64,000 nucleotides of DNA. It comes from Neofusicoccum parvum. Its lineage: Eukaryota; Ascomycota; Dothideomycetes; Botryosphaeriales; Botryosphaeriaceae. The notes below the pieces were generated by a model that was given only the letters and a program-made list of their open reading frames with translations, was not told the origin of the DNA and made no database searches. Position numbers and translations under genes: made by a program. Positions 1-64,000 of the stretch are shown here, piece after piece. How positions within the stretch are numbered: position 1 is the stretch's first letter; each line of letters begins with the position of its first letter. The DNA lies in assembly GCA_020912385.1 (NCBI GenBank), contig CP087221.1, forward strand, positions 124,001 through 188,000, in the 5' to 3' direction.

Positions 1-2734
1 GCTAGGAAGTATGCCCTGGATCCGAATGGGCCGACGGCGCGGACTCAAATCCGAGGGCTGGATCACTCTCGACCTGACGAGACTGTAGGTGCTGGGTCGG
101 GGATAGATGGCGATTGAGTCGACTTCATGATTACCTCCGGCGGAGAGAAAAGGTGCGCTTCCGGATTGGCTGCCTCCGTTGAGGAAGCCTCTGCCCGCCA
201 TTTGGGGACACTTTTGCCGGAAGGAAGAAGAGGAATGCCCTTTTTTCTTCTTCTTTTCCCCGTGGGAGGAAGGCAGAACGAGAGAGCACCCATCTCTGCT
301 GGACCGAAAGAACGACATGCCTAACGGAAAGGGAAAGGCGGCGCCTAGACTTACATAATATTCTCACCTGCCTACTTCAGAAGCGGGTGGGTACCTCGAC
401 GGGCTCCGACGCAGCTCGCAACATGAAGGATCCATGCGTGGCATCCCGCGGTTCCCGGGCTGGCACCACTGCGGCAGCGAGCGCAAAGGCATGCCTCCAT
501 ACAGCAGAACATGCGACCCAAGCGCGGACAAGGACGGAGCGGTGAAGACGCAGGAGTCAGGAACAGGAAGGCAGGTCGGATTTACTTCGTACAGTCGCGC
601 ACGACAACGCGCACAGCAGCAGTTGCGATGCGCGTAGGGAGTACTGTGCAACGCGTACAGCAGCACATCCCTGTCAGTGGGCCGGGCCTGGTGGAGATCA
701 TGCCATGAAGCTCTGGGACAGCATGCTCTGAAACAAGCTTCGGGCTTCACAGAGGCGGTGATCTGGTTGGGGGAGATCGAGATGGCAAAGTCAGATAGAT
801 TCAGGCCGAGGAGGCTCGGACGGAGGTTGGGGAACATTGGACTTGGCGGCCAGCAGGAGCGCAAGCTTACCGGAGCCAGCTGGCCGCGTCGAGGCGCGAG
901 CGATGGATGCTGCGCGGGGTCGGTTTGAGGCTCAAGGTTACGGGGGCAGCCTCAGGCGACTGTGGTTCCTGTCGCAGTGCCTGGCAGGCTGTGGTCGCAG
1001 CGGCCAGGCGGTGGCCGTGGCTGCAGAGCCGGCCAGCTTCCGCGAGCCGAAGGGAGATCTGTGGGCCAGGGTCTGGCATTTGCCGGGGCGTCATCGAGGC
1101 CGCTGGCGAGACGCGTTCATGCAGCGCGCGAGGCGGGCGGCCGGCGGCCGGGGGCTCCAGGCTTGGCTGGCCACCGGCGTGCAGCGGTTGCGCAACAGAT
1201 CTCCGCCGCAATATGGAAAGGCAGCGCGCACACATCCGATCGCTGCAGCAGCGCCAGCGCGGCCGCGCCCTTTAATGTCAGCGGCCGGGGCCCCTCTGCA
1301 GGCCCGGGGCCGGCGGTTCCGGAAATAGAGCGGCGGCGCGGGCAGGACGCGCGACCGCTGGCCGGGCGGCGGCAGGCAGGTATATTGCAGCGCGGTGGAG
1401 AGAGAAATTGGCGAGGCTCATTACTCGAGCACGGCGCGGGCCCGGCGCTGGCTGTACCTGCGCCGGCGTGTGCCTGTGCCGGGCCTGTGCCTGGGCCTTG
1501 CCGGCGCACAAGGGCCCTCTGCTGCTGGCCCGCCTCCGCCGGGCGGCCGCCAGGTGGGCCCGCTCGCTGCATGCGCGGCGGATCGCTGGCCGCCTCCAGC
1601 CAGCGCCTTCGGCAACGGCAACGGCGGCGATCGCAGAAGGCTGCTGCTGTGAGACATGCGCGGCGGGCTCGCCGTGACACCGCGCGCCGCTGGGCTGGCC
1701 GGGCGTGGCTCTGGGGGCTCCTTTCTGCCTAGCGACCGGCGGGCGGCCGTCATCTCGCGGGCCATCAATCTCAGACGCGGGCCAGGGGGGCCTGCGATTG
1801 GCCGGGCGCTCCAGGACACGCGGGCGCTGAGGTCGGGGCAAGGCGCATCTCGTGGGCTGCCGCGGGCGTGGCTCTGTTTGTGGCCGTCGCACCATCCGCT
1901 CCCAGACGCCTGCGCTCCAATCTCTTCACCAGCCCTCGCTTCGGCCGCCCGTCGACGCTCCAGCTCTCCACGCCGGCCGTGACATGCCCAGCCCTGCGCC
2001 CGCCAAAACCAACTGTTCCGCCGCCGCTCCGCGCTGCTCCACGCGCCTCCTCTCTTTTCTTCTCTCCTGCCCGCCGCCCGCACCCCCGAGCCCCATCCAC
2101 CAGCCCGGGCTTGAGCTTGACGCTCAGATTCTCTTCTGCGTGCTTGCGCCTTCTTGTCTGTCGTTTACTTCCATTCGCCTGTACACCGTTAGCCTTAATT
2201 CCGCGAGTCCGGATCTCTTCACTGTCGTCACCTGCTGCCGCCCGCTATCACCACCGCCGCCGCCATCGTCGTCACCTGGCCACCGAGCAGCCAGCGCCCC
2301 TTCATGTCCGACTCTCCGACGCACTCCGTTTGATTAGCGACTGAAGAATTGAATTCATGCCCGTCACGCTCCGTACGTCCCTCCGCCGTGCCAACCCACC
2401 TGGAACGCCATTTGTTGCATGCTTCTGACGCATCCTCTGATGCCGAGGAAGGACGGCCCTGCCCCCCGGGGCTGTGCGCAGCCAACCCAAATTTGCACCC
2501 GTTTGCCCTCTGTTTTGTTGCGTCCGAGTGCCTGCGATCTTCATGTCATTCACTTTACGAGTCGGCCGCCATGTCTCTGCGTCCGTATCTCTGACCACCT
2601 CAGCAGTCGTTGCAGCTCCATCCCGCTAAGCTATCAATCTTACTGCGCGCGCGATCGCCGCCGTCAGCTCGGGAACTTCCCCGCCAATCGCCGCGCTGCT
2701 CCGTATGCAATAATCTGACCGACAGCTGTCGCCA
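1..2734. other. GC-rich gene-free stretch and probable 5' leader
   Basis: No convincing gene is visible. Open frames here are Arg/Pro/Ala/Ser-rich on both strands, as expected by chance in very GC-rich DNA, and none shows a recognisable domain. From about 2030 to 2730 the + strand becomes pyrimidine-rich (CTCCTCTCTTTTCTTCTCTCC near 2047), which is typical of a fungal promoter and leader region, so this part probably serves the gene starting at 2735. Confidence 0.5.
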
Positions 2735-5509
2735 ATGAGCTACCCTCGGGGACCCGGGGCGTCCTATGGTGGAAGCGGGGACGATGCCCACCGCAAGGGC
2801 TCCGTGAAGGCGGCGAGGGAGCGCGCCCAGGCCGAGCAGGATCAGTACCTCCGAGCCGATTACTATGGCCAACCAACGCGCCCGACGTTGCCCATGTCCC
2901 AGTACAATGTACGCCCGCCGACGCGGCCGCAGGCGAATCTTACCCCACCTTCAAGCTCCGGTCGGGATATGTCGCGCTCACCCGGCCCCAACTGGCCTCT
3001 GCCTGACAATCTCCAGACCGTCCAAGACAGCCCGCCTCGCCAAAAAGGCCCACCGCCGCAGCGACCGCCGAGGCCCTCCTACGTCCCGTCGATTCTGGAT
3101 CCCACGAAGCCGCAATCCACCCACCTCGCTCCCCCGCCCATCCCACGGACGCCGGGCAGGCGAAGAGAGCCGGAGCCAGAGCCCCCGTCGCCCTCGGACT
3201 ATGACGACCAGACCCTCTCGCCGACATCCTACTACCCGTCTCCCAAAGAACACCGCCCGATAACGACATCCTCCATGGCCTCGAATTCGTCGCTAGGGTC
3301 GATCCCCGACTTCCCCGTTCCGAACATGCCTCCGCCGCGAAAAAGCCCGAACCTCGGACCGCCGCCGTCTGCCAGGAGAGGACCTTCGTCGTATTACTCG
3401 CAGCTGTCGTACGTTTCGCCAATCGTCGAGGAAGCCGAGTCGAACAGGTCACACAATTCTTTTGCGTCGAGCAACGTCATTCCTAATGCCGAGGGCTTTT
3501 ATTTCGATGAAGATGCGACTCCTTCGGAAGACGACATGCCCATGGCTAGCCCGTCAACCGTGGGCGGGAGCGACGATGGCCGATCCTCGCGGGCGACTGA
3601 CGATGGTGATCAAGCTGGGCTTGTCAGACACGCCAGTCTGGGCAAGAGAGGCAAGCCATCACTAACAACAATCAAGAGCGTGGATAGCTTCGATAGGATA
3701 ATAAAGAACAACGAGAAACAGAAGAAAGGCATGGTAGGACAGGGGGTTATGGCAGCTGGAGCTGCCGGTGGTGCATTTGCTGCTGGATACGGCATTTCCC
3801 GGGAACCTGGCAATCGATCATCGTCTAGACCTGACAGCGAGGCTCTGAGCAGCGGAACGGGCCTTTTTCCACCGTCGGCTTCAGGATCTTCGGAGTCGGT
3901 GAACTCGGTGGGGACGAGACCGATGAAATCATCTCCATTGGCGCGCTCGGACAACAACACCCCTGATTCACCCGTGGACCCGAGAGTGGATCAGATCTTG
4001 GGTGGTTTGCAAAAGGGTGGAGCGCTTGGGGAAGGATTCAACAGTTCAAAGAGAGGATCAACCCTAGCCGATCGTGTCGGAGCCCGCCGTCCACCTCGCT
4101 TGAACGTCAATGCCGTGCGGGATGCCGAAGCTCGTGGAAGTCTAACAAGCCTACCCGATCTGATCAGACGCGCCACCCGTCTCGCTTCGAACCTCGACCG
4201 CGGCAAGACCGCAAGTCGGCTCGGCATGGAGATGTGGGAGAAGGGTGGTACCAATGGCCACGACAAGGCGTGGGAGGCGGGGGTAAACCGGAGAGCATCC
4301 TCAATGTCCGACATCCTCACGGCCTTTCCTCCTCCAGGTATTGGAACCCCTACCGGCGAGCGACACAATGGGGGATATGGATACGGATCCCGGCCTGTTT
4401 CCCGTTGGCCATCCGGTCTCGGTCAGTACGAAGAGCATTACGATCAGGACCGCAACCAGCAGGATGGGAAGAAACAGGGTCGGCGATGCTGTGGCATGCC
4501 GCTCTGGTGTTTTATCATCCTCATGACGGTCCTGTTCCTCCTGGTGGCTGCTGCAGTCGTCGTTCCCATAGTCCTGATTGTCCTCCCCCAACAGAAGGAC
4601 AACGGCAATGGTAACACAGCTGCCAGCTCCGCGCTCTCTCAATGCCAGGATACTTTTGCTTGTGAGAACGGCGGCAGCAGTGTCGTTGATCCGAGTGGCC
4701 ACTGTAGCTGCATGTGTGTCAACGGTTTCACCGGCGATCGCTGCACTACGGAATCTGACGCAGGTTGCACGACTACCACCATCGGAGGAAGAAACGCTAC
4801 CATTGGCTCTGCAATGCCTTCCCTCATTTCTGCCGGCCAAGCTTCTTTCGAAATTCCCCTGAACGGAACTCAGCTCCTGTCCCTCTTCTCCTCCTCAAAC
4901 CTCAGCTGCACTTCCGAAAACGCGCTTGTAACCTTCAATGGGGCCTCCTCGAAGAAGCGTTCGATCGATCTGTTTCCACCCGCGCCTAGACCCGCTGTCG
5001 AAGTCGCACTGGCCAACAATGTCAAACCCGTCGCCGATGCTACTCCGACCCCATGTGCTTCGTCTGGGGCCCCTCTCGTGACCGCTGCTCCCGAGCTGAA
5101 GTTCCTGGCCGCTCGCGATGGTTATCATACTTCCGACGACGCTGCGACCAAATACGGCATCGTTTACGATTCGGACACGTCCAGCTCCAACGTTTACTAC
5201 AGCTCCTATTCATCGACCGCCACCGGTACAGCCACACCCGCAGCCACGACATCAGCTTTGGCTGTCAGCAAAAAGCGCCTGCAGTTTGCCCGTGTCGGTG
5301 TCCTTTTCGTTTTCCAGGAAAGTGAGGATCTCTCAGCAGCAGTGACCGCACAGGACAATCTCCAGACATACTTTACCGAGTACGAAGAAGGAGACGACGC
5401 TGCAACAGCAGCCACAGCCGTGAACCTTGGCAACAGCTTCGCGATCGACCTCAGCCAGTGGCACATCACGCTACCGAATGGGACGCAGGTTGGGAAACTT
5501 GTTGAATGA
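2735..5509 (+). CDS. Single-pass membrane protein with EGF-like domain
   Basis: A single uninterrupted exon encodes 924 residues. Residues 1 to about 580 are a disordered, proline/serine-rich region with many PPP and SP motifs, probably cytosolic. A hydrophobic segment at about 590-620 (around CFIILMTVLFLLVAAAVVV) is preceded by a Lys/Arg/Cys patch (KKQGRRCC) and is the one clear membrane helix. It is followed by a six-cysteine EGF-like module at about 635-675, including CSCMCVNGFTGDRC, and then a Ser/Thr-rich extracellular domain of about 240 residues. The layout suggests a type II-like or cell-wall-facing surface protein. Conserved EGF-containing membrane proteins of this shape occur in many Pezizomycotina, but I know no established function. 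The start is the first ATG of the frame, just after the pyrimidine-rich leader. Confidence 0.85.
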   Translation: MSYPRGPGASYGGSGDDAHRKGSVKAARERAQAEQDQYLRADYYGQPTRPTLPMSQYNVRPPTRPQANLTPPSSSGRDMSRSPGPNWPLPDNLQTVQDSPPRQKGPPPQRPPRPSYVPSILDPTKPQSTHLAPPPIPRTPGRRREPEPEPPSPSDYDDQTLSPTSYYPSPKEHRPITTSSMASNSSLGSIPDFPVPNMPPPRKSPNLGPPPSARRGPSSYYSQLSYVSPIVEEAESNRSHNSFASSNVIPNAEGFYFDEDATPSEDDMPMASPSTVGGSDDGRSSRATDDGDQAGLVRHASLGKRGKPSLTTIKSVDSFDRIIKNNEKQKKGMVGQGVMAAGAAGGAFAAGYGISREPGNRSSSRPDSEALSSGTGLFPPSASGSSESVNSVGTRPMKSSPLARSDNNTPDSPVDPRVDQILGGLQKGGALGEGFNSSKRGSTLADRVGARRPPRLNVNAVRDAEARGSLTSLPDLIRRATRLASNLDRGKTASRLGMEMWEKGGTNGHDKAWEAGVNRRASSMSDILTAFPPPGIGTPTGERHNGGYGYGSRPVSRWPSGLGQYEEHYDQDRNQQDGKKQGRRCCGMPLWCFIILMTVLFLLVAAAVVVPIVLIVLPQQKDNGNGNTAASSALSQCQDTFACENGGSSVVDPSGHCSCMCVNGFTGDRCTTESDAGCTTTTIGGRNATIGSAMPSLISAGQASFEIPLNGTQLLSLFSSSNLSCTSENALVTFNGASSKKRSIDLFPPAPRPAVEVALANNVKPVADATPTPCASSGAPLVTAAPELKFLAARDGYHTSDDAATKYGIVYDSDTSSSNVYYSSYSSTATGTATPAATTSALAVSKKRLQFARVGVLFVFQESEDLSAAVTAQDNLQTYFTEYEEGDDAATAATAVNLGNSFAIDLSQWHITLPNGTQVGKLVE

Positions 5510-7905
5510 GATTGCGAAGGTTAATCACGTGGGAAGTCGAAGCGTTCATCCCAACTGGGTTTGTGTGGTATACTGCACTTTCTCAATTGGACGAACGGCT
5601 CGACTTCCGACGTTGTAATGAACGGAGAAGGGAGTTTGAAAGATTTATACCACGGAGGCGGCGGCTGCATTTTTCTTTTCCTCGGAAGCTGTTTTTCTGC
5701 TTATCATCAACAGAAGAGACATGAATGCAGCTAAACAAATCATTATACCATTTTTCACCGAAACCATCCACCATCTAGATATCTATCTACACCGAAATCC
5801 CCCTCTATACCCTGGAACTCCCATCCATCATGTCCACCACCTCATACCGCCCACTCTTGTATTTCATTTTAGTACTCTTGTTCTTGCTCTCATTTTGCTG
5901 CCCATCAAAGCATTGGTCCCGGCGTCCGACATCTTGCAGACATTGCTTAACAATCACGGCTCCTTTTGGCTTCCCTCTCATATTTCCTTCTATTTATCTT
6001 CTTGCTGCTGCGTGTTTCACTCCAGCCAAAACACGTCAACAGAAGCACCCGCGTTCCGTAATAAGCTGGCTCTTAATTCATACAATCGTGGCGGCGTATT
6101 TATTTTCACTTCTTCCCTTATAGCAGCGGAGGGATAGCGTACATGCGTGTGCCCGCTCGAAAAAAGAATCACTGCGGAAAGTTGAATGGAAGGGGTCGGA
6201 AACTGGTTTGGGTGGGTTCGCTGCGATACCTCTCTGCGCTTATTACTATCGTAACGTTGGATGGATTGGTGGTTATCTGTTTTTTGTTTGTCCCTGTTGG
6301 GATGAGAATGTCCGGATGGCATTTCGCGTTTTTAGTTGCTGGAGGAAGTAATCGGCTGCCGAATTCTGGAGAGGCGTCGGTATTTCCTGTGAGAAGGGAA
6401 GTCTCTGGTAATAGCAAATTTAGATCCTATTACTATCACAAGCTTTTTCTGTTGTTTGAAGGAGCGGTGTGCCTTTGTTGCTTCACTGACTTCCGTGATC
6501 TTCACTGCAATGCAGAGAGATTTCAGAGACCAGACACTCACTTCTCCGATTGCTTATCTTCGCAACCAAGCTCCATCACGGCATTTTCACACCATTGCTC
6601 GACAGCCAAACCCGCCGAGCCTCAGCCGCCGCAGCAACTAAACAAGCAGCCTCCCCACAAGTCATCTCGGGATTGCCGCACCAAGCCCTTCCACCAAATT
6701 TCCAGAACCCCTCCCCTTCCAAACCCAAACCCAGCATCCCCCCGATATATCTGTAACAACCGGCACGCGGGAGAGAGAGGCAGGTGGAGCCCGCTAAGCA
6801 GAGCGGGCCAGGAACGAGTACGACGAGACCAGGGATCATCCCCAGGAAGCCCGAGCAAGAAAAACGGCACGAGCCATTTCGCTCCGCCCACTGTACATCG
6901 CACACCATTCGCGACGCCAGCAAATTCCTTTCTTCCCTTTCTCTTCGGTCCCTCCAAACCACCGTGCACGCAGCGCACGCCCGTCGTCCCGTAACAAAAC
7001 TCTCTTCACACCCAAACTTTAACGAGCGCACGCGGTCGATCCCACTTTAGCACTCCGCGGACGTGGATCGAGGGGGCCCGCCCGGCGTGTTCCGGGGTGC
7101 GGAGTTGGAGGACGGGAGGCATGTGTCATTTGCTCTCTGGTCGACGGTCGGGTTTGTGTGCGGGCTGGTGTGGAGGGAGACCTGGGGTCCGGGAATGGCC
7201 TTGCAGAGCCTGTTGGTCGGGCCGGTCGATCTGTCAGCGGGTTGGATGGGGTCGCCTTGCTGTGCTCGTTGCGTTGCATGATGAGGCGGGGAAGTGATTT
7301 GATTCCCATCGTCCGTTTGTGCTCGGCCGAGCTGCGGCGCGGTCTGCATGATGATGGCGGTGTGGTGTGGGTTCGCGATAGATGATGGGGTTGTTGCAAA
7401 GTGAGATTTATCGGCGATGCGGAGGCAGAGGTGTCTTTGATTTGTTGGATTGTTGCTGTGAGGTCTTCAGCCTTGACACTTGATGTCTTTCGCTCTGTAC
7501 TAAGGTGTTTTACTTAGGACGCATGTCTCTCAGACTACGTACAGCTGTAGCCGGGCGTAGAAGGCGCCATAAGGCCATGAATCAGTCACTCGATTTAGCC
7601 AAGGTGTTGAATATAGTGGAAGCAGAGATCTGTAAGTTACATATCCAAGCGGATATCTGCAGCAGAGAAATTCCGAAAAGACTAATCTACGGGGCTAAAT
7701 GCCGGAAATATGAGTAAAGATGTGAACCAATCCCGCCAATGCAAATAATAAAACTTTCTAATGCAAAAACATCACCATGGCTGAAGGATTGATCCAGAGG
7801 GGAAAATGCAGCAAGAAACTGATCTCCCTCCGAGCAAACGCTTCGTCTCCTCACATCAGCAATGCGAGCCGCCATCGCGGAGACTCACCAAGCCCCTCTC
7901 ACATC
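5510..7905. other. Intergenic region, no gene seen
   Basis: This 2.4-kb stretch lies downstream of the EGF-domain gene and at the 3' end of the convergent UFL1-like gene. The T/C-rich part (about 5660-6120) may be 3' untranslated sequence. A 283-codon frame at 6143-6994 changes from hydrophobic to Pro/Ser/Arg-rich composition, with no domain and no supporting introns, and is not accepted as a gene. Confidence 0.4.
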
Positions 7906-10218
7906 TCACACCCCCCACGCCTCAGCCGCCATCTTCCGCATCTCCTCCTTCTCCCCATCGCCCACACCCCCCGCCTTCACCATCTCCTTCAACGTCTCCA
8001 ACCTCGCCAACACCTCCTCCTCCAGCCCCCCACTGTCCCCCTTCAGTAGCTTCAAGATCTTCGGCGCGTACTTCCCCGTCGCGTACACCACACCCTCCGC
8101 CCTCCTCGCCCACAGCACCACCACCAGCGTCAAGAACAACCGCGGCGCATCCGCATCCTTCCGCATCCCCCTCACCATATCCCGCACGAACCCCTCCTTC
8201 CGCTCCTCTCGCTCCGCCTCGCCGAGGCTCGCCACGTCCAGCTTGCCCGCGAACTTGGCCAAGCTCGCGCGCACGGCGTCGGCGCCGCCGGCGCCCTGCG
8301 GCCGGCGCTCCTGCAGCGCGGCGACCAGCTTCCTGACGTTGCGCTTGGCGCGGGCGCTGCGGACGAGGCCCTTGGCCTCAGCGCGCTGCACCGCGTCGGG
8401 CACCAGGTCGAGCGCGACGTAGTGCGGTAGCAGGTCGTCGAGCAGGGCCGCCCGCAGCTTGGCGTCTGGCACGCCGGCCGCCGCCGCGGCGTACAGCTCG
8501 AAGCGCAGCGCCACGCGGTCGCGCCAGAAGGCGGCGAGGGCGGCATCAGCGTCGGTTTCGAGCTGCGTGAGCGTGGCGTTGAAGGTGGAGCGGGCGCCGC
8601 CGTCGCAGGAGCAGCGGAGGAGGATGGGGAGGAGGGGGGCGGGGAGGGAGAGAGAGGTTGCGGCGGGGGCGAGGACGGCGGGCACGTCGAGGGTGAGCTC
8701 GGATTCGGGGAGCGTGGAAGATTGCGTCCAGAGGTGGTTTGCGTGATCGCGGATGCGTGCCGTGAAGGTGTCTTGGATGGTGTTGAAGAGGTCGACGCGG
8801 ATGAGGTACGGGAAGAGACCTTCGGAGATGGTCACCCATTCGCCGCCCTGGCCGCTTTCGCCTTCGCGGACGGTTGCGAGGATGTCGGCATGGGCTTTGG
8901 CAGCGGCAGAGCGGGCGGCATCGGCGGACAGGTCTTGGAAGGGGTCCTGGTGGGTGGTATTAGTGCTGCGAGGTTGAGATCGTGGTGGAAAGGTGGCTTA
9001 CGCTGACGTTGACCAGGGATTCATCTTTGAGGTTCTGGAGTAAAGCTTCGGTGGCATTGTCATGCCACGTTTTTGAGACTGCTGTGTCAAAGAAAATGAG
9101 TACCTCTTCGGGGTGGTTGGCGTGAATGTATCGCTCTGCGGAGCTAAGGTCCGGGTATTGCTCCGGCATGAGGTCAACAAGCCATTGGAGGCTGCATGAG
9201 GGAACTGTGCCATCCACAAGTCCTTCAAGCATTTCCTTCCTCTGGCGCTCGAGGCAGCTTTTTGGTGTGAAATCTACCGTGCCTTCCGTGATGATGAACC
9301 GGCCTTCAAAGCTGGAGCCAAGCCTGTCAACGATGAGCTGCAGGAACGGAGTCGGCAGAACGCCATCCGGTGGGATGCTCTCGGGACTGCAAAGATGTCA
9401 ATTGTTTGTGATACATCGAACGGATTCACGACGTACACTTCTGATTCTTGGGCTTTGTTGAAAGCAGATTGAGCATCCTCGACAAGGCCTTCTAGGTAAG
9501 ATGGCGAGAAGATGATGGCTTTGCGCACCTCCATTGGATCGCTGGTCTGAGGGTATAGAGCAAGTCTAGGTACATCCTCGTCTTCGCCCTTGGCACCATA
9601 GCGATTCATAGAAATGAGTTTGTTAATGCTCTCGAGGGCCAAGTTGTTTGCGATGGCGACACCAGCGGCATACACCACTCGTCCTTCGACCAGCTCTTTG
9701 AGGTCATTCTGGAGACGCTCCGATTCGGCCCTTTGCAGTCCTCAGTCAGACTTTGCGTGTGAACAAGACAGGAGTATGCCCTGTCTGAGACCGAAAAAAA
9801 TAAAATCCAAAGGAAAACAATACTGCTGCTTGGGCAGAGGTATTGTGGTACTCAACACGTACTTGGAGAGGACATTCTGCAGGTCTGTGCTCAGAAGAAA
9901 CTCGGATCGAGGATCTCTGACCAGTGCAGCAAGCTCGTCCTTTGCGATGTCGAAGGAAGCGGCCAGATGAGACAATGGGAGGCGGCCTTCTTCTGCATTG
10001 ATGTCAGCTTATGTGAGATACAGGGACCAGCCAGGCTTACCGGATTCTATAGTTTCGTGGAGACTCTGCAGGACGATGTCGGACCTGACGAAGCCGTCTC
10101 CGGAAAGGCTGGGGATGAGGCGGGCCTCCTGCTCGCTTGAGGGGAAAGCACGGCAGCTGGAGTTCGGAAAGGCGAGCGCCAGCTCGCGCATCTCGTCTAA
10201 GGAGAACATTTCTGACAT
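7906..10218 (-). CDS. UFL1-like protein (E3 UFM1-protein ligase family)
   Basis: Five exons join into a protein of about 675 residues: 10218-10041, 9992-9863, 9730-9437, 9386-9002 and 8946-7906, with all phases fitting. Exon 1 could also start 12 nt earlier, at 10230. The order of segments follows animal and plant UFL1: an N-terminal helical/winged-helix region, a middle stretch ending in a beta-strand-like VTISEGLFPYL before a long helix, and a C-terminal helical domain. Within the latter, LFLTLVVVLWARR and YAPKILKLLKG align by position with the human UFL1 segments LHLTSVLLFQF and VPQIIAFLN. UFL1 attaches UFM1 to ribosomal and ER targets together with DDRGK1. Human UFL1 is about 794 residues, so this copy is shorter and lacks an obvious basic middle linker. 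The similarity is recognised by eye; another helical PCI/winged-helix protein is the main alternative. It is divergent from the uS14m gene. Confidence 0.55.
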
Positions 10219-10815
10219 TGTGGAAACCAAGCGGTCTAGCGCGGCAAATCAAGGCTGACTTCAGGGAGCATGTGAGGAGGCCGTTGCACGCTGGTCGAGA
10301 CTCGGGGTTATTTCTCGGTTATGACAGCCGAAAGGGGGAGGATATGAAGGGGGCCTGGCACCCCGTGGCCCAAGGACGGCGGCGGATCAATTGGATGCTG
10401 ACACGGACGGCGATCAGCTGTAAAGTCCCGGCTCTGCTCTGGATGCGGACGGCGGCGTGCAGGGCGGAAGGGCAGCGGCAACGATTTTAGCAGAAAAGGG
10501 CGCCGGTGCAGCGCTGCAGGAATGTCACGGCAGAGGTGCAGCACATTGCAGCACGCAGGGCCGGGAGATGGGTGACTGAGGAATTCATGAGCGCGGCCAT
10601 GGTGCGAGATATGTAGTCCTTGGATGACTCACGGAGAGAAGGTCGCGTTGGTTGCTGCGACGTGCCCTTTGGCGGCGCTCAAATCGCGGCAAATCTCCGG
10701 TGTCGCACGCGAGTAGCGACTAGTGCAGTTGCAAGTCTTCGGTCCGTAGCAGTAGTAGCGACACCACCGCGACCTCACGCCTCCAGCCCGCCCGTCCCGC
10801 CACCCGCCGCCCGCC
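10219..10815. promoter_or_regulatory. Divergent promoter region, UFL1-like / uS14m
   Basis: About 600 nt separate the starts of two genes transcribed away from each other, so both promoters must lie here. No canonical TATA box was seen. The side next to the ribosomal protein gene is rich in C and CCGCC runs. Confidence 0.5.
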
Positions 10816-11401
10816 ATGTCGCAGTTCAGAGCCGCCCGCCTCGATCTGGGCAGCTTCGTCAACGTCCGCAACCTTCGCGACCACACCAAGCGCAAGGTCT
10901 TCGCCGAGTTTGAGCCCGAGAGGTATGCCTGAGCTGCCCGCCAGTCCTCCGCATCCACCCTGCCATCTCGTCCGCCTGCGCCCAATTGCAATGCTAATGC
11001 CGCGTGCTGCATCCAGGCAAGCTCTGCGCTACATCATCCGCAACACCACACTGCCCCAGCGTGTCCGTGCCCAGGCCCAGCTCGAGCTCACCCAGATGCA
11101 CGCCTACACCCGCTCCACCCAATTCAAGAACAGGTGTGTGATGGGAGGCAGGGGTAGAGGTATCATGAGCGACTTCAGGATGGGTCGAGTAAGTCACCGC
11201 TATGATATCCCTGCAGGGCCCGGCTCGCTTCGCCCCAGAAGCTGCTTGTGCCAGCGACAATTGGAAGACCAGCCATGGATCTTGCCTGTAGGGATCAGCG
11301 TGGAGATCTGTTCAATTGGCTAACCATCGCTTACACAGTACCAATTCCGCATGAACGCGCTGGCGGGCAACATTCCCGGTGTGAAGAAAGCCAGCTGGTA
11401 G
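10816..11401 (+). CDS. Mitochondrial small-subunit ribosomal protein uS14m
   Basis: Three exons (10816-10922, 11017-11188, 11339-11401) encode 113 residues, close to the roughly 115 of the yeast homologue Mrp2. The protein belongs to the S14 family, which binds the head of the mitochondrial small ribosomal subunit. Recognisable family segments are RYIIRNTTLPQRVRAQAQLE in the middle and the C-terminal signature CVMGGRGRGIMSDFRMGRYQ, where the GRGRG..S.F.MGRYQFR pattern spans the last intron. The C-terminus ends in KKASW, as in fungal orthologues. Intron boundaries are canonical (GTATGC...CAG and GTAAGT...CAG), and each exon phase restores the reading frame. Confidence 0.95.
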
Positions 11402-11999
11402 ACGACGGGAGGCGGCGAGGGAAATATGGTTGTACACTACCAAATTTGGTGTTATACGGATGAGACCATTTACAGGGCATTGGCTGGCGTTTGGGAGGAT
11501 ACTGTACGAGTGAATTTCTCAGGGCATGGATGTGTGGTTGGTTCGCGAGGATTTGCAGCAGCCACAGAAGGGGACTCGAAGCATTTGCCCGGACGCAAAC
11601 GCGCAGCAAGTGTTGCGCTGTCCCGACGAGTTGGATGCCTCGCTTCCCTGTGTGTGGCCGTATGTTTTGGCAGCGTTTGCAAAAGGACGCCGGAAAGCAT
11701 GACCCAGGAATCTCCTTTCTCAAACCACTTCGTGCCTCGTTCCTTCCTGTAATCACTTGGCGTATGCCATTCCAGGTGCATGCGCGTTTGACGTACCTGC
11801 ATGCGACATAAAGGCAAACGCGTGCCAAGCAGCCCTTCCCTTCGCCCTTCAACCTCACATGCACTCTCCACCCACCCCGCACCCCGCTCGCTACTTTCTT
11901 TTGGACCCCGGCATTGGTCCATTCTTCAACGGCTCAGCTTCACACCAAGACAACCTCTGCACCGCAGAGCTTGCCGCAGCGTCCGGCTAGTAGCCCGAC
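11402..11999. other. Intergenic region, no gene seen
   Basis: Between the uS14m stop and the Arb2-domain start. The last 150 nt are rich in C/T and CCCCGC, as in a fungal core promoter and leader. Nothing else was recognised. Confidence 0.5.
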
Positions 12000-13935
12000 A
12001 TGTTCCGACTCAGCGAGGCTGGCATGCCTGAGGATCCATCGTATCCGCCGAACCTGAAGCAGCTTGGGTACGTACACTCGATTTGTGGAGCGGCGGCTCG
12101 TTCTAACATTGTTCCAGCTACTTCATCGATGAGAAGTCTGAAATCAGAACCATCAAACCGCCTCACAACTACTACAACTTCTGGATATCGAACAATGACC
12201 GCGTCAACGAGTCCTTCCGCGAGGCCATGCATGCATGCATTAAAGAAGAGGTCGTCCACCGCATGGCGGCTTTGGGCATTCCGCCTCTCTACCTCCCCCA
12301 CCTCACCTTAGAGAAGCCGCAGAACGAACCCTCTGTCCCGATTCTCGTCACCAGCAAAGACGAGCTGAAGAAAAAGAAGAGGATCATCGTGGTCATCAAC
12401 GACGACTTCCAGGATCTCGGCCTGTGGGCCTACCGCATTGCCAGCAAGGAGCATGGCGTTGAGGCCGGATCGGTGATTTCTCTTGCAAAAGCCATGCAGA
12501 CCAACCAGTTTGCGGCCCAAGCTGCTGTTGACGGTACAGCTTCGAAGCCGTACGCAGAGAAAGGTACATCCGAGACCTTCCTGGCAGATCCCGAGAGTAG
12601 TGCCCGCACCACTTCTCCTGTTACCACACGATCACCAGAGGATGAGAAGCATGGTCTCAAAGAGCGCCTCATCTCCAAGCCTGGCGCGCAGGTTGGTCCG
12701 GAATCTCCGCTAGCAAGCAAGACAGCTGTGTCCAGTGCTGAAGATGTCCCATTCGAGGTCCCAGACAACTGGAAGACCCCTGGCTTGGTCGTATTGAACC
12801 CTGGACAGCTTCTCTACTCATACCGCCTCGATAAGGCCGTGACAAAGCAGTCTTGGGATTCCCAACCACTTAAGTCTGGCATTGATCCTGTCCCAAAGAT
12901 TGACCCGGCCTTCAACAAAATCAAGGATAACAGAACGGTTGATGAGCATGTCAAAACTTCTTTCGACAAGATTCTCAAGAACCCAGAGTGGGTGTCGCCT
13001 GAAGCCAACATCTATTTCGTCGGCCTTGGAAATGGCGGAGATGCCCTGTTGAGGGTCTTGAGCAAGGAATGTAAGTTGTTCACACCCCGACCTATAGTGC
13101 AAAGCTCTGACTGGCTATACTAGGGCCCTCATACAAAGATCGTGTTGCCGCTATTGCCTTGACTGACCCGGCTCCCATCCATGAACTCTTCGACGACCAC
13201 GACTTCGTTGCCTTCCTGCGCCATCGCGCTCGCGCATTGGTGCCCTCTCCTGAAGAATTCAGCACGCCGGTTGCTGTGCCTGCAAGCACAGATCATCCGG
13301 AAGAAGTCAAGCAGCGCAAGGATACGAACGAGTTCGCCAAAAGCCAGATGTCAACGACGCAGCCGGCATCTCCATGGCTGGAGGAGATGAACACCACTAC
13401 CCCTAACCCATTCTCTATTATCATGGCTGGTGCGTCGGATGCTCTCACTTCATCCATCTCCCAACTTGCTATCGACTCGATTGTCAAGTCACCCACTGAA
13501 CCGATTCGCACCACCCCCGCTCATAGTGATGAATGGGGCTACCACTACTACCCGATCCTCTCATCCGGCGAGAGGATTTTCGGCGAGGTCATCTTCCCAG
13601 TCTCCCAGCGTGCCATCCTCGCTTGGTTCGAGACTGTTGCGAACACCCCCAACTACCGCAACCCGCTATTCAAGGTCCCTGAGGTCAAGCCGGAGGGTCT
13701 TGAGGATGCAGATATCTACGATGCTACCAAGGAGCAGGGAGTTCTGGTAGATGACGCGGAAAATATCAATGCTGTCAAGGAGACGTCCGATGACAAGGGG
13801 CAGGGAGTCTTGAAGGACACTCTCCACAAGGTCGATTCTGGCAACGAGGGAGCTGGCGGCGAGGAGGAAGGAGTCTTGACGGATGTCACCAACAAGGTCG
13901 AGTCTGACAACAAGGTGGCTGAGGAAAGAAAGTAG
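12000..13935 (+). CDS. Arb2-domain protein
   Basis: Three exons (12000-12067, 12118-13070, 13124-13935) encode about 610 residues. The N-terminus, with MFRLSEAGMPEDPSYPPNL followed by GYFIDEKSEIRTI, matches the start of the Arb2 domain family, named for S. pombe Arb2, a partner of Argonaute in the ARC complex and related to the C-terminal Arb2 fold of class II histone deacetylases. Further family segments are RIIVVINDDFQDLGLWAYRI, GLVVLNPGQLLY, IYFVGLGNGGDALL and, in exon 3, RVAAIALTDPAP and WGYHYYPILSSGERIFGEVI. A low-complexity insertion (residues about 150-235) splits the domain. The C-terminal 80 residues carry three degenerate copies of a GVL-x-D...V motif. Function is unproven; chromatin or small-RNA silencing is the family-based guess. 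Confidence 0.85.
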
Positions 13936-14786
13936 ATGGACGATGAGCTTGTCTGCACTTCGATTCCTCTGACGGAAACATGCCTATTAGCAAGCCACAG
14001 GTTACAACTCAGATACCAATATCAGGGCCCACTACTCATGTGGATATAACTAGTGAGCAACATGAAAATTTCATCCAGATGCAGCATTATGCAGAACTAC
14101 TGTGGTTCAAATGCAAAAGCCATCCGGGCAGATACTTCAACTTCTCGTGTAGCTGCCTTGCTTCACGCGTTCTGCCGGCTGAAGCGTCTCTCTATACTGC
14201 CACTTCCTTTTACGACCCACTGCGATGTCTCTGCACGCTGAGACGGCTCACACCAACCATTAGCTGTAGCATCACTCTGCACTTTCCTCTGATTATCAAT
14301 GACAATGACCAACTTCTGCCACCTCAAAGCCGCCGGCGCGTGTGCGGAATGAATTTTCGGCATTTTCGGCACATGATGAGCGCCGGTCTTCGGCGCTTGG
14401 CAAACGTGAAGCGAGGAAGTTGTTGATCTGTTGAATACCGGTTGGTCACGGTGGCGCCGTGGGGTGCTGGGGAAATTTTTCATCATCTGCTTCCTGAGGC
14501 GGCATGACTTGGCTTAACGCCGACGGAAAACCTTGCCAAATACAGGCTGCAGCCCTTGCGCTCCTATGTCCGCAGTATGTCCGGATGCACGTACTAGTTG
14601 CACAAGCTTCAAGGCTGAACAACTTGCACTGGCCACTGCTTTCGCTTCAGTGCCCGGGTTGAGGATGGGCTGGCTACGGCTCTGGGGAAAGATCTGGAAC
14701 AAGGACTGGACCCCAGATTGAGCTGCAAGGTCGATTTTAGGTTTTGGGGGAGGGGTTCGCGTGTGGTCGCGACAGAGGGATGTGTT

Positions 14787-14796
14787 ATGATGCCAT
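14787..14796. promoter_or_regulatory. Putative CYS3/MetR site, exact match
   Basis: ATGATGCCAT fits the ATGRYRYCAT consensus of Neurospora CYS3 (Aspergillus MetR), the bZIP activator of sulfur genes. It lies almost 1 kb before the PAPS reductase start, which is far, so the assignment is weak. Confidence 0.3.
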
Positions 14797-15531
14797 CCGT
14801 ACCATGGCTGACTCGACGGAAAAGGCAAGATTACATCACTGGCCGGCTCGGTCCGCCGTAGGCGCGAAGATCCACTGCTCCGCGCGGAAGGGCGCGGAAG
14901 AAGCTCGTCCGATAAAGAATCTGACCGACCCGGCCAGCAGCGAGTTTCTAATCGCAAACGCGCAGCACAAAGAGCTAGGGGTGAGAGCGGGCGACAGGTC
15001 ATTGTCAGCAGCAGCGGCGCGCAGGCCCTTGATCCGCCCAGCCAGCACCAGCCGGATCGGATGCGGCGAAAAAACCCCACTCGATACGTCGGGCACTGCG
15101 CCATCCGCGCTATTCTGACAGGCGAGCACGCAAGACGCTCGGCAGCTGGGGAGCTGAGGTTTCTCCGGGCTTTCCCGAGGCTGGATTCCCCGGACCCAGC
15201 GCGCTCGCCGCCGCGGTAGGGCTGAGGCGAGGGCGCGCTGCACGTGCGATGGCAGCATGCTGGACTGCAGCCGCAGCGCGACGCCCTCGCGATCGTCGAC
15301 GATGCGCAGCCGGCACCGACGCAGGTCTGAGGCAGGGCGGACGGCGAGCGACGGCATGGCCACCTCGCGGCCGCCAGGCACGCCTCGGAGCAGCCGCCTC
15401 GATTTCTCAGCGTTCCGCGGTGAGTCAGCGCCTGCGGCTGTAACGGCGGCGCGCGATTGGCCACTTGCGGCGCAGCGTATGTGTTCGGTCGCCCGTTTGG
15501 GCGCGCTAAAATTGCGTGATCAAGAAAACTT

Positions 15532-15541
15532 ATGATGCCTT
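15532..15541. promoter_or_regulatory. Putative CYS3/MetR site, 9 of 10
   Basis: ATGATGCCTT differs from the CYS3 consensus ATGRYRYCAT at one base and lies about 230 nt before the PAPS reductase start, a usual distance for a fungal activator site. A shorter 8-base match lies at 16793-16800, between the two sulfate genes. Confidence 0.3.
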
Positions 15542-15773
15542 CAGGTCTGTGATTTCAAAGACGGAGCCGCTGGCGCCTGCCGGCGTTATATGCCCGATGT
15601 GACTCTCAGACACGAGCAGTTAAGTCGCCGCCCTCCGCTTTCGCACCTCTCTTCTTCAACATCTCTCGTCGTCGAAGTCATCTTGAATTGTCGCGGTGTA
15701 ATTGCTTGAGAAAGCGCCACACGTCTTCGCAAGCCACCACAGAGCCCCTGCGCCATCTACGCGAGACCCCACC

Positions 15774-16725
15774 ATGTCCGACTCCCACTACGACTGCCAG
15801 TCTCCCAGGGAGGTTGAGTCGGGCTATGCGAGCGGCTGTTCGAGCGAGGCTTCCATGCCCGACATCTTCTTCAGCAAGGCGCACCTCAAGTTCATCAACG
15901 CCCAATTAGCCAAGCTCGAGCCGGAAGGTGTGTTTCACTGCTACCCCGCCCGCGGCTCCCGCTAACAAAGGGGATGCAGAAATCCTGAGGTGGTGCCTGA
16001 TCACCCTCCCGTCGCTCTTCCAGACGACGGCATTTGGCTTGAGCGGTCTTGTCACCCTCGACATGCTGTCGCGCCTGCCGAACCCCACCAAGACCAATGT
16101 CGACCTCATCTTCCTCGACACGCTGCACCACTTTTCCGAGACCCTTGCTCTGGTCGAGCGCATCAAGAGGAGGTACAGCCACTTCAACCTGCACGTGTAC
16201 AAGCCAGCCGGCTGCGACACGGCCGAGGCCTTTGCGGCCAAGCATGGCGAGAGGCTGTGGGAAACCAACGACGAGCTGTACGACTTCGTCGCCAAGGTCG
16301 AGCCTGCCCAACGCGCCTACGCCGAGCTCCAGGTCAAGGCCGTCCTGACCGGCCGGAGACGCAGCCAGGGCGGCAAGCGCGGCGACCTGGACATCGTCGA
16401 GGTGGCCGAGGACGGGCTGATCAAGATCAACCCGCTCGCCAACTGGTCGTTCACCGACGTGCAGAACTACATCGAGAAGAACAACGTGCCGTACAACGAG
16501 CTCCTCGACCGGGGCTACAAGAGCATCGGCGACTGGCACTCGACGCAGCCAGTGGCGCAGGGCGAGGACGAGCGGGCGGGGCGGTGGAAGGGCCGCGAGA
16601 AGTCGGAGTGTGGCATTCACAACAAGAAGTCACGCTACGCGCAGTTCCTGGCGGAGCAGGAGAGGAAGAGGCAAGAGGAGGCGTTAAGTAGGGCGCTGGA
16701 GTCGGCGCACGTCGGCGCGTCATGA
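15774..16725 (+). CDS. Phosphoadenylyl-sulfate (PAPS) reductase
   Basis: Two exons (15774-15927 and 15980-16725) encode 299 residues. The enzyme reduces PAPS to sulfite using thioredoxin, the step after APS kinase in assimilatory sulfate reduction; the yeast orthologue is Met16. Family signatures are TTAFGLSGLVTLDML (nucleotide-binding region), VDLIFLDTLHHFSETL, NPLANWSFTDVQNYI and the C-terminal catalytic motif ECGIH with its single reactive cysteine. The extra cysteine pairs of iron-sulfur APS reductases are absent, which fits PAPS specificity. A serine-rich N-terminal extension of about 30 residues precedes the core. The gene lies immediately upstream of ATP sulfurylase on the same strand, linking two steps of one pathway. 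Confidence 0.95.
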
Positions 16726-17743
16726 GAAGCCTCGGCTCGTTTCTATTTTTTGCAGCATATTAGCATCGGCGTTGGTTAGCATTCGGATGAGCATGATGCC
16801 CCAGCTCGCAGGACGGCGTTTTGATTTGCAGGATGGAGATATCAACAGATTTCTGGCTTTGTTCCTTCGCTTAAACTGGACAGATTGAAAAGCAAAAGGG
16901 GATGGAGGGTCGGCGAGTCGGAGAATAAGTACGTAGACAGCTGATACCTGCCTGTTGCAGCGCAGCAATTGAGGCGGCCAACCGCCAGTTTAACACGCAG
17001 CGAGTGCATGGATAGATCTGCGTGCGCGTCTTGGCATTTTGGAGAAACAAGCAACCTTTAATTCCAGCTCTCAAACGGGCCTCCCGCCACGGGCCCCTCT
17101 CCGCTGCAAATCGCGCACCGTGCCAGCAGCGCTCAGCCGACGGACGGCCCACAGCAGCGCCCCGCGGCAGTTGGCGGTGGTTGTTTGCGACGCCGCGCTC
17201 GGCGGCCGCTGGAGGCTGCCCGGCGGCGCCTGGCACTGGCCGACCAAGGCCCTTGGCCGGGTCGCGTCATTGCCCGGCGCAAGCGCGAGGATTTTTTCTG
17301 GCGCGGCGGGCGCGACAGCGGCATTGGCATGGCACGCATTGATGGCGGCGGCGCAGAAGAGGTGGCCTCGCGGACAGCAACGCAATCCCCCTCGAGCGTC
17401 ATCCCCAATCTGAGACCCGCGACATTCCCAATCTATTCAAGTCGCACATCCTTCCGCGCCGGCTCGTGCGGCAGCTTCCCAGTTGGACGAGTCGTTGAGC
17501 GGGAGCGCATCGGCCAACGCTGTTGACGCGGCAGGCTGGCTTGATTGTCATTAGCTCTACGTACTGCCTGCTGAATTTCGGCATCCCTGCCCGCCGGCCA
17601 AGGCCAGGGCCCAAAGCGGACACCACGCCTCCAGCAGACCCATATATATCCGCCCGCTGCCCCTCCAGAGCATGTCTTTTCCTGCCGCCGCCGCTGCTGC
17701 TCCCCTCCCGCATCCCATCTCCCCAGAACACTCGTCGCGAAAC
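16726..17743 (+). promoter_or_regulatory. Intergenic/promoter region of ATP sulfurylase
   Basis: One kilobase between the two sulfate genes. A TATATAT element lies at about 17643, roughly 100 nt before the ATP sulfurylase ATG, followed by a C/T-rich leader. ATGATGCC at 16793 partly matches the CYS3 consensus. No gene was seen. Confidence 0.45.
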
Positions 17744-20723
<2,980 letters not shown>

Positions 20724-20728
20724 AAAAA
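20724..20728 (-). terminator. Pol III oligo-T terminator of tRNA-Pro(CGG)
   Basis: Five T in a row on the - strand, starting 9 nt after the 3' end of the tRNA acceptor stem. No run of four T occurs inside the tRNA gene or its two introns on this strand. Confidence 0.75.
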
Positions 20729-20736
20729 GAAATCGG

Positions 20737-20915
20737 GGCTCAGCCGGGGATCTGACGGTCAACTGTTAGTCAACTGGAACTCGCGCAAGGATCGAACATC
20801 GAAACTTACCGAACCCGGGGCCTGTCACAATTCAAGCGTATGAAGCTTTCAACACCTCTAAGAGGCGTGGGAGCTGGTACCCGAAGCGACAATCATACCA
20901 CTAGACCACTGAGCC
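20737..20915 (-). tRNA. tRNA-Pro(CGG) with two introns, one in the T-loop
   Basis: Exon blocks on the - strand are 20915-20880, 20829-20810 and 20751-20737 (71 nt plus discriminator C). The acceptor stem GGCTCAG pairs perfectly with CTGAGCC. The anticodon loop carries CGG (20883-20881), and the T stem CCGGG pairs perfectly with CCCGG. The first intron, 20879-20830 (50 nt), sits after position 37, the canonical place. The second, 20809-20752 (58 nt), lies inside the T-loop after TTCG. It begins GTAAGT, has a CTAAC box at 20769-20765 and ends CAG. Without it the T-loop reads TTCGATC. The insertion splits the B box, but carries its own GTTCGATCC at 20797-20789. A scan that models only the canonical intron would probably miss this gene. 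Confidence 0.85.
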
Positions 20916-23149
20916 GATCGTCCGAGGCTTGGGAGCTCGGAGTGGATTTGTGTGATTGGTTGGAGGTTAGTTCGCGGCGGGTACGCTTATGTCGAGAGCG
21001 CCGCGTGGGCGCAGGAGAGCGTGCGTGGCTTAACCGAGATGCTGACGCCTGACGCGTTGTGGCGCGCTGACGACGACGGGTACGACAACGACCACGACGA
21101 CCGTTTCGCGTGGTGGGACGAAGCTCATGCTTAAGACGCCGGCGTGGCGCGCGAGAGCCCCTTTTCGACCCGGCCCTGGCTGCGCTCGTCTGGAGCGTCT
21201 GGCCGGCCGCCTGCGCGAGTTGCCCTGCACGCCGGAGACCGACGCCCGGCCCTGAAGCAGCAGTCGCGGCGCCTGGCACCGGACATGTGTCTCTGTCTTG
21301 CGACATGAGGCTCCAGACGCCCTCTCGCCTTGCAGTTGTGCCTCGCTGCTCGCTGCAAATCGGCGGTCCTGCTTCTGGCGCCACGAAAAGCTTAAAGCTC
21401 GCACAGCTAGTCCAAGACGCAACACCGAGGAAGCACCACAAGCACGCATCCTTCGGCCTCTCCGCACCCGCCACTAGAGAGGGACAAGAAAAAAAAAAGA
21501 TAGAGACAAGAGCGAAACCGAACCCCGGTCTGGAAATCAGATTTAGAAACGGCCAGCACCGAACCATCCCTATGCCGCGGTCCGCAGCGATCACCGCTCC
21601 GCAACCCCTCCTCGATGCTTAATCGGGCTTGTCTTCTCCCCGCCAACGTCTTGGTCCTCCCACTTCCCTCGGCCCTCAACAGCGCCCTCCCCGACTCCTG
21701 CTCTCGTCATCATTACTAACCCAGCAGGCCAACCCCCATCCGATCTCAATTTCCCCCTCTTTCCCTCCCGGCGCCGGGGAGAACCCCGTTCAGGCACGGA
21801 TGCGCCATTGGACGCAACCGCCGTCCCTTTAAGTCCGGGGAGGGGTAGCTGTCGTCGGGCCGCCATCCCGGCCGCATAGGCCCCCATGCTATTGCGAAGA
21901 AGAAGAGAGGGTCGTTGCGAGAGTCGTTGAGGGAAGAGGAGGCGTCGTGGTGGAAGGGGGGGAAAAGGAGCCTCGGAATCACATGCGGATTTCTTTCAGA
22001 CGTTCGAGGTTGCGGGATGGTGCGAGCACCAATGCAGCGTGGAGCGGGCCGCGAGGCGCGGGTGAAGTATAGCCTGGATGTGGCCCGGCCGGGCTATCGT
22101 GAGCGTGCTCGATTGGGGTGCGGGGGTGTTTGGGCGGTTGCGGAGAGGATGCAAGGGAGGGAGTGGGTGGGGATGGGGGCGGATTGGGCCGAGGAGATGG
22201 TCTTATAGAGAGACGCTGCGTTACTATGGATTCTATCTCTGAGTCGGCTACTTGGACTTGTGGGGGCGATGGTGTTGTGGGTGAGTCGGTTGGCGTTCGT
22301 GATTTTGAGGAGGGGTGGTGGTGCGGACGCGGGGTTAACAGCAGCCAACGCAAGTAGCGGGAGATCTATTGCAAGCTAAAGGACGCAAAGAAGCTATAGG
22401 TGGTAGGTTTGCGGAGCTACTGTTATGTTGCTAACGTTATGGTACATTAAAAGGAGACAACGGGCGGTGAGTTGAAGCATTCGTTCTGATGCGAGAAAGC
22501 TCTTACAACCAGACGTCAAAGCCACCCATCCAAGTACTTCAACTCCCGTTAACCATATACCGTTACACTCGTCTTCAGATGGAGAATTATTACGCTGAAA
22601 TAGCGCAGTGGTTACCCTGCCTTCGGCAACTTACAGCAAAGACATGTCCAGACTCGGCCTTACGCTATAGTACACATTCTGTGTACAATCACTGTGCAGC
22701 TGACCACAAGTCGCAGAAAGCATCAATCAACCAAAAATTGCATCCTCGCCGTTTTTAAGTCACTCCAGATGGGATGGTCCATCGTTCGGAAGATACAAAA
22801 TTCACCCTTTCGCTCGAATCAAGCTTTGCTCCGCAACCATCAACTCCATAATCACGACGAATCATAACCAGATCAGAAAGCCAGGTGCATCGACAGTGGA
22901 CTATCTACTTGACGTTTTACTCAATGACGCCGTCTCCCCGAGTTGTTCGAAAGACAACGCGACCAGAACTTCTCAACGCGGTCCTTCCCCGAGCGCCTCA
23001 ACGACTCTTGAACAACCACCCACTCACTCTCGAGCCTACTCCCACACCATAATCGATCGCTTCGAACTTCTCGACACCCCTCGCAGAAATGGCAAACCCC
23101 CGCCAGCCTCATCCTCGCTTGTGCCGTCCAAACACAAACACATCGCGCC
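20916..23149. other. Intergenic region, no intact gene seen
   Basis: Over 2 kb upstream of the tRNA gene. Open frames at 20893-21594 (-) and 21110-21622 (+) overlap each other, are Arg/Ser-rich and lack domains. From 22350 the base composition becomes more AT-rich. Short frames at 22489-22758 and 22896-23324 may include remains of the N-terminal part of the decayed DUF3176 gene that follows, but I cannot support this. Confidence 0.4.
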
Positions 23150-24069
23150 TTGCTGGTTCGCAGATTGCACGGCTTGTGGTATTGGGAGTTCAGTGGTGCC
23201 ATGCTCAGCACCTGCTGTATCGTCACCATTGTTGCCGTCCTTCCATATATCCACACCAACCCGCTCACACACTGGAGGCTCTTCGTGGCTCCGAACACGC
23301 TCATATCTACATTCATTACCGTAGCCAAGGCCTCGCTGTTGTTTGTCGTGGCTGAAGGCCTGCATCGACTGAAACGCCTATATTTTCAGGGACGGGCAAA
23401 TCATATCGAACGTCTGAATGCTTTCAATGAAGCTAATAAAGGGCCTTGGGGGAGCGTCTGTTTACTCATACAATAGGGTGGCAGAGAGAGGGCTTTCCCG
23501 GCCTCTTATGGCGCACTGATTGTGCTGACGATATTGGAGATGGAGCTAGCGGCACAGCAGATTTTGGCATTTGAGACGAGGGGCATGCCGGTTCAAGGGG
23601 TTTTAGTGAGGCGCCGGTTCCCTACACTTACCTACAACGAGCTCGACAACCTTGGTGGGTACTGTCTTGTTTTTCGGACATTATGCCCTGGAGCTGATCT
23701 AGAGTTGTACGTCACACTCAGGCAGCAGTTATGACTTTACCCTTCAAAGCGGTATGTACGATGTGAAATCGCCAAAGAATTTGGTCTGCCTGACTGGAGA
23801 CTGCCCATGGCGACCTTTCCTTCGCCAGGCTTTTGGAGTACCTGCAAGGCCATCACTAACAATGTAACCCATGCGGAGTCCACCAAGTGTCCTTACCGTG
23901 GTGTTCGATATCACATCATGTGATGATACGTATGCGTAAGCTGGTGCTTATCCTGCTCAGCATGATCTTCATCGGATTCGTCATCTGGACCAACTCCCGA
24001 CATGGCACACCTCTCTGGAAATCAAGCCCCCTACTGCTTCTCCTACAGTCTGGAAGGATAGATGAATGA
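23150..24069 (+). pseudogene. Decayed DUF3176 membrane protein gene
   Basis: The fungal DUF3176 membrane family can be recognised in pieces. One frame from 23150 gives GLWYWEF, two hydrophobic helices, LHRLKRLYFQGRA and NEANKGPWGSVCLLIQ. It is then interrupted by TAG at 23474-23476 and continues in the same frame with SYGALIVLTILEMELAAQQI. The stop falls where the family usually has tryptophan (TGG to TAG). A further piece at about 23930-24069 has a membrane helix and then TPLWKSSPLLLLLQSG, which resembles the C-terminal helix region of the family. The middle of the usual 500-600 residue protein is missing or scrambled. This is a gene relic, possibly damaged by G-to-A mutation. Confidence 0.7.
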
Positions 24070-24800
24070 TGAGCCCAGAGCTGAGGATAGAGCGGATATC
24101 GATGCGTTGACCAAGGATAAGATTGCACGTCCGCAGAGGAATGGGAAGGGCAAGTAGGCCTTTGTGAAGTCCTGATTACTAGAAGGGGAGAAATTTCGAT
24201 TCCAGACTGCCGCTTCTGCAGCATGGAACATTACGAGGTTTTGAACATTTGGTCAGAATTTAGGAAAATTCGGGCGTACCGCTGTGTGGAGTGTCCTCTG
24301 CGTTGGTTCTGCAGAAACATGACCATTTGAGAGGTTTCCGTCTTTTTGCTGTTTTTCACAATTGATACTTATGTCATTGTTATTATTTCGCGTAATCTTT
24401 GGAGGATGCAGGAGGCGATGCGTACAGCGGAAAGCGTAAGACGCAGTGCGTAACGCGTAAAGCTCAAAGCGTAAAGCGTAGAGCGTACGGCGTATGGCGG
24501 AACACCTCAACGTACCCCTTTCTCCAAAGATATACCAATTGATATATCTATTATTATCCATCCCATGTCTTATCATGCTCGCTTGGGACAGATTAGTCAA
24601 ATCAAGCGAAATATGCATGTGGGTTCTTCGATTTGCCTCCGCTCGTCTTGCACAGCCAGTGCAACGCTCGCATTCTCGACCAAAAGCCGCCCCCAAACGC
24701 TGACGCTTGAGCTTAAACAAGTTTTTCTTGACTGAAGTTTGATTCTATTCTACCACAAACTCACATGTTTACCCGCAAAAAAGCCACAACCCTCCCTCCA
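24070..24800. other. Intergenic region after the DUF3176 relic
   Basis: AT-richer DNA with no intact gene. A remnant of the DUF3176 C-terminal tail may extend to about 24157 in another frame. It contains the GCGTA-rich simple repeat listed separately, and ends at the 3' end of the GH3 gene. Confidence 0.4.
24419..24497. repeat. Irregular GCGTA-rich tandem repeat
   Basis: Eight GCGTA pentamers occur in about 80 nt, mostly as AAAGCGTA or GCGTAAAGC units spaced 7-13 nt apart. It reads as a degenerate short tandem array in noncoding DNA. Confidence 0.6.
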
Positions 24801-27361
24801 TCACACCCCGAAACTTCCCCCGAAAACGTCCCGTCCCACCACTTCTTCCGCAACCTCCGGCTCTCTCGGCCACTCCTCCACCACAACCTCCTCACCAACC
24901 AGCCCAAGTCCCACGCTCCCAAACCCCTCCTCCTCGATCCCGACCCTGACGCTATACGCACCCGCCCACAGCACTCTGTCCCCTTCGACCCCGACGCGGA
25001 CCAGATCGCCAATCGTCAGCGCGATGTCGGCCGTCTGCGTGTCGCCCGGCGCGAGGGAGTGGAAGCGGTGGTGGTTGATGAGAGATTTGTTGGGGTGGGG
25101 AGCGGGGCCGGCGGTGGTGGTGAGGAAGAGGAGGGCGACGTAGTCGGAGGTGACGTTGCCGGTGTTGGTTGCTGTGATGGTAAGCGTTGTGATGGGACAT
25201 GCGAGCGTGTCGGTGGGGCAGGCGGAGATGAGGGCGGGGATCGAAAAAGGCGTGTTTCCCGTGGAGTTTTGAGAGGAGGATTTGGCCGCGATGGAGACGT
25301 CAAAGGTGGTGTAGTGCAGCCCGTAGCCGAAGGGATAGACGGGAGTGCCTGTGTACCACTTGTACGTGCGGCCCGGGCTGGACGCGCTGGGCCGAAGCGA
25401 CATGTCCGTCATGGGCACCTGGTGGACGTACTCGGCCGGGTACTGCGTCACCGGCAGCCGCCCGGCGGGAGCGGTTTTGCCCAGGATGCTGTCCACCTCC
25501 GTCAGCCAGCGCGCTCACTCCACACCCACGCAGTCCACACTCACACATCCATGATCGCCACGCCCCCCTCCTGCCCCGGATACCCCGCCCACAGCACCGC
25601 CGACACATTCTCGTTCCTCTTCCACCTCTCCCCATCCAGCTGCCCGCCCCCCAGCGCCACCACCACCAGCTCCTTCCCCATCGCCGCCAACCCCTCCACA
25701 AAGTCCACCTGCGCCCCCGTCCAATCCACACCCCCCCTATCATTCCCCTCCCCCTCCATCGTCGTGTCCAACCCGCCCACATACACCACCACATCCGCCT
25801 CCGCCACCACCCCATACGCCTGCGGCCAGAAATCCGTCGCCGGGCTGCTCGCCGGATACACGCCGGGCGCATACACGACCTCAACCCCCAGCGGCCCCAG
25901 CGCCTCCCGCGCCGCCCACAGTGGGCTCCGCAGGTGCGGCGCCGTGCCCGCGTACGACCCCAGCAGCTCCGCCGTCGCGTCCGCGCCGTCGCCCACCACC
26001 GCGACCGTCCCGCCCCGCCGCGCCCGCAGCGGCAGCGCGCCTGAGTTTTTGAGCAGCACGATGCCGGCGGCGGCGCTGCGCCGCGCGAGCGCCTGCGTCG
26101 CGGGCGCGTTGACGGCGGCGGGGCCGAGGGCGCGGTAAGGTTGGGCGGCGGGCGGGTCGAAGAGGCCGGCGGTGATGAGCGCGGCGAAGGCGCGGGTGAG
26201 GGCGGTGGAGAGGGTGGCCGGAGCGGTGAGGTTCTGGGAGAGTGCGGCCGGGAGGTGCAGGCGCGAGTACGAGCCGCAGTCCAGGTCGAGGCCGGCGTTG
26301 AGGGCGGCGGCGGCGGCGCCGGCGCGGGTCGGGGTGAAGGCGTGCGGGCGGTAGATGTTCTGCGTGGCGCCGCAGTCGGCGATGGCGAGGGCGGTGCTGT
26401 TCCAGTGGGCGCGCAGGAGGGTGGTGAGGAGGTGGGGCGAGGCGCAGGCGGGGACGCCGTTGACGGCGTTGTAGGAGCACATGATGGAGCCGGCGGTGGC
26501 GGCGGCGCAGGCGCGGAACGGCGGGGTGTAGTACTCGGAGAGGTCCTGCGGCGAGATGCGCGCGTCGTAGGCGTATCTGCGGAGGCGTCAGCGCGGGTGC
26601 GGCGAGGGCGTATGGAAGTGTTGGCGACGGCACCGGTCATTGCCACCCCAGTCTTCAACGTCGTAGCCGGCGTAGTGCTTGCACGTTGCGATGGTCTTGC
26701 GGTACGGGCCTTCGCCCTCGCCCTGCAGCCCCTCCACCATGGCCCGCGCGTACCGGGCCACCTGCACCGGATCCTCGCCCGGGCTCTCCATGCCCCGTCC
26801 CCATCGCGGGTCGCGGAAGGGGTTCACCGTGGGCGCGAAGTTGTTCACGCCCGCCAGTCCGGCGTTGCTGAACGCCCTCATCTCGCCCGCAATCGCGCTG
26901 CCCACCTCCCGCACCAGCTCGTCGTCGAACGCAGCGCCCAGCAAGATGGCCTGCGGGAACTGCGTCGCGGAGGCATAGCTGGAGTTGGGGGTGGTGGTGT
27001 CGAACGGCCCGATCGGGAAAGTTAGGTACATGCCGTGCAGCGCATCGTTCCACCATTGGTACGGAGGGACGCCGAGGCGCGGGACGCCTGGCATGGTGTT
27101 GCCGGTGTTGTTGAGCTTTTCTTCCAGCGTCATGGCGGCGACGAGGGCTGCCGCCCGGACGGACGGGGCTGGATGGTGTTGGCATTGGCTGCTGTTCAGG
27201 AGCAGTCACTTACTGGCTGTGGTATCGCAGATGCCATTGTCTTTCAACGGGCTTTTTGTGCAGTCCGGGAATGCCCAGGCAGTAAGCAGTGGGGTGATGT
27301 CGATGTTTGATTGGGCCAGGCTGACACCAACCAGCGCTGAAACGAGCGTGACTTTCTTCAT
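24801..27361 (-). CDS. Secreted GH3 beta-xylosidase
   Basis: Four exons (27361-27214, 27168-26634, 26576-25547, 25496-24801) encode about 802 residues, the usual length of fungal family-3 exo-1,4-beta-xylosidases such as Trichoderma BXL1. The enzyme releases xylose from the ends of xylo-oligosaccharides outside the cell. A signal peptide (MKKVTLVSALVGVSLA) is followed by CDTTA...AMTLEEKLNNT, GVPRLGVPPYQWWNDALHG, FRDPRWGRGMESPGEDP, CKHYAGYDVEDWGG, PQDLSEYYTPPFRAC and the GH3 nucleophile region IADCGATQNIY. The C-terminal half shows LWAGYPGQEGG, GKTAPAGRLPVTQYP and FPFGYGLHYTTF-like YPFGYGLHYTTF, typical of the second GH3 and fibronectin III-like domains. The donor of intron 2 (GTGCCG) is weak but is required by phase. 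TATATATA about 60 nt upstream is a likely TATA box. Confidence 0.93.
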
Positions 27362-28070
27362 TGTCCTTTCAGATGGCTGTACCTCTTGCCGAGTGGTACG
27401 CTACGTCCGTCGTGAGATGTATATATATACGTTTAAATTAGGTGACACAAACGCAAGCCCACAGTGCTTGCTCGCGTCACCGCGGCCCGCTCGTCAGGTC
27501 CAAGAACCTCGTATCGTGCAGGCCCAGGGGTAATGCGCAGGCTTCGTCCCGTCAGTTGGTGGAATATTGATGCTGATAGGTTGAGACCATGCCGGGTACG
27601 TCATCCTCCCAATCCTCCTCGCGTGTCGATCCTCTTGTGGTACCGAGCAATACACGTCTAAGCTTAATCAATACAAAAGGAAAGCTTTACAGAAAAAGTA
27701 ATTTTCAGAAGTCAGCAGATCGAATCAGTGAGGTTTTGGGTGGTTTCCACTCACTGAAAATTCCACGAGTAAAGACAGAGCCGTGAAACGATAACCCTAA
27801 GACAGCGCTGTAGAACACTGTGCTACGTAGCGTAAAGACTATCAAGTATAAGCAACAAACCCTCGCCAGTGATCTCCGCAGAGCTCTAATGACATCCTGA
27901 AGTAACCAGTTTGCTCAATCATCATACTCATAGCCACGGTCACCATTCATTCAATGTGCAAAACCCATAGATTCCGCTTAGGAAACCACGATGAGATACT
28001 GGTTGCTATGTAAATAAAGAACACTACTCCGAAATGCAGAATGCAAATGCTACCAATCTTTTAAGTTTTC
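27362..28070. other. Promoter of the GH3 gene and spacer
   Basis: Holds the GH3 promoter (TATATATA near 27420-27427) and AT-rich spacer down to the 3' end of the oxygenase gene. No gene was seen. Confidence 0.45.
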
Positions 28071-29156
28071 TCACTCCTCCTTCGCCTCCTTGGTGTACAT
28101 CACATCCGTCCTCATCGTATACTTCACACCCGCCACCACGTCGTCTCCCGAATGCATCATGTTCCGATGCTGAAACAGCAGCACCCTTCCCACCTTCGGC
28201 ACAACATCCACCCTCTTCCGCTTCACCTCCGGTCCCGGATCTCCAAAGCTCAGCGTCCACATATCCTCGGGCCCATGGAACGTCGTGGCGCCACCCTTCA
28301 ACGGCGTCTCCGGCTCGCCCTCCACCTCCCCTATAAAAGGGCTCCTCCGCTCCTCATCCCCGTCGCCCACCACCTCCTCCCCATCATTCAGATACAGATG
28401 CAGCGTGAAGAACGACCTCGCGCTCTTATCCGGCGTCTCATACGCGCCGTCGCAATGCGGCCTAAAATACTCGCCGCCCTCATACCTCAAAAACCGCATC
28501 CGCTCATTCAACCCCACGCACCTCCACCGCTCGCCCCTAGCCACCTGGCGATCATGCAGCACGCTCCCCCAGCCCTCCTCCCCTTCCCGGCCCTTCAGCG
28601 GCACGCACCACGCGCGGCCCTCCAGCGCGGCCAGCTCGGGCACGTGCGGCGCGACGCGGCGCCACAGCCGCGCCGCCAGCTCCGGCGCGTCGACGATGAT
28701 GCGCCCGCAGTGCCGCGTCTCGGTCGCCAGCGCCTGCCGCCCGCCCCCGACGTTGATCATCGCCCGCTCCCAGCCGTGCGCCGCGCTGCTCGCGGCGAGG
28801 CGGAGCAGCGTCGCGCACTCGGCGGCTGTCAGCGCGTCGTCGATGAGCGTGGCGTAGCAGTTGGCGTAGACGGGGATGGGCGTGGCGGCGAAGTGGAGGC
28901 GTGTGGTGGTGAGGGTGGGCGGCGCGGGGCCGGTGAGGAAGGTTGGGGGGAGGGTGGGGGGCGGCATGGTGGCGGCGGGGTGGTGGGTCGTGGTGGTGGA
29001 CTTGATTTTGGGTTTGTGGAGGGGTTTCGCGGCGGCGTGGGTGTGGCGGCGGGCTTGGTGGTGGATGGTTGGGGGTGTTGTGCGCTGGGAGTAGCGTGGG
29101 TGGGAGAAGCGGAGAGTGGTGGCTCCTCTTGACAAGTGGATGGAAGCGAATTTCAT
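28071..29156 (-). CDS. 2-oxoglutarate/Fe(II) oxygenase, prolyl 4-hydroxylase type
   Basis: A single exon encodes 361 residues. The C-terminal half is a P4H-like double-stranded beta-helix: the iron-binding HxD lies in YFRPHCDGAY, the distal histidine in MMHSGDDV, and the 2-oxoglutarate-binding basic residue in the following GVKYTMRTDVMY. FFTLHLYLN and GRVLLFQH are further core strands. The upstream half contains a helical segment (ALTAAECATLLRLA) and RHCGRIIVDAPELAARLW. The first 60 residues are rich in Arg, His, Thr and Ser and lack acidic residues, so they could be a mitochondrial presequence; a second ATG at codon 63 gives an alternative cytosolic start. The substrate cannot be told from sequence. 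Confidence 0.88.
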   Translation of the reverse strand: MKFASIHLSRGATTLRFSHPRYSQRTTPPTIHHQARRHTHAAAKPLHKPKIKSTTTTHHPAATMPPPTLPPTFLTGPAPPTLTTTRLHFAATPIPVYANCYATLIDDALTAAECATLLRLAASSAAHGWERAMINVGGGRQALATETRHCGRIIVDAPELAARLWRRVAPHVPELAALEGRAWCVPLKGREGEEGWGSVLHDRQVARGERWRCVGLNERMRFLRYEGGEYFRPHCDGAYETPDKSARSFFTLHLYLNDGEEVVGDGDEERRSPFIGEVEGEPETPLKGGATTFHGPEDMWTLSFGDPGPEVKRKRVDVVPKVGRVLLFQHRNMMHSGDDVVAGVKYTMRTDVMYTKEAKEE

Positions 29157-29189
29157 TAGCTGGAAGGGGAAGTTCCTGGGTGAGGTGTG

Positions 29190-29195
29190 TTTATA
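29190..29195 (-). promoter_or_regulatory. Putative TATA box of the oxygenase gene
   Basis: TATAAA on the - strand, 34 nt before the first ATG. This would leave almost no leader for the longer form and a normal leader for the start at codon 63. Confidence 0.3.
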
Positions 29196-29788
29196 TGTAT
29201 GGAGAAGAGAGGTGGTCGGGATGGATGAGGCTGTGCGGCAGCCAGCCTCATCGTGGCTTGTGCTCGCTGTTGCCTGATTGACTCATTTCTGACTGGCCAA
29301 TCCTTCGCGTCAGCCCACCGCCACTCTTGCGAGGCTCAGGAGACATCAGTGCTTCTGTCTCTGTAGAAGAATGTTAGTTTGGTGGCGTTAAGCTTGGATG
29401 CAAAGCAAGGAGGCGGTGCTCACTCTTCCCCGCTTGTTGCTGTTTCCGGTTAGTCAATGCGCCACGTGGGCACGCGGTACTGTTCAGACCAAACTTGTGC
29501 GGGCTGTGCAGCAGGCAGCACAGCTCGGTGTTCATCTGGTGTGCTTTGTGGGAAGCTTTGTGCATGCTTCAAAGTACTCCTCCCAGTGAATGCCTCAGCT
29601 GAATTGGCGTCACTGTTTGGAAACAGCACGGCTGATAAACGAGTCGGATTCGAGATGACGCCTCCCACACAACCTCAATTTCATGATTTAGCAAGAAAAG
29701 CCCCGAGAGTGTACATGCGAATTTGTATCTGCCAGCCACTCATACCGGTGCATCCTCTCCAGAATGCTCTGGTGGAGACTGTGGGTCT
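29196..29788. other. Spacer between oxygenase promoter and STAND gene 3' end
   Basis: About 0.6 kb; frames here are short and mutually overlapping on the two strands. No gene was seen. Confidence 0.4.
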
Positions 29789-32700
29789 TCATGGTTCCAA
29801 CCGCTCCCAATCGTGTCCAGGGTGCAAGTGTTTGAACGCCGGCATGCACATAAAACAGTAATCAAAATCGAGACATGTGCGACAATTGAATCTTGGACCG
29901 AAGATTATCTGTCCTGTCAGCCTTTCCTCTCAATGAAGCTAAGAGAGAAACATACCAATTCACACGCGTCACAGAAGGCCCCATCAGAATGCATGCGAGC
30001 AGTGACTTGAAATTTGTTATCCTTTGTCAATGGATAATCAGCGTTGGACCCTAGTTGCTTGTTCTTGTGGAATTGAGCTATCGCCCATGGTGTGAACGAG
30101 CCCAGCGGGTCGGACACTTCAACACAAGTTTCGCTTGCTCCAGCTTTGATCAATGTGTGCACCAGATCGGAGCTACCATTCCTAGCAGCCCAGTGTAAAG
30201 GTGTCCAAAGTGCCTCATTTTCTAGGAGCTTAGTAGCATGCGGAAGCTGAAGGACCCTTTGGACCATTTCGAGAGACCCTGACGCGGCTGCTGAGTGCAG
30301 AATCGTCTGCCCCTGCTCATCTTCCGCTAAGGGATCTAACTCTTGTTCGTAGAGGTAATGAAAACTTCCACACATCCACCGAGAGCTGCCCAGTGTAACG
30401 CCGTTCTCCCGTGTTTATCACATGTAGTCGATCCTTCAGGGTCTTTCTCAAAAAGCAATTTCAGGACTTTGAGGTTCCCTATGGATGCCGCTCTGTTGAA
30501 TGCTGTCAGACCACTTTTTCTTGGAATGTTGGGATCTGCTTGATATTGAAGGAGCAGCTGCATCATGGTGAGCTCTCCCTTGAACGCTGCTAAAGTAAGC
30601 GATGTCAAGCCGTACTTATTGGGGACGGAAATTGATGGTTCTGCGCCGCTTCCTAACAATAGCTCTGCTAAGCTGGGAATATTGTTGAGGACAGCGGCGT
30701 ATAGTGCTGTGGGCACAGTTTCGTCGTCCCTCGCAAGCGTTGGGTCCGCTCCAAGTTTTAGGAGCTGTGCAACCATGTTCTCACGGCCGTCTGAAATAGC
30801 GGCAATGAGTGCAGAGCCAAATATGCCGGCTTCCACGTTGGGGTCGGCGCCCCAGTCCAGCAGTGCGTTGAAAGCTTCCTCGTTTCCTTTCACACATGCC
30901 GCTTGTAATGCAGTCCCATAAGCGCCTCCTATTTCATCGAGACGGGTTTCTGGCTGGTCTTTGAGAGCCTTCATTGTCGCAGTAAGGTTGTGTTGAACGG
31001 CGCGAGAAAGTAGGACACCGCTGTCCTCTTAGATTGCTGCTATTGAGAGCTATATAAATATCTCATGGCAAAGAGGACGCGTAATCAAAAGAGGCTGTGC
31101 TGCGTACGAGGAAGGGGTGGAGTGATGGTGGTGTGGTGATAAGAAGAGATATTACGAGACACGTGATTGCGGGCCAATGCGGTTGACAGGTTGAATAAGG
31201 ACGCATAGTACAAAGGCCCACCAGCCTTGCTCGTACGATGATCGATTCTCGGCTCTGTGAGAGAATGTAGCTGGCGCCAAGAGCGGAAGCATAACGTCTG
31301 TCGCAAAAAGAGCCGATTGACGCAATCGATCACGTCCGAATCTTCTCCACCGGCTGCACAGACATGGATGGGCCATGAAGTTGTAGCATACTTCCGGAAT
31401 CCCGAATCCAAAAGCTTCCAGACTGCTTCGTTGCTGACAAATTTGAGACAAATCTTTGCGAGGATTATGTGTTGAGAGCGCACATCAGGTAACGAGAGGT
31501 TATTTTGTATAGATGATGCGTCTGATTGCGGAGGCAAGAGTATGTAGTCTCTGGCTGATGCGTGGACGATGTGAACCGTTCGAGTCCCAGGTGAGCAGTC
31601 CAATCCAGACGTGCGAATCTCAACAAATGAGCCACACAAACGTTTGATACCCCGGTTGATGTATCCCTCGGTGACGAAAGGGTTGTCGTCTAGATCGAGA
31701 TCCTCGGGTTCCATATTGGCGTCGACCAGCAGAGCTTCGGTAAGCTCTGAGACCGTAAGAGGTCTGAAAGCAAATGCAGCCCAACGCAGAATAGCAATAG
31801 CCCGCTCTTGATCATCCTCAGAGAGGTTCCAGATCTCTTTCCAGGTACGCTCATAAGTTTGGTAGAGACCCTTTGGCATTTTGCTAATGACCTTCTGGAG
31901 TGCAGCCTTGCTCTTGTAATCTTCTAGCTGAGGCTCTTGCATCTTGACCCATAAGAACATACCGCCGGCTTTCTCAACCATCTGGTTAGCAAGATCGTTT
32001 CTCAACTTCGCTTGCTGACTAGGCAGCTTTTTGTTCACAATGTGATCGGAAAATTTGGTGATATCAAGCCTGACGTCCTCCTCCGAGAGGCCATATTCGA
32101 GTAGAACTGGATCTGTGGAGCCAGCCATGGCTGAGGATATCTCTGGGGAAATGTCAACCCGACTAGTGATGAGGACGCGCGTATTCGTGTGAGCAATTGT
32201 TGTCATCAACGTTTCAAGCAGCTCTCCTCGAAGATTTCCTGAACGCTCGAACTCATCGAGCCCATCAAGAGTAAGAGTGCAGCCTCGTAACTTTGAGAGT
32301 ATTGATTTGAGAACCGCCTGCATTTTGACTTGTGATGCGACTACTTCTGTAGAGCCCAATGCTGTCAAATGCTTCCATACGACTTCATGGGCGACTGGAC
32401 TTTGGCGTGTCAACTGCGAAATCCAGATCCGCATGACAACATCTGGCTTCTGTCCCGCCTGCACGTACGCGGAACAAAATGCATATGCAGTCAAATATTT
32501 TTCTCGCAAGACTTCCACTATTCGGGCGCAAAGCAGCGTCTTTCCGAATCCCGGAGGTCCATGGATCCAGAGAACTCGGCCTGTCTCAACACTTGAGGAA
32601 TCCGTAGTCGACCATGAGGTATAAGACGGATGATGGAAGATCCAGTCGCAAGTCCCGTCGAGTCGCGAGGATAGGAACTTGTCATACTCCTGATCGACTC

Positions 32701-33475
32701 GAGGGACGTTCAACCATGCATCGATTTGATTGCGTTCTGTCACGAACTTCTCCAGTCGATCGATTTCGTTGATTTGCAACCCACGAAGGGGGTCAACGAT
32801 CTCTGTAAGGACTTCTGCAGACTGCTCATCTGGTAAATCAACGTTAGAAAGGGCTTTTTAAATTGTGGCGTATGATTTACCGCTTGAAAGCTCTTCTGCA
32901 ACAGGTTCGTGAGAAAGACTTTCCAAATTCGGTGGCCTCTGAGATGGGACAAATTCGAAGAGACGGGCAACTATGGCAGCTAAATTATTCACCCGTTCCA
33001 CAAATTGCTTTCCGTGGGTAGCCCAACTCAAGCAGCATCTCAACGGGGATGGAGAACGGTGCCTTCCTCTTCTGGTGCCGTTGCCAGATCCTGGAACATC
33101 GAGGAAGAGTGATTTTGTTTGACTAGAAAGCTCTCCTGCGTGAGTAGAGTTGATTCGTAACTTCGCTTGTCTCTTTTTTAGCCAATTCGTGATATCACGA
33201 ACATTGGCGAAGTTATTCTTGACGCTTAAAAACACATCAGGGTCATCCAACCGCGGGTGGTGGCCATCTTCTAATTGTTCACCATCAAATCCAGCGTAGC
33301 AGATCCATTCTTGGAGGCGTATCCGGCTGTAATCCCAGAAGTTGAGGGCTTGACGGTATTGGCTGTCGAAGTCTCTGGCTGAGTCCAACCGCTCGTGAAG
33401 ATCAAGTAGGTCGTTCGGTAGACCAATTAGGCCAACCGCCAATCCGGTCGCATTCACCATGTTGTTTGACAGCAT
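29789..33475 (-). CDS. HeLo-like/NACHT/ankyrin/ZZ STAND protein, frameshift in ankyrin part
   Basis: Exons: 33475-32881, 32829-31156, 31027 to about 29955, and 29908-29789. Residues 1-200 (GLAVGLIGLPNDLLDLHERL at the start) resemble HeLo-like prion-inhibition domains of fungal NLR-type proteins. The second exon has the NACHT NTPase with Walker A GPPGFGKT and Walker B LTLDGLDEF, then the helical STAND region. The third exon holds at least seven ankyrin repeats (for example GRTALHWAALGG, WTPLHWAARNGSSDLV). The last exon completes a ZZ zinc finger with CDACEL, FNCRTCLDFDYCFMC and HPGHDWERLE. Such proteins act in fungal non-self recognition and programmed cell death. The reading frame breaks near 30361-30364, where one T seems to be missing from GTTTTC; both sides read well as ankyrin repeat. 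It may be a mutation or a sequencing error. Confidence 0.82.
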
Positions 33476-36400
33476 TCACATCTGTCGTTGAGGAAAGTGA
33501 GATCTGAAATTTATCTGGCAATGATGAGTGGGATAACTGTAGTTATTAGCAAGTCATGTCATCTGTGGGAGCAGGGGCTTATGCCCTTGTGTAATGCGAC
33601 AGGTCAAAAGCATGTTGTGTAACGACTCAGCCACCACAAATGTGCTACGCCTAAACATCTATTGGTCGCAGCACAGCGAGTCGCAAAAGGAATTGCAGCG
33701 CAGAGAGTTCTCGGGCGGAAATAACGTACCGAGTAAGCAGTCTACCTGCATAGCATTTAAAGCAGTCATCCGGACGGCTCTTGTAATTGTATCAAAGTAC
33801 ATCTGCACCTAGAAAAATTCTTCAACTGCCTATAAGCGAGACTGATTTGGGTTCAGGCAGCCCGTTTTATTTTGCGACCTATCGCGGCGTTGGCTGTGCG
33901 CTACTTGTTCACGCGCTCGCATATGGCCTGTATGGGGGATGGGGGCAATTTGCAAATGCGAAGACAAAAAATAACAAAGAACAGAGTAAACAAGAAAAAA
34001 AAAGAGGCACCAACAGAGACTCCTCCACGTTGGATGTGAAAAATAAATAGCGTGACTGATCTGCCAATCTGAGCTCATGAGTAACAGCACTCCTTAAGAC
34101 CACAAGCCCATCGCATTCACCTGCACAAGCTCCCAAAGCAATGCATCACCACCATCTCCCCACGTCTTCCGCGCAACCCACTCTTGCTAGCACATCCAAC
34201 GCCCGAGTCATCCCCGACGACCCTGAGCACCACGGCCCCATAACGCACCTTCCCATCCAATGATCGCGCTCCCTCCGCGCATCACGGATGCCCAATTTCC
34301 CCGAAGAAAATCCAAGAACATGGATCCACATCTAACCAAGAAATCTTGTCTCGCACACAAGCACTGGGCGCACCGCCGTGGCGGCGGTGGGATCCACCTC
34401 TATGCGGAGGATCTTCCCGCTGATCGGAGGAAAAGGTGTTTGCAAGAGTGGGTTGGGCGAAGCCACGAAAGCTTGGGCTGACGACCTCCCTCCCTCGCTT
34501 CCCCCACCAGCAACGTCACCGCCGCCATCCGGCAGATGGTTTCCGACGAGCAAGGGGACAGAAAGGAGGGCGGGAACGCCGCAGCGGTGAGGGATCGAGT
34601 CGACGCGTGGAAGGACGAGCAGAAGTGGAAGTGATGACGCGCGGCGGTAGCGCGGAAGAGGTATGGAGACCTTGGTTGGAATGCAGAGGGCGACGGAATG
34701 GTATGGGTAGGTGTAGATCCAGTTATCTCCCTCTCCCGCCTTCTGCAGGGCCAAACGCTGGGGAGGTCTTTTTCGTCCGTCGCGTTATTCCCCAGGGGGG
34801 CAAAGAAACCAGCTGGCGGTGACGATCATGTGAACGGGGCGGGCCCATGCGCTCGCTCCCTTTCTTTTCCCTTCTGGAAGGGACGGCAACGTCACACCCA
34901 GCCAGCCACCACGTGGGGAAGCAGGAAAGTTGATGGCGCAAGCGTGCCCGATGTGATACTCGTAATTCCTTTTTCCCACCTGGGCGCACCAGCGCCAGGG
35001 AAGGCAATCCTGCCGCACCGACCGACGTGATGGCGATCGGCACCGCGAGTCCGGAAAGGTGAAAGCTCGAGGTGATGAGGAAAAAGAAGGGTAGTAAAAC
35101 GTCGAGGTGGAAAGAAGGGTAGCGAAGTCAAAAAGCTTATCACATTCCAGCTAACGGTCGATAGTGCGTGGACCCTCGAAGATTTTCCCTCTTTCTTATT
35201 CCCTTTCCAGCATCCGTGGCCGTGGGAGCCCCGGCGCCGCGGCATGAAGCGTTCGGTCGGTGGCGGTTTGGTGGTGGAGAGTTGACAGGTTCGGGAAGAA
35301 GAATTAAGAGACGGGGTCGCAGCTTATCGATCCTTCATGCTTCGAACCACAGACGTGCCGCGGAGAGAATTGCGCGTTCCAGTGGCTGCGACGACCCCGT
35401 GGGTTCTGCCCAGCGCAGGCATCAGGTCTGCGACAACCGAGCCTGAGGAACGCAACGGGGCCGAGGCATGATACACCAAGGCTCCAGAAGACGTGCTCGC
35501 TCCGTTCGGGCGGATCAGGCTTGGATCACGGCGCACGCGGGAGGATCTGCTGCATGATCTCTCTTCCGAACCGCCACACCGGCAGCAGGACTCGGCACGT
35601 AGTCTACGTCCGGGCGCGGAATGTCAGTGTGAAAGTCATGGCTTTGATGGAGATAAGTAACTGAGACCCGGTATCACGTATAGGCCGGGCACACTGTGTT
35701 ATTGACGGATGCGCCGCTATTAATCCTGCTGGCCTCAAACGTGGGACCGCGGCGGCCTTCCCGACGACCGGCGGCGGGTTGTAAATTGATGCGGGTGCCG
35801 GTTTCCGAGAAAATGGATCTGGCCGGTGTGGTTTGGAAGGGCCGAGCACGTGAAGCCGTCCGAGACTACGGGATACCTCCGTCGCCGGGCGCGGGTATAG
35901 GGTGATGGAGGCAAGCGAAGAAGCTTGCATCAGAAGAGAGAGATATGCGAGACGTCAAGCGGAGCAGAGGACACAGCCTCAGCGCCTGATCGGCTGTGGA
36001 TCATTGGGGGCTTGCGAGTGCTTGTTGGCAGGCCCACAGTGAAGACCCAGAAGTCGAGGATCTTGGGGTCCAATCATTCTGTCGTCTTCTGTTGATTAGA
36101 AAGAGTGGATCTACCGAGTGACGCAGCCGAGAGGATCTCCATCGTCCACGGTGGTCCCCGACGATTATTCCAGAAACCGGCGGCGCGAGGGAAAGTGGCA
36201 GCGTTTGACCGGCTGCTGAATCCTGCAGGGCTGTTAGGGTAGTATCATTGCGTAAGAGCATTTGCGCGCGCCACGCTTCCTGCAGGATTCCAGGCACGCG
36301 AGCCAGCACCACGCTGCCCTCCTTATTGCTTTTTCCAGAGCCTGCTTCAACGTCGAGCGGCCGTCCGAAAAGGCATGAGGGCTTGATGGAAGATTTGGAA

Positions 36401-39400
36401 GTATTGGAGATCTGCTCCGCCCCGCTCCCGTGGCATCGAGCAATCGCCGCCCGCCCGCCGCCAACGAGAGGTCGACGGGAGACGCGCACGTTACGGGCTT
36501 GACTAACAAGCGGCGGCGCAGCTTCCGCTTGTCGCTTACGGCGAGCAAGGCGGGTGCGGTGGGCCGTGGCGGCGTGCCCGGCGGCGGACTGGGGGCCGTG
36601 TCGCGGGTGGAAGTTCTGGACTTGATGCCGAAGTGGGGACCCCCTTGCAAATCTCTGGGGCCTGTGGAGGCCTTTTTGTTCAAGCGACAAAACAGAGAGA
36701 TGCTGTCTGAGGATCATCTCGGGGAGGGCGCGACCGCAACGTAGCGCAGTGGGTCCAGAGGCAGCTGATGAGAGGACTTGATGTGCGCTCCCTGCTGCCC
36801 GCTGCGCCGCAGAACAAATTTGCCCCCGCGAGATCCTCCAGTCGCCGACCCTCTGTGCCTCAAGACACCCATTGGCTGTAGATTGATCGCGGCCGGGGAT
36901 TAAAGTACTGGGTAGGTCCGGCATGAACCCCTATAGCAACGCAGCTGTTAATGGAAACCTGCATCGCGATCTGTAGGACGTTTTTCCCTTTGCAGCGCTG
37001 GGCCTGAGCCGTGCCGTGCCTGCAGTAGCTGTGCCTGTGGCCGACGCAAGCTTCTTTACCCCATAAAGCTTGACGCAGCTATAAGATGGGGACCGCAGGC
37101 ACACAGGCACCGGCCGGCTTGGCACGAGTCAGAAAGAGGAGGACACGACCCAAAGAGACTCGTTATTCCCGCACCTGGGCGCCGCGGTGCTTACCCCGCA
37201 ACGCGTTCCTGAGTCGGGGTGAACGCCCAAGTCTCACACTCACACGTCCTCATCTCTCAATGCCGCCCGCCCGGAAATCTGCTCTCGATAGCGCCCGAGG
37301 CCCGAGTTTCTGAAACGAACAGCAGCACTGGGCCAGCGGCTGCTTGCGCATGAGGCCCGGCCACTCGGCGATTTTCTTCCGCCATGCACCCGTCCCTGCG
37401 GCAAAGCAAAAAGCAACCGCTGAAGAGAGAAACATATTTCCCGCGACGGCAGTGAGCAGCAGACCACCGGCGACGGCGGCGAGCGTAAAGGCTGGCGGGA
37501 ATGGAGATGGGCGCCACTAGCCAGTGCACTATCAAATGCGTTGTGCGGCTGTCAGGCCTAGCGCCCACTAGGGAAACGCTCTGCTGGATTCGTGACTGCA
37601 GGGCGTAGCGCGCACGCGATAGCGAGGCCAGGAAGATGAGCAGCCCGCATGTGCCGCTGCCAGCAGAGCACGCGAGCCGACGCCGTTTTGTATCGGGGCG
37701 TCCGCGGATCCTGCAAAGACGAGCGAGTCAATAATGGCTTGGAAGCACGGGCAGACGCGGAGAGAGCGACAAGCCTTTCGTGTTGCTCTTGGTGTCTTGT
37801 CCAAGTCCCCGCTGGGCGTCGCCAAACGCAGCGCGCGGCGGTGCCCCTGCTGCGGCACGACGCCCCGGCGGCCGCCGACGGACACCAGACGGCGGACGAC
37901 GCGGCCTCGTGATTCTTGGTACGTCGTGGAATGCCATTTCGTTCTCTGGGCTGGTGAGCGTACCGTTGAGCCCGTCTGCGCGCCGTCGCTGCGCCAGGCC
38001 CAGAGGCATGCTGGCCGTGCGCGAAGAAGAAAGGCCCCCTGATGATCACCGGCGCACCGCACCACAACGGCAGCGCCCCGAGACAGACCCAGCCCGCCAA
38101 CCCCATGCTCTGGGGCGCGGATCAGTGGCCACCAGCCCCATCATTCCCGGGAGGGCCCTTGCACGCTGCCCGGCCAGTGCAACCGCACCCACAACCTGCC
38201 ATCCGATCCGTCCTGAAGCAATCAATAATCCACGCAGCTGTTTACGTAGTGGACTCCACGTGTGTGTGCAAGGGTGCCGCTCCCCTTGCAGAGCGCGCTG
38301 CTGCACCATCTGGGCTGCGGCACGCGAGAGACGCGCCTGGTGCGACCTGCACTCCGGCGCCGCCCACGATCGCCTGTGCGCCTCCGTCGCACGCCTCTCG
38401 CGCAGCGACAAGAGAGACCGAGAGCGTGGGCAAGTCGACGTGACGATGACCCGGTGTTTCTGCGGTTGCACCATCAGCTAGCCACGATCCTTCCGCTCCG
38501 CAGCGGTTGTAGTCAGCAAATTATCCAGGAACCGCCAGAGCCAGTCCAGGCACCAGGGACTCCCGGAGCTGCGCCGGACAGGCTTCCAGCGCCCCGTCAC
38601 CAGGACACCCGCGACCACCCACCAGATCCTGATCCAATAGGCGGTGCAGGCCGCCGCCCGCATCCTGGTCGGGACCCGTCCAAGCGGGCATGATGAACAC
38701 CGGAGCTGTTGATCGCGTGCGTCGTGCCCTCGCCCCCGGGCGCTGCTCACGCTTTCGGCGGCCGTGGTGGGCGATGACAGGCCAGGGCTAAATCGCAGCC
38801 CACGCGAGGGGCTCCTTTGCGGCAAGTAGCACGGTGAGAATTACCGGGTCTGGTCGCGCCGCCACCTCGCAGAGCGTAGGGGATCGTCAAGCAGCCGCGT
38901 CCGCGTCGTGTGGGAGCTCCCCCGTTTGATCTGCCACAGCCCACCCACCACCGCCCTTCCCGCCCCATCCCACCTCGGCCGGCTGCCGCGCACAGATGCT
39001 GTGCTAGTCGTCAACTGTGCTGCCCTTCTGACGCCGCACTCCCGCCCCACGTCCTACCCGACTACTGAAAAGACTCCCGAGTCCTTGCGCTTTCTGGCGG
39101 ATCTTCCTCTTGTGCCCTGGTCTTGAGTCGCCTTGTGCCTCGAATCCTTCCCGACCGAGAGCCACGTCCACTCTCACATACCACTCCCTGGCCTGCCCCA
39201 CTGCCGCTCATTCTGCTTGCGCTCACTTAACCACCTCTTAACCACCACGCTCCCTCGCCTCCCACCTCCGCCACGATTCACGCCGCCAAGGACACTCCCT
39301 TCCAACAAGGACAGACAGGAAAAGGAAAAAAAGGAATCTTGAGGAAACCTCCCGACATGCGCCACGGGATATAGAGCCAATCAACACCAGAAAAGAGACG

Positions 39401-39556
39401 ACCTCTCTGGCCCAGGCAGTCCGTCCGCCCACCATCGAAGCGCGCGTGTAACCCTCGGCTCCACCTGCGGTCCCACCATCGAGAGCTTTGAGGACTCCCC
39501 CTCCTTCCCGACTGGAAAGAAACGATCTCAACGACGCCCGCCGCACCCCTCAAGCC
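33476..39556. other. Six-kilobase gene desert
   Basis: No gene was recognised. Up to about 34100 the DNA is AT-richer; from about 34300 it becomes GC-rich and fills with long Arg/Pro/Ala frames on both strands (for example 36001-36924 - and 37780-38481 +), which I take as chance frames. From about 39080 the + strand is C/T-rich and then A-rich near 39310-39340, probably promoter and leader of the receptor gene at 39557. Confidence 0.4.
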
Positions 39557-41094
39557 ATGGCCTACTTCCCGTTCCCGTACAGCCTGGACCCGCTCCCGGA
39601 CACGCTGCGGCGCGGGCTGTGGCCGGTGGCCATCTTCGCGCTGCTGTCGGTGGTGGCGACGCTGACGCTGCTGGGCTGGATCACGTACCGGCTGGTGTCG
39701 TGGCGCAAGCACTACCGGTCGTACGTGGGCTACAACCAGTACGTGCTGCTGATCTACAACCTGCTGCTGGCCGACCTGCAGCAGTCGCTGTCCTTCCTCA
39801 TCAGCTTCCACTGGATCGCCGAGGGCAAGATGCTGGCCCCCAGCAGCGCCTGCTTCGGCCAGGCCTGGCTGGTGCAGATCGGCGACATCTCCAGTGGTTT
39901 GTTCGTCTTCGCCATCGCCCTGCACACCTTTTTCTCCGTCGTCAAGGGCCGCCAGCTGCCGTTCAGGACGTTTTTGATCTGCACCATCGTCATCTGGTGC
40001 ATTGCGCTGTTCTTGACCATCATGGGTCCGGCGCTGCATGGACGGGAGTACTTCACCGCTGCCGGCGCATGGGTTAGTTATTTCCCCCTTTCCCACCCGC
40101 GGTTATGACGCAATCGAAAGAGCGAGGAGGGGGTCGATACCGAGGAAATGAAAGCTGACCACACCCCCACCACCTCCAGTGCTGGGCGTCCGAAAAGTAC
40201 AAGATCGAGCGGCTCTGGCTGCACTACATGTGGATCTTCATCATCGAGTTCGGCACCGTCATCGTCTACGCCCTGATCTTCATCTACCTGCGCAAGCAGC
40301 TGGCCACCATCATGACGGCGTCGCAGTCGCGCACGCAGACCAAGGTCTCGCAGGCCGCGCGCTACATGGTCGTGTACCCGCTGACGTACGTGCTGCTGAC
40401 GCTGCCGCTGGCGGCCGGCCGCATGGCCTCGATGACGGGCAAGAGCCTGCCCCTCACCTACTACTGCGTGGCCGGCAGCATGATGACCAGCTGCGGCTGG
40501 GTCGACGCGTTGCTGTACGCGCTGACGCGCCGCGTGCTCGTGTCCGCCGAGATCGACCCGCGCAACAAGTCGTCGTCGGGGGGCGGCCGCACCGGCTACG
40601 GCAACAACAGCACGCACGGCGGCGGCGGGGTGGGTGGCGGTGGAGCCCAAGCCGGCTGGGAGATCACCAGCTTCGACGGCGTCAAGGGCGCGCGCGGCCT
40701 CAACGACCACACCGTCACCATCACCGGCGGCCTCGACGCCCGCGACAGCAGCTTCATCGACATGGACGCCCTGACCAAGCGCGCCGCCGCCAACGCGGCC
40801 GACCGCGGCAAGTACGGCCACAAGGGCAGCACCGCCTCGTCCGCCGCCGTCGGCCTCGTCCGCAGCCACTCCGCCAACACGAGCATCCACGCCTCCACCC
40901 CGCGCGGCAGCACCGACTCCATCCTGGCCGGCATGGGCATGATGGGCGTGCGCGCCGAGACCAAGGTCGAGGTCAAGGTTGAGTCGGCCGATGGCTTCTT
41001 GCTGTCGGATGACAGCAGTGGCGCGTCGACGCCCAAGGCCACGGTCGAGGTCGTCGGGAATGCCCGTGGGAAGCGGTCGGGGAGTCCGTTTTGA
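39557..41094 (+). CDS. Seven-helix receptor, Git3/cAMP-receptor-like, copy 1
   Basis: Two exons (39557-40072 and 40180-41094) encode 476 residues. Seven hydrophobic helices are visible, at about residues 20-45, 58-82, 95-125, 133-155, 185-212, 240-262 and 268-292, with a short N-terminus and a long C-terminal tail. Family-like points are NLLLADLQQSLSFL in helix 2, SSACFGQAWLVQIGDI before and in helix 3, GAW|CW at the exon junction in the second extracellular loop, and ARYMVVYPLTYVLLTLPLA in helix 6. This matches fungal class IV/V-type (nutrient or cAMP-receptor-like) GPCRs. The tail is Gly-rich, then Ser-rich, and ends with ETKVEVKVESAD. The ligand is unknown. A paralogue with the intron at the identical site lies 3.5 kb downstream. 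Confidence 0.88.
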
Positions 41095-44000
41095 TTGACG
41101 TGTTTCGTTTTTATGATCCAATGAAAGAAGGGGGTGGCTGTCGTGTAGGATGGGATGAATGAATCAGCTCGTTTTCTTGTTTCTTTTCTTATTGAGATAC
41201 CATGGGCACAGGGCACGGCCTCTTCTTTCTTCTTTTCTCATGTGTGCATTGGGCAGGGGGTTCAAAAAGGTGTTATTTTCTCTCACGATCTCTGGGATGG
41301 GTAGACTTTTTTGCTGTTTTCTATTTCCCTTTTCTATTTCTCTCAAGCGCTGGTTCCTCGTGAATGGCGTGCAGGGCAATGCCTTCACCTTGGAATCGGC
41401 AGCTGATGGAGTCGTAACGGACGGCGACGGATAAAGTCTTTTCTGCATTCTCGAACGCTCTGACATGGACGACGTTAAGTACCACGGCTCTCTTTTCTTA
41501 AAGAATTTAATACTCACCTTTTCTTTTGTGCAATGCATAGCTTCTTTCTTCTACTCTCCGCTTTCTCTTTCCTTGTCTCTCACGTTGGAAAGCATGACCA
41601 CCTGATGTAAAACTCATTCGCGTAAGGTGGGATGGAAGAAGAGCGGAGGAGAGCTAGAGAACGCGTCCCCTGTACTCCCTTGTACCGTAGTCGAAAAACA
41701 ATAGACTGGATAACCCGGTCCACGATTCATGCTCTTTCCACGATCGATAAGTGTCTGTTGGAGCCTCATACACCGACCTCCGCAGTAAAGAAGCGAGCAA
41801 AAGCGGAAGAAATTTGTGTATATGGTCGGGAGATTTCAGGCAATCTCTCGTATCTACCTCCGCAATAACCGATCTTGACGGAGATGAGAAAATGCGCCGA
41901 ACTTGCGGGGGCAAAATTCCCGTGGGCTGTTCTCGTATCTGAGTATTGCGCCATCGCGCACACGAGAAAAAATAAGTTCGAGATGGTGACGATGCCGAGG
42001 AAGACGGGTGAGTCGGTCAGGTGGGGCCCTTTTGGGCAATGAATTGGCTTTAGAGTCCCTCTCCTTTCATAGGAAGAGACTTCGGTATTGGAACGTCGCG
42101 GCCCTTATTTGCTTCGACCATTCTGCGATCTCATGCTTCTCCGTAAAAATTTGTCCTCAGTCTTTTCACGTGAGTTTTCGGCGATGAAGTTCGCATAAGC
42201 TCTCCGTCTCCGATTCTCACATCGTTGCAAAGTCCCCGACCTCCCGAAGTTTAGAGACCTACCTTGTTCCATGGCTGCCCACCATCTCCGGAGCGCGCCG
42301 CTCGCCTCTGACTCGATGGCAATCCGCGGACCCTGCCAGAATTTCGGGAAAGGGACGAGGAAAGAGGCTGGGCATCAACACGGACGGACCCTGACAAGAG
42401 AGTCCCACCATCTCGGCAACGGGTGGCCCCGCGAGTCAGTGGCCGACATTTGTAAGACGCTTGTGCGGTTGCGGCTGTGGGCGAAAGGCGCTGTGTCAGC
42501 GCTTGCCCCCTGCTCCGATCAGGTGGAGAAAGGGACGACCCCAACTGCCGAATAGGAATCGGCCGGCAGAATGGATGAGCACGATATCGTCTCAGCAGAA
42601 AAGGTACGCGGGGGTTTGATACAGACACGGGTTTCCGGAGCGCGGGCGGCGGTGCCAGGGGTCCATGGTGGTAGATGCGAACGCGAACACGCAATTGCGA
42701 AGAGGCTGTGTTGGATCAGGGCAGTAGCTTGGTGTTGAAAGCGGGAAGTCTGTATAAAACTTGTGAAAATCGGGTGATTGCGGCAGCGGACGCATGAGAG
42801 ACGTCGGTGTTGTCCATGCGACATCTGATAAGACCGAGCGAGTAGATCTCGCCGGAGACGCCACAACAGATGTAACGGGCTCGCAATTGCTGCCCATTGG
42901 ATCAGAGCATATGAAGTGGTTGGGACTGTTGTAAGTGCTGTAGACCCCGATCCTCAGGTGCCAACTCGTGTCTCGGTTGATCGAGGGACTCAAGTGCTAC
43001 GAGATAGCCCAAGTCCGCTCCGCCGCCGTCCGGTGGAATTTATCCAAGCGGAAACACATTGAACCCGTATATTGCGATCTCGCAGTCGTAGCGGAAGGGG
43101 ATGCCAAGATGATTCAAGAGATCAACATTGGGACTTGGGCACCGAGGGACCCGGTTAGTTGAAAAGGCCGTCTAGGGTACCGCGCCGGCCCGCCCGGGCT
43201 GACGTTGACAGCAGCGGTGAAAAGTTGGGACCGACCGGCCGTGGATGCGCGGGCTGACGGTGCTGTAAAATCGGGCACGCTCGTCAAGTGGACCTGCGCA
43301 ATCGGGGCGGCCGAGGCTGAGATTGATGAGGCGTCGGAATGGAATCTGGAAGGGTGCGGCATGACTCTGTGAATTCAGCTGCGGAGCTCGCGTGCAAGGG
43401 AGTGTTTGCCTGCTGGTACTGTAGCCCGTTCAGGCAAGTGGACGGCCTCTGAAACAGAAGGTGATCGGCGGCTCAGGTCGGCGGGCACGACGTCCGGCGG
43501 GCTCACACGCGTCGAGGCTGGATAGGCTTTGAGGGTGAAACAACAGACGGCAGCGGCTGCGACCTGCCTCAGCGCACCGCCAGCTACCACTGTGGCGGGC
43601 TGAGGCGGAGACGCGCATGTGGGAGCGGGGCCAGGCGCGCGCGGACCCAGCAGCAAACGGCGGCAAGTCCGGTGGCGGGTGGAGGGCGGGTTGGGCGAGT
43701 GGAGGAGAGCGGGCGTGGATGGAGATGAGGCGGGCGAGTCAGCGCGCGCACTGGGCGGCGCCGAGCCACGTGCTGATCCGCCCCTCAACACCAACGCGCT
43801 CGCTTCTGCCAGGCAAATCCCCCATCCGCCGGCCCAGTCTGCTTCCAGCCTGGCCGCTTGGCGCCATGATTCGAGAAGCTCACAGAACACCATGCTAACC
43901 TTGTCCGACCCCGAAAGCGTGCGGACGGCCGCCGTTGCCAACGGGCTTGATGCGCCTTGTCTGCGAGCTTCGTGCGCCAGGAGCCCACCGCGCCTGCTGC

Positions 44001-44652
44001 AACCTCACGGCCCGCCTCGAAGCGGCTGCGAAGCATTTAGCATTTCCACGGGCCGCCTGCGAGATGACTGCCATGCTGTCACCTGGACAAAGTATCGCCC
44101 ATCGTACGACGCCGGCAAGCTGCAGCCCCATCGCGCTTGGCGCGCTGGCCAACCCCGTGCATTCGCCCTTTCTGGAGCCGCGCCCCGCCCAGTGCCGGCA
44201 TTCTAAGTCAGGATCGCGGCCGCGGTCGGGCAGGGCCCAGCACGAGAGCCATCCGCTGCTCGCATGAGCAGAAACCCGTGGCAAACAGCCCATCCCGCCC
44301 GTGGATTCGTCCATTCCACCAATGCAGTCCAGCGGCCGACACGTCTCTCGTAGGGCTAGCAAACTCTCGCGTGCAGGGCTAATCCACCTTCTGCGAGCTA
44401 CCGGCCGCGAAGAAGCCTTACCTAGCCCGTGGATCAGACCAATACCAGGAATAAGCATCGTCGTAGCCTAACCGCGCGGTTGGCGTCACCTTGACTCGCC
44501 CTCGATTTACCCACGCTGGCCCGCTGTCCGCTGCCTCCGCCACATGCTACATATGGCGAGCCCGCCACTTCCGCCTCGGCGTGTTTTTCCTTCTCGCGTG
44601 CATCACAAGCCTCTCGGCTTTCCCTTCCACTGTCATTACTCTCAACACCAGA
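41095..44652. other. Spacer between the two receptor genes
   Basis: About 3.5 kb with no convincing gene. The first 900 nt are T-rich (3' region of copy 1). Around 43200-44400 the DNA is GC-rich with overlapping chance frames. C/T-rich sequence before 44653 is probably the promoter/leader of copy 2. Confidence 0.4.
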
Positions 44653-45995
44653 ATGGCTCTCGATTCAGCCGCACTGGCCATAGAGTCTTCCTCTCTTTCC
44701 CCGTTGCCTGAGACCGTCAGCAAAGGCCTCAAAGCAATAGTCGTCCTCAGCTTTGTATCTCTCATTTCCACCTCCGTTCTTCTCGTGGCTCTTGGCCGTA
44801 CGCTCTTTTTCAAGTGGCGGAGAAAGGCCCACGGCGTCCAGAACCAGTTCCTTTTCCTTATCTTCAACCTTCTCATCGCCGACATCCAGCAGGCAGTGGC
44901 TTTCTTCATCAACTCAGAATGGCTAGTCCGGGATGAGATCAAAGTCAACACCACGTCCTGCTTCGCCCAGGGATGGTTCGTTTCTATGGGAGATCTTGCA
45001 AGTGGCGCATGGGCCTTGGCTATCGGCGTTCACACCTTCGCCTGCATAGCTCTCTCCTACAGGATCAGCGCATGCACCTTCTACAGTATTTGCGCCATCC
45101 TTTGGGCCTTCGTTCTTCTGGCCGCTGTCGTCGGTGTGGTAACACACGGTGATGATATCTACGTCCGTGCTGGCGCTTGGGTAAGTCTTCCACCAACTCT
45201 CTCTCAGCACCGGCTAACATCTCGCGTTAGTGTTGGGTCAATGCCAAATATCCTCAGCTTCGTCTATGGGGACACTACTTTTGGATCTTCTTTGCCGAGT
45301 TCGGAACCGTCTTCTTATATGCCGCCCTCTATTGGCTTATCCGGAGGCGCATAAAGAAGAACCACTTCTGCCCGACAAAAGTAGCTCAAGCACAGCAGGC
45401 TGCATACATGATGATTGTCTACCCTGCAATCTATGTGGTGTGCACATTGCCTCTCGCTTCTGCTCGTCTTTCCAGCATCGTCGGCAATGAACCGAGTTTC
45501 GCACATCTGTGCCTGGCTGGCGCCATGATCACGAGCAACGGATGGCTGGACGTACTTGTGTACTGCGTCACCAGGAATGTTTTCATCTTCTCCGACGACC
45601 CACCGGACGACAGCTCCCAGGCCGAAGTCGACATCATCGACACCTTCCAATCCCCATTTCCGTTCTGGAAGGGACGCCAGCATTTCGGGACGACTACAAC
45701 CATCGAAGCCGGCGGCCAGCGCTCGAGCATCCGCATCGCCCGGAGCAACCGCCATAGTCGCGCGCCCACGCTGGAGAGGAACAGACTAGTTAGACAGGAC
45801 AGCACGGAGCTGTTATTTATCGACCTTAGACCACCGCCCGCGTTGGCGGTCAAAACAGAGACGACAGTGATGGTAAAGAGCGAGCCGATGGAGTTGAATG
45901 ATATCGCAGGCATCACGCATGCAAAGAACAAGATGCGAGCCTCAGAGAAGGAGAGGATCAGCTTTGATACAAAAGGCAGCAGTGAGCCTGCATGA
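44653..45995 (+). CDS. Seven-helix receptor, Git3/cAMP-receptor-like, copy 2
   Basis: Two exons (44653-45180 and 45231-45995) encode 430 residues. Helix 2 (FLIFNLLIADIQQAVAFFI), the loop CFAQGWFVSMGD, the GAW|CW junction, LRLWGHYFWIFFAEFGTVFL in helix 5 and AYMMIVYPAIYVVCTLPLA in helix 6 match copy 1 position by position, and the phase-0 intron falls between the same two residues. The tail has a different length and composition but contains VKTETTVMVKSEP, like the VEVKVE stretch of copy 1. The frame is open back to 44491, with an upstream ATG that would add a hydrophobic leader; I prefer 44653 because it gives the same short N-terminus as copy 1. Intron acceptor TTAG with a CTAAC branch site is canonical. 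Confidence 0.88.
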
Positions 45996-47439
45996 CGAGT
46001 TTCCTTTCTCTGATTTAGAGATGGTGGCGAAGTCGTCCGGAGGTTTGGAGATTTCGGAATGTTTGTCATTGATGGCGTTATTATTCCCCTTGCTGCGACA
46101 AAGTTGTTGATACCATAGAAGGAGTTCTGGGTGCCCATGCGTGGCTTTTCATGAGACGCGGCGGTGGGAACTCTGTCATGCTTTCATTATTCGTTCGTTT
46201 CACCTCCATGAAGATGTCGTAGCGGACAGTTCTTGGCTATAGAGGAGGAATCAATGGAATCCGCCACGCGGAATACAATCGCTTCAAGAAATAACTGCTG
46301 TCCCAATCAATCTCCCGGACCGTTGCCGCACCGATGGGCGAGGTTTGGTCTACGCTGGCGGGAGCTGCTGACAAAGCGAGACAAATGCTCATCTATCTCA
46401 CACTAGCTGAAGAGTTTCACTCGAACCACATAGATGTTCTGCCACCCGTGCTTGATTCTTAGACTAACGGAGATCACCCGAAGGTCCTTCCGCGGTCCGC
46501 TGAAGGCAAAAGCTCGTATCTATATTTGCTAACGTGTCTCTTGACCAGCTCAAGTGAGGCTCATTAGGCGGTCGGTCCAAAAGCGTCTAGACTCGCCTGC
46601 ACTAGGCAAAGCAAAAGTAAGTCACCTTCCGTTTGCACACGCGGCGGCTTGCAGCACTGGCCAGATAGCCACAACCTCTTCCGACGGACATCTTCCGACG
46701 CAAAGTTAGTTCACCGTCTCCTCATCACGTCACTCCATCTCTGTGCCGGTCGGTAGGCTGCGCACAGCAAAATGCTGCATGACCTCTGCGAAGGCGAGCC
46801 TGTGCGGGCACTTCTAGTAGTGTCCTCGGACGCCTGTTCAGCCCCCTTAGACCCGAGCGAGCACTCTATCGGTGTTGCTTGTTTTTGTCTCACCTCACAA
46901 CTGACTCTCTCGCAGAAATGCTACTCATTTCGACCAACACCCCGCCTGTACCCAACGACCAGCTTCACTCGGGGTCCTAGAGTGTTCTCCGCCTTCTGTT
47001 TCCCCCAGTCCATGTTGTCGTGTGGTCAGATCTCTTTTTGTTTTTTTTTGTTTTTTCTGTGTTCTTTTTTTTTGCGCCGCGCGCAGTTCGCTCCGCCGTT
47101 CGCGCCAATCAAGCAAGTGCACAACTCGGCGGCTGCCGATTTTGCACTCGCCGCCCCTGATCACTGTTTCCACTCAAGGCCAGCAAATCCACCTTTCATC
47201 TCCGCCGATTCACTTCACAAGAACCCTATCCAACAGCTCCACGCCCCGCGCCAGGATGCAGGTCGTGGTGCCTGCGTTCCGCGGCGGTCCCTCGGCCCTT
47301 TGCACCCCATTCCTTCGCGTCCCCACACGCCCCTGCACCGCGACGCGAAACGTCGCCAGCACCCGGCCTCCCAGCTCCCCCTCATAAGCCCACTACCCCC
47401 CACTGTTCTTCCATCATCGCTGACAGCACGTCGCGACCC
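45996..47439. other. Intergenic region before the tRNA-Pro pair
   Basis: No gene was seen. A long T-rich tract lies at 47034-47074 (runs of up to nine T). A 224-codon frame at 46772-47446 runs through that tract, is Phe/Pro/Ser-rich and has no domain, so it is not accepted. Confidence 0.4.
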
Positions 47440-47580
47440 GGCCTAATGGTCTAGTGGTATGATTCTCGCTTTGGGTTTACTTTCTCATACTTGCGAGAGG
47501 TCCCGCGTTCGGTAGGCTTTGCGTTCAATCCATCAAGCGAGCGAGCACGAACTAACAGTTACTAGAGTCGCGGTTGGGCC
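47440..47580 (+). tRNA. tRNA-Pro(UGG) with two introns, one in the T-loop
   Basis: Exon blocks are 47440-47475, 47492-47511 and 47566-47580, the same 36/20/15 nt pattern as the tRNA-Pro(CGG) gene at 20.8 kb. The acceptor stem GGCCTAA pairs with TTGGGCC (one G-U). The anticodon TGG is at 47472-47474, and the T stem CCGCG pairs perfectly with CGCGG. The first intron (47476-47491, 16 nt) is after position 37. The second (47512-47565, 54 nt) interrupts the T-loop after TTCG. It begins GTAGGC, has CTAAC at 47552-47556 and ends TAG, and its removal gives the loop TTCGAGT. Inside it, GTTCAATCC at 47523-47531 resembles a B box. A decayed copy follows directly. Confidence 0.87.
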
Positions 47581-47588
47581 CCATTATC

Positions 47589-47597
47589 TTTTCTTTT
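47589..47597 (+). terminator. Pol III oligo-T terminator of tRNA-Pro(UGG)
   Basis: TTTTCTTTT starts 9 nt after the acceptor stem. No run of four T is present inside the gene or its introns. Confidence 0.7.
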
Positions 47598-47673
47598 GCC
47601 CGCCTGTGATCCCATGCTTCCTCGTATAGTAGACTCAGGGGTTACACTCGGGTAGACGCCTTTTTTAATTAGA

Positions 47674-47791
47674 GAATTAATAGTAGTATAATTCTCGCTT
47701 TAGGTTTGCTATTCTATGAATTACAAGAGGTCCCGCGTTTAGTAGGCTTTGCGTTTAATCCATGGTAGGTATTTGGAGTCGCGGTTGGGCC
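47674..47791 (+). pseudogene. Decayed tandem copy of tRNA-Pro(UGG)
   Basis: The tRNA-Pro(UGG) gene just upstream is repeated about 210-230 nt later, and the similarity continues into the 3' flank to about 47840. In the alignable exon and intron ends all eight substitutions relative to the intact copy are G-to-A or C-to-T. They include TTTGGG to TTTAGG in the anticodon loop and GTTCGG to GTTTAG at the T-loop donor. The 5' acceptor half is lost. About 18 nt of the T-loop intron, with its CTAAC box, are deleted, and the acceptor AG has become GG. This copy cannot make a normal tRNA. Confidence 0.75.
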
Positions 47792-48333
47792 TTATCATCC
47801 TATGCTTCCGTCGTAGAATGTTTCGTACAGTGGATTCATGGGTCAAAATCTATGCTGATCGCCTGTTTGTTCAGGGAATTACATCGTTAGATGGTGAGCT
47901 TCAGGCTTTGAAAGGCTGCCTGAAAGACGCGGTGAGGGGTCTGTGCTTAGCAGGTTGTCCCTGGGAGTCATCATGCAAATGAGTAGACCGAAAAGGCACA
48001 ACCGTTGAGTGCTGCAACTGGACTTAAATTTCTTTTCGCCTTTCGCATTCTTTCAGATTTCTAACATTTACGCTTTCTCTGCTTTGATTTTTATCTCTTG
48101 CAAAGAGTGTTACAGGTGACTGTGTGCACGAAGAACTCCACAGCGTCTCAGCAAAACGAAACGTCAGATTGATGATATAGAATCGAAACAATAATTCAAT
48201 AAAAGAGGCCTGACAAGCGAATCTCGGCCGGCGGGCGGGCAGTCGGGCGTGGAGAAAACCCAAGAGCTCGACCCACCAGCCTACAAGCAACGAACCGAAT
48301 CTGTGAATGGAAACCCACTACCTCCTCCTCTCC
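47792..48333. other. Spacer, no gene seen
   Basis: Rest of the duplicated flank of the tRNA copies (to about 47840), then AT-rich spacer up to the 3' end of the cysteine-rich gene. Confidence 0.4.
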
Positions 48334-48981
48334 TCACCAACAACGATCCCACTCATTAAAATGCGGCACCTCGTCCTCGTCCTCGTCCTCCTTCTCCTCC
48401 TCACCGACCTCCCCAAACATCCTCAACAAATCGCGCGTCAGACTCTCCGCGCACCCAGCCTCCATGCACCGCACCACCCGCTCCTCACAACCCCAGCACA
48501 AGCTCTCCGTAGACGTCCTACTGCGGCACAGCAGCGGGAGCTTCTCAACCTCCCAGCCGCACCCCCAGCACCCGGGCCGCACACCACGATCGAGCTCCCG
48601 GCGGACGTCAGCGAGGGACGTCGTCACCGCAACCTCCGCGATGCTCCGGACAGCGGGGGCGGCGGGCGGCGGGGCGGCGGGGGAAGGCGTTCTGGTCGCG
48701 GTCACCAGGGTGAAGGGGACGGTGTTGTTGCGGGCGCGTTTCGTCGTTTTTGTTGGCGGCCGCGGCGATGTGGTGGCCGATTGGGCGCGCTCGCGTGGAG
48801 GCGAGGGAAGGATGGTTCTGCATAGGTGCGGGTTCGGGGTGCGGGCGGTGGGCTCGCTGCTGAGGGCGTAGGGGGATCCGGGGGTGGTGCGGGCGGTGCG
48901 TTGGGGTGGGGGTGGGGGTGGGGGTGAGTGGCTATCGTCTTCGTTGTCGAAGAACGGGGTTTTGAAGTGTTTGATGACCAT
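48334..48981 (-). CDS. Cysteine-rich protein of unknown function
   Basis: A single exon encodes 215 residues. The first 120 residues are disordered and rich in Pro, Thr, Ser and Arg, with a run of seven prolines. The C-terminal part has a compact cysteine cluster, CWGCGWEVEKLPLLC then CWGCEERVVRCMEAGC, suggesting a small zinc-binding fold, and an acidic end (GEEEKEDEDEDE). I do not recognise the family. Codon use and the ordered cysteine spacing favour a real gene over a chance frame, but no intron or homologue supports it. Confidence 0.55.
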   Translation of the reverse strand: MVIKHFKTPFFDNEDDSHSPPPPPPPQRTARTTPGSPYALSSEPTARTPNPHLCRTILPSPPRERAQSATTSPRPPTKTTKRARNNTVPFTLVTATRTPSPAAPPPAAPAVRSIAEVAVTTSLADVRRELDRGVRPGCWGCGWEVEKLPLLCRSRTSTESLCWGCEERVVRCMEAGCAESLTRDLLRMFGEVGEEEKEDEDEDEVPHFNEWDRCW

Positions 48982-49697
48982 GGTTGCTCTGTTGGTTGGT
49001 TCTGGTCCTGGTGTAGAGGTTTTGTAGCGTTGTGGACTCTGACGGTTGAAGATAGCGTTGTGGAAAAGTTTTGTTTGAGAGAACGGGAAGCTGGAGCGGG
49101 TTTTTATACCTATGTACCAGTGGGTATGACGGTCTGTGGTGTAATCGAAATTTCTGCGCGCTGAATGATCGTTGCTGTTGTTGGGAATGGTACCGTACCA
49201 AGGGACTTACTATAGTATCCGTGGTACTGAGACGCATCATCAGACCACCCTGGAAGAAAATCTTCCACGTAATTCTTGATTGCAAATGAGATGCTGTCTT
49301 GGCGACTCAACGTATGAACACCTCATGATTTGAATTGTCACTCTCTTATAAGTGCATTGTGGTTGATGACCCTGTTGAAACTTCCGGACAGTTACCCGTC
49401 AACAAAGCGCACCATGGAGCAGTCGGCCCAGGAAATGCTTCTTTTTACTCGATCGCTCACCGCCGCAAATGTATCAGAGGCCACGATTTGCATCTGTTTT
49501 GAAAACGGTGACGAATAAATCACAAGTCATCATGGCCACAGCAGAATTTTGAACCTCATAGTCATGATAGGCCACTCTACAAACCCAAAACTGAATAAGA
49601 AAAACCTCCTGCGGAAATGCCCTCGGAGATCTAATGCACTTCCTGTACAGTGCATACCCTTTCAGTCCTGGTAATTGTTATTCTGCCGACTGAGGAA
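48982..49697. other. Spacer before the coiled-coil cluster
   Basis: Promoter side of the cysteine-rich gene, then AT-rich spacer to the 3' end of the first coiled-coil gene. No gene was seen. Confidence 0.4.
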
Positions 49698-50481
49698 TTA
49701 ATGCTCCATGGCTCTCCTGACCACATCCTCCCAAGGACAGCCTTCATAACATTCGGCAAGAATATTGTCCTTGACTTTCTTCAGGATCTTCTCGTTCCTC
49801 TTGATGAACGCCTCCCATTGTCCAGCCATCGAGCTTCCCTTCAACCAAGCCGGCTCATACATCATGATGAGCTCCGAAAGCTCAGTGCAGATGGTGTGAA
49901 GCTTGACGATGTCGTTCTCCATGTTTTCCTGCAATTCGTAGTTCCTCTTATCCAAATTCCGGATGTCTGTGTTCAGATCAGCCACGGACTTGCGCAGACT
50001 CTCGTTCTCTTTCCTGAACCACTTGATGCCGCCATTCTCCTTGTTCATATGCTCCAACTCCGCATGAACTTTCTTCAATTCCGCATTCTCCTGCTTCAGA
50101 TCTCTGCATTCGTACTCCAGCTTGTCGCAAACTTGTCGCGTCTTGATGATCACTTCCTTCCTTTTGGTGGCAAGCTGCTTCCAGAAAGAGACTTTGGTCT
50201 GCAGCTCCTTCACCATCACTTCTTCGGTAGCTTTGTTGATCTTCTCGTTCCCCCGGATAAAGTAGAGAAGGCTTGCACTGTCATCAGTGGTCTCCTGTTT
50301 GAATTGAGTAAGCTACTGCAAGCAGGTTCTTGACGGTTAATGTTACCTGAGAGCTGTTGCGGCGGGAATTGCCTTCGAGCTTCGCGTCCTTATCGTCGTC
50401 ATTTCCGGTATGATGTCCTACTTGAGAGAAGCGTAAGTCATGCCCTTGCTTCATCAACCCTATGGCGGCGTTCTTACCCAT
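49698..50481 (-). CDS. Coiled-coil protein, cluster member 1
   Basis: Two exons (50481-50347 and 50294-49698) encode 243 residues. The first exon supplies 45 residues of disordered, charged sequence ending RRNSSQ, and the intron is phase 0. The second exon is almost wholly helical, with heptad-like patterns from about residue 70 to 175 (for example VCDKLEYECRDLKQENAELK). It ends with a less charged segment, WLKGSSMAGQWEAF...ECYEGCPWEDVVRRAMEH. No known domain was recognised. It is the last of eight consecutive coiled-coil genes on this strand and shares the small-first-exon, phase-0 layout. Confidence 0.75.
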
Positions 50482-51755
50482 CGTGGCGGCGTCGCTGACA
50501 ACAGTTCGCTCAGTATGGCCGTATTTTAGAGGAATCTGAGAGCGTTGCCCGAGAAGAGAGCTCGTAAGATTCTTGGCGATAACACTTGAATGGTAGTGTT
50601 AACCCCAGTTTCAATGTGGAGTGGAGTGTTGGAGAATGAGACTGCTTTATATGCGCAGCAGGGGCGCCCTGCACGTGACAATGCATGCTCAGCGGGAAGG
50701 TGCAGTCCTGAGACACAATCTGCTCAGACAAACCCTGACAATGGGTTTAAGTGAATGAGACAGTATCATGGAATGGACGGCTTCAACTCAAACAGAATGC
50801 TTTTGAAGGGGAGTCCAAACATTCGCCCGAATGTTCCAGAGATAAGTTTCTGTATAACGTGTTTCACCATTCTAACAGCAGAAAGCACCATAACGGTAAA
50901 CGGTGTTCTATGTGTCAGTCGCGCTGCTGGTATCGATGGTTGTACCTAGATAAAGAGTAGAAGTAGCAAACACCACCCGCTTGACAAACATTCCTGCTCA
51001 ACAAGTCTCCAACTCCGACCCATGAAGATTCAGCCTCCTTTGTGATTCCAACCTTTGGATCTCGGTGGCGAAGTTTTATTCGTGATCCATACTACAACGG
51101 GATTTAACTCGTTTTCCGAAGTGTAGTGTATTCTGTAGTCAACAAACAACACGGTCAACTCAAAGCGTCCTGATCAATGGAGACTCTCGTTCTGTGTATG
51201 TACTAAGCAGGCGTTATAGAAATCTACCCTTCAAGAGTGGCAGTGAGCTTTTCGCTGTCGTCTGCCTCGAATCAGAGAAAGCCGGACCCATCCTCTTCAA
51301 TGCTTAACTGAGTCTTGAGTCTCGCTTCGGGCCCGCTTGTGTGCTGTGGTGACGAAATGATGACGACGCGCTCTGTGAATAATGAGCTGGTCAGCTTGTG
51401 CTCATCGTTGATGTTTTCCATGAAAGAAAGGCCGTGGTTGATACTTTGGGATTCTACCCACGAGCGCCCTTGACCACATAGCAGACGCGTGATTGTGCCT
51501 TGTCGGAAGAAAATGCCACCCTAACAGAAAAGAGCTTTTCTCCGCTGGGCGCTCTGAACGTCCATCACATACCCTTCGGAAACCTCATCGTCATTCCTGC
51601 AAGCGCATACAAAGTCAAAGAATCGATCCGGTTGAGTAAATCACACTTCATCGATGATATATTTGGCTAATTTCCCGATCCAGGAGAGCTATAACGCTGG
51701 CATGTCAGCCAGCTCTGTGTACTTGACTGATCTCCCCAGCAGCCCTCCTCGCAGT
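50482..51755. other. Spacer within the coiled-coil cluster
   Basis: About 1.3 kb, AT-rich at the centre. It includes the probable promoter of member 1 (TTTATATG near 50645). No intact gene was recognised. Confidence 0.4.
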
Positions 51756-52844
51756 CTACGGACCAAAATGCTGCAGGGAAGCCTGCTGCATAATCTGCTG
51801 AGCAACCTGCTGAGCAGACGGCGGACCACCCTGCTGCGCCATCTGCTGCACAGCCCTCTGCGCCGCATCGTGCGCCGCCTGGTGCGCCAACCGGCCAATC
51901 TCCCTCATCGCCATCGCATTGGCTTTTGCCACCACCTCCTCCCACCTCCGCTCCCCCGAGATCTCCTCCCTCACATGCATCATGTACAGCTCGTTGCTCT
52001 GGACCCAAGCCTCGAAGCCGCGGCGCTGCCCGGCGTCGGCGTAGACGGCGCCGCCAAACGACCGCATGAACTCCTGCTGGCGGCCGCCGATGCCGTGCAG
52101 CGCGACCGCCATCTCGGTGCGCGCGGCGAGCGCGCCGCACACGCGCACGTTCTCGCCGCGCAGCGCCGTGTTCTCGCGCTGCAGCTCCGCGATCGTCTTG
52201 TTGCGCTGCAGCACCACCGCGTTCAGCCGCGTCAGCTCGGCCGTGCGGTTGCTCTCGCGCGTCGCCGCGCGCTGCAGCTGCGTCACCTTCTCCTGCAGCC
52301 GCTGGACGCTCGTCGTCGTCGTGTCGCTGCCACCCGAGGTCGCCGGGCTCTGGCCGATGAGGTCGAGCGAGGACGAGGCGCGGTTGCCGGGGCTGCGCCG
52401 GTGGTTCTCCTTGCCGCCCGGTGGCTTGTACAGGACGAGGTCGAGCGGGCGGGGAGGTAATGAGAGGCGTCTGTCGGTCTCGCGGCGCCTCTCGAGCTTG
52501 TAGTCCGTCGCCTCGGGCGACTCGTAACGGTCCTCGAGCGCCATTTTCTGGTGGTTGGGGAAGAGCTCACGGCGCTGCTTCTGCGGGGAAGAGTTCTGCT
52601 TGCGGAGAGAAGAGTTCTGCTGCTGATACTGGCGGCGACGCGGCGACGGACGGCTCCTGGATGCGGGGCGCGGGTCTCGAGGACTGAGAGGCGCGCGCTG
52701 GAGGGGGACGCCGCGGAGGACGCGTGCGGTCAACGGCGGGTACCTGTCCGTCGAGCGACGCTGATGCTGCTGGTGTAGCTCGGAGGCAGACTGGCGCTGC
52801 CTCCGAACGCCAGAGTGGTGTCCGGACAAGTTGCTGCGCGTCAT
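51756..52844 (-). CDS. Coiled-coil protein, cluster member 2
   Basis: A single frame of 362 residues. Residues 1-190 are disordered and rich in Arg, Ser, Gln and Pro (SSLRKQNSSPQKQRRELFP). Residues about 190-250 form a coiled coil (TSVQRLQEKVTQLQRAATRE and RNKTIAELQRENTALRGENV). Then follow a shorter helical region around GFEAWVQSNELYMMHVREEI and a Gln/Ala-rich C-terminus ending QQIMQQASLQHFGP. This is the most GC-rich and most Arg-rich member and the largest apart from the frame-broken member 4. It may be a more ancient or unrelated gene. An ATG at codon 101 (MALEDRYESPE) is a possible alternative start. Confidence 0.7.
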   Translation of the reverse strand: MTRSNLSGHHSGVRRQRQSASELHQQHQRRSTDRYPPLTARVLRGVPLQRAPLSPRDPRPASRSRPSPRRRQYQQQNSSLRKQNSSPQKQRRELFPNHQKMALEDRYESPEATDYKLERRRETDRRLSLPPRPLDLVLYKPPGGKENHRRSPGNRASSSLDLIGQSPATSGGSDTTTTSVQRLQEKVTQLQRAATRESNRTAELTRLNAVVLQRNKTIAELQRENTALRGENVRVCGALAARTEMAVALHGIGGRQQEFMRSFGGAVYADAGQRRGFEAWVQSNELYMMHVREEISGERRWEEVVAKANAMAMREIGRLAHQAAHDAAQRAVQQMAQQGGPPSAQQVAQQIMQQASLQHFGP

Positions 52845-53910
52845 GGTGAAGGTTCGCGGCGCAGCGATGCTCAGACGTGACTGAAAGTGCAGGGTTTAGG
52901 GCGCTTCGAAGATGCGGGCGTGGAGAGGGGTGGCTGGCTTACCTTGTCTCTCTGGTAAAGAGCTGTTGAGGGAGTGGAAGGCACAGTGGAGTGTGGACGA
53001 GGAAGTCGAGGTCGCGGTCGAGGTCCGGGCGCTGGCTCAGGATAGGAAGTCACTTCACGCCGCACGCAGCTCTGAGCCTGCAATGCTGTCGCCTTGGGCA
53101 ACGCAGGCTACAGAGGGGACCGAAGATATAGCTGAATTGATTTCAAGCCGAGCAAGCAGCCGCCCGTTGATAAACACATCGCACAAACCAATGCAGGTCA
53201 CTGGCAGGCGTTTGCTGGTGCCGCGGATAGGCAAAGGCGCGTTACCACAACCCACTTAGCAGGGCTACTGATAGGTCTAATATCAACTCGAAGAGAACTA
53301 CGCACTATATTCATAAGCCCTGCATCCTCCATCCAACTGCTCCACTGTGAACCGCCATCTCAGCCGAGCCCATGCGGCCATGCCGTCCTCCGTCTGCACC
53401 ATTCACAAGCGTAAACAAACCACGCTTAGCGAATGGAAGAAGCGCTATTCTCTTCAACACGCGTACTCACAGCTGATCAAAGTTCGGGTTGACGGCATCC
53501 TTCCGTGTGACCTGACTTGGAAGGTTCTTCAGGGGTCTGGCGCGATGTTTAGTTCCCATCTCGTCCTTTTAAGCTGTATCCTTTGTCCATCTCTGGAGAT
53601 CTATTGTACTCCGAAGACTTGCGAAGTTTCGTGCAGAAGTTGGGGCAAGGTGCATGTTGGTCAGAACAGAATACGGGCTGAAGCGGCAAATGTTGCAAAG
53701 AGCATATGCATACGAAGTTGAAGATCAGTGGAGCTTGGGCAATTTCGATGATTGATATATTTTGGTTCATGTAGAGAAGCGCATTCTCATGGCTAAAGCG
53801 GCTATTTATCAACCCGGCCATGGGATGGTATGTTCCCGCATTGTCAACCGTGCATCTACCATCAAAGCCGTCGAGTGTCAGAGCACCAGGAACTTTTGCT
53901 TTGCTCTGAC
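52845..53910. other. Spacer within the coiled-coil cluster
   Basis: About 1.1 kb; frames are short and overlap on opposite strands. No gene was recognised. Confidence 0.4.
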
Positions 53911-54499
53911 TCAGTAATGACCAGCAATGACCATGTCGATTGTCTTCTCGAGGTGCTGGACATCAAGCTCGATCTCCAGAATTCGAGCCAGAATGAGCTC
54001 CTTCATCTCGTGATGCGCAGAGAGTAGCATCGAGCTCTTGACATGGCCAGAGAGGTCTGTGATAGTATCCTTCGTAGCGTGGCTAAGGATGTAGTTCATG
54101 TGCTTCAGAGCCTCGATTCCACCCGCGGAAATCTTACCACCTTCCTCATGCTGCTTGACGCGTTCCTTGAGGCGGACAACCTCCTCGCTCAAGGCATCGG
54201 CACGGGCGGTCTCCATATCACGCTGTTTGGTGCGCTCCTTCAACTGGGCAACCTCCTCACTCAAGGCGTTGGCGCGGGTGAATTCGGAGTCGCGCTGCTT
54301 GCGGAGCTCGACGATGACGGCTTGGTGCTCGGCGCTCTCCTGCAAAGTCTCGTCCAGACGTCCGATGAGCTGTAAGTGCAGACAAGTTTAGACAGACACT
54401 GTGAGTAGATGTGCGAGGAAAACGTACATTGATCTGTCCTTGGGATCCGCGAGACTTGCGCTTCTTTCCCGCAGACGTTGGTTGAAGAGGGTCGGTCAT
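53911..54499 (-). CDS. Coiled-coil protein, cluster member 3
   Basis: Two exons (54499-54428 and 54369-53911) encode 176 residues. Exon 1 encodes 24 residues including the basic patch GKKRKSRG, a likely nuclear signal. The intron is phase 0 with GTACGT and CAG ends. Exon 2 is a coiled coil containing two near-identical 18-residue blocks 24 residues apart, RANALSEEVAQLKERTKQ and RADALSEEVVRLKERVKQ (residues about 56-97). The C-terminal 70 residues are helical but less regular, ending EKTIDMVIAGHY. Exon layout and the basic patch just before the intron resemble members 6 and 8. Confidence 0.78.
54151..54276 (-). repeat. Internal coiled-coil repeat in member 3
   Basis: Two adjacent units of about 72 nt each encode nearly the same heptad block (RA-N/D-ALSEEV..LKER.KQ), suggesting recent internal duplication. 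Confidence 0.7.
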
Positions 54500-55020
54500 G
54501 GTGGTGGCTGCTCGTCAATAGAAGAGCCAGTCGAGAGGTTGGATGGAAAGGTAAGATTCTGGAGAGAAGATGGGCTGGGATTTGTAGGGAAAGCACGCGA
54601 ATATGCAGGCTCCACGTGACATGACTTCACTTGCGTTTCTTGCTGCGCCACAATCACCCGTCCGTGTTTGAAGCATTTATGTAGACCTGCAGACTTATCA
54701 TAAAATCGTACTTAAATGTCTAGGCGTATGCTTCAACTGCCCACGCATAGATCGGCTCCCGCAATGGGCGTTTGTTCACAAAACTTCCTTGTAGTGAAAA
54801 GCTCTTAAGTACTAGCATTCGCACTCATAAGAAGAACTTCTCTAATGCCATAGCAGCTTGATACTTTATCAAAGGCTCGCAGATTGTGTGTAGAGGCCCC
54901 AATTTCCCAACCACTACGCCGAACCCAAGACAAGACAGCCAGCTTCCTCCTTTCCGAGAACTTGCCCGTACCACTGCATATCCTCAACGGAATTATCACG
55001 TTGACTCACCAGTGTACCAT
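54500..55020. other. Spacer within the coiled-coil cluster
   Basis: About 0.5 kb holding the probable promoter of member 3 and the 3' side of member 4. No gene was seen. Confidence 0.4.
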
Positions 55021-56280
55021 CTACTGTAGACCACGTCCTCTGGCTTCAAGATCCGCGTGAGGGGGGCCATGACTAGTGGAATAGTACTCGTAGGCCGACG
55101 GGATGTACTGGGCGAACAACGGGCCTGAGTGGTGGTTGAATTGGCTGGGTCCCGATGTGGCACGCTTCGTCTGGGACTGCATGTACTCCTTGAGCATGAA
55201 GACGTCCTTCTCCAAAGCGCTGACACGTGTGTTCTCGCCGTGTTCGTGTTCGTGACAGAGCGTCGTATTCATAGCCTCATGATCGCGTACCTCCTGGGAG
55301 AGAGCAGAGATAGTCTCGCGATCCTAGCGTTCCGATCATGGGCCTCCCTGGCGGTGGTAGACATCTCCTCTATGATGATCTTGGTGTGCGCGTTCTGAGC
55401 AGTGATTTTTCCCTTAACTTATCGGTGTAAGACTTGCGCTGGTCGGCTTCCTTCATCAAAGCTTCAGCTCGGGCAGTTTGATGCTGAAGCTTACTTGTCA
55501 GCCCATCGATGGTGGACTCCTGTCGGGTAACCTTCTCATGCAACGCGTCGGCGCTTGCAGTGAGGTTGGAGACGACCTCATGCAATTGCTGAGCCTTGGC
55601 AACCGCAGCGGCAGCTGTAAAGCCCGCATGGAATCCGTCTGACTTCTCAAGGCGCCTAACCAGGTGCTTCTTCTTGCCCCTGTCATCAAGGCCTTGTTGC
55701 TGAAGTAGAGCCTTGAGGTTCTTGAAACTCATCTGTTCGTAAGGCTTCATGTTACCGGATGACGTAGGAAAGGTAAGTACCGACTCGAAGCTTTTGTTGG
55801 TAAGCTCCGTATTCGAGATCTTCAACGCGGAAACCTTCTCAACCAGGAGGTTGTTGCGGGTGGTCGCAACATCAAAGTTCTTGTTGAGCTCCAACAGGGC
55901 AGTATTCGAAGCTTGAAGTTTCTGGATTATGTCCTTGATCTGGGCCGCATCGGTGTCTCGCTTCATGCCGGAGATGACCTTCTGCTTGACGGCCTCGTCG
56001 CGCAGCATTCTGACTTCGGTCATGGCGTCGTCACGCTGCTTGCAGGACTGCAGGAGATCGAGGCTGATTCTATAGAGGCGACCGGACATCATTATGATGC
56101 GTAGTTCGGGCTGTAATTGAACCCAGGGTCATTAACTATAGAACATAGGAAGGCGAGGTAGTGGGTTGGACATACGTCGTCTTGCTCCTGGAGTTCAAGC
56201 GAGACCTGAGACTCATCCTTCAGAGAGGATTCGTCGGAATCCATGTCGGCTAGAGCGTAGTCTGATGCCTTGCGTGGCAA
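55021..56280 (-). CDS. SAP-motif coiled-coil protein, cluster member 4, two apparent frameshifts
   Basis: Exon 1 is 56280-56176 (35 residues, acidic), followed by a phase-0 intron; exon 2 starts at 56110. After a coiled coil (LRDEAVKQKVISGMKRDTDA and later) comes a SAP-like motif, SFKNLKALLQQQGLDDRGKK then HLVRRLEKSD (55643-55732). SAP motifs bind AT-rich DNA in nuclear proteins. A second coiled coil follows. The frame then breaks twice: near 55406-55412 (A run on the - strand, next to LREK) and near 55324-55326 (a GG pair, next to HDRNAR). Restoring neither base leaves a stop at 55370; yet the downstream frames continue as good coiled coil (EAMNTTLCHEHEHGENTRVS and LEKDVFMLKEYMQ). Each break looks like one lost base in a homopolymer, so sequencing error and early decay are both possible. 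Confidence 0.7.
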
Positions 56281-56731
56281 GGGACCGTGTGGTGTGTGGT
56301 GGTGGTTGAGAGGAGGAGGAAGAGAAAAGTCCGGAATTTATGTCACCTGCGGAGCATGGACCACTTGGCGCCGGTCGGGCCCGTGTGATGGATCAGGGCA
56401 CGGCGGAGCCACCGCTCCCGCGCTACTGGGTTGTGAAAGCACTGCATCAAGATGTGCGACTATTGGTTCCCGCATACCAGAGAGAGAATGAGCTAATCCG
56501 CCGTCAACTGAACTATGCAACTCATGGACGAATTCAAGCTAGACATGGCTTCTACGCAGCAAGAACCGTCAAGTCCCCACACTACACCCATGTCGTCTTA
56601 CATCTATGCAAATGAGCAAATCCGAGGACTCTGCATCACCCACCCGTCTCACCCGCGTTGCAAAATACCCCCTCCATCTCGCAGCCCGTCGCTACGCCCG
56701 TTAATCCCCATCCACCTCCATCGCATCGTGT
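56281..56731. other. Spacer within the coiled-coil cluster
   Basis: About 0.45 kb; promoter side of member 4 and 3' side of member 5. No gene was seen. Confidence 0.4.
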
Positions 56732-57301
56732 CTAAGCCGCACCAGAGCCCCTCCTCTTCCCCTCCAACTCGCGTACCCGGCCCTCCAAAACCCGCATATT
56801 CTCCACTGCCTTCTCGATCAGCTTCACCACGTCCTCCTTGAACTTGAGACACGCCTTCTTCTCCGCCTCCAGATCCTCCAGCTGCTGCGTCATCGCCGCC
56901 TCCGCCGCGACACACTTGCGCGTCGCCGCCTCCAGCTCCGGCAGAAGATCCTCGGCGGTCTTGGGCTTCGTCCAGAGGCCGACGCTGAGTTGGGGCTGGA
57001 CGGGGCCGGCGTGGTTGGGCTCGGGGCTGGCGGCGCTGTCACGCACAAGTGAGGTGGTGTCGCCGTTGTTGGAGCGGGCGGTGGCGGTGGTGCTTGCGCA
57101 CTGGCCGCAGTTGTAGTCGGGGCTGAGAACTAAGGGCAGCATTGTGGAGCCTGCCGCGCGGTTGATGGGGTTGGGCGTCTGGTCGTTGCTGCCGGAGCTG
57201 GGCGTGACGGTCTGGGTGCCGCTGGTGGTGAGGTTGTAGGTAATAGGAAGGGTCTGCGTGGCCTTGTTGCTGGGGGCGCAGCTGCTGCTTTCGGCGGGCA
57301 T
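56732..57301 (-). CDS. Coiled-coil protein, cluster member 5
   Basis: An uninterrupted frame of 189 residues from the ATG at 57301. Residues 1-115 are Thr/Ser/Asn/Pro-rich and probably disordered (NKATQTLPITYNLTTSGTQT). The C-terminal 70 residues form a coiled coil: EDLLPELEAATRKCVAAEAA, LEDLEAEKKACLKF and VENMRVLEGRVRELEGKRRG. The frame is open to 57598, with an upstream ATG that would add a His/Arg-rich stretch; I prefer the internal ATG because the added part looks noncoding. No domain was recognised. Confidence 0.65.
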   Translation of the reverse strand: MPAESSSCAPSNKATQTLPITYNLTTSGTQTVTPSSGSNDQTPNPINRAAGSTMLPLVLSPDYNCGQCASTTATARSNNGDTTSLVRDSAASPEPNHAGPVQPQLSVGLWTKPKTAEDLLPELEAATRKCVAAEAAMTQQLEDLEAEKKACLKFKEDVVKLIEKAVENMRVLEGRVRELEGKRRGSGAA

Positions 57302-57926
57302 GTTTGCAGTTGGAGGATGTGACGCGGGTTTGAGGGTCTTCGTGTGGAGTGCGGTGTGTAGCAAGCTTTGCAGGAGAGAACTTAAAGCGCCAAGAGTGGC
57401 CGGGTCGAAGTTTGCGCGGGAGTGTGAGTGCCGAAAGTGACGCGGGTTGCTACGTGTGGTGGGAGACTTCCCGCTGTGGCGCCGCGAATCATTCACTTGT
57501 TGTCGTTGGAGAGTGGTAGATGTAACATTTCGATCGTTGGTGACAGGAACACACACAATACAGCTGCAAGAACGTTTTGGGCTTAGCGTGCGCCCCAAAA
57601 TGTGACCGACTTTTCTCGCCTACCTCGTACAGCAGTCCTTGCTATGGAGGGTCACTGATGCATGGGAAAAATGGAATTTCAATATTGATTTAAGCTTTCC
57701 TTCATGATTTCTCACGATATGAGAACGTCGAGCATTCTCCGCATCGCCTGAAGCTAAGTAGATCACTACCGTGAAAGTCTGCCCCTCAATGCTGTTGAAC
57801 CTACTGTGTTCACCTGACTGAACTCCAAGCCCGTTGCGCCCCAGAAAACAAATCAAAGAGGGCTCTTGCCCACTCCCATCTTGTCGTGCCTTTTCAACCA
57901 GGATTGAGCCTCAACGTGGCAGTTGA
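57302..57926. other. Spacer within the coiled-coil cluster
   Basis: About 0.6 kb of promoter and 3' sequence between members 5 and 6. No gene was seen. Confidence 0.4.
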
Positions 57927-58723
57927 TCAAGCACGTCCCAATGTCTCGATTTGAGACTCCAACTCTGCAGTCTTTTTCATCATAGCCTCCTTGACCTTCC
58001 GGACTTTTTTCTCCTCACTCATTTGTTCCATCCTGATCTGCTTCAACACAGTCTTCTGCTCTCTGATTTCGGCCTTGGACTCCTTGACCGAGCATTTGAG
58101 TATGTCGTTTTCCTCGCGTAGAGGCTCATTGGTAGTGCGCGCTTTCTCAAGTGCCTTCGTCACCTTGTCAAAGTCCTTCGCCCTCTGGCTGAGATATGTT
58201 TGACGTTCACGCTCGCGCTCGACCAACTGTGCCTGCTTCTGCTCTGCTTCTGCAACAATCCGAGAGAGTTCCGCCTCCTTGTCGTCAAACCTCTTACGCC
58301 AGTGAATGTTCTGGTCTGCCTTTGCACTCAGCATTGTCTGGGCAGCTTGTTTCAAAGCAGCGTCTTTCTCGTTTATCAACTGTTCAGTCTTGCTTGCAGC
58401 CTCCTTCAGAATGTCCGCGAGCTTTATCGCCTGGGCTTTTTCCAAGCGTGCTGCATGTGCCTCACTCTCTGCTCGATCGCGGTCCGCAATGGCCTGCTCG
58501 TAGTTCTGGCGTATAGTGTCTAGACTATCCTGGAGCTTTGTGCGTCGGAATTGTTAGTGGATTTAGTGAACGAAGAAAGAGGGGGGAAAAGTTAGAAGCT
58601 CACATTCGACCTCTTGGCCGATGGCTGTTTTGTCAGCTCAGCCTGAAGTGAAGTCCTCTTGTGTTCAATGGTGGCCTGCTCTGGTAGAGGTCTCTTATCG
58701 TCATCAGAAATTGGGAGGTCCAT
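57927..58723 (-). CDS. Coiled-coil protein, cluster member 6
   Basis: Two exons (58723-58604 and 58535-57927) encode 242 residues. Exon 1 gives 40 charged residues ending TKQPSAKRSN. The phase-0 intron has GTGAGC, a CACTAAC branch site and AAG. Exon 2 is helical throughout, beginning LQDSLDTIRQNYEQAIADRD and continuing with dense heptads (EKARTTNEPLREENDILKCS, KKTAELESQIETLGRA at the end). PSAKRSN before the intron is close to PSAKKQC in member 8 and GKKRKSRG in member 3. The frame is open upstream to 58945, but the internal start matches the short first exons of the other members. Confidence 0.78.
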
Positions 58724-59358
58724 GTTGCGAAGCAAGCCAGAAAGCAGTTGACAGTGCTCACTGAGGTGTGAGAGTGAAGGGTGTGCTGCGGCCTGCCCAG
58801 AGCTGGTACTGGTAGTTCGGTCCAGCTGAAGTAGATTTGTTGCAAAGTGACGCTGGATGTCGTGGACATGAACCGCTGATTGAAAGAGGTTGTCCGGCTG
58901 ATGCAGGAATAGGCGGGCCGAAAGCTTTTTATATCTCTGATCCACCTTGGGCCCTGCATGAAACTACTTCTGATTAGGGAAATAGTAAGCCTTACTCGGC
59001 ATGTTCTGATTTTCGTCGTGAGGGAACGTTGGCCTATTTGAATCCTTCCTCCTAAAGCTGCAGTGACAAATTTTTTGGGTGAGTCTTAGGCAACCGCACA
59101 TGCTGCAACGATAAGTATTTTAGCTCCAGACGGGCTGCCGCCATGGAATTTTATGACTACCATTATCAGTCGCTTAACGGAAAGAAATCAATGAGATTTT
59201 TCGACAGGATACCACATCAATGACAAAGAAGACATGTCGTGGAGGGAGTGCTTTTGAGGTAAGAATTGCTCAAGTGCTTCCTGTTACCACCAACTACTAC
59301 ACACCACGATGTTCGTGTTCTACCACAAACTTTCAATGTACTGATCTAATTCTCGAGT
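58724..59358. other. Spacer within the coiled-coil cluster
   Basis: About 0.6 kb, AT-rich from 59050. No gene was seen. Confidence 0.4.
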
Positions 59359-60104
59359 CTACGAACTCTCCGTTTCATCATCCTGCGACACAATAGTATT
59401 GTTTGTCCACTGTTGTGTCTCACCCGTGACCTGCTGCGACCCCGCTACCATGTTCCTCATATCTTGCAGCTGCTTGTCTCGCACAGCAAGCTCATACTTC
59501 AAGCGAGCAACGTTCTCCTCAGCGATTTGGCATCGAATTACGAGGAGGTTGACACCGTTCCCTTGCTCGTATCGACAAATCTTAACAATTTCACCGAAGC
59601 GTGCCTCTGCGCCTGCTGCATGGCGGCGTTCACTGTCGAGCTCCCTCAAAATATCATTGACTGATTGAATTATGGTCCCAACGCTGTTTGAGACTTGGTG
59701 AGCTGCCTGCGTGTCCAAACTGTCAGCTATACTGGTCTGGGCCCTTTGGATTTCTAAGAGCGCGTCAATCCGAGTCTTACAGGGTTCATCTGGATGTCAG
59801 GGAGATTCTCTTCTGCGTCCTTCACCGCCGCAGCAAAACAGTCGGTGACGGAGCTCCCTTCAACAGCGAGCTGGGGATCGATGTGACTGATGGGTATGTT
59901 CTCCGCTACGATCGTCTGGGATGGTGCCGGGGAAATCGGAAGCTGACCAATGTTGTACCCATCCACTGTTGTAGCGCCAATTTTTGGATCTCCTGGGCCG
60001 GGAGTGGAGGGGATAGGCTGAGACTGCCGTTTTTGGTTCAGTTCAGCCGAGGACAGTAAGATGGGAGCCAGTAAGGAGCCACTTACAAATCCTGGTTGGT
60101 CCAT
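59359..60104 (-). CDS. Coiled-coil protein, cluster member 7
   Basis: Three exons (60104-60087, 60017-59781, 59736-59359) encode about 210 residues. The first exon gives only MDQPGF before a consensus GTAAGT donor; that 69-nt intron has no in-frame stop, so retention would also leave an open frame. The middle exon encodes a disordered stretch (TPGPGDPKIGATTVDGYNIG) ending KDAEENLPDIQMNP. The last exon is helical: VSNSVGTIIQSVNDILRELD, then IRCQIAEENVARLKYELAVR and DKQLQDMRNMVAG. Both introns are phase 0, as in the other spliced members. No domain was recognised. Confidence 0.68.
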
Positions 60105-60567
60105 CTTGATGGGTTACCGAGATATGTTTGCGCGAAGCCTTGATGAGCGCGGTCATTTAGTGGCGGCGTTGTGGAGGTGCGATCGAACAGGAAGTCGGCG
60201 AGCGCTACTGGTGGTGGAGACGTATTTCGAGTCTTGCTTGTTAGCAATGGAAGAGATCCTTCTTTATGAGCAATGATGTGAGCTAATCAAAGATGATTTA
60301 TGTGTAGTTGAGGGATGGGCAGAGGATGAAAGGTGTGGGGTCGAAGGTCTGTGACTACCTCAGATGGAATCTGTGTGGGAGAAGCTCTACGGGGCAGGAA
60401 CCACCACAGCTGCTCTCAATGACGTCAACGAGAGTCGAAGCTGAGCAGATGCTGCAAGAAGTTTAAAAGAGGGTCAGTCAGGCAAATTCCTTTCAATTGA
60501 GATAAAGCCACCCGTCCACCTTGCAAATTTGGTCCCAAGAGTATCTAAAAGAGCACGGCATCCCGAA
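60105..60567. other. Spacer within the coiled-coil cluster
   Basis: About 0.46 kb between members 7 and 8. No gene was seen. Confidence 0.4.
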
Positions 60568-61489
60568 TCAATGATCCCCACCATTGAACCGAAGACCTTT
60601 TTTTGCTCCACCAGCAACCTTGCCATCTTCCTGATGCTTGCCACAAGTCTCACCGAGCAATGGAACAGCCATGCGCATCTTGTCCTTTAGGCTGCACAAC
60701 TCCTCCGACTCCTTCTTCCGCTTCTTCTCCGTGGTCTTCAGCTCCTGTACCAACCCCGCCCTTTCCGTCTGTAAAGTCTCGATGTTCTTCTTCATCTCGT
60801 CCTCTGATTCTTGCAATTTGCTCTTGAGATTTTGGTAATGGTCAAAATAGTCTTGAGAGCGCTTTGTCTCGGCCCTGATGCGTTCTTTTGCTTCTGCCAT
60901 CCACTTCTGATTGCCTTGACACGTCTTCTGAAGAGACTCGTAATCCTGTTGGATCTTCTGCAAACTTTTCTGAAGGGCTTGGTGCTGCGAGTCGACGTCC
61001 TTGGAATGCTTCTCTGCCGACCTGAGCAGAGTCCTGACGATTTGGAATGCTTTGCGCTGCGTGGCAGCAGCGGCGTCAAACTCAGCAAGGTCCTAAAGCC
61101 CAGGGAAACGTTAGCTTGCAAATTGAAAATAAGACAACGTGGAAGTGATCAGTAAGAAAAGACCCAAAAACTATACGTACCGGAGAATCCTTTGTTGTGC
61201 ACTGCTTCTTCGCCGATGGCTGCTCCCACACTACTCGCTGCTCAGATGGCCGACCATGCTTCCGTGTGGGGGTCTCTGTGCTCTCGCTCGGGATTTTCGG
61301 AGTAGTAGTGGCGGATGAAGATGCAAGATGGTGAGCCGGAGTGGACACTGCAGATCCTGACCGTTGGTGAAGATCCGGAAGTGGGCCGAAGTGAGTCTTG
61401 TATAGTTCCAACTCTTTCTTGAGCTGGTCATTTTCCTTTCTCAGTCTCATACGGTCTTCCACAACGTTCGTTGAGTATTTGCTGGTCAT
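60568..61489 (-). CDS. Coiled-coil protein, cluster member 8
   Basis: Two exons (61489-61181 and 61092-60568) encode 277 residues. Exon 1 has a short leucine-rich coiled coil (VEDRMRLRKENDQLKKELEL) followed by a Ser/Thr/Pro-rich stretch and WEQPSAKKQCTTKDSP. The intron is phase 0 (GTACGT...TTTAG). Exon 2 is a long coiled coil from LAEFDAAAATQRKAFQIVRT through KSKLQESEDEMKKNIETLQT to TTEKKRKKESEELCSLKDKM, then a Gly/Lys-rich tail. It is the first gene of the cluster in the direction of transcription. No domain beyond coiled coil was recognised. Confidence 0.78.
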
Positions 61490-63592
61490 GGTGACAGTTT
61501 GGATAGTGGTACTTGGTGGTGAAGGTGAGCGAGATATATGGTGACGGTGTCCTGGGTGAGGCAGTTGGTGGTGAGGTGTGTAGTGACCACCGTGTGCTTC
61601 CACAAACTCGAGCAAAACGTTGAGGCTCGTCAACCACCGAAGCTTTGGGAGTGTGAGAAGATCATTGGCCAGGTCTCTGGGTAGAGCGGACGGCCTAGAG
61701 TTGTGTGGTTGATGGAGCTCCGAATGCCGTGGAGACATTTTTGTACCTACCACCCTGAAGACCTCTTTCCTAAACAAGCGGCCCTATCAGCACCGACACT
61801 CCGCACATTTTCCATCTCAACATGAGCTAGTACGTGACCAGGGTACCACATTGACCTCGCCACCAGTTCTCATCCCAGTCACCGTGATGAGGAAGGGACT
61901 TGCTTGCCCAAGTGTGACGCTCAAGCGAAAGGAGGAAACGGTTGAGTTGTTTTCTGCCTTTCTTCCTCTCGCAAGACAGCCTCAAAATAGCACGGGATAG
62001 AGCCGCAATGCTTGAGCAGATTGTTGGCTACCTCTTTCAAGACCCAAGCACTTGCATGCGGATGAGTCCGACGAGGGCTTCTTGTCGTTCTCCTAATCAA
62101 CCCTCTGTCGGTAGCCATCCGCTACAAAGCTAATCATGATACTCTCTTAAAGGGAAAAGAGGTAGTAGAGAAGATTAGTAGGTCTCCAAAAGCATGTGAT
62201 CTCTCCGTGACGGATCTTGGCTAAAGCTTTTGCGAGGCTGACGACGTGGCACCCACCGAAACGGACAGCCAAATGTATAGCTCTGATAACATCACATCTT
62301 CTATCATCCGTCTTTCGTTGCCGCCTCCAGTCAACCATCACTACCGTTGCAGATCTCGTGCGGTGCATGGTAAATGCTCCAACCACGTGGGGTAACATCT
62401 TGACAGCGCCGAATCCATTTCCGCCAGCCGCGAACAACTGGTGAGCTGCAATTATTCTGCTCACCTATCACCACCAGCCGCCTCATTGCCATCCTTCCCC
62501 CTCCCCTAAAACCGGTCACTGGGATTCTGAAGACTGATTGAAAACGGTTTCAAGGATGTTTGCAGCAAAAGTACCAGGGTAATAGACGGAGCCAATTGCA
62601 ATTTGCAACACCCCTCCTTTCTGGTTGCAGTAGGCTGCATGTGTTTCGGGCGTGATTAAAGGGCCGGCGTGGGGTAGGCCCACACTTGTGCGGGGCACAT
62701 ATTGCCTCTTCGGTTTACTCAGCAGGTCCTTGTCCGAAAAGAAACAGGCAGTCAACATGAGGAATGATCTCCTTTGCCTTGAAATATAGTCTTCCATAGG
62801 AACAGCAGCGTTTGGTTGAATCCAATGTTTGAGTTTGGATGACACAAATGCTTCCTCCAGCTCCAGCCTTCACCCGCCTCGCTTTCCATTGCCTCTTAAA
62901 AGTCGCAACGCTACCAGAAGCGTTGGAGTTCAGACGTGCCAAGCAGGAAATGTGGATTTGGAACCTCGTCACGTCGGGAGGAATCGAGCCGTCCCGCTCC
63001 CGCGAGCCAACCATGCATAGGGGTGGGGCAAGGATCTACGACGCAATAATGCACAACGCAATTGGCGTGTTCTGGACAGCCTTATCACCACCACAGCTGC
63101 TGCATTCAACGCTGCACGTTCGGAATTGAGCCTGCTTCATGTACGGAGTACTAGCCGTGTCTTGCATCACGCATGCTTACCTGTCAGACTAATAAGGAGA
63201 AGATGCCTCTTCAGATCGTGTCCGATGGGACACGAAGCCGCCAGCATTCCCCTCATGCTGGGGCAGCAGCAGCATCAACGTTGAGCAAGCATTGCATACA
63301 TCCCATAGAATCCTTCGAACGTCGACGACTCGGTAGTATTTCCGTTCTCGAAGTGTTTTCGGCAGATCTCTGTGCAACACATGCCAACGTTCGAACATCA
63401 CTGCTGATCAATTAATTTATTCTACCACAGAGCAAATGCATAACACGCGGCCATATGAGAAAATGCAGATAGCTCCTCACCGGAAACTGAAGTCATGTGC
63501 ATGCGGGGCAACATCGAAGAGATGGGGTTGAATATTTAAGCAAGAGCATTCCCGAGGCCCAGCAGGTCTGCAAACTTCTTGAATTAATCAAA
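61490..63592. other. Intergenic region before the P450, with a possible gene fragment
   Basis: About 2.1 kb. One - strand frame at 62516-62845 (109 codons) has balanced composition (GLPHAGPLITPETHAAYCNQ, VLQIAIGSVYYPGTFAANIL) and could be a fragment of a protein-coding gene. I recognise no family, and its ends are not supported by splice sites. Nothing else was seen. The last 100 nt before 63593 are the P450 leader. Confidence 0.35.
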
Positions 63593-64000
63593 ATGGCTCT
63601 ACTTGCATTTACAAATGATTCCCCGACGCCCTCGATGCTGCTCGGGGCGGTGCTCTTCGGATTGGCGGCGTACCTCGTCAGTGTTGTGTTGAGGATCGGG
63701 TCGCGTCCGGCGCACATGCCGCCGGGACCACCCACGGTGCCATTCTGGGGCAATCTGAAGCAGGTACCCACAAGCAGCCGCACTTGAACCACACCTCCGC
63801 TCACCTCAGGCAGCTGTCCACGGCCGGGCTCTACCCGGAGCGCATCTACACCGAGTGGGCCAAGACGTACGGGCCGGTGTACACGGTCATGAAGGGGTCG
63901 CAGCCGTGGGTGGTCGTCACGGGGGCCGGCGAGGCGCACGAGATCTTCCACAAGCAGGGGCAGGCGACGGCGGGGCGGCCCAGCAGCCGGATGGAGCTGG
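63593..64000 (+). CDS. Cytochrome P450, 5' part, cut by window end
   Basis: Exon 1 is 63593-63763; exon 2 starts at 63814 and runs out of the window. The N-terminus has a membrane anchor (SMLLGAVLFGLAAYLVSVVL) followed by the proline-rich hinge MPPGPPTVPFWGNLKQ, which is characteristic of microsomal P450s. It continues with the A-helix/beta-1 region LYPERIYTEWAKTYGPVYTV and GAGEAHEIFHKQG, then the start of the B-helix area (RPSSRMEL). The heme-binding cysteine region lies beyond the window. Only the superfamily can be named. The frame is open upstream from an ATG at 63497, but 63593 gives a normal anchor length. Confidence 0.88.

Follow-up and report, generated by a model that had tools for sequence, protein, structure and literature searches.

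Among the closest described systems are introns in U6 and tRNA introns in unusual places. The U6 small nuclear RNA (snRNA) of fission yeast is an RNA polymerase III (Pol III) transcript that carries a spliced intron of the mRNA type (PMC10484740), and such introns in U6 form the closest precedent for the genes treated here. As described in PMC3978253, the ectopic tRNA introns of Cyanidioschyzon merolae often interrupt the A and B boxes, and this organism is thought to transcribe without TFIIIC. For tRNAscan-SE 2.0, the search for noncanonical introns is described for the archaeal mode, where it works via bulge-helix-bulge (BHB) models (PMC8450103). In the open-licence literature, we found no published account of tRNA genes with spliceosomal introns. 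Here, we describe tRNA genes of the ascomycete Neofusicoccum parvum that are interrupted by introns of the mRNA type. Judged from the DNA, it is very probable that these are functional nuclear tRNA genes split by U2-type spliceosomal introns and that those split in the T-loop are transcribed via a B box lying within the intron. It is also likely that these introns should be counted as a third class among those of nuclear tRNAs, removed from Pol III precursors by the major spliceosome and essential for decoding proline, with the T-loop intron bearing the replacement for the B box that it splits.

The starting point was a 64,000-nt stretch of one contig, referred to as the window, in which a first-pass annotation had described a tRNA-Pro(CGG) gene with an mRNA-type intron in its T-loop (Table 1). 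That claim is supported by our analysis, while the genome-wide class to which the intron belongs, the other tRNAs and other positions involved, the intronless paralogs, and the B-box-like element had all been missed. ARAGORN is blind to the precursor but calls tRNA-Pro(cgg) once the 58-nt insertion at 20809-20752 is excised, so the proposal that excision yields a complete tRNA held. After excision, the acceptor stem GGCTCAG/CTGAGCC pairs at 7 of 7 positions and the T stem CCGGG/CCCGG at 5 of 5, and the T-loop reads TTCGATC, all as first described. The ordinary 50-nt intron after position 37 (20879-20830), likewise part of the original description, is reported by ARAGORN as i(37,50) when the T-loop intron has been removed. 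Counting against a working tRNA, the minimum-energy fold of the joined 71-nt tRNA-Pro(CGG) was not a cloverleaf and was no more stable than shuffles (z -1.15, with 28 of 200 shuffles as good). Because the tRNA B box covers positions 52 to 62 (PMC3978253), an insertion at 57/58 interrupts it; in the tRNA-Pro(CGG) sequence the A box is intact and the native B box is split. Neither ARAGORN nor Rfam at gathering scores detected a tRNA in the window, although two tRNA-Pro genes are present. It follows that, with these programs as run, proline tRNAs may look missing in the annotations of related fungi. Elsewhere in the window, a long open frame at 31085-32779 on the minus strand looks NACHT-type-like when judged by eye and contains a GPPGFGKT motif.

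Table 1. Coordinates of the tRNA-Pro genes of the window, their parts, and the mRNA introns used for comparison
Feature	Position	Strand	Description	Basis
tRNA-Pro(CGG) gene	20737..20915	-	179 nt including its two introns; 121 nt minus T-loop intron; 71 nt minus both	Sequence, ARAGORN
T-loop GT-AG intron of tRNA-Pro(CGG)	20752..20809	-	58 nt, between positions 57 and 58	Sequence; site common to 14 tRNA genes
5' splice site of T-loop intron	20804..20809	-	GTAAGT	Sequence; GTAAGT in 13 of 22 such tRNA introns
B-box-like element within T-loop intron	20788..20798	-	TGTTCGATCCT, proposed TFIIIC site	
Branch-site sequence of T-loop intron	20765..20769	-	CTAAC	CTAAC in 21 of 22 introns
3' splice site of T-loop intron	20752..20754	-	CAG	17 CAG and 5 TAG among 22 introns
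Canonical tRNA intron after position 37	20830..20879	-	50 nt	ARAGORN cgg i(37,50)
A box	20898..20908	-	TGGTCTAGTGG, intact	Sequence; A-box positions 8-19 as given in PMC3978253
T5 run	20724..20728	-	Pol III terminator-like, starts 9 nt past acceptor stem	Sequence
tRNA-Pro(TGG) gene	47440..47580	+	With T-loop GT-AG intron and 16-nt anticodon intron	
T-loop intron of tRNA-Pro(TGG)	47512..47565	+	54 nt, GTAGGC...CTAAC...TAG, internal TTCAATCC	
ATP sulfurylase intron	17966-18045		80 nt, GTCAGT, CTGAC, CAG	
ATP sulfurylase intron	18312-18362		51 nt, GTGAGC, CTGAT, CAG	
ATP sulfurylase intron	18515-18566		52 nt, GTATGT, CTGAC, CAG	
ATP sulfurylase intron	19122-19170		49 nt, GTAAGT, CTAAC, CAG	

The signal pattern GTTCR/GTRNG..CTAAC..AG/A occurs at two places in the window against 0.01 expected from shuffles, and both are T-loops of tRNA-Pro genes, the CGG gene and the TGG gene. 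Over the whole genome, the same pattern gave 17 matches versus 15 for a reversed-pattern control and did not rise above that control, and with the branch site relaxed to CTRAY there were 37 matches for the pattern and 37 for its reversal. Strict and relaxed patterns pooled mark 33 distinct places, 13 of which are tRNA T-loops; relaxing the branch site added no tRNA gene. It is the surrounding tRNA that sets the tRNA places apart. A T stem with 5 of 5 pairs flanks all 13 tRNA places versus 1 of the 20 others, and that single place, L131, is held together mostly by G-T pairs (GTTTG/TGGGC). A genome-wide search with GGTTCRGTAAG gave 27 matches, 8 of them known tRNA T-loops, and no new gene, with 60 matches for its reversed control. 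At the level of sequence, the T-loop introns are real, beyond chance, and broader in distribution than first noted.

The genome scanned consists of 44.0 Mb in 18 contigs, and the family counts given below are of genes found. One protein encoded in the window shows 99% identity over 83% of the query to GTA08_BOTSDO02214, a protein filed under N. parvum, and the next named matches are from Lasiodiplodia and Diplodia, in line with a probable origin in the Botryosphaeriaceae. With up to 3 mismatches allowed, a pattern built on the 5' half of tRNA-Pro, which would overlook any gene more divergent than that or with an insertion in that half, identified 10 genes, namely 8 for Pro and 2 for Ala(CGC). 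Every one of the eight Pro genes (three CGG, four AGG, and one TGG) has the T-loop insertion. An intact tRNA-Pro(CGG) elsewhere in the genome, which the first-pass annotation had named as one of two joint findings that would count against its reading, was sought genome-wide; none was found, and all three CGG genes have the T-loop intron. With E up to 10, a joined Pro(AGG) query returned the four AGG genes alone, none of them beyond base 56 of its 71. Because the known CGG and TGG genes escaped it, this query is a weak negative for other anticodons, so that the absence of an intact tRNA-Pro rests mainly on the 5'-half pattern search. No Pro gene is among 49 Rfam tRNA matches from a search that scored 63 of 860 candidates and so gives an incomplete tRNA set, and the genes derived from those 63 of 860 candidates likewise include no call for Asp, Glu, Asn, or Tyr. 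As far as these searches show, the cell appears to be without any uninterrupted tRNA-Pro gene. With eight of eight genes split and no intact copy found, proline codons would be unreadable unless the introns were removed. A search for relatives gave one place among genome contigs and none among viral contigs. The one place is an intronless, eukaryote-like tRNA-Pro(TGG), perhaps a contamination, on a contig that is classed as a Haloplasmataceae (bacterial) MAG.

T-loop introns also occur in six genes for other amino acids, two for Arg(CCT), one for Ala(CGC), and three for Ala(AGC), which brings the T-loop class to 14 genes. The 13 tRNA places of the strict pattern correspond to the eight Pro genes, Ala(CGC), two Ala(AGC), and the two Arg(CCT), and the T-loop intron of the third Ala(AGC) gene (L114, C14:522960-523200, minus strand) starts with GCAAGT and has GC-AG ends. 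Alanine identity was read from the anticodon together with the G3-U70 pair, which is the Ala identity element. Three further positions are occupied in other genes or in other parts of the same ones. A GT-AG intron lies in the D-loop at 19/20 in two Ala(AGC) genes (L046 and L116), at 25/26 in all three Leu(CAG) genes found, and at 30/31 in three of five Phe genes. In total, there are 22 mRNA-type introns in 21 tRNA genes at four positions, 57/58, 19/20, 25/26, and 30/31, with the position numbering assigned by hand, and the hosts span five amino acids and eight anticodons. The tRNA-Ala(AGC) gene L046 (C4:464.5k, minus strand) has three introns, a GT-AG intron in the D-loop, one in the anticodon loop, and a GT-AG intron in the T-loop. 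Another place, L115 (C14:522110-522310, minus strand), consists of an Ala(AGC)-like 3' part following CTAATAATATTAG and resembles a decayed copy that has kept the 3' end of a T-loop intron.

Several of these introns have an empty counterpart in the same genome. For the T-arm, the Ala(CGC) gene L013 is without the intron that L012 has, and the Ala(AGC) gene L073 is without the one found in L054, L046, and L114. For the D-loop, the Ala(AGC) genes L054 and L073 provide the empty site for L046 and L116, and among the Phe genes L113 and L025 do so for L032, L111, and L112. Around the site, each empty paralog equals its intron-bearing relative minus exactly the segment from GT (or GC) to AG. Such intron-plus and intron-minus pairs for Ala and Phe would be natural material for the study of intron gain in noncoding genes. 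No intronless paralog of Leu(CAG), Arg(CCT), or Pro was found in the genome; the Leu(CAG) query was itself intron bearing, and the Arg(CCT) DNA search is weak as a negative, since it returned only its own query and failed to detect the second known Arg(CCT) gene.

Removal of the introns restores recognizable tRNAs. ARAGORN detected none of the 14 T-loop precursors and all 14 after intron removal, calling eight as Pro with the correct anticodons, two as Arg(cct), one as Ala(cgc), two as Ala(agc), and one as Thr(agt). The last is a wrong call for L046, arising at its anticodon intron, so that 13 of 14 have the expected isotype and anticodon. For five genes with introns elsewhere only, a set that left out L119 and L120, all five precursors were miscalled and four were called correctly after removal; joined L116 gave Ala(tgc) instead of Ala(agc). 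Pairing of the T stem across the T-loop intron is complete, with 65 of 65 cells paired and 11 of them changed on both sides, versus 40 to 65% paired when the T-stem partner was slid as a control. Double changes fall in three T-stem pairs, a count reached by 103 of 500 shuffles. The copy with the GC-AG intron has the T stem CGGGG/CCCCG.

These properties bear on the possibility that the split genes are pseudogenes or dying copies and that other genes supply the functional tRNAs. In favor of it, an Ala(AGC)-like place at C14:522136-522216 seems to be broken, with only its 3' part recognizable, and the tRNA set is incomplete, with 63 of 860 Rfam candidates scored. Against this, the introns are present in eight of eight tRNA-Pro genes and three of three Leu(CAG) genes found, no intact tRNA-Pro was found, and diverged copies keep their stems through paired changes. 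In the C5 copy of Pro(CGG), which shares 79% identity along the full gene, double changes in two pairs preserve the anticodon stem (GTCGC/GTGAC versus CACGC/GTGTG), and this argues against a pseudogene; the diverged Leu(CAG) genes L080 and L120 have both sides changed in three acceptor pairs. Also counting against decay, a run of at least 4 T's follows within 70 nt downstream at 20 of 23 places, including one intronless and one truncated copy; the remaining three offer only 25 to 38 nt of downstream sequence to inspect. We rejected the pseudogene reading, which we hold to be scarcely credible, on the grounds that all tRNA-Pro genes found are split, none is intact, and the stem changes are paired.

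The introns share a narrow set of splice signals. The ends are GT-AG in 21 of the 22 and GC-AG, a known minor form of U2-type intron, in one. The first six nucleotides are GTAAGT in 13, GTAAGC in 4, GTTAGT in 2, and GTAAGA, GTAGGC, and GCAAGT in 1 each, so that GTAAG is present in 18. Lengths run from 52 to 65 nt, the one intron without CTAAC (in L116) has TTAAC instead, and in the T-loop class the distance from the branch A to the intron end is 9 to 14 nt. For the window tRNA-Pro(CGG), the GTAAGT start and CAG end are as originally described; CTAAC (20769-20765) had been placed 10 to 14 nt before the intron end and actually lies 14 to 18 nt before it, with 13 nt behind the motif. The extended 5' consensus, the branch-site consensus and its spacing, and the mRNA-like length mark the 22 introns, by their sequence, as U2 type.

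The GT/GC-AG ends, CTAAC, and mRNA-like length, recurring at four positions, point to the spliceosome. The insertions might instead be ectopic BHB introns like those of archaea and C. merolae, which are cut by the splicing endonuclease for tRNA. The latter organism does have endonuclease-type ectopic tRNA introns, and many introns of the Guillardia theta nucleomorph are described as forming no defined BHB (PMC3978253). At some of the junctions here, the central helix is paired at three of four positions. However, all four central-helix pairs, flanking helices aside, occur at none of 20 junctions tested out of the 22, in a test whose positive control on three canonical introns gave no clear answer. 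The endonuclease has no need of GT/GC..CTAAC..AG, and identical mRNA-type signals stand at four different tRNA positions, both of which count against BHB introns. Moreover, fungal nuclear BHB introns are expected after base 37, whereas these lie at 57/58, 19/20, 25/26, and 30/31. We regard cleavage of these introns by the endonuclease as very improbable and favor U2-type splicing.

The likeness to mRNA introns of the window in length and signals, as proposed in the first-pass annotation, was confirmed with four introns of one gene, the window ATP sulfurylase, which were delimited by eye from an alignment with a Phyllosticta protein, at least one more intron being left out. Taken as a sample of the U2-type mRNA introns of the genome, these four (49 to 80 nt) resemble the tRNA introns in length, GTNNGY, CTRAY, and CAG, with the tRNA introns being more uniform. 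The two sets differ in host gene, in polymerase, and in TTCRR, which stands at a constant offset in 13 of 14 introns of the T-loop class. They also differ in TTTT, which is found in none of the 22 tRNA introns versus three of the four mRNA introns; 67 of 3,000 shuffle sets were without TTTT. The absence fits what would be expected of Pol III transcripts and is modest evidence for such transcription.

The TTCRR word belongs to the B-box-like element. TTC[AG][AG] starts 12 to 15 nt into the intron in 13 of 14 T-loop introns, and the exception, L048, has TTCCA, a weak B box. Among 11 of these introns in which no pair is more than 75% alike, 10 have the word at that offset, whereas 5,000 shuffle sets reach at most 5. 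In the set of 33 pooled places, which does not include the GC-AG intron, the word is so placed in 12 of 13 tRNA T-loops versus 0 of 20 non-tRNA places (Fisher p 4e-8). Taken one by one, the intronic B boxes are mostly not significant, with 32 to 1296 of 2,000 shuffles as good. We propose that the T-loop intron carries a working TFIIIC site. It could also be that the introns are spliceosomal and real and that the intronic TTCGA, far from being a working B box, was left over from a duplicated T-arm or arose by chance. The element does resemble the T-arm itself, L048 is without a good one, and the word stands at the same offset in one of eight tRNA introns outside the T-loop (L116) and in one of the four mRNA introns. 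Promoter supply could, furthermore, differ at five Ala(AGC) places that have an external B box downstream. A perfect GGTTCAATTCC lies 10 to 11 nt downstream of L046, L054, L114, L115, and L116 and is absent after L073; it resembles the external B box of yeast U6. L116 has both the external box and an intact native box, and so the external box is not strictly tied to a T-loop intron. A relic or chance origin of the intronic word is nonetheless unlikely, given that its offset of 12 to 15 nt is fixed in nearly all T-loop introns, including those otherwise unalike, and is not seen at the non-tRNA places.

From the DNA we infer the following course, including the spliceosome as the agent of removal, the binding of TFIIIC to the intronic box, and the succession of events. 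Pol III would transcribe the gene from the A box plus, in the T-loop class, the B box inside the intron, the latter being used because insertion at 57/58 splits the native box. The nuclear spliceosome would then excise the GT-AG (once GC-AG) intron through the branch site CTAAC and thereby restore the T-arm, and the tRNA endonuclease would separately excise the ordinary intron after position 37. Should RNA data bear this out, it would break the textbook rule by which introns of nuclear tRNA genes occur only after position 37 and are removed only by the endonuclease. The supply of tRNA-Pro would depend on the machine that splices mRNA, and translation, Pol III transcription, and the spliceosome would be mutually dependent. 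It would also raise the question of how modification of the T-arm, processing of the ends, and export are delayed until splicing is complete.

Compared with the canonical introns after position 37, the introns described here likewise interrupt nuclear tRNA genes and co-occur with them in the same genes, but they differ in position, in splice signals, and in showing no complete BHB in the 20 junctions tested. They share with the ectopic introns described for C. merolae, the Guillardia theta nucleomorph, and Thermoproteales archaea (PMC3978253, PMC8450103) a location outside position 37 and the possibility of several introns per gene. In those descriptions, the C. merolae and archaeal introns are tied to the BHB, whereas here there are conserved mRNA-type signals and a B-box-like element in the intron. 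The U6 introns of fission yeast and other fungi are alike in being mRNA-type introns in a Pol III transcript. The N. parvum genome itself has a U6 snRNA gene (L083, C2:2956570-2956668, minus strand) with a 61-nt GT-AG insertion and two other U6 places (L081 and L082) without one; GCGTTCGATCCCC is found downstream of L081. U6 is, however, a component of the spliceosome with an intron close to the catalytic bases, whereas the tRNA hosts have no part in splicing, their introns occupy four positions, and the T-loop class has a promoter-like box inside the intron. We propose that the introns of these N. parvum genes are U2-type spliceosomal introns whose host is of a new kind, to which a promoter element borne by the intron would add a new twist.
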